NCBI GenBank assembly: GCA_027450145.1
Contig: DAIDKH010000001.1
Location: 255-64,254, forward strand
Direction of reading: 5' to 3'
Source of the DNA: Chthonomonadaceae bacterium
Lineage (GTDB): Bacteria > Armatimonadota > Chthonomonadetes > Chthonomonadales > Chthonomonadaceae
DNA: 64,000 nt
The position numbers were made by a program, and so were the translations under genes. This document shows, in pieces, positions 1 through 64,000 of the stretch (its first letter is position 1; each line of letters opens with the position of its first letter). The notes below the pieces were generated by a model. The model had not been told where the DNA came from, did not search any database, and saw only the letters and a program-made list of their open reading frames with translations.

Positions 1-336
1 ATTATCTGCTTGAACGCGGGACGAACTGACTCGTCTCCCGCCATAGCGCGACAATACAGTGGCTGGCGCGCAGGTTCATCAAATAAGAAAAGCGGCGTAC
101 GATATAATTCACCAGGTATACCACCATAATCCCACATCAATTTACCAAGAGATTTCAGCCGAGCGTCGTAGTGCAATGGGGAATGGAGTTGAGGAATTGG
201 CTTCGCCGCCCCAGAGATGCAGAGACTACATGAGAACGTCAGAGCAAACAACGCCGATCGCAGTTTTATCATTAGCCTTCCTTCTGTCGTACAACCTTTG
301 CGCAGCCCAGCGGATAATCCGCTGAGCTGCAACACA
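1..336. other. Intergenic or unresolved left edge
   Basis: I see no convincing gene here. Open frames exist but have no ribosome binding site or recognisable sequence. A 17-base palindrome (CAGCGGATAATCCGCTG, 308-324) lies just after the stop of the minus-strand gene that ends at 337. It could be a hairpin for that transcript, but no T-run follows it. Confidence 0.4.
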
Positions 337-1914
337 CTACGGGTTCGTGGGATCCAACGCCGAGGAAAGCACCCCGGTGAAGTATGTCGATTGGTAGGTA
401 TCAAAACGAACGAAACCGTGTGGTCCCCATTCAGCACACACACCTGATTGGTCTGTACTGGTCACGCCAAGATAAAACGCGGCGGCCGAATAAGGCATTG
501 AGGAGACCTTTTGAAAAGGTGCGAAATGAACGGTTTGTCCGATAGTGAAGTTTTCATTTGTTTTAAACGCCAGGTTCACATCTCTTAAATCTGTGCTTGC
601 AGAGATCGCTCCAGAATCCGTCTCGGCAAGTGTTGGTGCTGCCTGAAAGGAGCTGGTCCGGCCGGTACGATCACAATAGCAGAGGAACTTCCATCCGCCA
701 CGGAAATCCGCGTCTGAATACCGATAATAGTTGACTGTGACTGGCTTCCCAGTGTCTTGGAACGATCCAGGATGTTCGACAATATTCCTCACTGTCCAGT
801 TGTCATACATCGGATGGAAGGTGACGTAGATGTCGGCCGACGCCTTTGCATTATCTACTGCGTCGTATGCCGCGACATAGATATGATCTGTTGTGCCCGC
901 TTTTACCGATGCAATATTATCGTTAAACGATATTATGCCGTTCGAAATCACCCCTGATCCTGAAGCTCCCGTGGCGCCGTCGTACCATTTGTAAGGCGTG
1001 TTAGGGCTCCAGTTACCCTCTGCAAGTACCGAAATTGGCAGCGTCTGAACATTCTCGGGATCGCCAACGTCTGCGTCCAGCACGTTGACCATGGCTTTAT
1101 GTGAGAGAATGCGGTCATTACGATAGGTACCGGTGAAATACGTCGTAATGGGACTTATTGGTTGCAACCAGCGATTATCGACCCGTATTCCGCAGCGCAA
1201 ACCACAAAGCAGAAACTCCGTTTGAATGTTCTGAACGTTACCTTCATACGCTTGTCCATCGACCCTCAATGTCGGCGTCGTGTAATTTGCCGTGCCATCT
1301 GAACCCTGTAGAGGAATCAAATAAACAGATCTGCCAGGGGGATAGGGAAGCATAAACTGTCTGTTTTGCGTTGTCGTCAGATTAACGTTACCGCTTGGCG
1401 ACGGTTCGTAATACTCCATCGTGCCCATGATCATCTGCTGCGCCAGGGAGCCATTGAATGGCGCACTATGAAACCGTTCCACACTATCGTTATAGCCGTC
1501 GCTCAAAGTACCCTCTACTGTCGCGGGCGCCACATCATTCTGATTGTACTGCAAGCCAAACCAGGCATAGGGCCTTACTGCGATGACAGCAGGTGGAATG
1601 CCGCCGGCGGGCGGAGTTCCAGTCCATGCCAGCTTAACTGCCTCGCTTCCCGTGAGTTCCAGGTCATCGCTATAATCTGCGGACACGGGCAGCCACATTG
1701 GGTAATTGGCGCCAAAGAAGTCGTACTTTGCCCCCGGCCGGTCCAAGCCATCTACCTGCCGTGCAGTCAAACCTCCCATAGGACCCACATATTGCCCGGT
1801 AATCGAACATGTTGGCACCAGGCTTGTAATGGACCAACTACCTTCGTGCTGGGCGCGTGCACGAATAGGAGCGAGAAAAGCAAGCGCACCTACCAAACAC
1901 TTAACCAAGTTCAT
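337..1914 (-). CDS. Secreted protein of unknown function with Ig-like segment
   Basis: About 525 aa if translation starts at the ATG at 1914, which begins a clear Sec signal peptide (MNLVKCLVGALAFLAPIRARA). The frame stays open upstream to an ATG at 2166, but those 84 residues are basic and do not look like a leader. Neither start has a strong Shine-Dalgarno sequence, so the start is uncertain. The mature part is rich in aromatic and Gly/Asn/Thr residues, as in extracellular beta-sandwich proteins. A stretch about 180 residues from the C-terminus (VKAGTTDHIYVAAYDA followed by IYVTF) resembles an Ig-like fold. I do not recognise a catalytic family. It stands alone, 350 bases from the fucosidase on the same strand. 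Confidence 0.6.
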   Translation of the reverse strand: MNLVKCLVGALAFLAPIRARAQHEGSWSITSLVPTCSITGQYVGPMGGLTARQVDGLDRPGAKYDFFGANYPMWLPVSADYSDDLELTGSEAVKLAWTGTPPAGGIPPAVIAVRPYAWFGLQYNQNDVAPATVEGTLSDGYNDSVERFHSAPFNGSLAQQMIMGTMEYYEPSPSGNVNLTTTQNRQFMLPYPPGRSVYLIPLQGSDGTANYTTPTLRVDGQAYEGNVQNIQTEFLLCGLRCGIRVDNRWLQPISPITTYFTGTYRNDRILSHKAMVNVLDADVGDPENVQTLPISVLAEGNWSPNTPYKWYDGATGASGSGVISNGIISFNDNIASVKAGTTDHIYVAAYDAVDNAKASADIYVTFHPMYDNWTVRNIVEHPGSFQDTGKPVTVNYYRYSDADFRGGWKFLCYCDRTGRTSSFQAAPTLAETDSGAISASTDLRDVNLAFKTNENFTIGQTVHFAPFQKVSSMPYSAAAFYLGVTSTDQSGVCAEWGPHGFVRFDTYQSTYFTGVLSSALDPTNP

Positions 1915-2166
1915 GGTTGCGCGGCCCGAATTGGGTACGTCTTTGGCCGCCGGATGCGACCGGCGAGCGGACCCGGCTGCCAGGGCATGCCTAAGAGCAG
2001 CGGAACCACGCTCTGCGCTGGTGTTCTCCACCAACCGCCAATCACAGTCTGCCTTTGAGCAGTAGTTCGTTAGATAGCGATGTCTGTGTCGCTCTTTCAA
2101 TAGCTGCTGTTCTTCGAGCAAAGCGCCAATTTGAGAAATTGCAGGCAAAATAGGAGGGTCAATCAT

Positions 2167-2518
2167 CTTGTAGGATCTCTACTTACTCCCGCGTCTCGGG
2201 CGGTAAAGCGAACAGTTGGATGAGATGATAGGCAGGAACTTGCACCTGCTAACAGCCTAAAAATACAAACTTAAACACAAGGAACAAGTAGTCGTAAATA
2301 AACAAGCAACCACGCAACTACGAAAGTTATTATAGCGTCTTAAATATTGTTTGTCAACGCATTTCCACTAAATATTTGCTTTATAAATGTGCAATATTAT
2401 TAAACTTTTTACCTGCAAACGTGGTTTAAATGCTCATGCACATATAGCAGGACGCATTTTATGGCAAAACAGTACAGCAAATCAGGGGTGTACAGACCAC
2501 TCCGTACACCCCTGCGGC
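2167..2518. other. AT-rich intergenic region
   Basis: About 350 bases between two minus-strand genes. The part at 2270-2420 is strongly AT-rich and would suit a promoter for the secreted protein to its left, but I cannot assign -35/-10 boxes with confidence. The only clear element is the hairpin at 2484-2513. No gene is visible. Confidence 0.5.
2484..2513 (-). terminator. Probable terminator of the fucosidase gene
   Basis: A perfect 10-bp stem (AGGGGTGTAC with GTACACCCCT) and 10-base loop, starting 6 bases beyond the fucosidase stop codon. On the minus strand it is followed by a T-poor sequence (GATTTGCTGTACTGTTTTGC), so it is either a weak intrinsic terminator or an mRNA-end hairpin. Confidence 0.55.
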
Positions 2519-4267
2519 CTACTGAGGCAGTAGCCTCAATGAGCGTAGGTTCATTACGGCGCCGTGCGGCATAGACGTTGGCTTTATCACCACCTTTACC
2601 ATTCCAGCTCTTGAAATGGTGATGGAGCCAACAGGAACTGTCTTATAGTCGCTCCAGCCCCCTGTTGAATTGGCTGTACCACTGCAAGAAGAGCCGTCCA
2701 CTGATATTGTGAATGTACTGCCAGCGGCACCGGGATCAACAGCCATCGTGACTTCGGCATTGAATACGCCAGGCTTCGTGACTTTCACGTTCCAGGTGAG
2801 GTAATCACCTTCATTTGTCCAGTATCCAATATTGGTTGGGCTGTGTTCCTTCTGAGCGCTGCTTCCCACAACGGTGCACTCGGCAGCTGTGAGGTTAATC
2901 ACCCCATCGTTGCGTTGTGTGAGCGGTGGTGGAGGCATTACACTTGGGGCTCCGTGGGGGTTAACAACGATAACCGTTGCAACCGGATCCGGTGCTGTTG
3001 CAGGTACGGTAATGACGGCGCCATGAGTGCCGGTAGTAACGGTGAGCTTAGTGTGGGGCGCAGCCAGCAGATGTGCGTCCATGTGAGCGTTAGTGAGCGG
3101 CAGCATTAATTTACCGTTTTGGGGCCAGTCGAATACGCTAAGGTACAAGAGACCCTTCTTCTGAGTGCATCGGCCCCATGGCAGCTGATAAGGGAACGGG
3201 CTGGCAGAAGTGCCATATATCGCGGCGCCATTCACTTTTAACCAGGCGCCCATTTTCATGAGGCGCGACACCTCTCCGGCCGGAATCTGGCCAAGCGCAT
3301 TTGGGCCAACATTAAGCAGGTAATTCCCGCCCTTGCTAACGATATCGATCAGGTTATGGATAAGCGTTGTGCTGCTCTTGAAATTGTGGTCACCTTTTAT
3401 GTAGCCCCACGTGTCGTTGATGGTCATACAGGTTTCCCAATCGCGCCCCAGGCCGTTGGCAGGAATGGTCTGTTCAGGAGTATCGTAATCTCCGGCAAAG
3501 CCACCAAGTCGGTTATTGCTGATGATCCAGGGCTGATACTTCTTAATTAGTTTCACAAATGGGGCTGCTCGTTCGGGCGTCATATCCACAGGCGTATCCC
3601 ACCAAATCACCGCTAGCCGACCGTAATGAGTGAACAGCTCCTTCACCTGCGGCAGAGCCACGTTCTTGAGATAGGTATCGAAATCCCCTTTTTGGGCAGG
3701 ATCCCAATGACCGCCAATAGCTCTGCCACCCGGATGGTGCCAGTCCTGTGCCTGCGAATAATAGACGCCCAAAGGCATATGGTCTTCGTGGGCGGCCTTA
3801 GCCAGCATCTTCAACGGATCTTTGTGATAGGGTGTTCTGTCATAAATGTTATAAGTGCCTACGTGGCTGTGGAACATCGCAAAGCCGTCATGGTGTTTAG
3901 CCGTGATGACCATGTACTTCATTCCTGCAGCCTTCGCAATGTGTACCCATGTTTGAGCGTTGAATTTCACGGGATCGAATTTGCTGGCTAGCGCTGCGTA
4001 CTGGGCGACTGGTATTTTTGCGTCGTTCATAATCCACTCACCAATCCCAGGTACACGCTTTCCGTTCCACCAGCCTGCCGGTACTGCATAGAGTCCCCAA
4101 TGAATAAACATACCAAACCGCGCATTGCGCCACCAACTCATTCGGGCGTTGTGCTGCGCTGGCGTTTCCGGGCGCAGCTTCGACGGTGCGGCGCTTACGG
4201 ATTGCGTCGCGCCAAACCCTGTAATTACCGAGCAGATCACCGCAACGGATAGGATCCTTTTGATCAC
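2519..4267 (-). CDS. Secreted alpha-L-fucosidase, GH29, with C-terminal CBM-like domain
   Basis: A 582-aa protein. It starts with GTG at 4267 behind GGGGAG, 6 bases upstream. Residues 1-27 are a signal peptide. Residues 40-345 match GH29: W45-W46-R-x-A-R-F-G-M-F-I-H-W-G near 45-58, the TAKHHDGFAMF block at 122-132, and V-I-W-W-D at 220-224. D224 sits where the GH29 nucleophile is found. After a beta-rich linker, roughly the last 120 residues (from NLTAAECTVVGSS onward) look like a CBM6/CBM35-type carbohydrate-binding sandwich. It should release terminal L-fucose from plant or microbial glycans outside the cytoplasm. It is a single gene with its own hairpin. The GH29 assignment is firm, but the linkage specificity cannot be read. 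Confidence 0.93.
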   Translation of the reverse strand: MIKRILSVAVICSVITGFGATQSVSAAPSKLRPETPAQHNARMSWWRNARFGMFIHWGLYAVPAGWWNGKRVPGIGEWIMNDAKIPVAQYAALASKFDPVKFNAQTWVHIAKAAGMKYMVITAKHHDGFAMFHSHVGTYNIYDRTPYHKDPLKMLAKAAHEDHMPLGVYYSQAQDWHHPGGRAIGGHWDPAQKGDFDTYLKNVALPQVKELFTHYGRLAVIWWDTPVDMTPERAAPFVKLIKKYQPWIISNNRLGGFAGDYDTPEQTIPANGLGRDWETCMTINDTWGYIKGDHNFKSSTTLIHNLIDIVSKGGNYLLNVGPNALGQIPAGEVSRLMKMGAWLKVNGAAIYGTSASPFPYQLPWGRCTQKKGLLYLSVFDWPQNGKLMLPLTNAHMDAHLLAAPHTKLTVTTGTHGAVITVPATAPDPVATVIVVNPHGAPSVMPPPPLTQRNDGVINLTAAECTVVGSSAQKEHSPTNIGYWTNEGDYLTWNVKVTKPGVFNAEVTMAVDPGAAGSTFTISVDGSSCSGTANSTGGWSDYKTVPVGSITISRAGMVKVVIKPTSMPHGAVMNLRSLRLLPQ

Positions 4268-4691
4268 CTAGTACTCCCCTTTCCCCATGTCGTAAAGAAT
4301 AGCTCAGCTAATATTCAGGACACCGCAAAGGCATTCCTGCCACTCTTTACACTTTTACGCCAAATCTTTCTGATAAATTGGTCAATTTCGAGTTAATCAT
4401 AAACGACCAACGTCCCCTAACGGACTTACAGGCAGGAATCGATTTGGGGAAATAAAAATGACACGCACAAGGAGTCGCTCAGTCTTCGCAGTAGATCGCC
4501 CTGCGCTTAGAGCATGCCACGAGGTCGCCAGTAGTCGCGAAGTCGGCTTTCAGCAGGCATGGGATATCGGCAGGCCAGTAAATACGGGGCAACATTTGCA
4601 AAAAGGCAACCAGACTCACCAGTTCATTTAGTCGGTAAATTATGCCGATTGCAGGCACCAATCTTGCTAACTGCGTGGCAGAAGGGTGCAG
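4268..4691. other. Intergenic region without a clear gene
   Basis: About 420 bases between the fucosidase start and the small coupled reading frame to its right. A plus-strand frame from an ATG at 4458 runs 58 codons and a minus-strand frame covers 4479-4661. Neither has a ribosome binding site or recognisable sequence. The fucosidase promoter must lie near 4270-4400, but no consensus boxes stand out. Confidence 0.4.
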
Positions 4692-4901
4692 CTAGACGTA
4701 TATTGTTACCCGGTAGAAAGGAAGCAGTTTCGACGTACCATCGTGCGGCCCGCCCAGCCAGGAACATAGCAAAACATCACCGCGGTGCATCCCGTATTGC
4801 AGTCGCAACGTGAGCATCCTCCAGGTAACCACCACACCGCCAAGGAGTAGTGCCTCAAAAAGGGCTCGACGGCCATTTAGACATTTATTATTACAGGACA
4901 T
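4692..4901 (-). CDS. Possible small membrane protein coupled to the pseudopilin gene
   Basis: A 69-codon frame whose ATG (4899-4901) lies inside the end of the pseudopilin gene, giving an 11-base overlap typical of translational coupling. It encodes one hydrophobic segment ([15 protein letters not shown], about residues 13-27) and a short polar tail. There is no homology I recognise. Overlap coupling and one membrane span are the only support, so it may equally be a chance open frame. Confidence 0.25.
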
Positions 4902-5508
4902 ACGGTGGAAACCATTCGGAATCGTTGCTGTCAACAGCCGTCGTATTCTTCACGTGGTAATCCATAAACAGCTCGTTCACCCGCCCAGTAAATTCATAGG
5001 GTGAATGGCTGTGAAAATCTGCTAGATCGCCCATTAGAAACGTAGAAGCAGGATGAGCGAATTGGGAAGGATGCATTTGTAGAAGGGCAGGATACCACGT
5101 GTATTTGTAACTACAGCCGTATATGGGGAAAAATGGTCCGGGCACCGCGGGATCCATCAACCGGTCTAAAGGACAGTGGTAAACTTCTCGATTATGTATG
5201 TAGGGTGCAAATACAGTGCGAAGGTCCGGCAACTTAACAAACTTGGCGATGTCGGATCGAGGCATGATCATGACTGAACGCGGTACCAAGACGTGCGAAA
5301 ACGGGTCCATAGCGCGCGGCAGCTTGCTGTCGTAATCCGAGCAGTACATCTGCGTGGCAACGCCAAGCTGGTGAAGGTTGCTCTGGCACACCGGGTTGAA
5401 TGAGTCGAAACGAGCCTGGGCTACCGCTGGAAAAAGCAGCGCGGCAAGAATCGCAATAATAGCTAAAACCACTAACAGCTCAGTTAGCGTGAATGCGTAC
5501 CTTTTCAT
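4891..5508 (-). CDS. DUF1559-type pseudopilin, short form
   Basis: A 205-aa protein with a type IV pilin-like leader: [20 protein letters not shown], i.e. a short basic n-region, the FTLTEL processing site with the conserved Glu, then one hydrophobic helix. The rest follows the DUF1559 plan of prepilin-like proteins common in Armatimonadota and Planctomycetota: [22 protein letters not shown] after the helix, Y-H-C-P in mid-protein, and M-D-Y-H-V-K near the end where related proteins have F-A-D-G-H. It is shorter than its two relatives in this window, and the final DG is replaced. The ATG overlaps the stop of the upstream HEAT-like gene (ATGA), with GGAGGG 6 bases before the start. It probably forms or decorates a type II secretion-like or pilus-like surface filament. 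Confidence 0.85.
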
Positions 5509-6038
5509 CTAGAGCCCTCCGGCCGAAGCTTCAGACCTGTTAATAAAAGGTGAGCCATTCGCCGAACGTATGGGTCGGGATCTTGCAGTGCCTTGTTGGC
5601 GGCGACGCGTCCATCCTGAGGATTAAGCCTCCAAAGGGTTGCAATCGCGCGCTGCCGAACATTCGCAGACTTGGCATTCAGCATCTTCTCGGTCAAGGAT
5701 GTCGCGGAAGACGCATTGGGCGTACCTGCAGCTCCTGCCAGCGCCTCCACAGCCCGTACGCGAATAGTCCAGCCAACGTTGTTATGTGAATGGTAATTTG
5801 TAAGAGCAACAATTCGTGAATAGTCGTTACCAGTTAGCTTTTTGCCTTTTTCTACTCCCTTTAGAATTCGGTTTGAATCAACATAGGCTACGGGATCGAC
5901 ACCCATATTACGGGCTGTTTGAGCCTGCGGGCTGAAATGAGTGGGGTAGAGATAGAGATAACCAGCCAACACAATGAGAACGCCTAACCCCAGCCCGATA
6001 AGATAAGTACGCAAATGAGCTATTGAACTAATTTTCAA
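5505..6038 (-). CDS. Membrane-anchored HEAT-like repeat protein
   Basis: I place the start at the TTG at 6038 because GGAGG lies 8 bases upstream of it. The longer frame, to 6068, has no ribosome binding site. The 177-aa product has one N-terminal transmembrane helix ([20 protein letters not shown], about residues 11-30). A soluble part follows whose second half carries two or three HEAT/armadillo-like helical pairs, for example [15 protein letters not shown] and [14 protein letters not shown]. Such repeats usually bind proteins. It overlaps the pseudopilin ATG by 4 bases, so the two are co-translated. It may be a scaffold or chaperone for the pilin-like protein (inference). It is not a known pilus assembly protein. 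Confidence 0.65.
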
Positions 6039-6110
6039 CAGGGGTACCTCCGCACACAGGGCAGGCACTGCGGCAACTGACCGAGCAGTACCTGCCGGAA
6101 AGGAGCCAGA

Positions 6111-6362
6111 CTAGTTCGTAATTACCGACACCTCATTGCAGGTTGAGTAGCAGCTATTCTCATTAATGTTGTTGCACGGTGATTTGCTTACACAGCAGTT
6201 TTTGTCGCAGCAGGACTGGCAAGCGTCCTGTGTAGTTTGTTTGTTGCACCCCGCGCCGCAATTCTGCACCAACATAGCACTGGCAGGAATAGCAGTGAGA
6301 ACACCCAATGTAATAACGATACCGAGGGATAGAGAACCGATGAAGTGTTTCAGTGATGGCAT
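6111..6362 (-). CDS. Small secreted cysteine-rich protein
   Basis: An 83-aa protein with a strong ribosome binding site (GGAAGGATAAATTT before ATG). Residues 1-29 are a signal peptide ending Ala-Ser-Ala. The roughly 54-residue mature part has ten cysteines (35, 39, 48, 51, 52, 56, 57, 63, 71, 75), many Asn and Gln, and almost no hydrophobic core. That suggests a disulfide-knotted or metal-binding peptide. The even cysteine count and export favour disulfides. It is the first gene of a run with the HEAT-like and pseudopilin genes (72-base gap). I recognise no family. Confidence 0.7.
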   Translation of the reverse strand: MPSLKHFIGSLSLGIVITLGVLTAIPASAMLVQNCGAGCNKQTTQDACQSCCDKNCCVSKSPCNNINENSCYSTCNEVSVITN

Positions 6363-6420
6363 AAATTTATCCTTCCGATTCGCTGTATAGCCGCCAGGTG
6401 TGTGGCGGGAGTGTAAAACG

Positions 6421-6475
6421 ACATGTTATGAAACATGTTGCACAATTGAAATGACCCCTCAACTTACTTTGTCAA
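6421..6475 (-). promoter_or_regulatory. Promoter with adjacent inverted repeat
   Basis: On the minus strand a perfect -35 box TTGACA (6470-6475) is followed after 17 bases by a weak -10 ATTTCA (6447-6452). Immediately downstream is an inverted repeat ACATGTT-ATGA-AACATGT (6421-6438), where a repressor would block initiation. It drives the Cys-rich peptide gene and probably the HEAT/pseudopilin genes behind it. Confidence 0.4.
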
Positions 6476-6645
6476 GGTAGACAAATGTTTTTTACAAAAT
6501 TATTAACAGCAATGCGACGCCGGTGTCCTCGCACTTTACCGTTTTGATGTATCATTGGTCACAATTCGTTCGATGAACCCGCCACAAATCCTTGTTAGGT
6601 ACAATGGTTAATAGATTGCACGTACCTGTCGCAAGTGCACTGTAT

Positions 6646-6663
6646 GAGCTCTGCACAGAGCTC
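6646..6663. promoter_or_regulatory. Palindrome upstream of gmhB
   Basis: GAGCTCTG-CA-CAGAGCTC, perfect 8-bp arms, 52 bases before the gmhB ATG. Its position suits an operator; no regulator is known. Confidence 0.35.
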
Positions 6664-6714
6664 ACGTGGTACGCATCCTAGTGCAATTACTCCCAGAGAG
6701 CTTTAGTGGGCAAC

Positions 6715-7257
6715 ATGAAAACCATTTTCTTAGATCGTGACGGCGTCATTACAGTGGAAGGCGGCGGTTATGTCGCCCGTCCGGCAGATGTTCGGTACTT
6801 GCCGGGTGCATTAGGCGCTATCGCCCGCCTCTATAATGCTGGTTGGCAGTCAGTTATATTTACAAACCAGTCGGGAGTGGGCCGGGGCTTTATAACCGAT
6901 GCGGGCCTTCTAGAGGTGCACGAAAAACTACGTGTTGACTTGCGAACTGCAGGCGCGGAGCTACTAGATATCTATGTTTGCCCGCACAAGCCAGGCGATA
7001 ACTGTGCCTGCCGTAAACCCTTACCGGGTATGCTGCTTCAAGCTGCAGTCGACCATCAAATCGACCTGCATACCGCATGGGCAGTCGGTGACACACCCCG
7101 TGATATTGCCGCTGCCGCTGCGGTGGGCGCCAGTACTGCGCTTGTACTCAGCGGCCACACTCGCGCATACGAACCTGCTTCATTCCCGGGCCCAGTGCCA
7201 ACCATGGTGTGCAAAGATCTACCAGCCCTTGTGGATTATCTCCTCGCTTCGCGCTAG
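6715..7257 (+). CDS. gmhB: D-glycero-D-manno-heptose 1,7-bisphosphate 7-phosphatase
   Basis: A 180-aa HAD-superfamily phosphatase. The start ATG at 6715 gives the family-typical MKTIFLDRDG. A GTG at 6706 is the alternative. Catalytic D7 and D9 are in FLDRDG, motif II is T50-N51-Q52-S53, motif III is K101 in CRKP, and motif IV is GDTPRD (D126). The zinc-binding loop C89-P-H91 and C97-A-C99 is diagnostic of GmhB against histidinol phosphatase. It removes the C7 phosphate in ADP-heptose synthesis for LPS core or S-layer glycans, which fits a diderm. It stands alone here; other heptose genes are not in the window. Confidence 0.88.
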   Translation: MKTIFLDRDGVITVEGGGYVARPADVRYLPGALGAIARLYNAGWQSVIFTNQSGVGRGFITDAGLLEVHEKLRVDLRTAGAELLDIYVCPHKPGDNCACRKPLPGMLLQAAVDHQIDLHTAWAVGDTPRDIAAAAAVGASTALVLSGHTRAYEPASFPGPVPTMVCKDLPALVDYLLASR

Positions 7258-7294
7258 TAGCCAGTGGAAGCACCTGGCAACCCTGGCACTATTC

Positions 7295-8623
7295 TCATAC
7301 TATTGGCCTGCCCACTGCATACATCAGCCGGTAATACGCAGACTGCAGATCAAAGCGTGCCTCGGCCAGGCTGTACTCTGCGGAAGTTCTAGCCGCCAGG
7401 GCTTCCAGCACATCTGCATCGGTGCTGCGACCCGCTTCAAACCGTTGCAGTTGTTCGCGATAGGCTTCGGTGGCGCTAGTAACCGATGTAACCGCCGCCT
7501 CCTTCGCCGATTTGGCCGCCGTTAGCTGAACATAGGCGTCCTTCGCTTCGCGAGTTACCTGCAGTACCACCTTCTGAAGGCGCGCATGCGCCTCCTCCAA
7601 TGCAGCTTCCGCTGCCCTCACAGCTGCCCGCCGTAAGCCACCGTTGCTGAGCGCCACGGAGGCGGTAAACCCGAACGAGGTTCCGGCAAACCCGCGCATA
7701 GACTGCTGTTGCATTACGTCGCCCATGGCAAATAGAGATATTTGGGGTGCGTAGGCTGCCTTTTTCACCGAGATTGCAGATAGAGCGGCTTTCACCATCA
7801 ATTTGGCGGTGAGTACCTCTGGCCGGTTAGCTGACGCCTCTTGAACAAGCTCGCCAAGTGCCGGCAAATGTGTAGTATCGCTCTCGGCTTGCAACGTGAC
7901 CACCGGCGCAGATGCTGGATTAATGCCTAGCGACTGCACGAGCCTATTCAGGGCAAGCGACTTGTCACGCTGCGCATCACTCACTGCTAGCTCAGCGGCA
8001 GCATAATCCGCCTCATCTCGTCGAACTGTTAGCAGCGGTTGTGCCCCCTGTGCGTATGCCAGGCGATCGTTTGCGAGGTGAGCGGCTGCGCTTTTAAGTC
8101 GGTGGCGCGCCGCCAGCAGCAGAGCGTCCTGCGCGGGAACTGCGGTATACTCCTCTGCCACCTGCAATTCTACCTCGCGCTTCACAACCTGCAGGGTTGT
8201 TTTGGCGGCCTCATTGGCCCAGCGAGCCTGACCAGCAGCTGCGCGCCTAGCCCCGCCAACCCATATAGGCAGCATAACAACGGCGTTTTGGTCGGCAAAG
8301 GCACCGCGGCCAAGAAGCATCTGCTGTGACGGCATTACCCCCTGCGTACTACCCATGATGGCAGACTCACTACCACCGGATACAAAAAGGTTCACACTCA
8401 TTTGCGGATGAAAGGCCGAATCGGCAGCTTGCACACCCGCTGCGGCAGATCGACTGGTCGCGGCTGCTGCGCGAATATCCGGGTTGTATTGCTCAGCCAA
8501 CTTTTCGGCTTGTTCTATCGTCACTTTCTGGTCTACAACAGGAGGAGCAAGTAACTGCTGTGCAGCGGCATTTCTGCACCAGCCCGCAGAGAGAAACAGG
8601 CACGTTACTAATATCCGGTTCAT
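7295..8623 (-). CDS. TolC-family outer membrane efflux protein
   Basis: A 442-aa protein with a signal peptide (MNRILVTCLFLSAGW...AAAQ). Two repeated OEP domains of long alpha-helices and short beta segments follow: EQAEKLAEQYNPDIRAAAATSRSA near residue 37 and VSVKKAAYAPQISLF-type strands in the second half. It forms the trimeric channel-tunnel of the RND pump encoded just upstream. The ATG overlaps the permease stop (ATGA) and its GGAGGTGAAAT ribosome binding site lies inside the permease gene. It is the last gene of the efflux operon. Confidence 0.9.
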   Translation of the reverse strand: MNRILVTCLFLSAGWCRNAAAQQLLAPPVVDQKVTIEQAEKLAEQYNPDIRAAAATSRSAAAGVQAADSAFHPQMSVNLFVSGGSESAIMGSTQGVMPSQQMLLGRGAFADQNAVVMLPIWVGGARRAAAGQARWANEAAKTTLQVVKREVELQVAEEYTAVPAQDALLLAARHRLKSAAAHLANDRLAYAQGAQPLLTVRRDEADYAAAELAVSDAQRDKSLALNRLVQSLGINPASAPVVTLQAESDTTHLPALGELVQEASANRPEVLTAKLMVKAALSAISVKKAAYAPQISLFAMGDVMQQQSMRGFAGTSFGFTASVALSNGGLRRAAVRAAEAALEEAHARLQKVVLQVTREAKDAYVQLTAAKSAKEAAVTSVTSATEAYREQLQRFEAGRSTDADVLEALAARTSAEYSLAEARFDLQSAYYRLMYAVGRPIV

Positions 8624-11600
8624 ATTTCACCTCCTGTTGAGTCTGGTTCGGAATGCTCTGTACCAGCCTCTGCATGCCAGGTCCACTCCCTGCGTAGAAA
8701 TACTCTATGCAGGAGCAGAATAAGATCGTCGACCAATGTGTGCATTAGCGGGATCACAAACAGACTGAGCACAGTACCAACAATCAGCCCTCCCACTATG
8801 GTTACTGCAAGCGGTTGGTATGCATCCAGCCCTGTTTTTGGTGCAACTGCAACCGGTATCATCACCACAAGCGTTATAAGCGAAGTCATTAAAATCGGCC
8901 TTAGCCTCTGTGGGCATGCCTGTTTAACTGCCTCATCCCTCTCCATTCCCTCGTCCCTGAACCGCATTATCATGTCAATCATCAGGATTGCCGTCGTGAT
9001 GTCCATACCAGTAAGCACAATAATCCCGAGGATCGACACAGTGCTGAATGCGGCATGGGCGATGAAGAGCGCTATAAATACGCCAGAGAGCTCGAGCGGG
9101 AGGCTTGCAAGCATCTGCAGCGGCTGCAAAAAGCCTCGAAATTGCGCGACCAGCACCAGGTACATGAGCACAAGAGAGAGTACGAGGCCCGTCAGCATCC
9201 GCTTGAAGCTGCTCATCATCTGGGTCATATCGCCCCGCATCTCAATTCCGTAGCCTGGCGGTAGATCAAGGTGCTCCATAAACTTGGACATCAGGGTCAT
9301 CGTTACGTCCATAGATGGAGGACCCCATTTTCTATAATAGCCGCTGACGCCTATCACGCGCCTTAGTCCATCATGCTCGATTGCTGTAGGGCTGGTAGAG
9401 AGCATTACTGAGGCAACTGTTTTCAACTGCACAGGTCCATTTGTACCGCCGGTAAGGTAGAGATTGCCTATATCTGCCATGGACATGCGATCACTTTTCC
9501 GGTATCGAACGAAAATCGTGTCCTGTCGCCCATCCGGCACGTGGTAGAACTCATTGGTTAAGCCGCCATGCAGGGCGTAGTAGGCCTGTTCTGCAATGGA
9601 TACAGGAGACAGGCCCACGGCAGCCGCTCTGGCTGGATTCACCCGGATACTGTAGGTTGGAACACCCATTGACCAAGAGGTCGCCGGCTGTACTAACCCG
9701 TAGGTTTTTCTGGCAATAGCCAGCGCTTGCGCACCTAGCAGGTTGAGTACTGAGAGACGCTTTCCGTAGATATTGAGGTACACAGGAGCCTGGGCACTAG
9801 CCATCACGTCCGATCCCATCTCCTTCAGCTGCAGTGATCGTATTCCCGGTATCGTGCGCATAGCCTCCGACTGAACGGCGTCCATCACTTGCCAGATGCT
9901 TGCCTTCCGCTCACTTTTGTCGCTTAGCGTAATCATCATGGAAGCGCCGTTTGCCTGCGGCATCTGGAATCCTGTGATGTCTGGATTCCAGGTTTCAAAC
10001 ATATTCTCACCACCGATTTCGATCGAGGCACGCTGAATTTCGGGATACTTCAACATGATGTGTTCCAGTTGCTGTACCGCCTGTTCAGTACGCTGAAACG
10101 ACGTACCTGGCTGCATCTGAAGCACACCGGATGCCTGCCCTACATCGGCCAGTGGCATCATCTCACTTCCTATAAAGTTGTACACGGTTATGCCCGCTAT
10201 TACGGTGACACCGGCAAGTGCGATGTACCATGCACGGTGACCCAATACATGGCCAATAGTCCGTTGATAGCGTATTTCGAGCCACTCCAGAAACCTCTGG
10301 AACGGATCAATCGCCAAATAAAGTGGAGCCAAAAACAGGTTGCGTCTATCGTATCCTCGGGCCTCTTCCGGTCGCAACAACTTGGCACACAGCAAAGCGG
10401 TTAGGGTGAAGGACACAAACATGGAAGCCATTAATCCGAAGATGAGCGGCCACACCAGCTCCTGGAACATTAGCTGAGTAATGCCGCCGCTCACCAGGAG
10501 CGGTGTTAACGCTATGACCAACATAAGCGTGGAGGCGATGACCGCAACACGCACTTCAGCAATGCCATCTATGGTCGCATCTCGCGCACTTTTGCCCATA
10601 CGAAGATGTCGCTCTACGCTGTGAATATCGATGATCGTGTCATCAACCAGCCGCCCAATGCAGAGTAACAGACCGATGAGGGTCCCGCTGTTAAATGTCA
10701 TGTGGAATGGAACCAGCATGAGTACTGCTATTGCCAGAGAGGTAGGGAGCGTGATCATCGCGATAAGCGTGCCCCGCCACTCGCCTAGAAAGAGAACAAC
10801 TACCACGGCTGTTAGAAAAACGGCAGTGAACAGTTCCTCCCAAACGTTGTGGAAAAGGATTGAGACGAAGTGAGCGTTGTTGTAGGCCTGTTGGAATCGT
10901 ATACCCGGATATTCCTTTTCCAGGCTGCGAGTGATCGTGAGTACCTTGGGCATCAGGCTATAGGAGCTAGCTGCAGGATCCTGAATTACCGACACCTCTA
11001 CTGCTGGAACTATCCGCCCGGCGGTTCCGGGTTTATGGTCAAGGTAGTTGTATGCACTGCGTCTCTCCCAACTGGTATCCACCACTCGGGCGACATCACC
11101 AACTGTTACAGTGCGTGGAAACCTTTGAAATGACTGTGGTGTGGATGACACACCATAATTAGACCTGGTCGCTGTAGCGGCGCTAGCATCACCTCCGCCC
11201 ATACCGCCGCCAGACGAGGAAGGGGCTACGGACTGCCCGATCGGTACGCCCCCCATCGCGGAGACAATGGGGTAAGCCGCGATATCTGCCGCGCTTTCTG
11301 CTGGCGATCCCACCTCCACAATTCCTTCGTGGTTTGTACCCGTGACTACGCCCCCTGGCTTGCTCACGTTGTACCTGTCAATTGCATTGCGCACGTCGAG
11401 CAGCGAGAGTCCGTACGATGCCAGTTTGTTTCGGTTCACAATGATCTGCATCTGTCGACGGTAACCGCCAAAAATCACCGCGGAGGTCACCTGTGGCAGC
11501 TTCTTCAGTCGATCTACCACCGTATTATCTGCAAACTGGCGCAGAGACTGCGGCGTCCAACCTTCGGCCGGGTCACCGGTTAGAGCCAGAGAAACGACTG

Positions 11601-12063
11601 GCAGGTTGAGTGAATCGACAGGAAGAATAAAGGAGGGCTTTAAATTTGCCCCAGTGCTGGGTAGATTCGCTTGTGCAACATTCAACAGAGTCTGAATGTT
11701 CAAAATGGCATCATGTATGTTTTGCCCATAGTTGAATTCGAGTGTTACAACAGAAAGCCCCTCTTGCGATGTGCTTCTGATATAGTGGAGATTCTTTATG
11801 TTCAACAGCTGCTCTTCCATTGGTTTGCTGACATAAATCTCCATATCGTGGGCCGACAAGCCTGGCATCATTGTCACAACGGCCACCATGGGGCTTTGAA
11901 CGTACGGCGCAAAGCGACGAGGAATGACATGCATAACCGCGTATGCCGATGACATTAACACGGCCACGTAAAACGCAATAATGATCTGTGGATGGTCAAT
12001 CGACCAGCGATGGATCATGTGCAGTGGATTATTGGAGGTTGTTTTACCGGGTTGTCTGGTCAT
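8620..12063 (-). CDS. RND efflux permease (AcrB/CusA superfamily)
   Basis: An 1147-aa inner-membrane proton-driven pump of about 12 helices. The N-terminal helix is IIIAFYVAVLMSSAYAVM, followed by the porter domain, then helices 2-6 with paired aspartates D474 and D475 in GRLVDDTIIDIHSVERH, the usual proton-relay position. A second half repeats the pattern. Met-rich spots (GSEMMPLADVG, MTQMMSSFKRM) leave metal export possible, but the classic HME signature is not evident. An odd Gly/Ser/Ala-rich insertion lies at about 281-312. The start ATG overlaps the adaptor stop (ATGA) and has GGGAGG upstream. The substrate cannot be read. Confidence 0.92.
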   Translation of the reverse strand: MTRQPGKTTSNNPLHMIHRWSIDHPQIIIAFYVAVLMSSAYAVMHVIPRRFAPYVQSPMVAVVTMMPGLSAHDMEIYVSKPMEEQLLNIKNLHYIRSTSQEGLSVVTLEFNYGQNIHDAILNIQTLLNVAQANLPSTGANLKPSFILPVDSLNLPVVSLALTGDPAEGWTPQSLRQFADNTVVDRLKKLPQVTSAVIFGGYRRQMQIIVNRNKLASYGLSLLDVRNAIDRYNVSKPGGVVTGTNHEGIVEVGSPAESAADIAAYPIVSAMGGVPIGQSVAPSSSGGGMGGGDASAATATRSNYGVSSTPQSFQRFPRTVTVGDVARVVDTSWERRSAYNYLDHKPGTAGRIVPAVEVSVIQDPAASSYSLMPKVLTITRSLEKEYPGIRFQQAYNNAHFVSILFHNVWEELFTAVFLTAVVVVLFLGEWRGTLIAMITLPTSLAIAVLMLVPFHMTFNSGTLIGLLLCIGRLVDDTIIDIHSVERHLRMGKSARDATIDGIAEVRVAVIASTLMLVIALTPLLVSGGITQLMFQELVWPLIFGLMASMFVSFTLTALLCAKLLRPEEARGYDRRNLFLAPLYLAIDPFQRFLEWLEIRYQRTIGHVLGHRAWYIALAGVTVIAGITVYNFIGSEMMPLADVGQASGVLQMQPGTSFQRTEQAVQQLEHIMLKYPEIQRASIEIGGENMFETWNPDITGFQMPQANGASMMITLSDKSERKASIWQVMDAVQSEAMRTIPGIRSLQLKEMGSDVMASAQAPVYLNIYGKRLSVLNLLGAQALAIARKTYGLVQPATSWSMGVPTYSIRVNPARAAAVGLSPVSIAEQAYYALHGGLTNEFYHVPDGRQDTIFVRYRKSDRMSMADIGNLYLTGGTNGPVQLKTVASVMLSTSPTAIEHDGLRRVIGVSGYYRKWGPPSMDVTMTLMSKFMEHLDLPPGYGIEMRGDMTQMMSSFKRMLTGLVLSLVLMYLVLVAQFRGFLQPLQMLASLPLELSGVFIALFIAHAAFSTVSILGIIVLTGMDITTAILMIDMIMRFRDEGMERDEAVKQACPQRLRPILMTSLITLVVMIPVAVAPKTGLDAYQPLAVTIVGGLIVGTVLSLFVIPLMHTLVDDLILLLHRVFLRREWTWHAEAGTEHSEPDSTGGEI

Positions 12064-14300
12064 TTCGACATACCTCCCATTCCGCGCATGCCTGCCATTG
12101 CACCCGGTACCTTAGTCTGATTGTTTACAGTGTCGATTGCGCCCTCTGGTCGTTGCTCAGAAGGGTCTGGCAGTGTAATTGGTGCGCCGTTAGCCCAAGG
12201 AGTGCGAACAACCGGCATTCCCTCTTGTAATCCCTGTATCCCCTCCACAATGACGTTATCGCCCCTCTTGAGGCCCGAAATAATTGCAACTTTGTCTCCC
12301 ACGGTTGGCCCCGTGGTAACGTGTGCAAGGTGCGCTTGGCCCTTATTAGTCATCACCCAGACCGCTGGTATTGTTCGATTAGAGGAGACCACAGAGTTTG
12401 CTACCGGAATTTGAATTAGTGCATGCACCGGTACCAAAACAGCCGCAACAACTTGCCCCACACTGACCTTCATATTAACAAACTGGCCAGGTACAAGCTG
12501 TTCGTGGATGTTCGAAACGACGGCCTCTATAGTAGCCGTTCGGCTTGCCGGATCGGCATAGGGGAAAATGGAAGTTATACTGCCGTTAATAGCGGCGGCA
12601 TTACTACCAGTTTCGATCTTAACTGCCGAACCTACGTGCAACTGGTCCAGTTCCTCTACAGGAACCTGAGCTTGCACGCGCACCTTATCTATCTCCGCAA
12701 TCTGCAAGAGAGGTTGGCCAGGTTGTATGAGCATTCCAGGGCCGACCAACCTCTGCAGCACGGCGCCCCGTATAGTTGCGGTGATCCGAGTGTATCCCGC
12801 CACAGCGGCGGCGGACTTTTCATCTGCAGTTGCCATGGTGACTGCAGCCTGCTTATGAATAATCTCGTGCCGCATTGTGCTGGCGCCGTCCTGCACGGCT
12901 TGTTGGTTTGCAGTTGCCTGCTGAAGAGCGGCTTGAAGAGTAACCAGGTTCTGGCGCGCTTGCGCCGCGCTCGCTACCGCTGCAGCCAACATGGCGCGAG
13001 CCTGCAGCACAGCTGCATTTTGCTCTGCTACCTTTGCTTCATCGGTGCGTGAGCTGGCTTCGTCCTTTTGGAACTCCTGCAGCGAGATGGAGCCACCCTT
13101 TAGGAGTACTCTATCCCGTGATAAAAGCGCCGAGCTATAGGCCACTTGTGCCTGTGCAGAAGTGACGTCTGCCTTTGTGGCAGCAAGCTGCTGCCGTGCA
13201 GCTGTAACCTGTGCCAAGCTCCCCGTTAGAGCCAGCTTGGCACCTGCGAGCTGGCTGGCCGCCTCGGTAGTGCCGGCCTGCGCCTGAAGTACCTGTTGGT
13301 TAGCCTGATGGAGGTTGAGCTTGGCGATCATCACATCGTGTAGCGCCATCTGGACAGCAGCTGCTTTTGACTGAAGGTCAGCAGAGTACTGACGATCGCC
13401 GAGCGCCACCAATAGTTGCCCGGGAACTACCTGCTGGCCAGCGTAAACAGGAAGGGAAATGATGGTTCCAGGTACTCGGGCACTTATTGTCTGGTCGGTG
13501 TAGGGTACTACTGTCGCGCTGAGGTCCTCGGTACCAGCAGTGTTTACGATCGTTGCGGTTTCCGTGGATACCGGCCACTGTCCCACCGGCATGGATACAC
13601 CTGACATATCCATTGCTTGAGCATCAAGTACGGACATATGACCGGGCGGGGTGAATCTTGCAATGACCCACCTGGATGCAATAAGCGCAATGGCCAACAC
13701 AACCACCGGCAGCGCTAAGCGCTTAAGTTGTTGCCTTAGAGCAACATTTCGACCAGCGATTACCAGAACGGCGAGCACCACGAATGTGGCAACAAGCCAC
13801 TTCCAGGGCAATGGTCGTCCAGATTGCGAGGAAAATTGTGCAGAAGAAACCGGTACAGGAAGATTGCCCGATGTTGATCGACCAGTTACAAGCCTCACCG
13901 TGGCCGTGGCAGCACCGGCTGGGCCATTCATGCGCACGGTCGCGTTATACAGCCCAGCCATACCAAATGTTGCGGGAGCAACATACAGCCCAGGAACGTT
14001 AACCTGTGGCGACGCATTTTCAAACTGCTCGCCCATGGGCATACCGGGCATCTGCGCCCGGGCCGTAACCGTTAGGCCTGCGGCAGGTCGATTATCTGCG
14101 TTAGTTATGTATATTCGCAGCGACGCGGGTCCCGTTGGCACCACCACAGGACTAGTCGCCACGCTAACTCTGTACGGGCCGGCAGGTACCGACTGGGCTA
14201 CCGCCGCAGGCGTCACCACCGAGAGCAGCACCAACGTTACGGCAACGTACAGAGGATAACATGTGTGGATTCTTAATTTGTTTAACATGGTCATTTCCAC
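12060..14300 (-). CDS. RND periplasmic adaptor with extra N-terminal FixH/YtkA-like domain
   Basis: 746 aa, about twice the usual adaptor length. Residues 1-35 are a signal peptide. Residues 43-140 form a beta-sandwich reminiscent of FixH/YtkA-like domains (SPVVVPTGPASLRIYITNAD, then MPGMPMGE and GLYNATVRM). Two transmembrane helices follow at about 168-184 and 195-213. From about 245 on is a normal HlyD-type adaptor: barrel-sandwich start (ISARVPGTIISLPVYAGQQV), long Ala/Gln-rich coiled-coil hairpin at about 300-480, return lipoyl half, beta-barrel and membrane-proximal domain. FixH/YtkA-like domains are linked to copper handling elsewhere, so metal or copper efflux is suggested. GTG start at 14300 behind AGGGGG; ATGs at 14294 and 14288 are alternatives. 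Confidence 0.85.
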   Translation of the reverse strand: MEMTMLNKLRIHTCYPLYVAVTLVLLSVVTPAAVAQSVPAGPYRVSVATSPVVVPTGPASLRIYITNADNRPAAGLTVTARAQMPGMPMGEQFENASPQVNVPGLYVAPATFGMAGLYNATVRMNGPAGAATATVRLVTGRSTSGNLPVPVSSAQFSSQSGRPLPWKWLVATFVVLAVLVIAGRNVALRQQLKRLALPVVVLAIALIASRWVIARFTPPGHMSVLDAQAMDMSGVSMPVGQWPVSTETATIVNTAGTEDLSATVVPYTDQTISARVPGTIISLPVYAGQQVVPGQLLVALGDRQYSADLQSKAAAVQMALHDVMIAKLNLHQANQQVLQAQAGTTEAASQLAGAKLALTGSLAQVTAARQQLAATKADVTSAQAQVAYSSALLSRDRVLLKGGSISLQEFQKDEASSRTDEAKVAEQNAAVLQARAMLAAAVASAAQARQNLVTLQAALQQATANQQAVQDGASTMRHEIIHKQAAVTMATADEKSAAAVAGYTRITATIRGAVLQRLVGPGMLIQPGQPLLQIAEIDKVRVQAQVPVEELDQLHVGSAVKIETGSNAAAINGSITSIFPYADPASRTATIEAVVSNIHEQLVPGQFVNMKVSVGQVVAAVLVPVHALIQIPVANSVVSSNRTIPAVWVMTNKGQAHLAHVTTGPTVGDKVAIISGLKRGDNVIVEGIQGLQEGMPVVRTPWANGAPITLPDPSEQRPEGAIDTVNNQTKVPGAMAGMRGMGGMSK

Positions 14301-14417
14301 TATGGCGTCGCCCCCTAGGGGCTTTTTGCACCATTACTTAAGGACAGATATAAGCAGCAGTGGACCAGCAACAACGTTATCCCAATGGCTCGACAGCCTT
14401 TGGAAATTCGTTATGCC

Positions 14418-14921
14418 TTAATGACCGGGAGGAGCTCGCGACGGCGGAGGTCGAAGGGTTCTTCGTGTTATGTGAGCGAGAAGATACGGGGTGGTAGGTA
14501 ACGAAGCAAGCGGTGTTTTAAACAAGGCAGGGCTTGCCATCACCGGGACCACACATGCTACCGACGCCCGAGTAGGGAGAAAACTGGAGCGCGAATGCGG
14601 AACTCGCAATATGCAGCTTGTGGAACCGCAACCTGTGACAGCCCTTGAAATGTGCACGGCTGGCAAGCTGGGCGCCATGTGCATTGGGCATCCAGCAACC
14701 ACCCCGCGTGCGCAACAGGGCATCACACAGGAGTTGGTTTTTCGCACTCCTGTAGATTTGCCACCCGTGGTACTCATGCCGCACGTTTGCGGGCAGGTCT
14801 CACCTGTTACGCAGTGCCATGACGCACGAGCCGGCATGGCAAACAGGACATTTGCCAACACCATAATGTACGATATAAGCCGGAAGCCAACAGATTTGTT
14901 ACGCACGTTGCGATTACTCAC
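14418..14921 (-). CDS. Secreted Cys-rich protein heading the efflux operon
   Basis: A 167-aa protein from a GTG at 14921, with a signal peptide or anchor (ISYIMVLANVLFAMPARA). The mature region holds ten cysteines (37, 43, 47, 65, 69, 70, 78, 98, 103, 123) with motifs CxxxC, CxxxCC and CPMHM. The last of these resembles soft-metal ligand sets. The C-terminal third is Pro/Ser/Arg-rich and looks disordered. It lies 117 bases upstream of the adaptor gene on the same strand, so a periplasmic metal-binding or sensing role for the pump is plausible. No family is recognised with confidence. Confidence 0.6.
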   Translation of the reverse strand: MSNRNVRNKSVGFRLISYIMVLANVLFAMPARASWHCVTGETCPQTCGMSTTGGKSTGVRKTNSCVMPCCARGVVAGCPMHMAPSLPAVHISRAVTGCGSTSCILRVPHSRSSFLPTRASVACVVPVMASPALFKTPLASLPTTPYLLAHITRRTLRPPPSRAPPGH

Positions 14922-15091
14922 CCTACAAGGGATTCACCTAATGATAAATGCTGTATTTGGATTATACCCTAACGTACGAGACATCACGTCCGCACTATGG
15001 TGGATTTACAGGACGCAACATCAAACCAGGCTGCGAGTATCAACGCCGTAGACAATACCATTGGCCCGCGCTGCGCAGTATTTCTGCACAA

Positions 15092-15724
15092 CTACACTAG
15101 GGGCTTGTCTGCGCGATCTGCGCGCAGGTTCTTGGTACGCAGGTAGAACGATTTGCCTGTGGTAGTAAGACTAACGTAATCCGACAGGTTACCAGAGTCC
15201 GGTTGATTTTCGAACTGTGTAATAAAATCTTCCACGCCTCGTAGCGGTGGCTTGAATGTTATGAAGCCAAGATCCTCCAACGTAGCAAGTTCGTGCGGCA
15301 TGGCGGGGCTCACGTAGAAGCTTCCAAACCCTCCCGGAGCCGACAACTTCACCAGGTAGGTAAACAGCTTGTCGCTCATAGTCATGAGGTACAACTGATC
15401 CATGCGCTTATCTATGCGCTGCGACTCCGTGCTAACACGCTCGTGAATTCGCTTAGTTTCGCGATTTACTTTCTGTTCAAGAAGGTCGACTTTCGCGCCA
15501 AACAGCTCCACATGCGAGATATAAGGAGCAACGAATGGCACCATCCACGGGGAGATCGCTATGAGTAGAATGAGGAGGCTGGTTGGATCTAGATACCTGG
15601 GATACAGCATATGTGCGATAGCTACAAGTGTGATTAGCAAGGAAACCGCAACCTTTTGGCGCACAAACCCAGTGCGCGATGCCGCATCGTCAAGAGCCCC
15701 AGTTTTGTTGTTTAATTCATTCAA
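15092..15724 (-). CDS. Two-helix membrane protein with coiled coil and C-terminal soluble domain
   Basis: 210 aa from a TTG at 15724 with GGAGGG 9 bases upstream. Two transmembrane segments lie at about 28-44 (VSLLITLVAIAHMLYPR) and 50-70 (LLILLIAISPWMVPFVAPY). A charged coiled coil follows at 78-112 (KVDLLEQKVNRETKRIHERV), then a 90-residue domain (LATLEDLGFITFK..., VSLTTTGKSFYL) that resembles a winged-helix or restriction-helper-like fold. The function is unknown. It is the upstream neighbour of the efflux operon but is separated by 170 bases, so it is probably its own unit. Confidence 0.6.
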   Translation of the reverse strand: MNELNNKTGALDDAASRTGFVRQKVAVSLLITLVAIAHMLYPRYLDPTSLLILLIAISPWMVPFVAPYISHVELFGAKVDLLEQKVNRETKRIHERVSTESQRIDKRMDQLYLMTMSDKLFTYLVKLSAPGGFGSFYVSPAMPHELATLEDLGFITFKPPLRGVEDFITQFENQPDSGNLSDYVSLTTTGKSFYLRTKNLRADRADKPLV

Positions 15725-16072
15725 AATTTTCGCCCTCCAAGGAAAGCAGTCGCCTAGGTTTCAGACGAATATTGGGACCATGTGACGAATTCTGTGCATT
15801 CAAAACAACTGAGCTTTGCTATTTAACTGCAAAGTATCATTCATGTAAACCAGATCAGTTCTCTACAACTATTTTACTGTGATAATACAATTACTTACAT
15901 AACTTCATGGTGCATCAACCACTAACTTGAGGTACGTTTGCAGGGAACGCAATGTGCCGTAGGGCCTCTGTTATTTAGCACAGTTACCGCATATGCCCGT
16001 TAGTTCAGTACCGTGTGCTAAACTTACGCAAACTGTGACACCATCCATTAGAAAGCAGGGACCAGGCCGTCA
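15725..16072. other. Divergent intergenic region
   Basis: About 350 AT-rich bases between a minus-strand membrane protein gene and a plus-strand acetyltransferase gene. It must hold both promoters. An extended -10-like TGCTAAACT lies at about 16015-16023 ahead of the acetyltransferase. No gene or RNA is visible. Confidence 0.4.
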
Positions 16073-16471
16073 ATGACACTTCGCTACGCTATTAATGAGC
16101 AGCTTACCGGGGAAGAAGTTGCTGACCTGTTCGACCGGTCGGGAATTCGGCGCCCTACAGATGATATTGAACGAATTGATGCTATGTGCAAAAACGCCGA
16201 TATCACCGTTTCAGCATGGGACACGACGAAGCTGGTTGGGGTCGCCCGTGCTCTCACCGATTACCGATATTGCTGCTACCTTTCGGATCTTGCGGTTGAC
16301 AAGGAGTATCAGAAGCAGGGAATTGGGCGTGAACTCGTGGCGCAACTACGCAGCCAGTTAGGTAATGAGGTGGCAGTAATTCTGCTGGCGGCGCCCGGAG
16401 CGATGGAGTACTACCCCAAAATAGGCTTTGCTGCAGCGCCCAATGCCTACATCATACCGAGAGAGAAGTAG
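16073..16471 (+). CDS. GNAT-family N-acetyltransferase
   Basis: 132 aa, one compact GNAT domain. Strand 4 (YCCYLSDLAVDKEYQKQGIGRELV, roughly 68-90) contains the acetyl-CoA pyrophosphate loop Q-K-Q-G-I-G. The end shows the usual Y-Y-P-K-I-G-F of this family. It probably acetylates a small amine or peptide; the substrate is not predictable. It is a single gene, 270 bases before the diguanylate cyclase. AGG lies 6 bases before the ATG. Confidence 0.88.
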   Translation: MTLRYAINEQLTGEEVADLFDRSGIRRPTDDIERIDAMCKNADITVSAWDTTKLVGVARALTDYRYCCYLSDLAVDKEYQKQGIGRELVAQLRSQLGNEVAVILLAAPGAMEYYPKIGFAAAPNAYIIPREK

Positions 16472-16519
16472 CGTCTTGGTGCACTGTATCTAACACCTAA
16501 CAATTAACCAACATGGCTA

Positions 16520-16548
16520 TTGCGTATTGCATCAGCGCGTGATATAAT
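16520..16548 (+). promoter_or_regulatory. Probable promoter of the diguanylate cyclase gene
   Basis: TTGCGT (16520-16525), a 17-base spacer and a perfect TATAAT (16543-16548). Transcription would start near 16555, leaving a leader of about 210 bases before the gene. Confidence 0.5.
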
Positions 16549-16766
16549 TGAAGTGCCTTATGATAGTCAGTTCACTCTGAAGTACTGTCTGCCCTTCGAC
16601 CCCTCCCGAGGGCTGGTTTGATGGCGTGAAATTGACTGGCAAGCAGCGTGGGGAATCGTTGTAAAATCCTGTTTGGCGGCGGCGGCCCTCAATATCGCTG
16701 TCGCAGGAGAAACTACGAAGCGACCGTGCGGCAAGTAATTATTTGCTTCGTACGACAAACCGCGCT

Positions 16767-18260
16767 ATGGGAAACGACGCTCTTCAAGATATTTTGAAGA
16801 GAATAGAGGAACTTGGGCGGGAAAATGCCCTATTGCGTGCAAATACGCAAACGGCACTACCTATCCCAGAGAGTACCGTCCCCTATCGTTTGATTTTTGA
16901 GGCATCGGTTCTGCCCAGACTTCTTATTGATACGGAGAGCGGCTCTATTCTCGATGCGAACGATGCAGCGGTCACCTTTTATGGTGTAGACCGCGAAGCT
17001 CTGCTACGCACCCCTGTTACAGACATTGACCTAGAAGTGGGTCAATCGATTTCCGGCGGCTCCCGATTCACCGTGCCAAAACGGAGGACGAACCACGTCC
17101 TGCCCGATGGACAAACGAAGGCCATTGAGATAACCGCCAGTGCCGTACGGCTCCCTGGCCGCACCGTAGTGCAGTGGGATATCCTGGAAACCGGCCACGA
17201 CTCCGTGTCCCGCGGTGTACAACACCGAATCGATCAAACATACCGGCAGGTCGTAGAGACAGCTGCTGACCTGATATATAGAACAGACATTCGCGGCTAT
17301 TTTATCCTCGCTAATCCGGCGTTCTTGCGACATTTTGGCTGTTCAGTAGACGAACTGCGATCCTTTCACTACTCTGATCTCGTTAGAAGCGATCACCAGT
17401 TCATGGTGCAGACATTCTACATCAATCAGGCCATCCGCCGACTACCCAACACCTACCTGGAATTTCCCATAAGATCAAGGGATGGCAGAGAGACATGGGT
17501 AGGCCAGAACGTTCAACTTATGCGCGAAGGAAGGCATATACTAGGATTTCAGGGGGTGGCGCGCGACATTACTGAACGCAAACGCCTGGAACAGCCATTG
17601 GCAGATCACATCTCCTATATGCACCGACGCAACCAGAAACTCACGCGCCGGTTGCGACGACTGCGTACGGCCAATAATACGCTGGAAGACCTTGCTCTAA
17701 CAGACCACTTAACTGGCCTTTTCAACCACAGAGCCTTTCAAGAAGAGTTGGAACACGCTTTCCAGTATGCAGTGGCGCAGGGGTTACCACTTTCGTTGCT
17801 GTTGATAGATCTTGATGGATTCAAACAGGTAAATGACACACGTGGACACCAGGCGGGCGATGGGATTCTTCAGGCAGTAGGCGCCCTGTTGAATGAACGG
17901 GTACGCGGAAGTGACCTCGTGGCCCGATATGGTGGCGAGGAATTTGCAGTGATCTTGCCAGGAACGGATCAAGCAGGAGCATTAGCACAGGCCGAACGTT
18001 TCAGAAGAATGATTGAGGCAAACTTCGAGGATGACCACATCACAGCAAGTTTCGGCGCCTCGTCTATTGAATACGATGTAACCGACAGACGAATGCTCGT
18101 GCGCCAAGCCGATGCCGCACTCTATGCTGCTAAAAAATCCGGAAGGAACTGCGTACGACACTACGGGCTGCTCGACCCGCAGGTAAGGAGCGGAATGTTT
18201 GCTGTAGTTTCTCTGCAGCCTGCGGCCGAAGGTCGCGCCGATTATAGCGACGGAAACTAA
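16767..18260 (+). CDS. PAS-PAS-GGDEF diguanylate cyclase
   Basis: 497 aa from the ATG at 16767; in-frame TTG codons upstream are possible. A short N-terminal coiled coil (DILKRIEELGRENALLRAN) precedes PAS 1 at about 40-135. PAS 2 with its PAC end (ILGFQGVARDITERKRLE) lies at about 155-275. A linker coiled coil leads to the GGDEF domain at about 315-480. The active-site motif is G389-G-E-E-F393, an active variant. The inhibitory I-site R380-G-S-D383 sits exactly five residues upstream, so product feedback is expected. No transmembrane helix is seen, so it is cytoplasmic. It makes cyclic di-GMP in response to a ligand or redox signal sensed by the PAS domains. The leader upstream is long and has a weak promoter match. 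Confidence 0.92.
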   Translation: MGNDALQDILKRIEELGRENALLRANTQTALPIPESTVPYRLIFEASVLPRLLIDTESGSILDANDAAVTFYGVDREALLRTPVTDIDLEVGQSISGGSRFTVPKRRTNHVLPDGQTKAIEITASAVRLPGRTVVQWDILETGHDSVSRGVQHRIDQTYRQVVETAADLIYRTDIRGYFILANPAFLRHFGCSVDELRSFHYSDLVRSDHQFMVQTFYINQAIRRLPNTYLEFPIRSRDGRETWVGQNVQLMREGRHILGFQGVARDITERKRLEQPLADHISYMHRRNQKLTRRLRRLRTANNTLEDLALTDHLTGLFNHRAFQEELEHAFQYAVAQGLPLSLLLIDLDGFKQVNDTRGHQAGDGILQAVGALLNERVRGSDLVARYGGEEFAVILPGTDQAGALAQAERFRRMIEANFEDDHITASFGASSIEYDVTDRRMLVRQADAALYAAKKSGRNCVRHYGLLDPQVRSGMFAVVSLQPAAEGRADYSDGN

Positions 18261-18271
18261 CCGAAGCTGAA

Positions 18272-18559
18272 TTAGGCAGCAGGTATGCCTTCTTTTTTTC
18301 GTACACCTCGCGACACCACGTGCGACACGAGGGCGTATGTACCGTCTTCGTCCTTCTCCAGCTTCAAATCCACCGCCTGTTCGTCGATTATGAGGTATTT
18401 TTTCACGACCTCAACGATTTCCAGCCGAACTAGCTCTAACACTGATGATGGAATCGCAGACCGATCTTCAATGACAACACCTAAAAGTCGTTCTTTTGCA
18501 CATGCCCTAGGTGTAGGTACCGATCTACCCAGCAATCGATTAATCCAAGAATTAGACAT
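18272..18559 (-). CDS. minE: Cell division topological specificity factor MinE
   Basis: 95 aa. The N-terminal amphipathic targeting helix (SWINRLLGR) is followed by the MinD-binding segment (CAKERLLGVVIEDRSAIP) and the beta-rich dimerisation domain with the family block EIVEVVKKYLIID. It releases MinD from the membrane and so drives Min oscillation. GGAG lies 11 bases before the ATG. It follows minD after 172 bases on the same strand. Confidence 0.93.
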   Translation of the reverse strand: MSNSWINRLLGRSVPTPRACAKERLLGVVIEDRSAIPSSVLELVRLEIVEVVKKYLIIDEQAVDLKLEKDEDGTYALVSHVVSRGVRKKEGIPAA

Positions 18560-18731
18560 GGTCGCTATTCTCCGTTGTTGTAAACGATCAAATAAAACCG
18601 TAACTGACGTACTCTGCCATTAGTGGTCATTAGTGCCACTTGGCGCCGCGCGGGGTATACACATGGAATTACAACAATTTGCCCCGGCAACTCGGCTCAG
18701 ATGCGATGTGTATTAGAATATCATAACACAA

Positions 18732-19544
18732 TTACTTTGATGTGAAAAGCTTTTTAAACCTGTCTAGGAAGCCATTTCGCTCATCAAGGTCCATGAAGGG
18801 AACTTGCTGTCCCAGCAGACGCATAGCCACATCACGGTAGGCCTGACCAGCCACACTTTCTTTTGAAAGCGCTACAGGCTCTCCTCTGTTCGTTGAGGTG
18901 ATTATCGAATTATCATCTGGAACCACACCCAGGAGCTTAACGGAATTACCCAGAACCTCCTGCACGTCCTCCACTGAGAGCATGTCCTGGCTCTTAACCA
19001 TTTTCACACGAATTCGATTCACAATGAGCATAGGGTCTCGCAGGCCCTCGGCCTCCAACAATCCAATAATGCGGTCAGCATCTCGTACCGAAGCCATCTC
19101 AGGATTGGTTACGACGATCGCTTCTGTCGCGCCTGCAGTGGCGTTCTTGAAGCCCTGCTCAATACCTGCCGGACAGTCGATAAGAATGAACGTGAATCCT
19201 TCCTCCTTAAGCTCTTCCACCACCTGTTTCATCTGCCCCGCAGTTACTGCGCTCTTATCACGGGTTTGAGCTGCTGGCAGCATAGCGAGGTTCTGCATTC
19301 GCTTGTCGCGAATGAGTGCCTGTTTCAAGCGCGCCCTGCCCTCTACAACGTCAATGACGTCGTAAACTATCCGATTTTCAAGCCCAAGTGCCAGGTCGAG
19401 GTTGCGCAGACCAATATCGGCGTCCATCAGGGCAACCTTCTGCCCCTGCACGGCCAGCGCCATGCCCACATTAGCCGTAGTTGTGGTCTTACCCACTCCA
19501 CCTTTACCCGAGGTAACGACAACAACGCGTACGTCATCCGACAT
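18732..19544 (-). CDS. minD: Septum site-determining ATPase MinD
   Basis: 270 aa from the ATG at 19544. A TTG at 19574 is the alternative, but GGAGGGAG lies between the two. It has the deviant Walker A G-K-G-G-V-G-K-T-T near residues 14-22, and D-A-D-I-G-L-R-N-L-D typical of MinD. The amphipathic C-terminal membrane-targeting helix is GFLDRFKKLF. It binds the membrane as an ATP dimer and recruits MinC. The gene order is minC-minD-minE, reading right to left. Confidence 0.96.
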   Translation of the reverse strand: MSDDVRVVVVTSGKGGVGKTTTTANVGMALAVQGQKVALMDADIGLRNLDLALGLENRIVYDVIDVVEGRARLKQALIRDKRMQNLAMLPAAQTRDKSAVTAGQMKQVVEELKEEGFTFILIDCPAGIEQGFKNATAGATEAIVVTNPEMASVRDADRIIGLLEAEGLRDPMLIVNRIRVKMVKSQDMLSVEDVQEVLGNSVKLLGVVPDDNSIITSTNRGEPVALSKESVAGQAYRDVAMRLLGQQVPFMDLDERNGFLDRFKKLFTSK

Positions 19545-19586
19545 AGTTTTAAAGAGCTCCCTCCAATTATTCAAATGCTTGGCTGC

Positions 19587-20276
19587 TTACGCAGGGAAAA
19601 CCTGTATGGCGCCATTTTCAATGCGTGCAACTTCGGGACGACGAGCATCCTTCTCGTTGTTTTCCGGTGCGCGAGCAATTTGGGACGCAATTCGTAGCTG
19701 CTGCGGGCGCATACTTCCGGCTACAATGCGCGCGTTTTCATCACCCTGGCAACCCGCATGGGCCAACCCACGCAGGGTACCGAATACCATGATATCACCG
19801 GCAGCAAGGATTTCGGCACCGCTATTCACATCGCCACCAATAACGACATGTCCCCCGTGAACGACGCGCTGCCCCGAACGCACGGTGGAGGTAACATAGA
19901 GAGCATTGCTGCCAAACGACGGTGAAGCGGCGACTTCGGCGTCGACCTTGGAGCCCGGCGGAAGCATGTAATTCGTGATGCCCAGTTCTTTTGCCGCCGC
20001 CTGTGCAGTGCGATCGGTGCAAACCAGCGCCACCAACAGCAAGCCAAACTGGCTGAACAGCATATCCCTAAGGAGTACAATATCGTCCGCTGTGACCTGT
20101 CTATTTGCAATGTCAACCGTTATTAGCGCCCCGCGGCCAACGAATGTACTTTTGTGCGTCTCTAGACACCCTATAACTTGTGCGCGGGCCTCTTCCCAGC
20201 TCCCATCAGTGGGAACGGTAAGCAACAGTTCCAACAAGAGTCCATTATGCCAGGGTGTTAATTCTACCTGATTCAA
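19587..20276 (-). CDS. minC: Septum site-determining protein MinC
   Basis: 229 aa. I choose the TTG at 20276, which has GGGAGG 7 bases upstream. The longer GTG reading (20291) would start before that ribosome binding site. The N-terminal domain (to about 100) is diverged. The C-terminal right-handed beta-helix is clear: VRSGQRVVHGGHVVIGGDVNSG, AEILAAGDIMVFGTLRGLAHAG, then IARAPE. It inhibits FtsZ polymerisation where MinD holds it. It lies 61 bases after ligA and 42 bases before minD. Confidence 0.93.
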   Translation of the reverse strand: MNQVELTPWHNGLLLELLLTVPTDGSWEEARAQVIGCLETHKSTFVGRGALITVDIANRQVTADDIVLLRDMLFSQFGLLLVALVCTDRTAQAAAKELGITNYMLPPGSKVDAEVAASPSFGSNALYVTSTVRSGQRVVHGGHVVIGGDVNSGAEILAAGDIMVFGTLRGLAHAGCQGDENARIVAGSMRPQQLRIASQIARAPENNEKDARRPEVARIENGAIQVFPA

Positions 20277-20337
20277 ATCATTTCCTCCCACGTACTAACG
20301 CAAGCAAGCATTCCGTTGCGACGGGTTCGCACAAACA

Positions 20338-22443
<2,106 letters not shown>

Positions 22444-22702
22444 TTAGTGGCCATCCCGTGACTAACACAATGGCCCATCCGGTTAACTGCATGCTAAGCA
22501 CACCAAGCAATGCAGTTGTACGTATTAATAAGTAGAAGCACGCAGGCGTTCAGTTGTTGTAACGCAGTGTACCGCAAAAAAACTTCAGAAGATAAGTGGA
22601 ATCAGGATACAAACTTGCCGTTCTCACTGTCATTATATAAGATGACTATTCTTGATTTGGTGTATTGGGCCAGCGCAATTAAACTGCAAGGGGGAAAAGC
22701 TC

Positions 22703-23338
22703 ATGGGATCTCTAGAGCAGTCTATTCGAAGCTACTTCGAGCAGCATGAAATACGATTTATTAAGGCGGAAGGTGAAAGCGATTTTCGGCTCGACTACAC
22801 CATGCAAAATTTCGTAGCTCACTGCCGTGTGGTTTACGATGAGCAGCGGCACTTTACGGGGTTTTCGGTAAGTGGCGGGGTAAAGATACCGCATACACGG
22901 CGCACAGACGCTATGGAATACATTACCCGGGCGAACCACGGGCTTGCTTGCGGCGGATTTCAGATGGACTGCGATGACGGAGACCTTCTGTTCCGGATTG
23001 GCGTTTTTACAGCGCCTGGCCCGCTGGCAAACGAGACAATGGACTCGATGATCCAAATCGCCATCCGCACGTTCGACCGGTACTATAATGGGTTAATGGA
23101 AGTTGTCTATGCTAACAAGGCGCCGTCGGAAGCAATCACCGAAGCCGAGGCGGGTAGCCCCGGTCAGGATCAGATTGACGAGGTGGTTGAAGCCTTGTTA
23201 AAAAACATAACTGACGACGGGCAGGAAACCATAGCGGAAGCCGAGGTGGAACCACCCCGAAAGCGACGCGGTCGACCGCGTACCCGGAAGCCTCAGCCGC
23301 CTACGGACAAATCAACGGAAACACCGCCAGAAGATTAA
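22703..23338 (+). CDS. YbjN-like domain protein with AT-hook-like tail
   Basis: 211 aa from the ATG at 22703, which has AGGGGG 9 bases upstream. Residues 1-140 resemble the YbjN/type III secretion chaperone-like fold: SLEQSIRSYFEQHEIRF, then MEYITRANHGLACGGFQMD, DGDLLFRIG, and a long helix MDSMIQIAIRTFDRYYNGLMEVVY. The tail is acidic, then ends in a basic segment PRKRRGRPRTRK whose RGRP core matches the AT-hook DNA-minor-groove motif. An AT-hook is unusual on this fold. It is a single gene closed by a strong terminator. Its function is unknown, and a DNA- or RNA-associated role is only inferred. Confidence 0.75.
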   Translation: MGSLEQSIRSYFEQHEIRFIKAEGESDFRLDYTMQNFVAHCRVVYDEQRHFTGFSVSGGVKIPHTRRTDAMEYITRANHGLACGGFQMDCDDGDLLFRIGVFTAPGPLANETMDSMIQIAIRTFDRYYNGLMEVVYANKAPSEAITEAEAGSPGQDQIDEVVEALLKNITDDGQETIAEAEVEPPRKRRGRPRTRKPQPPTDKSTETPPED

Positions 23339-23355
23339 GTGCGATTATTCATTAT

Positions 23356-23391
23356 AGCGGAGTTGGTTAGCAAACCAACTCCGCTTTTTTT
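23356..23391 (+). terminator. Strong intrinsic terminator
   Basis: A perfect 13-bp stem (AGCGGAGTTGGTT with AACCAACTCCGCT), loop AGCA, directly followed by a run of T. It ends the YbjN-like gene 17 bases after its stop codon. Confidence 0.95.
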
Positions 23392-23625
23392 ACTGGCTCT
23401 ACAATATCAGGAAGATTGTAAACGGTTTGTAAACTGACTTCTTGACAATGAAGTCAGGACGACCCACGCGACACCATTTTATGTCTGGACTACGTCACCT
23501 GGTTTACCGGTTTGGAAACGGACTTACACGACCATTGGCGGCTTGATGTTGGGCTGTGCACAAAAATGGTGCGTCCATCCTGGCAGATGAACGCACCATG
23601 AGGCACACACTTTATACCGTGGCGA

Positions 23626-24822
23626 TCAGTACAGGAATGTCACCATGCCTGTTAGCGAGTCGCTACCGGGATTGTTTACTTTGATATACTCAGCGTTGAG
23701 TATAATATTCTGCGCTGGCCGGTTGGCGAGTGAGAAGGTGTACTGACCCGTCACCGGAATTCCCGTAACACCTGCCATCCGCGCCGAGTCATAGCGTACC
23801 ATGAAGGCGGTCTTGTGGTTAAAGTAGATGTCGCCCTCAAGTATGGTTGCATAGCTGGAAACTGGCTTGCCGGCAGCCACATCGTCGACGCCGTACAGCA
23901 GGCCACCATTAAGTTCTAGTTGCCAGGTAGGTATACCACGGCGCACTTTACCCAGGAAGCGATCATAAGTTCCGAAAAGGCCTGCACGGTAGAAGTTGTC
24001 CTCAATACCGATCGTCTGCAGTTGTCGGCGGCCGTTGTAATACATGGCGCCAATAGAGGTGCCCTGGTTACCAATAAGGTATTCGCTCTGCAGCACTACA
24101 TCATGGAACGCCTTGCCATTATAAGTAATGTTCTGCGACGAGCCGTCTTCCTTCACGCCGTATAGCCACGAAACGCGGGTATACAGAGGCCCAGTGACAT
24201 ATCCTGCCTGGACACCTGTTTCGTAACCACCAATTCCAAAGTCACCCAGAGCAGCATTCACATTGTTCAACGGCCCAAGTGAACCATACAATTGTGCATC
24301 GGCAATTGCAATGGTCCTGTGATCGCCCATAAGGTTAAAGCCATCGAGTACAGGTATTTGGCCAATTCGCGCTGTCCAGTAGGTTCCGCGCGCACCGGAG
24401 TTATACTGTGCCCAAAGGTCGCTAAACCCGGATTGGGATCCTCCCTTGAAGCCAGTGGTGTATCGAACATGAAGGGCGAACTGCTTGCCCAGGGACGTGG
24501 CGAGGGCAGTATCCATTCCTGCAACACTGATATTGGGGCTGCTTCGAGTTGCCGCCGTTAGGCTTACTATCGACATAGCCACGGAGTTGCTGAAGGTAAT
24601 CGGCTTTACTTCGTTAGAGGGCAGCCGAAAACCTGCACGTAAAAATGCATAACCGAAAGGAGTGAGGCGGGGTACCATGGTATGGCACCTGGCGCATTGA
24701 AAGTGAAACTTTCTTGCGAACATTGGGAAAGCACTGGATGGCTTCGCCCCCAGCGTCAGGGTGGCGGCGCTTAATATGAGCGCCGCAATCCCTGTTCCTA
24801 CGCGATTCGTTCTGGAATTCAT
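23626..24822 (-). CDS. Outer-membrane beta-barrel with single CxxCH haem motif
   Basis: 398 aa. A signal peptide (to about residue 31) is followed at once by FPMFARKFHFQ and C43-A-R-C46-H47, a c-type haem site. Then comes TMVPRLTPFGYAFLRAGFRLP, a block seen in short cytochrome-like domains. From about residue 75 on the protein is an amphipathic beta-barrel: alternating strands, Gly/Asn turns (GYETGVQAGYVTG), and a terminal aromatic residue (MVTFLY). The fusion suggests a porin-cytochrome-type conduit in which the haem sits at the periplasmic mouth (inference). It is the second gene after a secreted Cys-rich protein (72-base gap), so a shared redox or metal function is likely. The exact family is not certain. 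Confidence 0.75.
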   Translation of the reverse strand: MNSRTNRVGTGIAALILSAATLTLGAKPSSAFPMFARKFHFQCARCHTMVPRLTPFGYAFLRAGFRLPSNEVKPITFSNSVAMSIVSLTAATRSSPNISVAGMDTALATSLGKQFALHVRYTTGFKGGSQSGFSDLWAQYNSGARGTYWTARIGQIPVLDGFNLMGDHRTIAIADAQLYGSLGPLNNVNAALGDFGIGGYETGVQAGYVTGPLYTRVSWLYGVKEDGSSQNITYNGKAFHDVVLQSEYLIGNQGTSIGAMYYNGRRQLQTIGIEDNFYRAGLFGTYDRFLGKVRRGIPTWQLELNGGLLYGVDDVAAGKPVSSYATILEGDIYFNHKTAFMVRYDSARMAGVTGIPVTGQYTFSLANRPAQNIILNAEYIKVNNPGSDSLTGMVTFLY

Positions 24823-24894
24823 CGTATGTCCTCTGTCATCGTTTTTGTCAGCTAAGGAAACTGCTGCATCACGTCGATGAGAGTTCCAAACTAA

Positions 24895-25572
24895 CTATTT
24901 TGTAGATGCGACGGCCGCTGGCAGATTGACGTTGCCGCCGACTTTACCGAGGATTGTGGCAAGCTGTGCCTCTTTTTTGGCGGTCCAGTCCTGCTTCAGC
25001 GTGATCTTTAGAAGTTTGCCATTGCCGGTTAGTTCCGCGCTCGATGCACCCACCGGGCTTATTAGCTTAGTGAGTTCGGGGGTCGTTTTGCCTGTAAGAC
25101 CAGTTACCGGCAAAAGTACCTCGCGTCGGTTAATATAAATGTCCTTAAGACCGGACGCCGGGTCACCCGGTGTGTTGAATACTGTGCGCAAACCAGTACC
25201 TACTGGCAACGCCTTTAGCATATTCTGCCAGGTTACCGATTTAAGATGCGCCCAACTCACACAAATGCCATTCTTGTCACTGCAACTACACATCTTGCAG
25301 GTTCCCGTGCATTGCGTGGTGCTAAAGGTCATGAACATTCCGCAGTCTTCGCATATACCACCAAGTTCTGTGGTTGGCGATACCGTCGCCACGATCGGAG
25401 CACCAGCCCCCACCTGGTTGAGGGTAACACCTGTGTCACTCACTGAGACCACACTGCTCAAAACTCCGGCGTGCTGCCAGGCATCGCCGCCCGCTATTGC
25501 GCTCGTGCCGAGGGCGGGAACCGCGGCCACTGTAAGTGCCATTAATGCAAACCTGGAAATAGACTGTTTCAT
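24895..25572 (-). CDS. Secreted protein with seven-cysteine NosL-like cluster
   Basis: 225 aa. The start is the ATG at 25572 behind a perfect AGGAGG; the frame upstream is spurious. Signal peptide to about residue 27. Seven cysteines fall between 74 and 104: C74-E-D-C77-G-M, C88, C92, C95, C97 and C104. C-x-x-C-G-M recalls the copper site of NosL, and CTGTCKMCSC recalls small metal- or cluster-binding loops. The rest is an Ala/Thr/Val-rich soluble domain with a conserved-looking DIYINRREVLLPV. An odd cysteine count argues for metal or haem-transfer chemistry rather than only disulfides. It is the first gene of a two-gene unit with the CxxCH barrel. Confidence 0.65.
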   Translation of the reverse strand: MKQSISRFALMALTVAAVPALGTSAIAGGDAWQHAGVLSSVVSVSDTGVTLNQVGAGAPIVATVSPTTELGGICEDCGMFMTFSTTQCTGTCKMCSCSDKNGICVSWAHLKSVTWQNMLKALPVGTGLRTVFNTPGDPASGLKDIYINRREVLLPVTGLTGKTTPELTKLISPVGASSAELTGNGKLLKITLKQDWTAKKEAQLATILGKVGGNVNLPAAVASTK

Positions 25573-25900
25573 TGATTTGTGCCTCCTAAATACTGTAAGT
25601 ATTCTGGCTTCATTATATACATCTATGTCCGATTTGACATCCGACATTTGACGGATTTGCCCGAAACCAACACAAACCGAAAACAAACGAAAATAAGAAA
25701 CTATAACCCATTTGCGTCCTAGCACGCGCTCCCCAACGGCAAATGATGAAATGCTTATAACTTATTGAGATCATACACATCATGGGAGTACGATAAACAC
25801 TTGGGGAAATCACCAGCGCTAACAGCCATAGGCTATGTTCATTGATCGCCTATCTGCGCAACCGGCGGGCTTATGACCGTGGAAATGTACTCACCGTGGG
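25573..25900 (-). promoter_or_regulatory. Promoter region with ATTTGAC direct repeats
   Basis: Upstream of the Cys-rich/barrel pair, a minus-strand TATAAT lies at 25612-25617. The expected -35 position lacks a good TTGACA. Instead two copies of ATTTGAC lie 15 bases apart (25632-25638 and 25647-25653), flanked by CCG elements. This looks like a two-site activator or repressor binding region. The remaining bases to 25900 hold nothing I can assign. Confidence 0.35.
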
Positions 25901-26287
25901 CTACCGCGGCTTACTGAGTGCATTTGGTGAAATATCGTCAGCTAGCACATCAGGTAACACGTAGGAACCATCTGGGCTACGCGGAATTGGTATGTACCTT
26001 TTGACGCAGGTTAACGGTAAAGGACCGTAAATGTGCGGATAAAGTGTACCACTTCGGCCGGGTTCAAACTTTAAAATTGAGGAAACCGAAGAAACCTCTA
26101 CTTCAAGAGCAACGAGATTATCTACCTCGTTGAAAAACTGGGTAGCGGATTTGACGAGTTGTTCGCGCGAGCTGCCGTGAATAAACCCGTCGGTCTCATA
26201 GTGCTCAGGCACGAAAAGACCCGACTCACGAGCGCACTTGAGTACACCCGCATCTGCTAGGACATAGACGAATTGTGCAGCTTTCAT
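25901..26287 (-). CDS. DUF952 domain protein
   Basis: 128 aa from the ATG at 26287, which has GGAGGT 9 bases upstream; the frame start at 26317 does not. It matches the DUF952 pattern: VYVLADAGVLKCARESGLF at the start, a mid-protein D-G-F-I-H-G-S, then Q-F-F-N and LVALEVEVSSVSSILKFEPG, and the signature PHIYGPLPL near the end. The family is small, cytoplasmic and of unknown activity; its fold has been compared with ADP-ribosyltransferase-like proteins. It is a single gene, 137 bases beyond khpB on the same strand. Confidence 0.85.
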   Translation of the reverse strand: MKAAQFVYVLADAGVLKCARESGLFVPEHYETDGFIHGSSREQLVKSATQFFNEVDNLVALEVEVSSVSSILKFEPGRSGTLYPHIYGPLPLTCVKRYIPIPRSPDGSYVLPDVLADDISPNALSKPR

Positions 26288-26424
26288 GACTGCCGTACCT
26301 CCATTGGCACATAACAACGCGTTTCAGCCAGATTACTCTATTTCGCAGCGTTTCGCAACCATCCCGTGCAATTGCGCAGAATACCAACCACTGTAATGCA
26401 GCAGCACAGATGATAGCCGAGCGC

Positions 26425-26922
26425 TTATTTGCGCGGTGCGATAACCACGTGCCGATCCCGATCGCTACCTTCGCTGTATGTCTCTACGTCTGGATCGTCC
26501 GCTAATTCGCTGTGAATAATCCTGCGCTCATGTGAGGGTAGCGGCTCCAGTTCGCACTCCATATTGCGGCTCTTCACCTCTGCTGCAAGCTCCCGGGCAT
26601 GCGCTCGCAGCGATTCTATACGCCGACTTCGGTAATTGCCAGCGTCGAGCATTATTCGCACATCGCCGCGTATTCTGTGGGCGAGGATGTGGTTCAGGAG
26701 AAGCTGCAGAGCATCCAAGATCTGTCCGGTCTTGCCCCACGTCTCGTCGGCATCCACGCCGGTAAGACTGATCATGAGGTGGCTTCCCTGCTTGTCGGTT
26801 AGTTCAGCCTCCATCGTGCCGCCAGCGGCTGCACAGAAGTCAAGCACCACCTGCAACGCGATCTGCTCTTCCTCTGCCGTATTGGGTGAATTGACATCCT
26901 CATTAGGGTCAAGGTCAGTCAT
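26425..26922 (-). CDS. khpB: RNA-binding protein KhpB/Jag (KH-R3H), short form
   Basis: 165 aa, ribosome binding site GGAG then ATG at 26922. After an acidic N-terminus it has a KH-like domain (about 20-95, with TGQILDALQLLLNHIL) and an R3H domain ending LPSHERRIIHSEL with the R-x-x-H core (about 100-160). The N-terminal Jag_N domain found in longer homologues is absent. KhpB binds RNA with KhpA and is linked to cell division and envelope growth. Its place directly after yidC (77-base gap) is the usual one. Confidence 0.9.
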   Translation of the reverse strand: MTDLDPNEDVNSPNTAEEEQIALQVVLDFCAAAGGTMEAELTDKQGSHLMISLTGVDADETWGKTGQILDALQLLLNHILAHRIRGDVRIMLDAGNYRSRRIESLRAHARELAAEVKSRNMECELEPLPSHERRIIHSELADDPDVETYSEGSDRDRHVVIAPRK

Positions 26923-26999
26923 AGGTAACTCCTGCCGGTCACAGTTGAGGATCTATCCCCAAGCGACTTTTGCATTAAGACGGTTCGCATGTGTATTTG

Positions 27000-28298
27000 T
27001 TAGCGCTTTTTTTTCTTTGGCCGCGGCCTGGGTACATCAACAACACTGGGACCAGTTGGCGCTTTGGCAGTTTTCTGCGGGCGTGGTGTGGTCGTGGCGG
27101 TACCGGTCACAGGGCGAGCCAGAGCAGCCGCCCCCCCGGAAGATACTGTAACAGCAGGGTTGTTCCTACTCGGCAGGTAGATGAAATAGTACTGCTGCAC
27201 GGCTGAAAGTATATTCTGAATCAGGTAGTAAACTAGAAAAGCAGATGCCCATCTTGAGACGATGAAGTAGTACATTATAAAAAACGTCATCATGTACGAC
27301 ATCGTCTTCTGCTGCTGCGCCATTGCCGGATCGCTAACTGGGGTGAGCTTCATCGTTACCATCATGCTGAGTGCGTATAGCACCAGGATGGGCATATCGA
27401 ACGATCCGAGGTTCGCACCAATGTAGGCTGGGTACTGCTTAGCCAAGCTGCTCCCTATCCACAAGAATGTGCCATGGGTAAAATGCAGTTGATAGACGCG
27501 GATTAAATCGATCATGAACCAGAAGATTGGCAGTTGTATAAGTGACGGCAGGCAGGTAGCGAACATGTTTACGCCATGTTCCTTGTAAGCCTCCTGAACT
27601 TTCTTCATCTGCTCCTGCGGGTCATCCTTGTACTTCGCCTGAATTGCCTTGATGATTGGGGCCATCTTCTGCATTTCCCTTTGGCTCTTATAGGTTTTGA
27701 GCATCGTTGGAAATGTAATCACCTTGATTAACACTGCAATTGCAAACAGTGCAAACCAATAGCTAAACGCGGGCTTCCGGCCAGTCATAGCAACCAAGGC
27801 ATCAATAAGCTTATAAGTGAAAAGGTGTGAATTCTCCTGGTCTATTCTATCGTTCACTTGATTAAAAAGAGCCGTAAACTGGGGCGATTTGACAACGTTG
27901 GTATCGCCGTAATGCTGCTGAAGATTAGTTAGGGCTTGCTCTGCTTGCTGCAAGCCGTTTGCTCGTCTGTCGGCGAGTTCTTTGCGGGCTCCCGAGGTTA
28001 ACGGAACTCCAGGTTCCAGATGCATGGTCGCGCCAGACCCATAACCGTTCGGATCTGAAGCATATTGAGCGAGATCAAATAGAGCGGTTGCGGCAAGTTC
28101 TCTGTTCGAGTTAGAGTAGTGATCGCTCACTGCCTGATATTCGTTCAGCGCACTGTCGGGATCGAGCGCCTGCAGTGCCTTGGCATGATCTAGCGTAAGC
28201 GGAGGTACACCAGCCGGCCCACGATTACAACCAGAAAGAAGGACAGCGGATAATACAACAAGCAGGATAATCGCAGGTATTCTAGCTGCAAATCTCAA
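27000..28298 (-). CDS. yidC: Membrane protein insertase YidC, lipoprotein-like with periplasmic helical domain
   Basis: 432 aa from the TTG at 28298, which has AAGGA 7 bases upstream. This places it 25 bases after yidD, and the longer frame would overlap yidD. The N-terminus is a lipobox signal (AVLLSGC, Cys24) as in Gram-positive YidC, not the TM1/P1 layout of Proteobacteria. Residues 25-150 look like TPR-type helices (ALDPDSALNEYQAVSDHY). The insertase core starts at FSYWFALFAIAVLIKVITFP, with the cytoplasmic hairpin MQKMAPIIKAIQAKYKDDPQEQ and later helices. A basic tail (PRPRPKKKKR) may contact the ribosome. It inserts and folds inner-membrane proteins with SecYEG. Confidence 0.93.
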   Translation of the reverse strand: MRFAARIPAIILLVVLSAVLLSGCNRGPAGVPPLTLDHAKALQALDPDSALNEYQAVSDHYSNSNRELAATALFDLAQYASDPNGYGSGATMHLEPGVPLTSGARKELADRRANGLQQAEQALTNLQQHYGDTNVVKSPQFTALFNQVNDRIDQENSHLFTYKLIDALVAMTGRKPAFSYWFALFAIAVLIKVITFPTMLKTYKSQREMQKMAPIIKAIQAKYKDDPQEQMKKVQEAYKEHGVNMFATCLPSLIQLPIFWFMIDLIRVYQLHFTHGTFLWIGSSLAKQYPAYIGANLGSFDMPILVLYALSMMVTMKLTPVSDPAMAQQQKTMSYMMTFFIMYYFIVSRWASAFLVYYLIQNILSAVQQYYFIYLPSRNNPAVTVSSGGAAALARPVTGTATTTPRPQKTAKAPTGPSVVDVPRPRPKKKKR

Positions 28299-28323
28299 GA
28301 TAATTTCCTTAATGGCATAGTAA

Positions 28324-28596
28324 TCATGGCGCGGGATCGTACCCCCCGGAACAGAATGGGTTGCAACGCAAAATTCGTCGAATAGCCAATGCGACGCCTG
28401 CAATCACACCATGACGCTGAATACACTGTGCTGCATAGTGAGAACACGTTGGCTGGTACCGGCAAGTTGGTGGCCGTAACGGGGATGTTAGCTGGTACAG
28501 CCTGATCAGCAAAAGCGCGGCTCGGGCTGCGAGCGAAATGCTGGACTGCTCGTCAAGCTTTTCAGGCTGGCACTCAGTCTTCATGGCGATCTTCAA
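28324..28596 (-). CDS. yidD: Membrane protein insertion efficiency factor YidD
   Basis: 90 aa with the family core [32 protein letters not shown] and the C-terminal [11 protein letters not shown]. Conserved Cys-x4-Cys and the final Gly-Gly-Asp-Pro-like turn are present. The start overlaps the end of rnpA; an ATG at 28584 is an alternative. It is a small membrane-associated helper of YidC, in its usual place between rnpA and yidC. Confidence 0.95.
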
Positions 28597-28933
28597 TCAT
28601 GCCGCACCGCGACATCAAGTATCTCAAAGCCCCCGCGATTTGATTAAAATCTGCCGCCGTACACGGTTTTCGTACGACTAGCACTACATCTACTGGCTTA
28701 CTTCGCGAAAGGTTTCTCATTGTTCGCAGCGCCTCTCGAATCTGACGACGGGCGCGATTGCGTCGAACTGCACCCCCAACTTTGCCACTAGCCACCACTC
28801 CAAACCTGGCTTCGGCACCGGCGTCACTATTACCGCAAACATAAGCGACTATGAGCGGTGTCGAGAAGCTTCTACCTGTCTTGTACACTTTGCGAAAGTC
28901 GGCTGATTTCAGAAGCCGGTCACTACGATTCAA
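28574..28933 (-). CDS. rnpA: Ribonuclease P protein component
   Basis: 119 aa. It shows the RnpA signature [15 protein letters not shown] (RNR motif) at about 57-71, preceded by [13 protein letters not shown] and followed by DVVLVVRKP. It binds RNase P RNA and helps position the 5' leader of precursor tRNA. It lies between rpmH and yidD and overlaps yidD by 23 bases. Confidence 0.96.
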
Positions 28934-28982
28934 CGGAGCGCCTTCTACGGTTACACCGCACGTTCAACCAATCTCCATACGG

Positions 28983-29019
28983 AAACAAGGCGCGAACGGT
29001 TTCCGTTCGCGCCTTGTTT
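28983..29019 (-). other. Perfect 17-bp hairpin between rpmH and rnpA
   Basis: Arms AAACAAGGCGCGAACGG and CCGTTCGCGCCTTGTTT with loop TTT, perfectly paired. It lies 44 bases after the rpmH stop and 50 bases before the rnpA start. On the minus strand only TTTCC follows, so it may be a partial terminator or a processing site that sets L34 mRNA far above rnpA, as known in other bacteria for this gene pair. Confidence 0.75.
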
Positions 29020-29063
29020 GAGCGGCTGCGACGCGGACATAGCCGCACTGCAAATTGCTCCGT

Positions 29064-29198
29064 TTACTTTATGAGCTCATGCCGGCCACGCAAACGACGG
29101 CGGCGAAGAACGTTACGACCATCATGCGTCGACATGCGCTTTCTGAATCCGTGCACTCGCTTATGGCGCCGGTTGTGCGGCTGATAAGTACGTTTCAT
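29064..29198 (-). CDS. rpmH: 50S ribosomal protein L34
   Basis: A 44-aa basic protein: [18 protein letters not shown], then [19 protein letters not shown], the near-invariant L34 pattern. GGGAGGAAT lies 7-8 bases before the ATG. It heads the rpmH-rnpA-yidD-yidC-khpB cluster. dnaA, often beside rpmH, is not here, and the upstream region has no visible DnaA boxes. Confidence 0.97.
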
Positions 29199-29224
29199 CT
29201 GTAAATTCCTCCCACAGGTGCAAC

Positions 29225-29255
29225 AGTATAGCACAGAACTTGTCGGATTTGTAAA
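29225..29255 (-). promoter_or_regulatory. Promoter of rpmH
   Basis: Extended -10 TGC-TATACT (TATACT at 29225-29230) with TTTACA at 29250-29255, 19 bases upstream. The start site would be about 20 bases before the rpmH ribosome binding site. Confidence 0.55.
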
Positions 29256-29414
29256 GGAATAACCGGCGCGCTAAAAGAATCAACTACTATAATGCGCTTG
29301 AAACAGCACGCCAGCGACTGAGTGGACTCCACAATGGCGCTTACTGCAATTTCAAAGTTCGCGAAGAGTTAGTCGCATTCGTTAGACGAATCAAATAGCA
29401 AGGACCATACCACA

Positions 29415-32096
29415 GTGAAATCGGTCGTTGATCTTAGTGGCGCCTGGCACGTCGTTCTCGACACGGATCTTACTCTGAATGCAGTCACATGTACCTCGTC
29501 GCAGGACGTTGCTTCCATACAGTTGCCGGCTTCCCTTGATGAAGCCGGCCTGGGTGTAGAGACACCCCTGGTCCGAAGTATGCAGGGGTTAAGTCGACTT
29601 AAAAAGTACGTGGGTACTGCTTGGTATTTCAAGACTGTGAACGTTCCGCCGATCGACGACATCACGCAAGTCAGTGTGTTTTTGGAGCGCTGTCATTGGG
29701 CAAGCACACTGTTTATTAACGGTGAGCCTGTGGGCAGTTGCGACAGCCTCAGCACGCCACATATTTACGACATCACACGCTACTTTAAAGCTGGAGAAAT
29801 CCAGATTGTAGTGCAGATAAATAATGCCGTTGATTTGAATATTGGGCGGCGTGGCCACATGATTACGGATTGGACTCAGACTAATTGGAACGGCATTATT
29901 GGACGGATGGAAATGCAAATTCACACCGGAGTGAATGTCCTGCTCAAATCCGCTTCCTTTCTTGCTTCAGGCTCAGCCGTTCAGGTCACAGGCGATGTAA
30001 CCCGTTATCCACTCGAGGGAACTGTGGAGGTCGCGATTAAGGGCTTCCAACCCCGCAAAATACCCGTGCAGCGGGTCGACGGAGGTGGCGGCACCTTCTC
30101 CGCCGCTGTCTCAATTGACGGGCCAGTCGCAGGCTGGTGCGAGTGGTCTCCTACACTGTACGAGGTGAGTGTGAATGCTGGCCCACCAGGCGATGAGGGT
30201 ACCTTGATCACTGGCGCATCCTGGTTGAGTGCACCAGATAAGCACCTTCACCTCAACGGAAGCCGCCTTTACCTGCGCGGTACCTTGGAGTGTGGTGTAT
30301 TCCCTCTAACCGGTCATCCTCCAATGGACATCCCATCATGGCGGCGCATAATGGCAGCGGTAAAAGCCCACGGCCTAAACCACATTCGCTTTCATTCGTG
30401 GTGTCCGCCCGATGCTGCGTTTGTTGCAGCCGACGAGGAAGGTATTCTCCTTCAGCCGGAGCTGCCGCTATGGGTTACCCGTTGCTCCTTTGCGGAAGAC
30501 GACGCAGTTATGATTTGGGCTACGGATGAATGTCGGCGAATCTACGCTACCTATAATCACCACCCCTCATTTGGCCTCTTTTGCCTGGGAAATGAATTGG
30601 TCTACCGAACGGAGGAGCCTCAAGTAGAGGCACTTCTCGCAGAGCTGAAAGAGCTGCGCGGTGGAAGACTAGTAACCTCGGGTGCGTACTCACACCCCAC
30701 AAGCCCACAGGACCAATACGTCATCACCTGTGACAGCGGCGGAAACAGCCGCGACAGCCATCCGCTTCGCGCGAGTTCATGGTGGGAACTGACTTCGCGT
30801 TTCGACCGCGAAATACCCTCATCCGTCACGAACTACACCGTAGCGATGGATTCATTCGATCAGCCCGTCGTGGCGCACGAGGTTGGCCAATGGGTGGTTT
30901 TCCCGGATGTCCACAATCGGACCGATTACTCGGGCGTTCTCGCAGCGCACAACTTCGAATGGATAGCAGAGATGCTGGAGCAAAGGGGAATGTTAGGGCT
31001 TGCACCCTGCTTCACTAATTCCAGTGCAAAGCTATCGGCTTTACTCTACAAGGAGGAGGTGGAGGCGCTTCTGCGCACGCCCGCCGTCAGTGGATTTCAA
31101 CTTCTTGGCCTCAATGATTTCCCCGGCCAGGGTACTGCTACAATTGGAGTGTTGGATGCGATGTGGCGCTCGAAGGGAGCCATAACCAGCAATGAATTCA
31201 GCGCGTTTTGTCGCTCAGACGTGCCCCTCGCCCAACTGCCATGTTACATTTACGCGGCAGGTTCGCGCATTACCGGCAAGTGTAGTTTTGCACACTATGG
31301 ACCGCTCCGAGACCGGCCGGTAACACTCACCGCAAAGCTTTCAACAAGCGAGGGTGTAGTTATTTTCGAACAGAATTGTGGTTCACAAAACCTAACCGTG
31401 CGCGGGTTGGCAGTATTTGACGATCTAAATCTTTTTTTGCCCACTGATTTGCCACCGCTCCGGGCACAACTTGCTCTTGCAGTTGACAACGATCCACCTA
31501 ACACCTGGGACATCTGGATCTATCCACCATTGAGTGAACCTGTCTCCCTCCGGGAGGTTCTGGTAACTGATACTTGGGACTACGGCGTGGCCAATGCATT
31601 GCGGCAAGGCGCCTGTGTGTGGCTGCGCCATGGCAGAGGTAAGCCTGCTAACGGGGTAGATGGCCAGTTTAGTTCGTGTTTTTGGTCGCCTGTACACTTT
31701 AAGGGGCAGGCAGGGACAACAGGTTTACTTATTCAGCATACACATCCAGTGTTTAGTCAGTTTCCAACAGAGGCGCACTCACAGTGGCAGTGGTGGGATG
31801 TCGTGACGCATTCACGGTCGCTTGTAATTAATGACCTACCAAGAGAATACTGCCCAATCGTTCAGACGATCGATCGCTTTACCCGAAATGATAAGCTAGC
31901 TGTAATGCTGGAGGCTCAGGTAGGCAAGGGCAGGATATTTATATCATGCATAGATTTTGATACGGACATGGACTTGCGTCCGGCCTCAAGGCAGCTTGAG
32001 CAATCCATTCGAACTTACTTGACGTCGCCAGATTTTGCCCCATACTCAAAACTCACCGTGGAAGAGTTGGACACCCTCTACCTTACGGAGGATTAG
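29415..32096 (+). CDS. Glycoside hydrolase family 2 protein
   Basis: 893 aa from a GTG at 29415. It has no signal peptide, so it is probably cytoplasmic. It has the GH2 order: jelly-roll sugar-binding domain (to about 175; KYVGTAWYFKTVNVP, CHWASTLFINGEPVG), Ig-like domain (about 180-285), then a TIM barrel (about 285-600). It carries acid/base N393-E394 in LFCLGNEL and a candidate nucleophile E489 in VAHEVGQW. A further 290 residues form beta-domains with a late flavodoxin- or ThuA-like stretch (TDTWDYGVANALRQGACVWLRHG). It resembles beta-galactosidase/glucuronidase-like proteins, but the substrate cannot be read. TATAAT at 29288-29293 may be its -10. It is a single gene. Confidence 0.88.
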   Translation: MKSVVDLSGAWHVVLDTDLTLNAVTCTSSQDVASIQLPASLDEAGLGVETPLVRSMQGLSRLKKYVGTAWYFKTVNVPPIDDITQVSVFLERCHWASTLFINGEPVGSCDSLSTPHIYDITRYFKAGEIQIVVQINNAVDLNIGRRGHMITDWTQTNWNGIIGRMEMQIHTGVNVLLKSASFLASGSAVQVTGDVTRYPLEGTVEVAIKGFQPRKIPVQRVDGGGGTFSAAVSIDGPVAGWCEWSPTLYEVSVNAGPPGDEGTLITGASWLSAPDKHLHLNGSRLYLRGTLECGVFPLTGHPPMDIPSWRRIMAAVKAHGLNHIRFHSWCPPDAAFVAADEEGILLQPELPLWVTRCSFAEDDAVMIWATDECRRIYATYNHHPSFGLFCLGNELVYRTEEPQVEALLAELKELRGGRLVTSGAYSHPTSPQDQYVITCDSGGNSRDSHPLRASSWWELTSRFDREIPSSVTNYTVAMDSFDQPVVAHEVGQWVVFPDVHNRTDYSGVLAAHNFEWIAEMLEQRGMLGLAPCFTNSSAKLSALLYKEEVEALLRTPAVSGFQLLGLNDFPGQGTATIGVLDAMWRSKGAITSNEFSAFCRSDVPLAQLPCYIYAAGSRITGKCSFAHYGPLRDRPVTLTAKLSTSEGVVIFEQNCGSQNLTVRGLAVFDDLNLFLPTDLPPLRAQLALAVDNDPPNTWDIWIYPPLSEPVSLREVLVTDTWDYGVANALRQGACVWLRHGRGKPANGVDGQFSSCFWSPVHFKGQAGTTGLLIQHTHPVFSQFPTEAHSQWQWWDVVTHSRSLVINDLPREYCPIVQTIDRFTRNDKLAVMLEAQVGKGRIFISCIDFDTDMDLRPASRQLEQSIRTYLTSPDFAPYSKLTVEELDTLYLTED

Positions 32097-32122
32097 GCAT
32101 CGTTTAGTGCGGGCAGCGTTCG

Positions 32123-32794
32123 CTATTTCCGCTTTCGGCTTCTGCTGCCTTCGCCCTGCAGGCCGGGCCGCGCAATAATGCGGGCGGCGGCACCATCAAT
32201 CCATATATCCACCACGATATACAACAACCACAGAAGGACGGCAAATTCTAATATGACGTTACGAAGCTCCGTAGCCTCAGCCGCATGGACAGCAGTAGCC
32301 CTAACTACTGAAAAGTCTGTTATAACTTGCCAGGAGTTAAAGCGCACAATAAGGCCAAGATAGACACCAAGCGAAACTAGTACAAAAAAGGGCGCTGCTA
32401 ATAAGGGGGTAGGGAGCTTAAGGCTTTTAAGAAGCTTTACGACAGGACGTATCGACAACCCATAAAATAGCACGCCCACCAAGCTGTATATGATAAAGAA
32501 AAAGCCATACTTTGCAACAACCAGCCGCTCTTCGTTTGTAATCGCTGCGTGCCGCATATTGACGAATGCTGGATCGAAGAAAAAGTGACGCCACTCGGTA
32601 AGTAGGTAACAGCTGTTTGGTAGGAATGCCAACCAGAGGATACCTACCAAGAACAAAGGAATGGACCACAGTGGTTGTTTGATCTTACCTCGAAGGGTTA
32701 CACCCCACCAGGCCAGGAATTGCCCCAGGGCAACAGGTATCGCTGCAAGCGAGAGGTTCCAGGCGAGCCAAGCCGGCGATTCTATGGAATGCAA
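32123..32794 (-). CDS. DUF1361 membrane protein
   Basis: 223 aa from a TTG at 32794 with GAGAGG about 9 bases upstream. It shows the DUF1361 signature: WNLSLAAIPVALGQFLAWW at the N-terminus, then LWLAFLPNSCYLLTEWRHF (usual motif W-L-x-F-L-P-N-x-x-Y), a long cytoplasmic loop, and LGVYLGLIVRFNSWQV. Six or so transmembrane helices; basic C-terminus. Function unknown. It converges with the GH2 gene, with 26 bases between the stops. Confidence 0.88.
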   Translation of the reverse strand: MHSIESPAWLAWNLSLAAIPVALGQFLAWWGVTLRGKIKQPLWSIPLFLVGILWLAFLPNSCYLLTEWRHFFFDPAFVNMRHAAITNEERLVVAKYGFFFIIYSLVGVLFYGLSIRPVVKLLKSLKLPTPLLAAPFFVLVSLGVYLGLIVRFNSWQVITDFSVVRATAVHAAEATELRNVILEFAVLLWLLYIVVDIWIDGAAARIIARPGLQGEGSRSRKRK

Positions 32795-33383
32795 ATCAAT
32801 AGCGCCTCTCTTTAGGACATTGTCTTATTACAGCCAAAATATTAAAACTCCAACAATCGGTCGGCGAATCATCCTCATAAGCTAAGTAACGCACACCCGT
32901 ACCGCAACGACGTGCCAGGCAATGATACCACGCCAGGCCCAAGCAGCGCATCTCGTCGCTGGCCGCGGGCGTCTATAAGACGTTCAACATTCCCCGTGCA
33001 CATGGTGTAGCCGCCGTTGACATTTGCGAACTAGAGAACCAAATGAGCACGATTTTTATTATAAAATCCTGCATAACAATGGTCGGCAATGGAGTTCTGG
33101 TTAGGTGAGTGAGGTTCCTCGTTGACCAAAAAGCCGCTACCGTACGGCATTAGAACAAAATGGTTACGCGAGATTGACAGTCACAGCCAGTCGCGTAATT
33201 CTCCCTTGTGCAATCGCCACTGGGCCCATATAGCACAACAGTTCCTGGTAGTCTCGGGCACCTGCATTTAGCTCCATGGCACATGTAAAACCGGGTCATT
33301 TATTGACTACCTACTACGTTTGGCTCCTCGTACTGGTTTACCGTATAACAACTTGATTGTGCCAAAGGTGAAAAACAAGGAAG
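32795..33383. other. Long intergenic region, no gene seen
   Basis: About 590 bases, or 730 to the next gene, with all frames broken. A plus-strand TTGACA at 33017-33022 has no matching -10. I find no tRNA, no conserved small protein and no repeat. It may be a decayed gene or an untranslated leader. Confidence 0.4.
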
Positions 33384-33428
33384 AACTTGGGCGGTCACTC
33401 CTCGATTTTGAGGGTGACCGCCCAAGTT
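33384..33428 (-). terminator. Terminator-like long hairpin after the GH127 gene
   Basis: A 15-bp perfect stem (AACTTGGGCGGTCAC with GTGACCGCCCAAGTT) continues, after one bulged T, into CCTC/GAGG with a GATTTT loop. On the minus strand it is followed by CTTCCTTGTTTTTC. It lies 100 bases beyond the stop of the GH127 gene. Confidence 0.75.
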
Positions 33429-33527
33429 AGGGTTTCAGTTGTATCGCAGTCACCACTAAATTAGTGAGCAATTTTTATATTGTTAAACGTCCGCATTGCG
33501 GCCTGTCGAGCGCTGCCCTTAAGTCGG

Positions 33528-35849
33528 TTAGCCTTTTAGCAGCGCAACACCAAATAGTCCCCCCGCAACTTTACCTGCGGCCGCTCTGAATTCTACGCGG
33601 ACCGTGTCACCCGAGTTGAGCAAGGCGGGTGGAATGACATAGGTTACCGTAAAGAACTTCGTTGGATCGTCATTCTGCAGTGTCTGGGTGGCGATCTTTG
33701 TACCGTTTACAAGTATGTCGAATGTTCGATTTCCAGAGTCGCTGCCCCAATACGAGCATAGTAGGCTCGCCGATTTAGCCCCCTTGGTGGCAAGCTGGTA
33801 ACTGAACCAGCCACCGTCTGCATCCCGCCAGGTGGTACCAGCAAAATTACCAGTTCCGCTACTGCTGGACTGTACTCCGTGGAGTGCCTCCGACTGAGAA
33901 TTCCCCGGTAACACGTAGTCCTGAATTCGTGCCACAAGAGCGCGGTTCTGCTGCGCAGTCTCACTTTCTCGCTGCTGATAGCTAGTATCGCCGCCGGTCG
34001 CATACCAATAAACCGTCGAAACCTGATGAATGATGTCGTAGAGCGGCACCAAGGAATAGTTCTTCTTGAAGCCTACTGTTTCGAAATGTAGGGGCTCATT
34101 CGCCACGGGCTTAATATGGTTGAGGATATCTTGCCTAACACAATCAAGAGTCTCGGCTCCATGCAGGACGGAGTGGGGTTGCCCCAAACCTGGGATAATT
34201 CCACTCTGGACGGACGACTGCAGAATTCCGCCCAGCACCAATGGTCCGTACATGATGGCATTCATATCGGAGTTGTCTGGCATAGGTGAAAGGTGCAGAT
34301 ACATGGGTAGGCGCACGTCAATGGTATCACCATTGTGCCAGGTTCGCGTAATCGTGTAAAACGATGACGTTTTCATATTTGTGCCAACCGGTTTGCCATT
34401 AACTGCTACTTCCCGACCAGCCCCGGCCCAATAAGGTATATGGAATTGCAGGGTGAGATGAGCGGGAGCCTTCAACTGCAAGTGAAACCTACTGTCATGG
34501 CTCTTTGGGAATTCAGTCTCCTGCTTTAGGATAAGACCTTTGTCGTGCCAATTGAGGACAGACGGTACATAAAGGTTTACGTAAAGCTCTGAACGGTTGT
34601 GAAAATAGATGCTATCGGAGAGCTTAGCAAACGACTCTACACCCGTTCCATAGCAACACCAGAATGTGTTATTGGGAGTACCAAAGTTCTTGGTGAACCC
34701 TGCGGCCAGCGGAGTGTAGTAGATCATCATCCCCGTTTTGGGGTTTTGAGCGGGCAGAATTCCATTAAAATATGCACGCTCGTAAAAATCTGCGTAAGAA
34801 GGCTTAGGATCCCACTCAAACAGATCGCGTGTTACTTTCAGGATGTTGTAAGTAGTGCAAGTCTCCTGGTTGTTGGCTGCAAGAGTATACGCAAGTTTGT
34901 TAGGTGGTCCCCAAAACTCGCCGAGGTTGCTTCCACCCGTGGCATACGATCGATGGTCTGCCACGCGTTGCCAGAAGTAGGAGACTAATGTACGATACGC
35001 AGTATCACCCGTAAGCTCATACCTGCGTGCAGCGCCAAGTGCCTGCGGTATGTGGGTGTTAGCATGAATATTAGTGAGATCGTCGTGTTTAAGTTTTAAT
35101 GGGCCATCAAAAACGTGCTTCTGAAACATAAAAGCAAGCTTGTAGTCCTCGGGCTTGTGGGTCACTTCGTAAAGGTGAATGAGTGTATCCTGCATACCGC
35201 CAAACTCGGTTTGAAGGATCATCTGCATCTTCTTATAGGAATATCCGCGATCACGGTTCCAGAAGTAATCTGCCATCTTTTGGTCAACCTGCAGCGCCAG
35301 CTTGTCGCCGCAAAGCTGATACATATCGAGCAGGCCCTGCATGATCTTGTGGATTGTGTAGTATGGAGCCCAAACCTGCTTACCAGAATCGAGCCTGTCG
35401 AAATAGGAGACTGGAAATGCCGACAGGTAGCCTGTACCCATTGCACGCTGACACTGGGCTAACCCCTTTACGATCTCTTCACCCCGCTCCTTAAGACGCG
35501 GATCCCCTGTGCTGTTGTACATTAATGCGCAGGCAGACATGAAATGCCCCACGAAGTGACCTCGAACCTCACAGGTAGGTGCTTCCCAGCCACCCAAGGG
35601 TTTACCAGGTGCGGGTAAACCAGCAGTAACGCGAAAATTGCGAAGTAGCCGCTGTGTCGAAAGCGATAACAGGTAGCGCTTATCCGCCTCCATTTCGCGA
35701 TACTCGTGACTTGGCAGTAACCGCACTTCGTCGAGATTGAATGGACGCACCGTGGGATGTATAGGGCGGAACGGCGCCATGCTTCGGCCCCCTGCAATCG
35801 CAGCGCCCGGAAGCGTCAGCATCACTGCACAAATAATTAACTTGTTCAC
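33528..35849 (-). CDS. Secreted GH127-type beta-L-arabinofuranosidase
   Basis: 773 aa from a GTG at 35849, with GAGAGG 7 bases upstream; the frame start at 35903 is spurious. Signal peptide to about residue 20. The GH127 (former DUF1680) alpha/alpha barrel follows, with conserved E-A-P-T-C-E-V-R-G-H-F-V-G-H. The zinc-thiolate set characteristic of this family is complete: E329-x-C331 in NNQETCTTYN and C398-C399 in FWCCYGTG, where one of the pair is the nucleophile. C-terminal beta-sandwich domains and a final 120-residue NPCBM/lectin-like domain follow (SLLCSYWGSDSGNRTFDILV). It should remove beta-L-arabinofuranose from hydroxyproline-rich plant glycans or similar. It is a single gene with its own terminator. 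Confidence 0.92.
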   Translation of the reverse strand: MNKLIICAVMLTLPGAAIAGGRSMAPFRPIHPTVRPFNLDEVRLLPSHEYREMEADKRYLLSLSTQRLLRNFRVTAGLPAPGKPLGGWEAPTCEVRGHFVGHFMSACALMYNSTGDPRLKERGEEIVKGLAQCQRAMGTGYLSAFPVSYFDRLDSGKQVWAPYYTIHKIMQGLLDMYQLCGDKLALQVDQKMADYFWNRDRGYSYKKMQMILQTEFGGMQDTLIHLYEVTHKPEDYKLAFMFQKHVFDGPLKLKHDDLTNIHANTHIPQALGAARRYELTGDTAYRTLVSYFWQRVADHRSYATGGSNLGEFWGPPNKLAYTLAANNQETCTTYNILKVTRDLFEWDPKPSYADFYERAYFNGILPAQNPKTGMMIYYTPLAAGFTKNFGTPNNTFWCCYGTGVESFAKLSDSIYFHNRSELYVNLYVPSVLNWHDKGLILKQETEFPKSHDSRFHLQLKAPAHLTLQFHIPYWAGAGREVAVNGKPVGTNMKTSSFYTITRTWHNGDTIDVRLPMYLHLSPMPDNSDMNAIMYGPLVLGGILQSSVQSGIIPGLGQPHSVLHGAETLDCVRQDILNHIKPVANEPLHFETVGFKKNYSLVPLYDIIHQVSTVYWYATGGDTSYQQRESETAQQNRALVARIQDYVLPGNSQSEALHGVQSSSSGTGNFAGTTWRDADGGWFSYQLATKGAKSASLLCSYWGSDSGNRTFDILVNGTKIATQTLQNDDPTKFFTVTYVIPPALLNSGDTVRVEFRAAAGKVAGGLFGVALLKG

Positions 35850-36040
35850 CGGCAGACCTCTCGTTATTCTGAACCCATAGCATGGGCACCTTTTTCTAAA
35901 CAACCTTTATATAGTTAAGCCCATTGGTAGTAATTTCCTTCATGACAATATGAAGGCCGAATAACATCTCCTAGATCAGTGCCGTCTAATGAAATTCAGG
36001 ATGGTAATATAGGGCATTATATCGCGAGATCGCACAAAAG

Positions 36041-36073
36041 AATGGCGCCGTCCCCGTAGGGAACAACGCCATT
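36041..36073 (-). terminator. Terminator of the SLH porin gene
   Basis: On the minus strand an AATGGCG/CGCCATT stem with an inner GTTCCC...GGGGAC pairing is followed by TTCTTTTGTG. It begins about 24 bases after the porin stop codon. Confidence 0.65.
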
Positions 36074-36096
36074 GCTTAGCTTCTAGAGCAGACCGG

Positions 36097-37992
36097 TTAG
36101 AATGTAACGTGAACTTGAGAAGTCAACATGTTTGCATTTGACCCGCTAGTACCAAACCCAGCATAATCTGTGTTAGAGATCATCTGGTACGCAATACCGA
36201 GCGACGTGTTCCCTGCTAGATTGAGGTTGGCACCAAGCGTGATGTACTGCTCTACTGGATGAGCGCGCGTTTCCGTGGCGGACACGCTGCCAGCCAGATT
36301 GTAGAACACGCCTTCGTAGCTGGCAAGTAGCTCTATCTTGCGGTTTATTGAGTAAGTAAGACCGGCAGTGGCGTCGCCAATGCTGCTGCCCATGGTGAAA
36401 CCAAGGCCCGGACCGTAAACGCGGTTTCGCGCACCGGCATAATACTTACCGCCAAGCGATATACCTAGTTTGTGAAAGAGCTTAAAGGAGACATTGGCAT
36501 ACGGCCCTTGGATGTTTGTGGGACTAAACCAGTTGCCCACCTTATCCCAGGTACCAGCCGACTGGAAGCGCGGATCAATGTACTTGTACCCAACATTCAA
36601 CTTTGCCCCGTGCGTGTTGTATTTCGCGTTAATCCAAAAGGCATTGTTGTCGTTGTTACTTAGGCCTGCTGCGCCGGTGCTAAGCGACTGTTGCGCTACC
36701 GATTTAGCGACCTCACCGTTAATCCCTACAGGCCCAATGTGATGCAGCTTAAAGTTTAGCCCGTAAACGACCACGTTGTTGAATGGTGTAGCGGGAGTAA
36801 TAGCGGTGTTACCACCCAGGTCTAGTGCCGTTAGACCTACATTAAGGACCTTGCCTATTGGGAATGCCACATTAAGGCCCATTACCTGAGTTGCGGGGAT
36901 TGCACCGCGCGCTGCCACTCCTTCAACCTTCGCTGAACTTAGCGCTCGAGGGCCATAAAGAGCCCCCACAGCAGGTTGATTAAGGTAGTTGCCCGTGCTA
37001 GTGGTGGTAACAGTCTGAAAGCTGCCAGCGAAAACTTGCGTCGTTGCACTACCAAACTTACGTGTAAACTTCAAACCGTCCTGGATCCATTCGAAATTCT
37101 GGTACCATGGCAGATTGAAATAGGCCTCGTGGTTGGGCCGGTAGTAAGTAAGTGGGGTCAGCTTCTCGCCAAAGCGGCCAAGGATAAGATGACCGCCTAA
37201 CACTGGGGCCGAGAAATATGCCTTGTAGAGGGTCCCAAGCTCCTTTTCAGCTGAGGCTGGATTAGCAGCAGGTATGCCGCCAAGATCCGTTTTGCCATTG
37301 TCGGTATAGCTAAGGTAATTGCTGATTACTGGCTCTACAGCTACGTACGCTCCACCCTTAAATCGCATGCTGATATTAAGGTGAAGGTCATGAAGGACAT
37401 TCACGCTATTCGTTAAGGAACTAGAACCAGGGTGGAAAGCACCACTGTAGTCATAGAACGAGTGACGTGAAAGTGAACTTGCCATACCAACAAACAGATC
37501 GGCTTTGATAGTCGGCAGATGATCAACGCGGTTCTGAAGTGCGTTCACACGTGATGTGAGACGGGCCAGGCGCGCATCAATCCGATGGACATTCATCCCT
37601 AAGCCTGCGAGGTCCCCTTTGAATTCGTGTGTAAGGCGGGTGATCTCCCGTAGTTCATGTGGCGTAAGCCCAGAGGGTCCTGCTGGTCCAGTTGGTCCCT
37701 CCGGACCAGCCGGTCCCTGTGCGCCGGCAGGTCCCGGTGCTAACCGCATTTGATGCAACAGGCGATCGACACCTACTGCAAATTCATACCTGGTTAGCGC
37801 ACGCTTGCCTGCAAAAAAGCCATCCGGATACCCAATGAGTATTCCATGCTGCTGCAGGTCCGTGACGGCCTGGTACGCCCAGTGATCTGTGGGTACATCC
37901 TTAAACGGATTATCCTGTGCCTTACCAGCGGTAGCCCAGCCGCACGCAAGCACTGTAAGTGCCGACGCCAGACATGGCATCAAATTCCTCAT
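36097..37992 (-). CDS. SLH-domain porin with collagen-like segment and coiled coil
   Basis: 631 aa from the ATG at 37992 behind AGGAGG. Signal peptide to about residue 25. One SLH domain at 28-80 (NPFKDVPTDHWAYQAVTDL, GYPDGFFAGKRALTRYEFA) probably binds peptidoglycan or its secondary polymer. Seven Gly-X-Y triplets follow at 87-108, with P/A/Q/E/T only in X and Y. A helical coiled coil lies at 110-160 (HRIDARLARLTSRVNALQNRV). A roughly 470-residue beta-barrel ends in VHVTF. SLH-coiled coil-barrel is the plan of SlpA/OmpM-type tethering porins. Both collagen and coiled-coil segments favour a trimer. It anchors outer membrane to wall and lets solutes through. It is a single gene. Confidence 0.9.
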   Translation of the reverse strand: MRNLMPCLASALTVLACGWATAGKAQDNPFKDVPTDHWAYQAVTDLQQHGILIGYPDGFFAGKRALTRYEFAVGVDRLLHQMRLAPGPAGAQGPAGPEGPTGPAGPSGLTPHELREITRLTHEFKGDLAGLGMNVHRIDARLARLTSRVNALQNRVDHLPTIKADLFVGMASSLSRHSFYDYSGAFHPGSSSLTNSVNVLHDLHLNISMRFKGGAYVAVEPVISNYLSYTDNGKTDLGGIPAANPASAEKELGTLYKAYFSAPVLGGHLILGRFGEKLTPLTYYRPNHEAYFNLPWYQNFEWIQDGLKFTRKFGSATTQVFAGSFQTVTTTSTGNYLNQPAVGALYGPRALSSAKVEGVAARGAIPATQVMGLNVAFPIGKVLNVGLTALDLGGNTAITPATPFNNVVVYGLNFKLHHIGPVGINGEVAKSVAQQSLSTGAAGLSNNDNNAFWINAKYNTHGAKLNVGYKYIDPRFQSAGTWDKVGNWFSPTNIQGPYANVSFKLFHKLGISLGGKYYAGARNRVYGPGLGFTMGSSIGDATAGLTYSINRKIELLASYEGVFYNLAGSVSATETRAHPVEQYITLGANLNLAGNTSLGIAYQMISNTDYAGFGTSGSNANMLTSQVHVTF

Positions 37993-38388
37993 CAATGAAC
38001 CTCCTGGGAATTGAACTAATAGCGAATGTGGCAATAACCTGCTCACAACCGCGAACAGCGATCATCCGCTGCTGTCCTTTGCCACTGAAGCCATGTAAGT
38101 CAGTGTTCCGGAGGGGCGATAAAGTAGAGAGTTTCCTTGTTTCCTTCTCTGCTGAACAGCCGCCGTCAAGGGTGCTGACGTGCCATGAAACGACAATTGC
38201 GAAGGTAAAAGCGAATGGTTGGGGAGCAGCAAACCATTAACTGCTCATTAGCAAGCTCTGAAGTACGGTCAATAGTATATTACTCGATGAACCTAGTAAT
38301 CTTGACAGTATTGCTATAATCTGCAGAAAATGGAATGACAGCCCTGCAATTATTATTGGCCGGTTTTTGCTACAGCCTTACCAAGGGA
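37993..38388. other. Intergenic region upstream of the SLH porin
   Basis: About 400 bases between two minus-strand genes. On the minus strand, TTGACC (38270 region) is followed 16 bases later by TAATGA, a possible porin promoter with a leader of about 240 bases. On the plus strand an extended -10 TTGCTATAAT (38311-38320) exists but has no gene to serve. No coding region is visible. Confidence 0.35.
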
Positions 38389-39102
38389 TCAATTCTTCTT
38401 TAAATTCCAGTAGTCCATAAAGTTTTCAATAAGAAGATTCTGGGCCTCCAGCCAATCTGCGAACACGAACTGTTGAGCGCCAATGCGGGTTGCAGGATGC
38501 TGCACCGTCTCATCTGCGTAGAGGATGAGCAAACCATTGCCGTCGACGACATCAAACTGCGCCTTGCTAACGACGTGTGACGGTTCATAGCCGCTCCCCT
38601 GCAAGGGCACGAATACATAATGCCCGCCTATGCGTTGAGGGCCATCGAGATCAGTAACAAGGACTGCGTTCACGTGCAACATGGCGCACAGATGTGCGCA
38701 CGCTGCAAGGTTTAGTTTAGGATAGCCGCCGTGTATGATATCTCCATGATTTGAAAAGAGATCGCGACCGATCACATGGTGCGCACTCAACAAACTCACA
38801 ACCTGCTGAGTAGGCATCACCTTCAGGTTCAGCCTGCTGGTAATCCGCTGTGGAAGGCGATTTATGGCCTCCTTTTTAAGCGTACGGAGCGTAGAGCGAT
38901 AGGCTGTCTGAAGAGCAATAGTCTCTGCGAGGTTCTTGCCTTTGGGTAGCGCGGAATTGGGTACACCAAAAAATGGGGGAACCACGGCAATCGTGCGGAT
39001 TTCCTGTAAAACGGTGCGCTGTTGGGAACGCTGGTGGTTAGGTGCCGAGGCGCCTAGCACACCAGCCAGCATGAGAATTACTGCACCACAAAGATATCTC
39101 AT
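38389..39102 (-). CDS. Secreted or lipid-anchored protein of unknown function
   Basis: 237 aa from the ATG at 39102 (GAGG 9 bases upstream); the frame continues to 39243 without a ribosome binding site. Signal peptide MRYLCGAVILMLAGVLGASA. The mature part alternates strands and helices: TIAVVPPFFGVP, LKVMPTQQVVSLLSAHH, AACAHLCAMLHVNAVLVTDLDG, FDVVDGNGLLILYADETVQ. This pattern recalls the TolB-N/DUF799-like fold of envelope lipoproteins that define outer-membrane delivery complexes. That resemblance is by eye only. It lies 98 bases after the PaaK-like gene on the same strand. Confidence 0.6.
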   Translation of the reverse strand: MRYLCGAVILMLAGVLGASAPNHQRSQQRTVLQEIRTIAVVPPFFGVPNSALPKGKNLAETIALQTAYRSTLRTLKKEAINRLPQRITSRLNLKVMPTQQVVSLLSAHHVIGRDLFSNHGDIIHGGYPKLNLAACAHLCAMLHVNAVLVTDLDGPQRIGGHYVFVPLQGSGYEPSHVVSKAQFDVVDGNGLLILYADETVQHPATRIGAQQFVFADWLEAQNLLIENFMDYWNLKKN

Positions 39103-39200
39103 ATTGTTTTTCCTCGTTAGCTCCGTATGCGGGCCAGGTTCCTGCGCGCGGCCCACCATGCAATCTATCTGTCTCGTATGGTCCCACCAAACACCAGTAA

Positions 39201-40703
39201 TCACCGCCGTGTATATCGATGCTTTACCCCGGTCGGAAACCATTCGGTATCTCTGAACTGTCGAAGATTAACAACCGGTAACTGCGCATTCACTGGTACG
39301 TAATGAGCAAACTCGCTGTTTAGTCGAGTAAGTTGCGCCTGAATGGTCTGAGCGGCCAACTCGGCCAAGTACGACGGCGGGTTAGCCCCGGAGGCCAATT
39401 CAACTTCCACCACCCAACTTATATTGCCGTCTTCAGTGTGATCTACATGCAAGACAAACTTGCCAGTGACCCATTGACAGATCGGAGTCAATTCCAGGGC
39501 CACTGTGACATTTTCCGGATAAATGTTTGCTCCATAGAACGAAATAGTAAAGTTTGAGCGACCAAATACCCAAACGAATGGAAGCTCGCGACAGGTAATT
39601 TCCGCATCTTTGGCACACCTAACCAGATCAAACCCCTGTCCCTTCAAATAGCTTTCCATTTCGCCAAATTCAATACACCCGCCGGAGTCATGAATGTTAT
39701 ATCGAATGAGCGGCACACCGTTGTTACCGGTAAAAACCAGTTCGCCTTCGATGCACTCAAAAAACCTGTGATAGGGGTCATATTGAAATAGAGACGGCAT
39801 CCGCGCTTCACCGAACAAACTCGTGGCAGCTGCAGGGTTCTCAGCAAACCAGCGTCGTATTAGGACACTTAAAGGGGTCTCACAGGCGAGTACGCCGGCG
39901 TCTGCTGTGCCGTAAATAGACGCACTGCTTTTGATATGATCTGGTGTGTCAACACGCGTTGCCATAAGGGAACGCCACTCCTCGCTAAATACCTCACCCG
40001 CGCATACCAACTTTACATGGTAGCTTGACCATTTTACGCCGCGGCCCTGGCCCTCATCTATTACGTCCTTAAGGAATGGCGGATACCCCAACAAGACTGT
40101 CTGGTCAAACTTTGGACCGAGTTCCATCACTATTCTAAGGATCTCGTTCATATTTGAGCCAGGAGCCACTGTAAATACTCTAAGGCCGCGAAGTGACAAA
40201 TGGCGGCAGCACTCCAGCGTATAAATGCCGCCCACCCAGGTTCCCATAGCGAAACATATCACCGCGAGGGTGCTGCACGAGTCGGCGCTAAAAGTGTCAA
40301 CAAACACCTGCTCGAAGCGTCGTGCGACCTCGAGTTCATGGACAGTGGATCGCGGCCACACAGTTGGTGTGCCAGTGGAACCGCTCGACACGGCCGCAAG
40401 GCTGCAGGAGTGTATATCGCCATGTTTACAGCGTTCTACTAGGGGATACCTCTCCACATAATTCTCACGTGTGAGTATAGGGAGGTCGAAAAACGAGTTC
40501 GCGGTGATCGATTCTATCTGAATACCACTCGTCCGCAAAACGTCCATGTAGGCAGGTACAGTGGCGGCACACTCTACCGCTAATTTCCAGGCATTTTCAA
40601 CAGGCGAAACATTTGGTCGTGGCTTTAGAATATCGTCTAACGACGCGTTCACAAAACTATGAAGCGCCTCAGAAAACTCATTTTGAAAGCTGTGGTCTGG
40701 CAC
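39201..40703 (-). CDS. PaaK/CapK-like adenylate-forming enzyme
   Basis: 500 aa from a GTG at 40703 with AGAGGA 7 bases upstream. The P-loop-like S-S-G-S-T-G-T-P-T near residue 106 and YGTADAG (about 270) match the phenylacetate-CoA ligase branch of adenylate-forming enzymes. FVWVFGRSNFTISFYGANIYPENV matches its hinge and C-terminal domain. The first 100 residues (VPAYMDVLRTSGI, FFDLPILTRENYVE) are typical as well. It should activate a carboxylic acid as acyl-AMP and perhaps load CoA. No phenylacetate genes are nearby. CapK-like homologues occur in polysaccharide loci, which would fit the sugar nucleotide enzyme 0.8 kb away. Substrate unknown. Confidence 0.82.
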   Translation of the reverse strand: MPDHSFQNEFSEALHSFVNASLDDILKPRPNVSPVENAWKLAVECAATVPAYMDVLRTSGIQIESITANSFFDLPILTRENYVERYPLVERCKHGDIHSCSLAAVSSGSTGTPTVWPRSTVHELEVARRFEQVFVDTFSADSCSTLAVICFAMGTWVGGIYTLECCRHLSLRGLRVFTVAPGSNMNEILRIVMELGPKFDQTVLLGYPPFLKDVIDEGQGRGVKWSSYHVKLVCAGEVFSEEWRSLMATRVDTPDHIKSSASIYGTADAGVLACETPLSVLIRRWFAENPAAATSLFGEARMPSLFQYDPYHRFFECIEGELVFTGNNGVPLIRYNIHDSGGCIEFGEMESYLKGQGFDLVRCAKDAEITCRELPFVWVFGRSNFTISFYGANIYPENVTVALELTPICQWVTGKFVLHVDHTEDGNISWVVEVELASGANPPSYLAELAAQTIQAQLTRLNSEFAHYVPVNAQLPVVNLRQFRDTEWFPTGVKHRYTRR

Positions 40704-40928
40704 TTTACGGTCCTCTCATTCCGTTAAAGAGTCAACGACGGCACCTACGCAGGTGTGACCAAGCCATGGTCCGTACCCGCCATGCGCAAAAAAATTCTAC
40801 AAACTACAAGGAAAACTGCGCTAATGTGCAGAACAGTAGCAGTACGCTGTACCAAAATCGCACCATCGATCACCGACACGTATCTCAACCTGTACGCTTA
40901 GCCGAGAATGGTACTTTGCACTTTGAAT

Positions 40929-41372
40929 ATGAAAGAGAGCAATAACTCAGGCATTAGCACTTTCCTTCCCTTAACCGTCACTGCTACAGGAATAATAGTT
41001 ATCACGATCAGCTTCTACGCCACGTGGGTCACAGCACCGAACATTGCGTTCAGTTTACCTGCAGCAACTTATCGTAGTGTCACTGGTCACGCTACAATCG
41101 CCCTTAGCGGCTTGGATGTGGGTATTTGGCGTCTATTACTGCCGATGGAGGTCATCGCAGGCGTCGCGAGTTTAGTTAAGGGATCCGAGGCCATGGCAGC
41201 CAATGCCGCAGTTTTGCAACTGCTCGCTGCCGTGATCTGCCTCGTCACGGTCATCATTAACTTCCGGCTACTACCGGGACCAACGATGGCGATTTTCGGA
41301 GCTACGTTGCTGTGCTGGGCTGCACTAAGCAATTTCAGGCCTTCCACAAATTCGAACAGCGTTGTTTTCTAA
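40929..41372 (+). CDS. Small integral membrane protein
   Basis: 147 aa from the ATG at 40929, with no good ribosome binding site; an upstream ATG exists at 40908. Three transmembrane helices are evident: FLPLTVTATGIIVITISFYATWV, LQLLAAVICLVTVIINF and MAIFGATLLCWAALSNF, with an amphipathic middle. No family is recognised. It precedes the sugar nucleotidyltransferase gene by 140 bases on the same strand and is divergent from the PaaK-like gene. Confidence 0.5.
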   Translation: MKESNNSGISTFLPLTVTATGIIVITISFYATWVTAPNIAFSLPAATYRSVTGHATIALSGLDVGIWRLLLPMEVIAGVASLVKGSEAMAANAAVLQLLAAVICLVTVIINFRLLPGPTMAIFGATLLCWAALSNFRPSTNSNSVVF

Positions 41373-41512
41373 TGTAAAATATGATAGTCGATTTAACCAT
41401 GGTAGTACCCAACCAGTGCGTAACTGAATAACCCAATGAAAGACTGAACCGCGGTGTACCTAATCCAGCAAGGTACAACTGCACCTGTTCATGTAATGAG
41501 GTGTCTGTCCAG

Positions 41513-44053
41513 ATGAAAGCCGTAATTATGGCGGGTGGCGAGGGTACTCGACTGAGGCCCCTTACCTCACAGCGACCTAAACCGCTGTCACCTGCACTCA
41601 ATCTGCCGATCATGGAACACATCGTGTTGCTTCTCAAAGAGCACGGTATCACAGATATCATAGTGACCCTCCACTACCTTGCGGATGAAATCGAAGGGTA
41701 TTTTGGCGACGGATCGGAATGGGGAGTGAACCTGGTTTACTCAGTGGAAGACACCCCACTGGGCACCGCTGGAAGCGTAAAACAGGCTGAGGATTACCTT
41801 AAGGACGACACCTTTCTCATAATAAGTGGCGATGCACTTACAGACATCGATATCAGTTCCGCCATAAAATACCATCGCGATAAACAGAGCGTTGCCACCA
41901 TCGTACTCGCTCACGTACCCAATCCCCTGGAATTCGGGGTGGTCATTACGGATGATGAGGGTCGTATACGGCGGTTCCTGGAAAAGCCCTCATGGGGAGA
42001 GGTTTTTTCCGATACAGTCAACACTGGAATGTACATTCTGGAGCCCTCAATTTTTGCCTACATGGAAATGGGCAAAAACTACGACTGGAGCCATGATATC
42101 TTCCCCCAGATACTTGCAGAAGAGAAGCCACTTTTTGGCTACATCATGGACCGTGATTACTGGTGCGACGTTGGCAACCTACAGCAGTACAGAGAGGCAC
42201 AGTACACGGTGCTCAATGGACAAACACGCGTTCGCATTGGCCATGCCACGAGCGAGGGTAGAGCCAATGGCGTGTGGGTGAGTGAAGGATGCGAGATTGA
42301 TCCCACCGCACAGATCCTTCCACCAGTTGTACTGGGCCGTAGCGTAAAGGTGAAAGCTGAGTCAGTGGTTGGCCCCTACTCCGTAGTCGGTGATAACTGT
42401 ATCATTGAGCAGAAAGCCAAGGTACACCGCAGTGTATTGTGGGATAACGTGTATGTTGGCGCCGAGTCACAGTTGAGCGCATGCACGGTCTGCTCGCATA
42501 CAGTTATTAAAGACAATTGTGTCATTCAGGAGGGTGCCGTTGTGGGTGCCCGGTGCCGCATAGAAGAAGACACCACCATTCGAACACAGATCAAGCTGTG
42601 GCCCGACAAGATTATTGAGGCTGGCAGCACTGTCACCATGAGCCTAATTTGGGGACAGAAATGGGCAGGGTCACTCTTCCGCAAAACTGGGGTTACGGGC
42701 ATTGCCAATATAGAGCTTACGCCAGATTTTGCGTGTAAACTCGGCGCCTCGTATGGTGGCTACCTCCGCAAGGGAGCGACAGTTGTAACGAGTCGAGACT
42801 CCGGCCCGGTCGCTAGAATGATGAAGCGCGCCATGATCTCCGGACTGCTGTCAGTTGGGGTCAACGTGCTAGACATGCGGTCGATGCCTCTCCCACTGGC
42901 GCGGCACAGCATTCTTGGTTCTCAGGCAGGCGGAGGTGTTCACATACGCCTTTCCGACGAGGACCCAAAGATGGCACTCATTGAGTTTTTCGACGATCAG
43001 GGTGTGTACCTTTCTAAAAACGCTGAGCGTAAAGTAGAGACGATCTTCTTTAGAGAAGATTTCCGCCGTGTCGACGCGGATCAGGTCGGTGTTCTGGAAT
43101 TTGCAGGTCGCAGCATTGAACAATACTCCGAAGACTTCTTCCACCGCCTTAACGTGAAAGACGTGCAAAAATTGCGCCTGAAAGTTGTGGCGGACTTTGC
43201 ATTTGGCCGCCTAGCAAACGTCTATCCGGCAATGCTGGGACGCATGGGAGTAGAGCTTATTGCTCTGAACGCCTATCCGGACGTGCAGAAAACGCCAAAA
43301 ACACCCACTGCCCGAGCGGCACTTCTGCCGGGTCTTGCACAAATCGTTCAGACACTGCGCGCAGACATGGGTGTCCTGTTCGAAGCGGATGGCGAACGGA
43401 TGACGATTGTAGATGCAGATGGTAACATCATCGGAGGAAATAACCTCCTCGCACTCATGTCGGTGTTAGTTGCTAGAACCCACGATCGTGCGCGATTAGC
43501 CGCCCCCGTGAATGCCCCACGCATGTTGGAACCGCTGGTTGCAATGCATGGTGCGTCTATGATGAGGTCTAAAACTGAGCCGCGAGATCTAATGAAGCTC
43601 TGTGTGCGTGATGCCTCTGGAAACCGCCGAGTGGACTTTGCTGGCGATGACAGTGGCGGCTTCATTTTTAGCGAGTTCCAGCCATCATTCGATGCCATGT
43701 TCGCGTTTAGTAAACTGGTCGAAATGCTGTCTAGAACTGGCATTAAGATCTCGGAGCTTGCCAAGGAACTACCACAATCCTACTTGCAGCGTGCAGTAGT
43801 GCGATGCCCCTGGGAAAACAAAGGGCGCATTATGCGCGTCCTTACACGGGAAGCGCACGATATGGTACCTACGGAGCAGCGATATGTTGAGATGGTGGAC
43901 GGCATTAAATTCGTGAACGGCAGTGAGTGGGCACTCATTCTGCCTGATGCCTCCGAGCCATATTTCCATGTTTACGCCGAGGCTGGCAATGCCGAACGGG
44001 CAAATCAACTGCTTTGTGAATTTGTCAACAAGGTAGAGATGCTGCGCGGCTAA
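41513..44053 (+). CDS. Sugar-1-phosphate nucleotidyltransferase fused to degenerate phosphomannomutase domains
   Basis: 846 aa from the ATG at 41513 (AGGTG 9 bases upstream). Residues 1-235 are a nucleotidyltransferase: [18 protein letters not shown], metal Asp in [10 protein letters not shown], and FLEKP. Residues 250-375 are left-handed beta-helix hexapeptide repeats. From about 385 on is the phosphohexomutase fold, but its key motifs are altered. The phosphoserine loop (usually TASHNP) reads [13 protein letters not shown] at 473-485. The DGDxDR metal loop reads EADGER at 624-629. Similar fusions are annotated as mannose-1-phosphate guanylyltransferase/phosphomannomutase. The first half should make an NDP-sugar (GDP-mannose or NDP-glucose). 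The second half is more likely regulatory than catalytic. Confidence 0.88.
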
Positions 44054-44126
44054 CCGTACAGTGCCTCGCGGACGCCTATCCGCGGCGCTTCACTACCGTA
44101 ACCCTCTATTTTCATACCATCCTAGA

Positions 44127-44155
44127 ACCACACTGCTGCTCTGCAGCAGTGTGGT
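44127..44155 (+). terminator. Hairpin after the nucleotidyltransferase gene
   Basis: A perfect 13-bp stem ACCACACTGCTGC/GCAGCAGTGTGGT with loop TCT, 74 bases after the stop codon. Only GTTGT follows, so it is a weak intrinsic terminator at best. Confidence 0.55.
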
Positions 44156-44224
44156 GTTGTAAGTGCACCTGCAATTAAACAATGTTTTTCTAGCGCAATT
44201 TGTTTCGCTAAGAGGAGTGTATCA

Positions 44225-46234
44225 ATGGCCGCTGCACACCGCAATACATCCGTTTCGCCCGTTGCCAGGGTCAACGCTCTCACCCTGCGCGGCGTTCTCG
44301 TTGGGGTGGTCTGCGTCGTGATAACATGCTTCGTGGTCTGCTACGCAGAGATTGTTGTGGGAAAGATTCAGCTCGGTTACATGCAGCTTCCCCCAGCGGT
44401 AATTGGTATGCTGGTCATGCTTATTGGGGCGCAAGCATTCTTTCGCCGATTTGCGCCGAAGCTGCAGCTGCAGACTCGCGAGCTCTATTCCATTTATGTC
44501 ATGATGCTCATTGCTGCCATGGTTTCATCACGCGGCATTCTTGAAAAACTGATACCTCTGCTCATTGTTCCTAACTATTTTGCAGATGCCACCAACCACT
44601 GGCGCAGTATGTTCTTTAAATTCATCCCGCGCTGGGCAGTGCCGTGGAATCCCGCCGGGCCCGCCAAACAACCGGTAGCCACAGGGTTTTACAACGCCCT
44701 GCACACGGGTCAGCCCATTCCCTGGAACATGTGGGTCGTGCCGCTTTGCGCATGGGGCCTCTTTGTAGCTCTCATGATGGGTGCAATGATTTGCCTTGCT
44801 GCTCTGTTGCGAAAGCAGTGGGTCGACAACGAGAAGCTTACGTTTCCTCTGGTGCAATTGCCGCTGGAGATGATAAGCTCTCCTGCGCAAAGTGGCTCGA
44901 GTGGTAGCCACTTTCTTAATAACCGACTGACCTGGATAGGCTTCATTATCCCCACCGTAATTTTTGGGTTCAACGGGTTTCACCAGTACATGCCTTCCAT
45001 TCCAGACATAACCACCCAGGTGAATATAGGGCAGTACCTTACGAGCCCACCCTGGAATGCAATCGGTATGTTCACCGCTTACTTCACGTTCGCGGCAGTT
45101 GGCTTTTTCTACCTCCTCCCTACCGATCTCCTTTTCTCACTCTGGTTTTTCTTCATGATAACGCGGGTCGAGAATATCCTTGCTTCGTCATGGGGATATC
45201 AACCGGTAGAGATGCCGATGTACCCATGCAAACAGTTTGTAGGCTATCAGGTAATGGGAGCCTACGTGGTTCTCGCAGCATACATGGCCTATACGGCGCG
45301 TGGATATATAAAAACGGTGTGGCGAAGCGTAGTGCTTGGTTCCGCAGCTGAAGGCTCGCAGGATGAAATGCTCTCACCACGCGTGTCCGTTTTTGGGCTG
45401 GTATTGTGCGTGTTTTTAATGGCTGTGTGGCTTCACCTGCTAGGAATGGACCTTTTATTAGCGCTGTTTACTGTATGTACGACGCTTTTTCTAGTCGGAG
45501 TGGTCCTTGCACGATCTACCGCAGAAGCCGGGATGCTCATGACAGAAACGTCGTTTCGCCCAGTCGACATGTATCGACTAGTCGCCGACCCAAGATCGCT
45601 TAGCAGTTCCAATATCACAGCCATGGCATTTATGGATGGTTTCATGACACGGGATCAACGCGGCCTATTGCTAACAGGCTTTCTAGACTCTCTTAAGTTC
45701 GCGGACGGAGTGCAGGTGCGCCGAAGATCACTACTGGCGGTGTTCGCGATAGCGCTCGTCGTCTCAATCATTACTGCCGGGTGGCTGCATGTCACGCTCC
45801 CTTACCGCTTGGGCGCCGTTCAGATGTATAGCTATGTTTACACTGGTAACCCTGTATGGGCTTTTCAGGACGCACATGCCAATCTCGCACATACGAACCC
45901 ACCACCAGCATTTGCAAACGATATTTGGTTCCTAGTGGGAATTCTGGTGACCCTGGCACTAGTAGTATTGCGAACTACGATGAGCGGATTTCCACTCAAT
46001 CCCCTTGGTTATGCCCTTTGCGGCAGCTGGACTATGAAGGTATTCTGGTTTCCGTGCCTGGTGGCATGGCTTCTAAAAGTACTCATTCTTCGCTACGGCG
46101 GTATGGGGCTATACCGAAGACTGCGTCCGCTCTTCCTTGGCCTGGTGCTGGGTGAATTCACCGTTGCTGTACTGTTCACGTTACCCGCAATTATTAACCG
46201 CTTTATTCCTACACCACTATTTCCGTGGCCGTAG
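44225..46234 (+). CDS. DUF6785/DUF6784 multi-pass membrane protein
   Basis: 669 aa with about 13 transmembrane helices; GAGGAG lies before the ATG. The blocks QTRELYSIYVMMLIAAMVSSRG, RKQWVDNEKLTFPLVQLPLEM and the C-terminal NPLGYALCGSWTMKVFWF match the DUF6785/DUF6784 proteins found mainly in Armatimonadota and Planctomycetota. The overall plan resembles oligopeptide (OPT)-type transporters. E-K-L-T-F-P in that motif is shared with OPT proteins. Transport of a peptide or metal complex is inferred only. It is a single gene between two hairpins. Confidence 0.88.
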   Translation: MAAAHRNTSVSPVARVNALTLRGVLVGVVCVVITCFVVCYAEIVVGKIQLGYMQLPPAVIGMLVMLIGAQAFFRRFAPKLQLQTRELYSIYVMMLIAAMVSSRGILEKLIPLLIVPNYFADATNHWRSMFFKFIPRWAVPWNPAGPAKQPVATGFYNALHTGQPIPWNMWVVPLCAWGLFVALMMGAMICLAALLRKQWVDNEKLTFPLVQLPLEMISSPAQSGSSGSHFLNNRLTWIGFIIPTVIFGFNGFHQYMPSIPDITTQVNIGQYLTSPPWNAIGMFTAYFTFAAVGFFYLLPTDLLFSLWFFFMITRVENILASSWGYQPVEMPMYPCKQFVGYQVMGAYVVLAAYMAYTARGYIKTVWRSVVLGSAAEGSQDEMLSPRVSVFGLVLCVFLMAVWLHLLGMDLLLALFTVCTTLFLVGVVLARSTAEAGMLMTETSFRPVDMYRLVADPRSLSSSNITAMAFMDGFMTRDQRGLLLTGFLDSLKFADGVQVRRRSLLAVFAIALVVSIITAGWLHVTLPYRLGAVQMYSYVYTGNPVWAFQDAHANLAHTNPPPAFANDIWFLVGILVTLALVVLRTTMSGFPLNPLGYALCGSWTMKVFWFPCLVAWLLKVLILRYGGMGLYRRLRPLFLGLVLGEFTVAVLFTLPAIINRFIPTPLFPWP

Positions 46235-46283
46235 GCGGCAAGCCAGGCACAAAACGAGGAACTACTCTTCGACACAGGGCAGT

Positions 46284-46322
46284 AGCTGCTGCAGTGGTTG
46301 TTGTTAACTGCAGCAGCTTTAT
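46284..46322. terminator. Terminator between convergent genes
   Basis: A perfect 12-bp stem AGCTGCTGCAGT/ACTGCAGCAGCT with an 11-base loop, then TTTATT on the plus strand. It lies between the DUF6785 stop (46234) and the pseudopilin stop (46356) and may serve both. Confidence 0.7.
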
Positions 46323-46355
46323 TCACATGCTGGTGCTTAGCCTAATACCTCACGG

Positions 46356-47189
46356 CTAGGGGTAGGTGCACTGATCCTGCCACCCGCTGAAGTTCTGCCT
46401 CCACATGGTTGGGTATACAGTGGCCGAGCCCTGCTGCTGTGCCGGTCCAATGGGATTCCAGGTTGCACCCCATGGTTCAGCCTTCGCATGCCCATCTGCA
46501 AATACATAGTTAGACAGCCCCGCGCCATTTGTTGCAGGGTTGTTAGGATCTCCTGAAACCTGACCGTGCCGATCAAAGGCTGTATTTACTGTGTCGTTGT
46601 GGCAAACCCTCGCGTGAGGATCTTCCCAAGTTGCCAACTGGTTCCAATCCCATCCATCCAGCCCATTACTACTCTCAGCAATTAAGATTGCGTCCGTCGG
46701 CTGATCGAGTGCAGCCATTGTTAGCGCAGTCCACGGACCATTTGGCTGGTTGGAGATGTTATAACGGTACGAACCGGGAAAACATGACGGGCTGGACAGG
46801 TTTGCAGGGTTGGGCGGGTTATTCGATGCATCGTTATAACACCGGATATAGGTTTGCGAGTCGGATGGACAATGAAACAGCATGTTATCCTTGATATATG
46901 GGGTTATCACCTGTTCCCATCCAAACCACCACGGGTTGCCCCATGGCACACCCACGTCTGCCTGGTCGTTGAACATTGCCTTGGGATAGTACTCATCATG
47001 GTCTTGAGCGAACATCTCGATGGCAATGCTAAGTTGGCGTGCATTAGACATGCAGGATATAGCGCGCGCTTTCTCACGTGCCTGAGCAAATACAGGAAAG
47101 AGAATTGCTGCAAGAATTGCAATAATTGCAATTACGACTAATAACTCGATTAGCGTAAATGCAGATCTGCGAGCTCTGTTGTTAAACAT
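46356..47189 (-). CDS. DUF1559 pseudopilin
   Basis: 277 aa with the class III-like prepilin leader [20 protein letters not shown], where cleavage would precede Phe or Ala and Glu is conserved. The standard sequence [23 protein letters not shown] follows. The C-terminal half holds DRHGQ...[11 protein letters not shown], the H-x(n)-DG element of this family. GGAG lies before the ATG. It should be processed by a prepilin peptidase and assembled by a type II/IV filament machine; none of that machinery is in this window. It is the second gene after an 85-aa membrane protein (58-base gap) under a consensus promoter. Confidence 0.92.
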
Positions 47190-47247
47190 CTTACACTCCG
47201 TCGATTTTGGAAATAGTTAAATACCTAGTTCCCAATATAGTTGACAG

Positions 47248-47505
47248 CTATTTAGCATTAGCCTGGCTTGAAGCGGCGCCGTTACCCGGCATGCTGTAGT
47301 GATTGAGGTAGCTCGACTTCGAACCAGGGCCAATCATTACGGCATGGTTGGAGGAATCGGCTGGCTTAACAGCGCGAAAAACAAGCACAGCTAAAACTAT
47401 AATGACTACGGCAAGGACACTGATGATTGCCCACGGGGGCAGCTCGCGCCGGACAGATGCGTTTGTCATGGTTTTCGATTGCCTGGTGCCACTTATTTTG
47501 CTCAC
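47248..47505 (-). CDS. Small single-pass membrane protein paired with the pseudopilin
   Basis: 85 aa from a GTG at 47505 with AGGTGA 9 bases upstream; an ATG at 47469 is the alternative. A basic N-terminus is followed by one helix (WAIISVLAVVIIVLAVLVF, about 25-43) and a roughly 40-residue periplasmic tail rich in Gly, Ser, Asn and Ala (MIGPGSKSSYLNHY, GNGAASSQANA). It is co-transcribed with the pseudopilin. It may be a pilin partner or assembly platform piece (inference). Confidence 0.65.
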   Translation of the reverse strand: MSKISGTRQSKTMTNASVRRELPPWAIISVLAVVIIVLAVLVFRAVKPADSSNHAVMIGPGSKSSYLNHYSMPGNGAASSQANAK

Positions 47506-47909
47506 AAAACGTCGTCACCTACACTAAGGAGCCTGGCACAACTTGCTCCTGCCGGATCATATCACTCGTGCAGGTGCCACAACCAAACATCGGTAGCCTG
47601 TAACCTGTCACATGACAGAATGACCGAACGATTGGTACAATCGATTATAACGCACCCCATCCTATTTGTCAAGGATTTGCATTGAAAATCACCCAATTTG
47701 CCTGCATATGCAAAACTCAAACCTTTGATTGGCCCGTGTCGATGCAAGCTCCAATTAGTGGTTCGTGCGATGGATGTTCGACTGCGGCTGAAATTTGGTT
47801 ATAATTCATTTACAACTTAACATTAATGGTTCTACTCTTATGCGTATGTTTGGCAGGCATTATTGTATATATTGACTGACCGTATAAAAGCCTAATCTTG
47901 GAGCTGAAC
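47506..47909. other. Divergent regulatory region
   Basis: About 400 AT-rich bases between the small membrane protein gene (minus) and the cytochrome b gene (plus). It holds the consensus minus-strand promoter and operator-like palindrome listed separately. For the plus strand, TATAAA at 47883-47888 is the best -10 candidate. No gene is visible. Confidence 0.5.
47605..47671 (-). promoter_or_regulatory. Consensus promoter with palindrome near +25
   Basis: Perfect TTGACA (47666-47671), 17-base spacer, and perfect TATAAT (47643-47648) on the minus strand. Downstream, at about +20 to +35, lies CTGTCA-CA-TGACAG (47605-47618), a 14-base inverted repeat. A promoter this strong normally needs restraint, so a repressor site is likely. 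It drives the 85-aa membrane protein and pseudopilin genes. Confidence 0.8.
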
Positions 47910-48611
47910 ATGAAACGAATTGAAGAGAAGCATCCGCTTGCAATTCGCTGGTTTCACTGGATTAACTTTCCTGTGCTGGCTGTCATGATATGGAGTGGGC
48001 TGCTCATCTATTGGGCAAACGATATTTATCACTTGAATCTAGGGGTAGCGTCAATCCACCTGTTCCCGAACTGGTTCTACCACCCGGGATACCATGAGTC
48101 GACCAACAAGGGACACGCTTTGTGGGATTTGGATTATAGACTAGCGGAAGGGATGGCATGGCATTTTCTCTTCTTCTGGTTCTTTGCAGTTAACGGTATT
48201 CTCTATGTCTCATTCCTGATTTTGTCGGGGCAGTGGCGAGAGATTGTCCCCTCCAAAGACAGTATCAAGCAGGCCGTGCAGGTGATACTGCATGAACTTC
48301 ACCTGCGCAAAAGTTCTCCTGTTCAAGGTAAGTACAACGGTGCACAGCGAATCGCATATTTCAGCATCATCGTGATGGGTGCTGGCTCACTTATAACAGG
48401 GTTGGCGATTTACAAACCTACTCAAATGGCCTGGCTCACGTCGCTGCTTGGTGGATACGAGGTGGCTCGATTTCTGCACTTTTGGATTACGATGGGGTAC
48501 GTCGTTTTCTTTGTCATCCATATTCTTCAGGTCGTGCGCGCAGGCTGGAATAACTTCCGCGGTATGGTAACGGGTTACGTTTTAACCGACGAGGAGGCGC
48601 CCCAACAATGA
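47910..48611 (+). CDS. Membrane cytochrome b subunit (b561/thiosulfate reductase-like)
   Basis: 233 aa from the ATG at 47910, with GGAG 6 bases upstream. Four or five transmembrane helices carry haem-ligand histidines: H8 and H16 near the start (KHPLAIRWFHWINFP), the MAWHFLFFWFF helix, and H in FLHFWITMGYVVFFVIHILQVV. This is the di-haem cytochrome b561-like family that passes electrons between quinol and a periplasmic or extracytoplasmic oxidoreductase. Its stop overlaps the ATG of the molybdoenzyme (ATGA), so the two form one complex. Confidence 0.9.
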   Translation: MKRIEEKHPLAIRWFHWINFPVLAVMIWSGLLIYWANDIYHLNLGVASIHLFPNWFYHPGYHESTNKGHALWDLDYRLAEGMAWHFLFFWFFAVNGILYVSFLILSGQWREIVPSKDSIKQAVQVILHELHLRKSSPVQGKYNGAQRIAYFSIIVMGAGSLITGLAIYKPTQMAWLTSLLGGYEVARFLHFWITMGYVVFFVIHILQVVRAGWNNFRGMVTGYVLTDEEAPQQ

Positions 48612-49447
48612 CAGCAGATGAAAAGCAGAAAGTACGTCTTATTTCTACAGGCGATGATGACGCAGAAAAGCAGATGCGCAGAATGTCGCGCAAGAGTTTT
48701 TTGCAGGGCGCAGCAGGCGTAGCCTTCATCGTTGGCGCGCGACACTGGATTGATACACGGCGTATGCGTCAGGAATTGCCATGGCCCCTACGGCGTGCGC
48801 TACAGGTTAACGAAGAGTTCTGGCACGATTTTGCATCTACGGGACACCTCGCTCCAACTTTCCACCCATCGGCCATAGGACATGCTCGCACCAATGGTGA
48901 TGTAGGTCTAGACAATCCGCAGGATGCAAGTACTTGGCGACTTAAAGTGACTGGTCTGGATACCTCAAACGGAGGTCCAGATTCAATGGCCTTTAAACTT
49001 GAGGATATCAAATCGTTACCCGCGTTTACCATCATCACGCAATTTAAGTGCATAGAAGGCTGGAGCTACGTAATGAGCTGGCGGGGAGCCCGTCTTGTGG
49101 ATTTTATGGCGAAATACTCTCCTGCCATAAAAACCGACGACAATGGCGACCCTTTGCCCCCAGTACGCGGTGTTCCGGCCTACCCTGATTTCGTCGCCAT
49201 GTCGACCCCAGACAAACAGTACTATGTAGGGCTAGATATGCAGAGTGCGCGACATCCTCAAACGCTTCTTTGCTACGAAATGAACGGCAGGCCACTGACA
49301 CAGGAGCACGGAGCGCCGCTACGGCTAATTATCCCTGTAAAATACGGCGTTAAAAACATAAAACGAATAGGTCATATTCATTACACGAACCGGCGTCCTG
49401 CAGACTACTGGGCTGAGCAGGGTTACGATTGGTACGCAGAACTTTAG
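48608..49447 (+). CDS. Molybdopterin-dependent oxidoreductase (MsrP/sulfite oxidase fold)
   Basis: 279 aa. A cytoplasmic N-tail leads to R-R-M-S-R-K-S-F-L-Q-G, a Tat-like signal with Arg-Lys in place of Arg-Arg, then a short hydrophobic stretch (AAGVAFIVGA) and no clear cleavage site, so it is probably membrane anchored. The catalytic domain has the molybdenum-ligand Cys148 in QFKCIEGWSYVMSW. The end carries EHGAPLRLIIPVKYGVKNIKRI, as in MsrP/YedY. Substrates in this family include methionine sulfoxide and sulfite; here it is unknown. It is co-translated with the cytochrome b subunit, its likely electron partner. Confidence 0.9.
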   Translation: MTADEKQKVRLISTGDDDAEKQMRRMSRKSFLQGAAGVAFIVGARHWIDTRRMRQELPWPLRRALQVNEEFWHDFASTGHLAPTFHPSAIGHARTNGDVGLDNPQDASTWRLKVTGLDTSNGGPDSMAFKLEDIKSLPAFTIITQFKCIEGWSYVMSWRGARLVDFMAKYSPAIKTDDNGDPLPPVRGVPAYPDFVAMSTPDKQYYVGLDMQSARHPQTLLCYEMNGRPLTQEHGAPLRLIIPVKYGVKNIKRIGHIHYTNRRPADYWAEQGYDWYAEL

Positions 49448-49530
49448 CAGTTAGCGTCACCAACAACGTCGGTTATTCGTATACCCACTGACGGCGTGCA
49501 ATTATATGTGAAATACAGCATTACAACCGC

Positions 49531-49560
49531 TTGACTTACATATGTTTCCACGGCTACAAT
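49531..49560 (+). promoter_or_regulatory. Promoter of the squalene-hopene cyclase gene
   Basis: TTGACT (49531-49536), 18-base spacer, TACAAT (49555-49560). It gives a leader of about 160 bases, so shc is transcribed separately from the molybdoenzyme pair. Confidence 0.6.
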
Positions 49561-49724
49561 ATCATTATCACAGAGTGTATCTTAACAATTTCCGCGCGTT
49601 CGCGGCAATTGCTGCTCTTGTGGAAAACTCACCACGCCTGATGGCGTAATCTCGAAGGCCAGGCCCCAGTTCAAATGGGTGATCTGGCGGTCCGAAACCC
49701 TCTCTGGACGGTGTATCGTTGAAT

Positions 49725-51791
49725 ATGAGAGTTGATACGCAGGACATGCCTGGCCTGGAACAGGCCGTCATTCACAATGCGTCGCGAATTTCAAATTTAC
49801 ATAATTTAACATCAGTATCGCTAGATGCGGTTCGCACAGCTGTGCGCGCCGCACAAAATTATTTGCTTGACCTGCAGGCGCCAGATGGCCATTGGGTGGC
49901 TGAACTAGAGGGGGATACCATCCTTGAAAGTGAGTACATCCTTCTCCTTCAATTTTTAGGGCACGATGACCCTGAAAAATTTAGAAAGCTAGCTCGCTAC
50001 ATTCGCAGTAAGCAGAATCCTGAGGGCTCATGGTCGATCTACCCAGGTGGGCCTTCTGAGGTTAGTGCCTCCGTCAAGGCCTATTTCGCGTGCAAACTTG
50101 CAGGTCATCGAGAGACCGAGCCATTTATGCGCCGAGCACGCAAGGCAATTCTGCAGATGGGCGGGGTAACTCGCTGCAACACATTCACCAAGCTCTACTT
50201 GTCTATCTTTGGTCAGTACGAGTGGCACGGCGTTCCTACGATCCCGCCCGAGATGATTTTGCTTCCTCGGTGGTTTTACTTCAATATTTATGCCATGTCA
50301 TCCTGGTCGCGCGCAATCCTGGTGCCGCTAGCGGTGATTAATTCCATGCGGCCACGAAGGCCCATTCCCGACCATGCCCACATTGATGAGTTGTTTGTGG
50401 ATGAGCGAGACAGACACACGCGCCACCTAGACTGGGACAGTAGTCTGGTTACGTGGCGGAACGTGTTCCTTGTGATGGACCGAATACTCAAAGTCTATCA
50501 CGACAGTCCCTTTAAGCCGTTTCGCAAACTGGCCTTACAGCGCTCACTTGAATGGCTGTTGGTGCGCGAAGAGCAGAGTGGCGGACTAGGCGCGATTTTT
50601 CCAGCAATGACGCACGCGGTGATGGCCTACAAATGCATGGGCCTGGACAACGATCACCCTGCGATTTGCAAGGAGCTTGCCGAGCTCGCAGCATTTGAGA
50701 TTGAAGACGAGGATACCATTCGACTCCAACCTTGTGTTTCGCCCGTTTGGGACACTGCCCTAACGGTCAACGCGCTCGTTGACAGCGGATGCCCTGCCGA
50801 TAATAATCAGGTTCAACGTGCGGGTGAGTGGCTCCTTTCTAAGCAGACTACTCGCAAGGGCGACTGGTCTGTTATGGCTCCTAATCTCGAACCAGGTGGC
50901 TGGTATTTTGAGATGGAGAACGAATTTTACCCCGACGTTGATGATTCCATCATGGTCTTGATGGCCCTTTATAAGGCGTACTGCCCCAACGGTGAGCATT
51001 GGACTGACGCACCGCCGCATGTAAAGTCGTCGATGAAACGTGGCCTGGATTGGGTCTTTGGTATGCAGTGCCGAGATGGCGGCTGGGGCAGTTTTGACAA
51101 GGATAACAACAGGGTTCTATTTCAGTATGTTCCCTATGCCGACCATAACGCGATGTTGGATCCGTCCTCGGCAGACATCACGGCACGAACGCTTGAAATG
51201 TGCTCATACTTCAGTATTGGCCGAAGTGACCACCGCGTTCGCCGAGCTATTAAATACCTGTACAAAAACCAAGAAGTAGATGGCTCCTGGTTTGGCCGGT
51301 GGGGTGTCAACTATATTTATGGCACTTGGCAGGTTTTGCGGGGTCTCGCACGCATTGGCGAGAATATGCACACTGAACGCATTCAACGAGCCGTGCAGTG
51401 GCTGCACAGCGTCCAGAATGAAGATGGAGGCTGGGGCGAAACTTGTCAAAGTTATGAGCCAGACAGTCCCAAAGCCTCTGGCCCTAGCACGCCTTCTCAA
51501 ACGGCCTGGGCTCTCATGGGGCTGTTTAACGCGGGAGATCTAAACAGCGACTCGGTAAAGCGTGGTGTCGACTATTTGCTTAACAACCAAAATGAAGATG
51601 GCACCTGGCATGAGGAGTGGTTTACGGGCACCGGATTCCCGCGAGTGTTCTACCTTCGGTACCATTTTTATCGACACTATTTCCCGCTTTGGGCTCTTGC
51701 TCAGTACCACGAATTCTCTACCGGTGAGAAAGCCCAAAACCCACTTGCTCCCGACCCCGAGGCCAGCAGGTTTGCAAACCTGGAAGTGTAA
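49725..51791 (+). CDS. shc: Squalene-hopene cyclase
   Basis: 688 aa from the ATG at 49725; a TTG at 49719 is the alternative. The protonating motif D404-V-D-D407 is in FYPDVDDSIMVL. Several QW repeats are visible, e.g. QAPDGHWVAELEGD, QCRDGGWGSFDKDN, QEVDGSWFGRWGVNYIYGTW and QNEDGGWGETCQSY. FPRVFYLRYHFYRHYFPLWAL is the usual C-terminus. It cyclises squalene to hopene or hopanol for membrane hopanoids. Squalene synthesis (hpnCDE) genes are not in the window. It converges with the lipoprotein gene to its right. Confidence 0.97.
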   Translation: MRVDTQDMPGLEQAVIHNASRISNLHNLTSVSLDAVRTAVRAAQNYLLDLQAPDGHWVAELEGDTILESEYILLLQFLGHDDPEKFRKLARYIRSKQNPEGSWSIYPGGPSEVSASVKAYFACKLAGHRETEPFMRRARKAILQMGGVTRCNTFTKLYLSIFGQYEWHGVPTIPPEMILLPRWFYFNIYAMSSWSRAILVPLAVINSMRPRRPIPDHAHIDELFVDERDRHTRHLDWDSSLVTWRNVFLVMDRILKVYHDSPFKPFRKLALQRSLEWLLVREEQSGGLGAIFPAMTHAVMAYKCMGLDNDHPAICKELAELAAFEIEDEDTIRLQPCVSPVWDTALTVNALVDSGCPADNNQVQRAGEWLLSKQTTRKGDWSVMAPNLEPGGWYFEMENEFYPDVDDSIMVLMALYKAYCPNGEHWTDAPPHVKSSMKRGLDWVFGMQCRDGGWGSFDKDNNRVLFQYVPYADHNAMLDPSSADITARTLEMCSYFSIGRSDHRVRRAIKYLYKNQEVDGSWFGRWGVNYIYGTWQVLRGLARIGENMHTERIQRAVQWLHSVQNEDGGWGETCQSYEPDSPKASGPSTPSQTAWALMGLFNAGDLNSDSVKRGVDYLLNNQNEDGTWHEEWFTGTGFPRVFYLRYHFYRHYFPLWALAQYHEFSTGEKAQNPLAPDPEASRFANLEV

Positions 51792-52124
51792 TAAACAATT
51801 GCCTAGGGTATCGTAAGATCCTGAGCGCTCGTGAACTAGTATGAGCCAACCTACAAGATGAAATCGGGCGTAACATTATTGGTTACGGAACCTCACGCGT
51901 GCTGTCTCTGGTCATTTTAGTATTATATTGATGCGGCCCATGGCCTCAAATATGAATAAATAACTGTGCACACTATCAACCTAATGCGAGGTGTACAACT
52001 ATTTCACCTTACCCAATGTACGGTTGTAAACTGTGATAACATATACTCGCAGCGTTTACATAGAAAAGCGTGACATCGTCAAGTGACGCTGCCACGCTTT
52101 TGTCGATATGCCACACCTTGAATT
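51792..52124. other. Convergent intergenic region with bidirectional hairpin
   Basis: About 330 AT-rich bases between two stops. The only element is a stem AAAAGCGTG/CACGCTTTT (52064-52101) whose paired A and T tracts give a terminator in both directions. It lies 24 bases beyond the lipoprotein gene stop. No gene is visible. Confidence 0.6.
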
Positions 52125-52379
52125 CTATTTTTTTGTTTGAGCTGGTACGGATTTCCCCCTCATGTTAGTCATCTGGTTTTCTCCCTGCATCATGCCCATT
52201 GCTGCGGCTCTTGCCTGAGGAGGCATGTTGGGATTGTTTTGATAAGCGGCAGCCTGTTGACTCGCCTGTTGCTGCTGCGTTGCCTGGGTAACATTAGCAT
52301 TGTGGCTGCAACCAGTTAGCACCAGGGCGATCCCAAATGCTGCTGGAACCAGCAACGAAGCTCTCAGCCTGTTGATCAT
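52125..52379 (-). CDS. Small lipoprotein paired with a pseudopilin
   Basis: 84 aa from the ATG at 52379, with GAGGA 5 bases upstream; the frame to 52445 is spurious. Lipobox V-L-T-G-C (Cys25). The mature 60 residues are Gln/Ala/Asn-rich and look unstructured (QATQQQQASQQAAAY), ending in Met-rich GMMQGENQMTNM. It lies 71 bases after the pseudopilin gene on the same strand, so it is probably co-transcribed. Function unknown; the pairing suggests a filament-associated lipoprotein. Confidence 0.7.
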   Translation of the reverse strand: MINRLRASLLVPAAFGIALVLTGCSHNANVTQATQQQQASQQAAAYQNNPNMPPQARAAAMGMMQGENQMTNMRGKSVPAQTKK

Positions 52380-52450
52380 GGATGTCCTCTTCCACGCATG
52401 TACGATGGAACCGACTCTGAGCCAGTTCCATCGCAATGGCTGCACATTCT

Positions 52451-53263
52451 CTAGTATGGGTACCAGCCTTGGCTAGTCCAAGTAGCCGCCGCGCCTACGT
52501 TGATGTAAACGTTCTTGTACCACTTAATCCCAAAGAGTGGCATTGCCTTCACATGTCCGTCGCCGAAAACCACATTGGTCATACCACTATGGCGGTAACG
52601 CGGCATCATGTTGCAGCCGTCCCATGAAGCGTTGTTATCACCGCTGTAGTCACAGTCATGGTACTGACCCTTTGCAGGTAAGTAATTTGACAGGTTGCTG
52701 TTATCGTGTTGTCCCTGGTTACCAGTACCAGTCGTCCATGCCCACTCCCAAGCCTCAAAGTACGGATATCCCCATGTGGCACCGTTTCTTCCCTTCTCGG
52801 CAACGATAATCTTGTCGGCTGGCGCATCAAGCACAGCGTCCGAGTACGTCGGGCTGGTACCGCCGTTGTAATCGTCCGTAAACAGATCGTGGTGCACACC
52901 GTACCCCATGCTCTGGGTAGGATCGATGTTGTCGGGGCATGTCCAGATGCCAGACTGCCCCCAAGACTGCCCGTTACTATAGTGAACGCCGCTTTTTATA
53001 TATGGGTAAATAAGTGCGGGCCAAACCATCTGCATGATATTGGTGCTGCCGCCGCCATATTGAGACTGCGGGAAGTATTCGTCGTAATCCTGCACATACA
53101 TCATAATTCCCAGACCAATCTGCTTCTCATTTGAAACACAGGTAATAGCGCGCGCCTTTTCTCTGGCTTGCGCAAAAACCGGGAAGAGAATAGCAGCAAG
53201 TATGGCAATGATAGCAATTACAACCAGCAACTCGATCAACGTGAAAGCGCCACGGCTTCTCAT
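52451..53263 (-). CDS. DUF1559 pseudopilin
   Basis: 270 aa from the ATG at 53263, with GGAGG 8 bases upstream; the longer frame to 53410 would run back past the end of the LacI gene. Leader [20 protein letters not shown], then [39 protein letters not shown] as in its relatives. The C-terminal [22 protein letters not shown] carries the H-x9-DG element. It has its own TATAAA-type promoter region after the lacI-family gene, with a palindrome over it. It is probably processed by a prepilin peptidase encoded elsewhere. Confidence 0.92.
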
Positions 53264-53306
53264 GGCAGTTTCCTCCAGGACCATTAAGTCCCTATGATTA
53301 TGAATT

Positions 53307-53321
53307 AGCGAATGATTCGCT
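53307..53321. promoter_or_regulatory. Operator-like palindrome before the pseudopilin gene
   Basis: AGCGAAT-G-ATTCGCT, perfect 7-bp arms, directly abutting a minus-strand TATAAA (53322-53327 area) in the 82-base gap between the LacI gene and the pseudopilin gene. It would overlap the transcription start. Confidence 0.45.
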
Positions 53322-53345
53322 TTATATAAATGCCTGTTTGTTCTC

Positions 53346-54377
53346 TCAGGCAGAGTATCCGGCAACCAGTTCAACCGGTAGCCGGGTTTCTGTAGGTACA
53401 TGCTCACCATTACAGAGCGCCTCTACTAGAGTCACTGCTGTATGAGCTACCTGTTTCCAAGGTGCGCGTACGGCGGTCATGGGCATCTGGTTTTCTGCAG
53501 GGGCAAATCCATCGAAACCTGCCACTGCCAACTGCCCCGGCACGTCAATACCTCTATTGCGGCAACTTTGGATGAGATACGCAGCACGGTCGTCACACCA
53601 GCAGATCACCGCTGTGGGTCGTAAGTGTACGTCACGCTGCTCCCATTCATCCAACCAATCATCCAGTGCGCGCTGCCAGTGACCTGTTGCCCACGCGCTA
53701 AAGAGGTCCGGTTCTGCTACAGTGTCCAACTTCATGTTTAGTTCATTCACCGTATTGTGAATCCCGCGCGCTCGGCGTACGTTCGACGACACTTGGTGTG
53801 AGGGGCAATAGTACGCAATATGCTGATGGTTGCGCTTATTTAGGTAAGTGGTGAGTTGCGCCATTCCATCTTCATCTTCAACGGTGACTGCCGGCAGCGG
53901 CTCCAACACGGACTCAATCGATATAACCGGAAGGTCTCGCTGCCGTAACAGCTCGGCCACTGGATCACGCTGCCCTGCAAAAACAATGATGCCGTCCACC
54001 CGTCTGTCGACCATGCGGGCGTATAGCTGTTCACCATGCTGCTCACTGCGCTGCTGAAATATTAACAGCTCACGTTCTATTGCATTGCATCCATCCATCA
54101 GCCCGCCAAACACATGGCGCATAAAGGGTTGCTCAACACTCATGTAAGGGTAACTGCTGTAGAAGCCAATTACGTTACTCCTGCGAGTTCGAAGTGACCT
54201 GGCAAGTGCGTTAGGCCTGTAGTTCATCATGCGAGCGACTTCTTCGACGCGCCGACGTGTTGGCTCGGATATCCTCGACTCTGCCGACTTGCCATTCACC
54301 ACTGCCGAGACAGTCATAATGCTAACTCCGGCCCGAGCAGCCACATCCTTCAAAGTTGTAGTTCGCGACTCCGCCAC
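53346..54377 (-). CDS. LacI-family transcriptional regulator
   Basis: 343 aa from a GTG at 54377. The LacI helix-turn-helix reads [23 protein letters not shown], with hinge helix [11 protein letters not shown]. The rest is a periplasmic-binding-like effector domain: [35 protein letters not shown]. In this phylum such regulators usually answer to a sugar; the ligand cannot be read here. It has a consensus-like promoter with a probable own operator over the start site. It is followed by a pseudopilin/lipoprotein pair on the same strand. Confidence 0.95.
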
Positions 54378-54788
54378 TTGCCCTTACCCGCCTTCCTGTG
54401 CATTAAGCTTTATGCACGGTCATTGTAACAACATAACCTTCAATTGTCAATACTTTAGATACAGTTGGCATAATATTAATTGTAATTTGCGGTGATTAAG
54501 TTACTTAATCAAATCATTTTTAGCAAATATTAAAGCTATTTGAGTCAATCAACGACTGTATCAATGTCGCATTGCGCTTGGCGAAGCTTCGATCTCGGCG
54601 GTTAAGCGTTCGCAGCTAGATTATCCTAGTGGCTGTTTTGCTATTAAACCAACGGATGTCACCCCCGAGTTGTCTCAATAGCGGTCACATCTGGCTCGTC
54701 CTTCGTACTTATAACAGGTATGCTAGAATAGTAGGACGTTACCGGCATATTGCGCGCCGGCTATATTTGATCACCAAGGAGAGACCGT
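54378..54788. other. Divergent region between LacI regulator and large secreted protein
   Basis: About 410 bases. It holds the minus-strand lacI promoter and operator (listed separately). For the plus strand, an extended -10 TGC-TAGAAT lies at about 54721-54729, some 60 bases before the large gene. No other copy of the operator is seen in it. No gene is visible. Confidence 0.5.
54398..54450 (-). promoter_or_regulatory. Promoter and operator of the LacI-family gene
   Basis: TTGACA (54445-54450), a 17-base spacer and TACAAT (54422-54427) on the minus strand. Covering the expected start is a 20-base near-palindrome with GTGCAT/ATGCAC arms around AAGCTT (54398-54417; one mismatched pair). Size, symmetry and place are typical of a LacI-family autoregulatory operator. 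Confidence 0.75.
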
Positions 54789-57700
54789 ATGGGCAAGTTG
54801 GCCCTGTTAGCGGCCCTGTCGGCACTGGCGATATGCGCGAATTCCGCCGTGGCTCAGGCACCCGATGTTGCGACCTCTGCATCTGCTTCCACGAAAGCCC
54901 AATCGATTTTAACGTTACCCGATAGTGCAGTTGCTTACGCCGCCTGGGACAACACGTACTTTTATGTTGCCGCAGTGGTTAACAAGCCCACTCTTCATGG
55001 TGACAATACCTCTGCATTTTCTGACCCCGTTAAAGACGACTCTGTCGTTTTCACGCTACAGATCAGTGATTCCACTAGACCTGATAGTCCCGATGCGGAA
55101 ACGGTAGCTATAGCCGCAAGCGCAATGGGTGGAGTTCAGTTATACCGAGGTGCTCAACTCACTCCGCTGTTCAACGGAATGTCGGCTTTTAATCAGGCAA
55201 TGGCCGACGTTATGAAAATCCAAGATAGTAATAAGCGGGAACAAGCTCGGCTCGCCCTCTTCAACAAGATAATTAAATTTCAGGTTGTGCGGCACGGGGA
55301 AGAGAAAACGACGCATGCTTTCATGCCTGGTTATACTGTCGAGATCGCTGTACCGTGGGTGGATATCGGCGTACAGCCAAAACCAGGACTACGGCTGGGC
55401 TACAACATTGCGGTGCTCTCCAAATCTAAGGACAGCCCAGCGGTAATGAGCTGGTCGAACAAAGTTCTCACGCCAATGGATGTTTTTGACCCAGCCGATT
55501 TTGGAACGCTCGTGCTGGATACGTCGCCCCACAAGCCGACTGCGGATTTGGCAGTCGCGATGGAGGCAGTAAAATTCGCGCCAGTTATTGATGGCGTCAT
55601 AGAGCCAGATGAGTGGAGCAGTCTAGCAAGCATTCCGATCACCGTTAGATCAGATGCAGCCGTTCAATTGTCACTAATTCGCACGCGGGCCGCACGAACA
55701 CATCCGCAGTTCTCGCCCGTAGCCGCACCGCCACCGGTCAAAGCCGTTGTAAGAATGCTGCCAAATCTCGCCGCACATTCGGAACAAACGTTACCACATG
55801 CAACGTTGGCGTTATTTGATTTTGACTATCAAGCCGACGCCCACAAATCGCTTCCTGTGTCAGGGGTAGAAGACCACGGCGGGTCTCTACTGGCTCAGCA
55901 TCCTATTGGCGGAACTGGCCCGTGGCTTTCCTATGCCAACCTGGACTGGGTACGCGCTCAGCTTACAGAAGCACATCAGGAGGGCATAGATGTCCTGCTG
56001 CCTGATTATGTATTCGGCAACGGATCTACCAACCAGTACTCTGTCAGCAGCCTCGCCATGGCACTTAAGCAGCTACATGCCAATTCACAGGAAACTCCCT
56101 CAATAGGGTTGTTTCTAGATTTACGTAGCGTTAAATCCAACGGCTCGATCACTCTCAACGCGCTCTATCACACTATTCACGACTATTTTGCAAGCTTACC
56201 AGCCTGGTCCAGGTTCGCGGTTCCGCTGAGCAAGGCTAATGGAAGCGGCATGGCGTATCCAGTGTTTATAGCGAATAGTAGACCGCTTCAGTCGCTGCCT
56301 AAGGGCTGGCAACTCACATTGCGTGAGTGGTTCGCGCGTGATTTTCATCATACCGACCTAATACTCATTGGGACAGACGATTTTACAGGCGAAGGTCAAT
56401 TAGATGGCGACTTCAATCCGTCTGTAGACCCTGCTGCCTCGACAACCGCATCGCACGCATGGCTTCACGTTGTATCTGTTTACGCTGGCTATGATCCAAC
56501 ACTCACAGGCGACGGATCGGTGAGTTCACTGGTACGCCGAAAGCAGGGCGCCTACTACCAAAACTCTTGGAACCGAGTGCTTAGCCACTCACCGGAATGG
56601 GTGCTCATTCCAGGTTGGAATGAGTATCAATTTGGCGCGGAATCGGCCCCTACATTAGAGGAAGGTTTCAGCATTAGCGACTTAACCCGGGAATTCTCAC
56701 GTCAACTGCAGGGTGTCAACCAGCAAGGTGCCGTCATGCAGTTTGAGGATGCACCTCGCTACATGGTAGGCGGTGAAATCTGCAAGGTTCACCTGCGTGC
56801 TGAGAACACCGGAGTGGAACCATGGGGTGCACAAGCGCCGGCAATTGCTGCGGCCTGGGCATACCGGTGGGTGCGAAAAGGCACCGAGGACCAGTTTGGA
56901 GCCCCAACTCCTGTTGATGGTCTAGTTTTACCTATGCACTCCGTAACAGCGACGATCCCAATTGCTGCCGTTGGTCGGGACGGTAATCCTCTACCCGCAG
57001 GAGAGTACCAGTTACAAATTGGCTTAGCTACCCTGCAGAGTGCCGGCGCTAGTGCAGTTTTCATTGGCGGCAACCACGCTGGGTCTACTATCACGATACC
57101 GGTGGCCATTTCCCAATCTGGCGCTGCATCCGCAGTTCATGCGAGGCTTATTGACGATACTTTACCAGCAACTGTAGAAGCAGGTAGCGTCTATCCCGTT
57201 AGCGTTAGTTTACGAAATGATGGGAAAGCAGCGTGGCCGGCAGGAGAACGAGTAACTCTTACAATAGATCGGTGCAGCCGATCGTGGGCAGAAGCTAGCA
57301 CAACTAGTGCAGATGCTGCAGATGCCTCTGTAACCCTTAAAGAACCGGTAGCACCAGGACAAACGGTCACAGCAACAGTACAACTACCCGTTATGAAGGC
57401 CGACGGCAGACCACTCTCCGTGTGGACGAGCGACGCCAGTTGGAAATACACGGCACACTGGGATATTGTAAATCCGGACGGACGAGGTACCTCAACCACA
57501 CCGGAACCCTTAACAGTCATTACGGATGATTTTGGTCCCCGCTTTACTGTCAACAGAACTCCTGCGGAACTACCAGGCGGAAAGCGTCTGCCGGTCCTGC
57601 TGTCACTAAGAAACGAAGGCCCTCAGACATGGCGGAAGGGTGCCGTTAGCATTGGCTATCACTGGTATTACCTTGACGGAACGGAGTACGCTTTTAACGA

Positions 57701-58505
57701 CGAGATTACGCCTATTGGAACTGATGTACCGCCGCAGGGTAACATTACGGGAATGCTAACCTGGCTCAATACCCCTCGTAACAACGGGTACTACTGGCTG
57801 GTGTGGGACCTAAAGGTAGGAGACCGCTGGGCGACGTCAACGCGTGCCCTTAGGCCGAACCAAGAAACTGTTCAACTGGTGAAGATTATTCAAGGCCAGT
57901 TGCACTTTGTTGATTTGGCAGACGCTTCTACACCGAGTATCAAGCGTAAGGAGAATAAAGGTACAACTGCTAGCGGCTTTGATGGGAACGGTAATGATTT
58001 CCCAGAGGGCGAACTGCCTCCCTATGCGCTTGCGAATATTGTGCCAGATGGAATTTGGATGCCTGGCGCGGTTACTGGGCCAACATCTGTTAGGAGCATA
58101 TCGTTTAAGTGGTCATCTACCGCAGCTGGAACAAAATCATTTATAAGCTGCAAGGGACAACTGCTAAGTATGGGAGAGAAACCTCAACCGTGCAGTGCGG
58201 TACATCTTTTGCTTGCTGCATCAGGTGGAGAAGTAGACACACAGATTAAACTAATTTTTAAAGAACCGGTTGGAACATCAGAGGATCTCTTTGCTATGAC
58301 AGCATATCCTTGGCTGCAGCCAGAAGAGAATATTCAACACGTGGCCTACTTCTGTAGGTACCACCTGACCAATGCTGGTCCACACACGGGAACATGTGCA
58401 CTGTATGATGCAGTCATACAGTTGCCAGCACAGAAAAGCCTGGTTGCAATTAGACTCCCTGACGAGCCAACCGTTAAAGTCGCAGCTATTACACTGGTTC
58501 GATAA
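54789..58505 (+). CDS. Large secreted multidomain protein (CBM9-like, glycosidase-like barrel, Ig-like repeats)
   Basis: 1238 aa, AAGGAG before the ATG, signal peptide to about residue 22. Residues 45-230 and 255-300 resemble CBM9-type sugar-binding domains (VAYAAWDNTYFYVAAVVN; KFAPVIDGVIEPDEW). Residues 340-650 look like a TIM-barrel of the GH99/GH71/DUF5010-like kind (EGIDVLLPDYVFG, WVLIPGWNEYQFGAESAPTLEEG, comparable to the W-N-E-W...E-P end of those families). From 660 to 1070 are three Ig-like modules of the NBR1-FW type with SLRNDGKAAWPAGERV and SLRNEGPQTWRKGAV. The last 170 residues are another beta-domain. It probably acts on or binds a polysaccharide at the surface. Catalysis is unproven. 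Confidence 0.7.
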   Translation: MGKLALLAALSALAICANSAVAQAPDVATSASASTKAQSILTLPDSAVAYAAWDNTYFYVAAVVNKPTLHGDNTSAFSDPVKDDSVVFTLQISDSTRPDSPDAETVAIAASAMGGVQLYRGAQLTPLFNGMSAFNQAMADVMKIQDSNKREQARLALFNKIIKFQVVRHGEEKTTHAFMPGYTVEIAVPWVDIGVQPKPGLRLGYNIAVLSKSKDSPAVMSWSNKVLTPMDVFDPADFGTLVLDTSPHKPTADLAVAMEAVKFAPVIDGVIEPDEWSSLASIPITVRSDAAVQLSLIRTRAARTHPQFSPVAAPPPVKAVVRMLPNLAAHSEQTLPHATLALFDFDYQADAHKSLPVSGVEDHGGSLLAQHPIGGTGPWLSYANLDWVRAQLTEAHQEGIDVLLPDYVFGNGSTNQYSVSSLAMALKQLHANSQETPSIGLFLDLRSVKSNGSITLNALYHTIHDYFASLPAWSRFAVPLSKANGSGMAYPVFIANSRPLQSLPKGWQLTLREWFARDFHHTDLILIGTDDFTGEGQLDGDFNPSVDPAASTTASHAWLHVVSVYAGYDPTLTGDGSVSSLVRRKQGAYYQNSWNRVLSHSPEWVLIPGWNEYQFGAESAPTLEEGFSISDLTREFSRQLQGVNQQGAVMQFEDAPRYMVGGEICKVHLRAENTGVEPWGAQAPAIAAAWAYRWVRKGTEDQFGAPTPVDGLVLPMHSVTATIPIAAVGRDGNPLPAGEYQLQIGLATLQSAGASAVFIGGNHAGSTITIPVAISQSGAASAVHARLIDDTLPATVEAGSVYPVSVSLRNDGKAAWPAGERVTLTIDRCSRSWAEASTTSADAADASVTLKEPVAPGQTVTATVQLPVMKADGRPLSVWTSDASWKYTAHWDIVNPDGRGTSTTPEPLTVITDDFGPRFTVNRTPAELPGGKRLPVLLSLRNEGPQTWRKGAVSIGYHWYYLDGTEYAFNDEITPIGTDVPPQGNITGMLTWLNTPRNNGYYWLVWDLKVGDRWATSTRALRPNQETVQLVKIIQGQLHFVDLADASTPSIKRKENKGTTASGFDGNGNDFPEGELPPYALANIVPDGIWMPGAVTGPTSVRSISFKWSSTAAGTKSFISCKGQLLSMGEKPQPCSAVHLLLAASGGEVDTQIKLIFKEPVGTSEDLFAMTAYPWLQPEENIQHVAYFCRYHLTNAGPHTGTCALYDAVIQLPAQKSLVAIRLPDEPTVKVAAITLVR

Positions 58506-58551
58506 CGGGCCTAATAACCAACCAGGTACAAATCTATATAGGAGTAAGCTC

Positions 58552-59097
58552 ATGAGAAATAAAAGTTGGCTGCAGATGGGGATGGCACTTACTGCTGGAG
58601 TCGCATCCATGGGAGCAGCGAACGCCCAAACTCCGGCGCTTGGGTCGCTAAAGTTGTCACTAAATCCTACGCACAATGAAGTACGCGCCCTTGTAGGGGG
58701 AGCGAATCCGATACCGATACATATTCGCCTTGGAGCGGAGGTATCGCCCGATTTCAATTTTGATGGTGGAATTGACTTCACTCTGCCTGCATTTCATATT
58801 ATTCCCTCGTTCAGTAGCAGGATTGATGTCGACGCTATCATTGATGGCGGGCCCAGAGGTAACAACACCCTGATCCCCATAACCTTCGATCAGCTGTTCA
58901 CCCCGCCAGGAACGGGCATTACAGGATTGTACATTGGTGGAGGAATAGGCGCATACATCGCAGGAGATACTAGGTTTGGCGGCAAGTTTTTTGTTGGTGC
59001 CGATCTTACCCGGCGCCTAGGAATTGAGGGGGATGTACACTTCCCAGGTTACGGTGACCCACTGCTCACACTGCAGGTTCGCATGCATTTGGGTTAA
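58552..59097 (+). CDS. Secreted glycine-rich protein, small barrel-like
   Basis: 181 aa from the ATG at 58552 (TAGGAG upstream); the frame from 58372 lies inside the previous gene. Signal peptide to about residue 25 (MGAANAQ). The mature part alternates hydrophobic and polar residues with many Gly (FDGGIDFTLPAFHIIP, GLYIGGGIGAYIAGDTRFGGKFFVGADL) and ends LTLQVRMHLG, consistent with a small outer-membrane beta-barrel. Function unknown. It lies 46 bases after the large secreted protein, so the two may be one unit. Confidence 0.65.
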   Translation: MRNKSWLQMGMALTAGVASMGAANAQTPALGSLKLSLNPTHNEVRALVGGANPIPIHIRLGAEVSPDFNFDGGIDFTLPAFHIIPSFSSRIDVDAIIDGGPRGNNTLIPITFDQLFTPPGTGITGLYIGGGIGAYIAGDTRFGGKFFVGADLTRRLGIEGDVHFPGYGDPLLTLQVRMHLG

Positions 59098-59131
59098 CTA
59101 CCAAGCCACCGAAGATTACTGCATAATAGAC

Positions 59132-59163
59132 GTGACGCTCAAACGTTGTCGTTTGGGCGTCAC
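59132..59163 (+). terminator. Hairpin between convergent genes
   Basis: A 14-bp stem GTGACGCTCAAACG/CGTTTGGGCGTCAC (one G-T pair), loop TTGT, 35 bases after the small secreted protein gene. No T-run follows on either side, so it is an mRNA-end hairpin or weak terminator. Confidence 0.5.
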
Positions 59164-59185
59164 ATGTCTTCTATGGGCGTGGGCG

Positions 59186-60004
59186 CTAGTTGAGAAGAAG
59201 TGTAAGGCATTTGGCCGCACCGCCAGATTTAAGAAATTCCGACATATCCACCGCTAACGGTGTAAACCCACAGTTCCGCAATTCGGTCTCGAAGTGTGGG
59301 CAGCCCGTAGGAAGCACCACAGTATTGCCAGCCACCACAGCATTACAGGCAAATCGCAATGCTTCTTCCAACTCTACCTCAATCGTTTCATAATGATGTC
59401 GTATGACAGTCTGTGCGTATTCGTCAAACGCACCTGGGTAAAATGCAACGCGATGTTGATCGAGTGGAAGCAGACACGTATCCAGGTGATACCACCTGTC
59501 GTCCGCTAGTTCGAGCGAGAGTACCGTCGTCGACAAGATATCAGCCATCCATCGGTGCGAGCAAATGTCACTTCGTTTAAGGTAGCCAGCTAGAAGATTT
59601 GGCCCTGCGAAAAGGGCATCCCCTTCCCCTTCAAACTTGCATCCTTCGGGGGGCGTGTGGACGGTATATCCCTGCTGAGTGAACCATTCAGCAAAATATG
59701 GCTCCTCTAGTGCGCGCTGAGGGTGTCGGAAGCTTGCGAGCAACGCACAGTCGCCTTTAGTCAGCCCTGCGTTGGCAGTGAAGACCATATCGGGGCATCC
59801 CTCGACCTGAGGAATTAGAGAGATATCGGCGCCGGCCTCCATGTTGAGGACATGAAAGAGGTTATCCCATTGCCGCATTGCGAGTGCGGTATCCGGTCTG
59901 TTTTCCAAGCGCATCCATGGATTGATCTCATATTCCAACCCATAGAAGGTCGGTGCGCACATCATCACTCGTGTAGATACTGATTGCGATGGTAGTTGGC
60001 TCAT
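59186..60004 (-). CDS. Arginine dihydrolase-like amidinotransferase-superfamily enzyme
   Basis: 272 aa, single pentein domain of the guanidine-modifying superfamily. Key residues are in place: N78 in FTANAG, E125 and D129 in FEGEGD, H173 and D175 in WYHLD, and the nucleophile C266 in GGAAKCLTL. In cyanobacterial ArgZ/AgrE the same motifs belong to an arginine dihydrolase that converts arginine to ornithine, CO2 and two NH3. An Asn at the FTANAG position separates that activity from arginine deiminases. The start ATG overlaps the stop of the ornithine-cyclodeaminase-like gene (ATGA), which is the second domain of AgrE. Dimethylargininase activity is the alternative. Confidence 0.85.
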   Translation of the reverse strand: MSQLPSQSVSTRVMMCAPTFYGLEYEINPWMRLENRPDTALAMRQWDNLFHVLNMEAGADISLIPQVEGCPDMVFTANAGLTKGDCALLASFRHPQRALEEPYFAEWFTQQGYTVHTPPEGCKFEGEGDALFAGPNLLAGYLKRSDICSHRWMADILSTTVLSLELADDRWYHLDTCLLPLDQHRVAFYPGAFDEYAQTVIRHHYETIEVELEEALRFACNAVVAGNTVVLPTGCPHFETELRNCGFTPLAVDMSEFLKSGGAAKCLTLLLN

Positions 60005-61218
60005 AAGTCTACACCGGGCAGTCGTGCTGCCAGTTCCTTTAGGAAGAATTCGCAGTCAGTCACTATACCAAATGCCTGGTGCGTTCCTCTATCCATTAAC
60101 TTAATCACAGAATCTGCATCACTATCCACACAGAGAGTCCTGACGCTTGCCGGCAACAGGTTACCAGTTGCGACTGAATGCAGGGTAGTGGCTACCATTA
60201 GAGCAACTGCAACGCCTTTTACTTGGCTGCGCATTGCATCCTGGGCTCTAATCACATCGGTAATAACATCCGGCAGCGGGCCATCGTCCCTAATACTGCC
60301 TGCTAATACATAGTCGGTATTGGTGGTGATGCAGGCATGCATAATGCCGCTGGTAAGCGTGCCGTCTTCCACTGCCGCTCTAATGGATCCGCATCCGCGA
60401 ATACGGTTGATCGCTCTCAAGTGGTTTTCGTGGCCATGAGCCATGCTGTTACCTGTAGCAATTTCTACACCCAGCGAGGTACCAAACAGCGCCCGCTCTA
60501 TATCGTGAGTCGCCAAGGCATTACCCGCGAACAGCACATCAATCCAGCCGGCATTAATGATCGCTTCAAGAAACCTACCGGCCCCCGTATGCAAGATAGC
60601 AGGTCCACCAACAAATAGAATGCGTTTGCCATGTGCACGTGCATCAACCATCGCCTGCACGATGGCGGCAACCACCAGTGCTTTGGGACGCTCTGTACTT
60701 ACTTCACTGCCCATGAAGCCAAAGGCATCGTCCGGATCTCGGCGGTCAACTGGTGTTACATGCACACCTTGATCCCCAACAACTACCCGGTCACCTTTTA
60801 CCACTCGATGCATTGGCAGGCATTCCACTACTCCTTCGGCCTTTACGACAATCGCGCAATCCATTTCAATGGGATCCACTGCCCTCCATTCCGAGTCGAT
60901 CCGAATGCGCGTTTGAAGATTAGTCGTGGAGTAAAATCCATCGGGGAGAACACCATCCTTTGGCGCTTCGATAAGATTGACCTCGCCAGTTGATCGCTGA
61001 ACACCGTGCTGTTGGGTCATATGCAGAATCTTGTCGAGCGTCGCTGCATCTGGAGCGCTTACCTCGATATCCGCATGACTGGGATCGGAACGCGTCGCTC
61101 CCATAACAAATCGCTGAATATGGTACTCGCCACCCTCTCGCAGAATAATATCCATGACCTTTGAGAGTGTAAGAGAGTCGATGATATGACCTTCAAGCCG
61201 CACCACTTCGGATGGCAT
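60001..61218 (-). CDS. LOR/SDH-type (TIGR00300) ornithine cyclodeaminase-like protein
   Basis: 405 aa, AAGGAG 7 bases before the ATG. It matches the LOR/SDH bifunctional-enzyme conserved domain family: EVVRLEGHIIDSLTLSKVMDII at the start, GFMGSEVSTERPK, then a Rossmann region with ILFVGGPAILHTGAG, GNALATHDIE and SMAHGHENHLRAINRIRG. Archaeal and cyanobacterial members act as NAD-dependent ornithine cyclodeaminases giving proline. It is co-translated with the arginine dihydrolase-like gene, so the pair should run arginine to ornithine to proline. Cytoplasmic. Confidence 0.88.
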   Translation of the reverse strand: MPSEVVRLEGHIIDSLTLSKVMDIILREGGEYHIQRFVMGATRSDPSHADIEVSAPDAATLDKILHMTQQHGVQRSTGEVNLIEAPKDGVLPDGFYSTTNLQTRIRIDSEWRAVDPIEMDCAIVVKAEGVVECLPMHRVVKGDRVVVGDQGVHVTPVDRRDPDDAFGFMGSEVSTERPKALVVAAIVQAMVDARAHGKRILFVGGPAILHTGAGRFLEAIINAGWIDVLFAGNALATHDIERALFGTSLGVEIATGNSMAHGHENHLRAINRIRGCGSIRAAVEDGTLTSGIMHACITTNTDYVLAGSIRDDGPLPDVITDVIRAQDAMRSQVKGVAVALMVATTLHSVATGNLLPASVRTLCVDSDADSVIKLMDRGTHQAFGIVTDCEFFLKELAARLPGVDL

Positions 61219-61267
61219 TATTATTTAACTCCTTTTAAACCAGACCGGAAATTGACGAAGCGTGTGC

Positions 61268-62155
61268 CTATGCGTTCATTGACACATCACGGGTATAGCC
61301 CTTGCAGAACCTCAATATCTCGTGAGAAGCGCTAAACGGGTCACTAATAGGGCCTGCTGTGCGCTCACCCAGACGGGACGGACTGCCCGGCCAGTGGTGG
61401 CCCATATTATGTACGATTAGCTGCACAAACCTCCGATTAGCATCGAGCCCTCTAAATTCTCTGCGCTCCAATGCCTCGTCGTTCTCGACGGTACAGGGCT
61501 GCCGAGAAATATCCTGGGCGTCCAACCAGGCGTCGCGCACACGGGCAACAGGCGCCGCCACGTGCCTCCCACCCCAGGGTGGTTCGATGGTACCGCCCTC
61601 CAACGGGCAGAATGGATCACGAGAGCCAAGCACCCACATAACAGGTACCGGACGTTGCCCCGATCGCGGCTGAGGAGAATGCGTGGAGCAGACGATACCG
61701 GCCGCTGCAATGACTTCTGGTGCCTCCACTACCAGCTTCCATACCAGCTGCCCACCATTCGAGAAACCACATACATACACTCGTGACCTGTCAATTCTTG
61801 CTGAGAAGCGCTCGTCTAACGCATCTATACATGCCCTTGTAAACTTTACTTCATCCACAGGTGCCCCGTGTGCAAGCGGCCTCGTGCGCCATATACGCGG
61901 ATTCCTTCTGAAAGAAACTGGCCGTTCTGGCCACACTGGCAATCCGTTCGGCGCCGCGATAATAATCGATTCACGGTTAGCAAGTTCCGCTAGACTATAG
62001 TCTTCCACCGCCATTTCACCTGAGGCACCCATACCGTGGAACACAAGAAGAAGAGGAACTGTGCCTAAACTAGTAAGGTTACTAGGACACGCGAGGGCCA
62101 TGCTCCTTATCCATCCACTGAATTCAAATTCAAGTACTTCCTCGGTAGCTCTCAC
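61268..62155 (-). CDS. Alpha/beta hydrolase, esterase/PHB depolymerase-like
   Basis: 295 aa from a GTG at 62155 whose bases overlap the methyltransferase stop (GTGA). LLLVFHGMGASGE carries the oxyanion strand. The nucleophile elbow is G130-F-S132-N-G. D in WVLGSRDPFCP and His in HNMGHHWPG complete a triad. The family (PHB depolymerase/feruloyl esterase-like) hydrolyses esters. No signal peptide is present, so it acts in the cytoplasm. The substrate is not predictable. It is part of a run TPR-methyltransferase-hydrolase and lies 49 bases before the arginine pair. Confidence 0.85.
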   Translation of the reverse strand: MRATEEVLEFEFSGWIRSMALACPSNLTSLGTVPLLLVFHGMGASGEMAVEDYSLAELANRESIIIAAPNGLPVWPERPVSFRRNPRIWRTRPLAHGAPVDEVKFTRACIDALDERFSARIDRSRVYVCGFSNGGQLVWKLVVEAPEVIAAAGIVCSTHSPQPRSGQRPVPVMWVLGSRDPFCPLEGGTIEPPWGGRHVAAPVARVRDAWLDAQDISRQPCTVENDEALERREFRGLDANRRFVQLIVHNMGHHWPGSPSRLGERTAGPISDPFSASHEILRFCKGYTRDVSMNA

Positions 62156-62949
62156 AGTTTGGTGGCTACATAGAACAGGCGATCGCTGGTACGAGTGGGT
62201 GGTTTGAGCGTGTACGCTTGATATACTTCTACGGGGGAAAACCCGGCTGAATCCAGCATTTCGAGTATCTCATCTTTACGATAGGCAAATTGGCGGTGAG
62301 TCTCTGTAAAGCTTCGAGGAGATCCTCCCAGTGGCTTATGTTCAAATTGCATGTGGACGGTACAGATTCGCGTGGACCGATCAAAATAACTCTTCCACCG
62401 ATATTGCAGCGCAGCGGGAGTACCTCGGTTGTCCTGGGTGAAGAACCCGTTAACAAGCGCATACTCCGTGTTCAAATCAAAGATGAACAATCCATTGCGT
62501 GACAAGTGTGCCGCGACCCTATGAAATGCCAGTTGCAGTCTCTCAGGATCTAATACATAATTCAAGCTGTCAAACATGCTTACACAGAGATCGAATGAAG
62601 CACCAGGAATATCCAGATCAGCTGCGTCCTGCACGCGATAATCAAGCTCAAGGCCGCGCTGGTGGGCCTTTTTCTGCGCTTCAGCTATCATGGCGGGTGC
62701 GATGTCTACACCCACTATCGACGTGAATCCTGCTTCAGCGAGCAATTCGGTGACGTTTCCTGTACCACACGCCAGATCCAGGACCCGACGAGGCATCGCC
62801 TTATGAAGCCGTATGATCTGCTGCAAATAGTCGATCCAACGGTCATAAGGCACGCCTGTCATCAGCTCATCATAAAGAGGCGCGACCACGTCGAACTGGG
62901 GAGCGGCCGGCGACGCCTGCGAGTCGTCGTATCGGGTGTTATCGTTCAT
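62152..62949 (-). CDS. Class I SAM-dependent methyltransferase
   Basis: 265 aa. SAM-binding motif I is VLDLACGTGNVTE (about 56-68), motif II VGVDIAPAMIAEAQ, and post-II DLCVSMFDSLNYV. The C-terminal beta-part (FAYRKDEILEMLDSAGFSPVEVY) is typical of small-molecule methyltransferases. Substrate unknown. The hydrolase follows with a 4-base overlap and the TPR gene ends 9 bases upstream, so the three are co-transcribed. Confidence 0.9.
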   Translation of the reverse strand: MNDNTRYDDSQASPAAPQFDVVAPLYDELMTGVPYDRWIDYLQQIIRLHKAMPRRVLDLACGTGNVTELLAEAGFTSIVGVDIAPAMIAEAQKKAHQRGLELDYRVQDAADLDIPGASFDLCVSMFDSLNYVLDPERLQLAFHRVAAHLSRNGLFIFDLNTEYALVNGFFTQDNRGTPAALQYRWKSYFDRSTRICTVHMQFEHKPLGGSPRSFTETHRQFAYRKDEILEMLDSAGFSPVEVYQAYTLKPPTRTSDRLFYVATKL

Positions 62950-62958
62950 CTAGGCGAT

Positions 62959-64000
62959 TTATGGCATGGTTGCCGTCTGGGAGGTCCCCGTGACAGCAAG
63001 CGTCTTCAAACTGAGAAAAAAGCCAGGTCGATAGTGACGAGTGAGGAACAGGTACCTAATGGCTTCCGCGGGATTGGGAGGCAGGTCCATTCCAAAATCG
63101 GTACGATCCAGCTTGGCGGCTTTATCCAGGAACTGTGTTGAAGGTCCACCTAGTTGCGCGGCGCTGCAGTATGCAGACATCGCGTAGTACAGATCCGGCA
63201 TTGCAGGGAAACTGAGCGAGGTAGCATTGAGCAGGGCTTTACCCTGCTCTAGATTTTTCTGATCCACCGCTAACAGTCCCTCCAACAGCCGCGGGGAAAG
63301 TGCACCAGGATCGAGCGAACGGCAGAAGGTAGCGATTCCCTGTGCTACCCCAGGTTGTTGCTGTCCCGCCAGGAGGGCAAGCTGAGAAGCGTAGATAAGA
63401 TACGGACCAGGCTGCAGCGGATCGCCCACGATAGCCTTGGTTAGAGACTGTTCACGAATTATACCAAGGGTTGCCCCCATGGCGAGCGCGAAATTCGTAT
63501 CGCCTGCTTCTGGTACCGCGGCCGCAGCTGCACTTGCCATATCATTGGCCTCTTGCACGTGCCCCTCCTGCAGTGCCGCATAAGAGGCGATAACCATGCT
63601 AGCAGGAATTCCTTTCGCAGCATCGGCGGCCACCATTGCACCTGCCTGGCTAACATGGTGCTGACGTAACAGGCAGAGACCATAGACAGCGCGTAACGCA
63701 CTACTGTCCTGCTTATGATTCCGTTCGTTGTCCATTAACGTACGGGCAGGAACATACTGATGACTTAACACCTCGGCGAGCGCAAGCTTCACGGCTAAAT
63801 CCAAAGGCGGCAGATCCGAGGCGGAAACGTTCTTGTAGGCTTGAATGGCTTGCGCAGGTCGGCCGCTGTTGAGGTATTCATCCCCAATAGCGGCGGTATT
63901 TGGCTGATCCGCGGCTATACGCAAATCAGCAGCCTGCTGAGTCATCTGCGCTGCGGATTTCACCATGGCAACTAATTGCTGCACATTTGCCGGGTCTAGG
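62959..64000 (-). CDS. TPR-repeat protein, cut by the window edge
   Basis: At least 347 residues; the frame runs off the right edge, so the start is missing. Ala/Leu-rich helical pairs repeat with TPR-like spacing, e.g. DEYLNSGRPAQAIQAYKNV, YGLCLLRQHHVSQAGAMV and ASYAALQEGHVQEANDMA. It probably serves as a protein-protein scaffold. No catalytic motif is seen. It is first in the visible run into the methyltransferase and hydrolase genes. Confidence 0.7.
   Translation of the reverse strand, partial: LDPANVQQLVAMVKSAAQMTQQAADLRIAADQPNTAAIGDEYLNSGRPAQAIQAYKNVSASDLPPLDLAVKLALAEVLSHQYVPARTLMDNERNHKQDSSALRAVYGLCLLRQHHVSQAGAMVAADAAKGIPASMVIASYAALQEGHVQEANDMASAAAAAVPEAGDTNFALAMGATLGIIREQSLTKAIVGDPLQPGPYLIYASQLALLAGQQQPGVAQGIATFCRSLDPGALSPRLLEGLLAVDQKNLEQGKALLNATSLSFPAMPDLYYAMSAYCSAAQLGGPSTQFLDKAAKLDRTDFGMDLPPNPAEAIRYLFLTRHYRPGFFLSLKTLAVTGTSQTATMP

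Follow-up and report, generated by a model that had tools for sequence, protein, structure and literature searches.

Two adjoining genes on the reverse strand of the 64,000-nucleotide stretch of DNA analysed here (the window) form, as we are fairly confident, a two-gene version of the cyanobacterial arginine-to-proline route, in which one fused protein, AgrE or ArgZ, converts arginine to ornithine and ornithine to proline. The first gene of the pair (60001..61218, minus strand) encodes a 405-aa LOR/SDH-type ornithine cyclodeaminase (LOR) and the second (59186..60004, minus strand) a 272-aa arginine dihydrolase-like guanidine-modifying enzyme. Both ORFs start with ATG, and the start codon of the 272-aa gene runs into the TGA stop of the 405-aa gene, giving a 4-base overlap (60001..60004, minus strand) that is likely to result in translational coupling. 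The first-pass annotation had read the pair as a split counterpart of ArgZ/AgrE in reverse order, and the sequence bears this out: the two ORFs are separate, the cyclodeaminase gene comes first here while the dihydrolase domain comes first in AgrE/ArgZ, and both folds and all catalytic residues are retained. The pair therefore lies outside the bifunctional ArgZ/AgrE family (NF052231), which has both domains in one polypeptide. The genes are real and well-formed, and very probably functional. A further ORF on the same strand, an alpha/beta hydrolase by its Pfam match (61268..62155, minus strand), lies 49 bp upstream and is a possible member of a longer operon; no homologue of it was found beside the pair in the loci of relatives, many of which comprised only 1.5 kb flanks.

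The 405-aa protein matches the ornithine cyclodeaminase model TIGR00300 with 477 bits (cut-off 410.8) over model positions 2-402 of 407, and its three Pfam parts, Saccharop_dh_N, ArgZ-like_C_1st and ArgZ-like_C_2nd (PF04455, PF21571 and PF21570, all over curated cut-offs), are those of the ArgZ C-terminal half. Its sequence matches in the PDB are 3c2q, ArgZ and AgrE, and its AlphaFold model (pLDDT 86) lies at 1.6 Å from M. maripaludis 3c2q_A and also fits the C-terminal half of ArgZ, with a deoxyhypusine-synthase-like fold, which is an NAD-binding one. Residues H210, H238, D239, H263, H266, D311, D312, H347, N353, K373, D376 and R377 are as in AgrE, ArgZ and 3c2q, and the key His/Asp/Lys set of LOR is kept in most homologues. 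One might still suppose that this protein makes no proline and acts on another substrate, as a LOR/SDH-type dehydrogenase or as a regulator, since the older Pfam name is LOR/SDH, some lineages have LOR without any dihydrolase, and several Verrucomicrobia carry, beside the dihydrolase, a LOR with conserved residues lost (H210R, H238Y). This seems very improbable to us, as the score on the TIGR00300 equivalog exceeds the cut-off, all conserved residues are common with AgrE, itself solved with ornithine and NAD, and the distribution of LOR is inverse to that of ProC and ProA (see below).

Several LOR variants were seen in the course of this survey. In the Verrucomicrobiota mentioned above (loci L095, L096, L102, L104, L107, L121 and L126) the LOR gene lies directly upstream of an intact dihydrolase gene, the losses in LOR further include D312E/Q, D376E and others, and the cyclodeaminase may be changed or inactive; LarE was absent in four verrucomicrobial genomes tested. 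In two loci of Gastranaerophilales (L080, L091) and one of Verrucomicrobiota (L099), the dihydrolase gene is preceded only by an ORF of ~76-80 aa corresponding to the LOR N-terminal domain, and the Rossmann part was not detected there. A very divergent LOR subfamily (~270 bits; L185 in genome G274 and L171 in G275) has its active site rewritten (H263A, H266M, H347L, N353Q), and in G274 the open frame extends ~300 residues upstream with no Pfam match, which may be frame read-through.

For the 272-aa protein, the closest relatives of solved structure are the dihydrolase domains of AgrE/ArgZ (E 3e-63), with N78 aligned to N71, the Asn of the second hydrolysis step, and C266 to C264. The catalytic positions named in the first-pass annotation (N78, E125, D129, H173, D175 and C266) are all there and, together with N28, R144, N221 and G262, are identical in 120 out of 120 aligned dihydrolase homologues, which include actinobacterial proteins annotated as dimethylargininase and one haloarchaeal protein. 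The predicted model (pLDDT 96) has the ArgZ fold, with a TM of 0.93 and 1.2 Å against the ArgZ N-terminal domain, while DDAH, the next structural group, gives a TM of 0.82 and 2.5 Å or more. The structural comparison with ArgZ/AgrE that had been proposed as a check agrees with the annotation for both predicted models. At E up to 0.01 no Pfam family matched, and the protein scored below the cut-offs of both NF052232 (arginine dihydrolase; 258 bits, cut-off 450) and NF045659 (dimethylargininase, M. tuberculosis type; 267 bits, cut-off 300). Since no genome of the Armatimonadota set passed the NF052232 cut-off (best 337 bits), this cut-off seems to have been chosen strictly, and the model tells us little about split members.

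The slightly higher score on NF045659 and the existence of actinobacterial "dimethylargininases" that are ~40% identical and have the same catalytic residues would fit a dimethylargininase or an arginine deiminase, an enzyme of single hydrolysis yielding citrulline, which would stand next to the cyclodeaminase as part of arginine metabolism at large. The catalytic residues proved useless for telling a dihydrolase from a "dimethylargininase", because the whole set is common to both labels, and residues alone thus leave the dimethylargininase label standing. Nevertheless, we regard a single-hydrolysis enzyme as unlikely. ArgZ and AgrE are the closest solved relatives by a wide margin, not only in structure but also in sequence (bacterial DDAH matches with E 2e-12), the Asn that the second hydrolysis requires is retained, and the neighbouring enzyme takes ornithine, not citrulline. 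Moreover, the reference protein of NF045659, presumably M. tuberculosis Rv2323c as read from the model name, may itself be a dihydrolase. This is suggested by the fact that its annotation was made by homology only, while a knockout study in M. tuberculosis found it to be needed for growth on arginine and for the flow of carbon from arginine to proline (PMC4569260). Its operon partner being an ornithine cyclodeaminase, the 272-aa enzyme most likely yields ornithine.

We thus propose, from fold, residues and partner, that the 272-aa enzyme would hydrolyse arginine twice, giving ornithine, CO2 and two ammonia, and that the 405-aa enzyme would cyclise ornithine to proline with loss of ammonia, through a redox cycle internal to the enzyme, with a bound nucleotide as cofactor: either NAD, as AgrE has it, or the nickel-pincer nucleotide. 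Coupled translation would hold both proteins in balance. NAD is a plausible cofactor, as the title of PDB entry 6lrg has AgrE with ornithine and NAD+, but it is not established, because the NCBIfam name of TIGR00300 is nickel-pincer-nucleotide-dependent. We give the nickel-pincer nucleotide (the LarB/C/E product) in place of NAD somewhat less than an even chance. On one hand, besides the NCBIfam name, the window's genome has LarE and LarC without LarA; among the 172 of 291 genomes of the phylum with LarE or LarC, LOR is found in 41 of the 72 without LarA and in 8 of the 100 with it (shared descent uncorrected); and, of 24 LOR-bearing genomes or records that were reached by way of other loci, 17 carry LarE. 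On the other hand, 24 of 73 LOR genomes, many of them >95% complete, lack both LarE and LarC, and co-occurrence (49 with, 24 without either gene) gives p 0.13 over 291 genomes, with shared descent uncorrected. The key residues of the Rossmann domain are unchanged in the sampled lar-less LOR genomes, no sequence signature in the Rossmann part separates lar-less from lar-bearing cyclodeaminases, and AgrE was crystallised with NAD and ornithine. Among the papers searched, none describes a nickel cofactor in this enzyme. Six of the 24 lar-less LOR genomes have a LarA homologue, and a missed or alternative cofactor source is therefore possible.

Some related observations concern the lar genes and the cyclodeaminases themselves. 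In six genomes (G081, G088, G090, G139, G203 and G228, most >95% complete), neither LarE nor LarC was found, and their LarA homologues are either non-nickel LarA relatives or served by another cofactor source. The cyclodeaminases of family f15 vary at H11, S15 and D23 of the N-terminal domain. LarC is the nickel insertase of the nickel-pincer cofactor, and in the window's family its C-terminal half follows a MogA/MoaB-type molybdopterin-binding domain in one fused protein (PF00994 plus PF01969 positions 239-375; L003:1459-2409, minus strand, G000:C62; L186-L201). This fusion, both parts of which come from cofactor metal-insertion chemistry that activates a nucleotide, was matched nearly full-length in all 17 family genomes, in one of them as two pieces and in the other 16 undivided. 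A separate gene, unlinked to the fusion, codes for the N-terminal half of LarC and overlaps the next gene, which encodes a classical PF02423 ornithine cyclodeaminase/mu-crystallin family protein (L002:479-1537 and 1519-2253, minus strand, G000:C24); the window's genome thus holds, with LOR, two unrelated types of candidate ornithine cyclodeaminase.

The two-gene form is not confined to the window. A scan with the dihydrolase alignment, using one genome per species, gave at least 580 confirmed relatives, the best 80 of which were read. In all 87 linked locus records (some being the same place twice) LOR lies directly upstream of the dihydrolase on the same strand, and the order seen in the window is thus not a matter of chance. 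The operon was found in Armatimonadota, Planctomycetota, Verrucomicrobiota, Nitrospirota, Nitrospinota, Chloroflexota, Myxococcota and Omnitrophota, with Nitrospira moscoviensis and Ca. Nitrospira defluvii among its carriers, and the -4 overlap recurs in relatives from Armatimonadota, Nitrospirota, Nitrospinota and Chloroflexota. The two-gene form turns out to be the usual one across many bacterial phyla, neither rare nor exceptional. Papers were searched for reports of this pair in Armatimonadota, Planctomycetes or Nitrospira, and no relevant one turned up. The partners are not strictly bound to each other, as each is also found alone: LOR without dihydrolase in many genomes, dihydrolase without LOR in some. 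The two genes are not linked in family f16; in genome G163, 1.4 Mb separates them. When neighbours of LOR-only genes were inspected as other ornithine sources, only unrelated genes were seen in the loci scanned.

The distribution of LOR was compared with that of ProC and ProA. ProC was detected in 166 of 291 Armatimonadota genomes and is missing in 44 of the 73 that have LOR. With families f14 and f15 set aside, 27 of 40 genomes that lack ProC have LOR, against 29 of 158 genomes that have ProC (Fisher p 5e-9, without correction for shared descent). ProA was looked for in 74 selected genomes, most of them near-complete; it exceeded the cut-off in 1 of 33 genomes with LOR and no ProC versus 8 of 16 with both (p 2e-4), and neither ProA nor ProC was seen in three near-complete LOR-bearing members of the window's own family (G045, G048 and G054). 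In many relatives the LOR cyclodeaminase is the only proline-making enzyme recognised. Since ProC is missing from so many LOR genomes, most of which lack ProA where tested, many relatives without ProC and ProA probably rely on the cyclodeaminase as their main proline synthase. Still, a missing ProC is in itself no proof of substitution by LOR, as 61 genomes of family f15 (G072-G157) have neither over the thresholds used, and other solutions must exist. The window's own genome has kept both ProA and ProC; the pair is thus not needed there for proline and more likely belongs to arginine utilisation, probably as an arginine-using route of nitrogen release and proline supply. A broader possibility, to which we assign about even chances, is that much of Armatimonadota, and perhaps Planctomycetota, Verrucomicrobiota and Nitrospirota, makes proline from ornithine by LOR/SDH (arginine entering via the coupled dihydrolase), in replacement of ProB, ProA and ProC acting from glutamate. 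If true, the textbook proline pathway would have been replaced on a large scale, which is easily missed because the split dihydrolase falls below curated cut-offs.

It had also been suggested that the pair might be the ancestral unfused form of the cyanobacterial enzyme. The first half of this idea stands: fused forms, seen in cyanobacteria only and, among the sequences examined, only those of Nostoc linckia, AgrE and ArgZ, make up one clade in both maximum-likelihood trees (100/99 for the dihydrolase and 100/99 for LOR; midpoint rooting, for drawing only), nested among unfused genes. The cyanobacterial fusion is thus supported as a single, derived event that arose from an unfused relative. 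The second half does not stand. The wide spread of unfused genes and the nesting of the fused ones as a single clade might invite one to see the LOR-dihydrolase operon as the immediate ancestor of AgrE/ArgZ, which we find hardly credible: every one of the 87 linked loci has the reverse gene order, and loss of the stop codon in the window pair would join LOR to dihydrolase, not dihydrolase to LOR. In addition, the fused clade is sister, in the LOR tree, to an unlinked gene of the Armatimonadota genome G018 (100/98), the dihydrolases flanking this clade are those of G018, other Armatimonadota and Gastranaerophilales, and the window's two genes are placed elsewhere in both trees. Gene order and tree position led us to reject the window operon as a direct ancestor of AgrE.

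What the window holds is a split variant of an already known enzyme; what is new here is that, in Armatimonadota, many LOR genomes are without ProC and most of those tested also without ProA. The arginine-to-proline route is extended from cyanobacteria to a widely distributed two-gene operon, the cyanobacterial fusion is placed as a late single event, and a large group of putative dihydrolases that has been missed or mislabelled as dimethylargininase comes into view. Organisms that would count as proline auxotrophs because their genomes lack ProC and ProA are predicted to be prototrophs, and the cyclodeaminases with and without nickel-cofactor genes are a natural test set for the disputed cofactor.

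In comparison with known systems, the window pair has both domains, the folds and the catalytic residues in common with AgrE (Alr4995, Anabaena) and ArgZ (Sll1336, Synechocystis), but consists of two proteins, with the LOR gene preceding that of the dihydrolase, and its identity to them is ~42% for the dihydrolase and ~36% for LOR. The archaeal LOR/SDH proteins of TIGR00300 (M. maripaludis 3c2q, ~49% identity, and M. jannaschii MJ1480) are separate cyclodeaminases, as in the window, where, however, the gene is directly coupled to that of an arginine dihydrolase. The actinobacterial "dimethylargininases" (NF045659) have the catalytic set of the 272-aa protein at their ~40% identity, but Rv2323c of M. 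tuberculosis has no adjoining LOR gene and sits with rocD and rocE, and in three actinobacterial loci viewed the homologue had other or unannotated neighbours and no LOR beside it. Bacterial and mammalian DDAH, arginine deiminase and AstB have the guanidine-modifying superfamily fold in common with the 272-aa protein, from which DDAH is clearly more distant (~20-23% identity, at the 2.5 Å or more given above) and arginine deiminase lower still.
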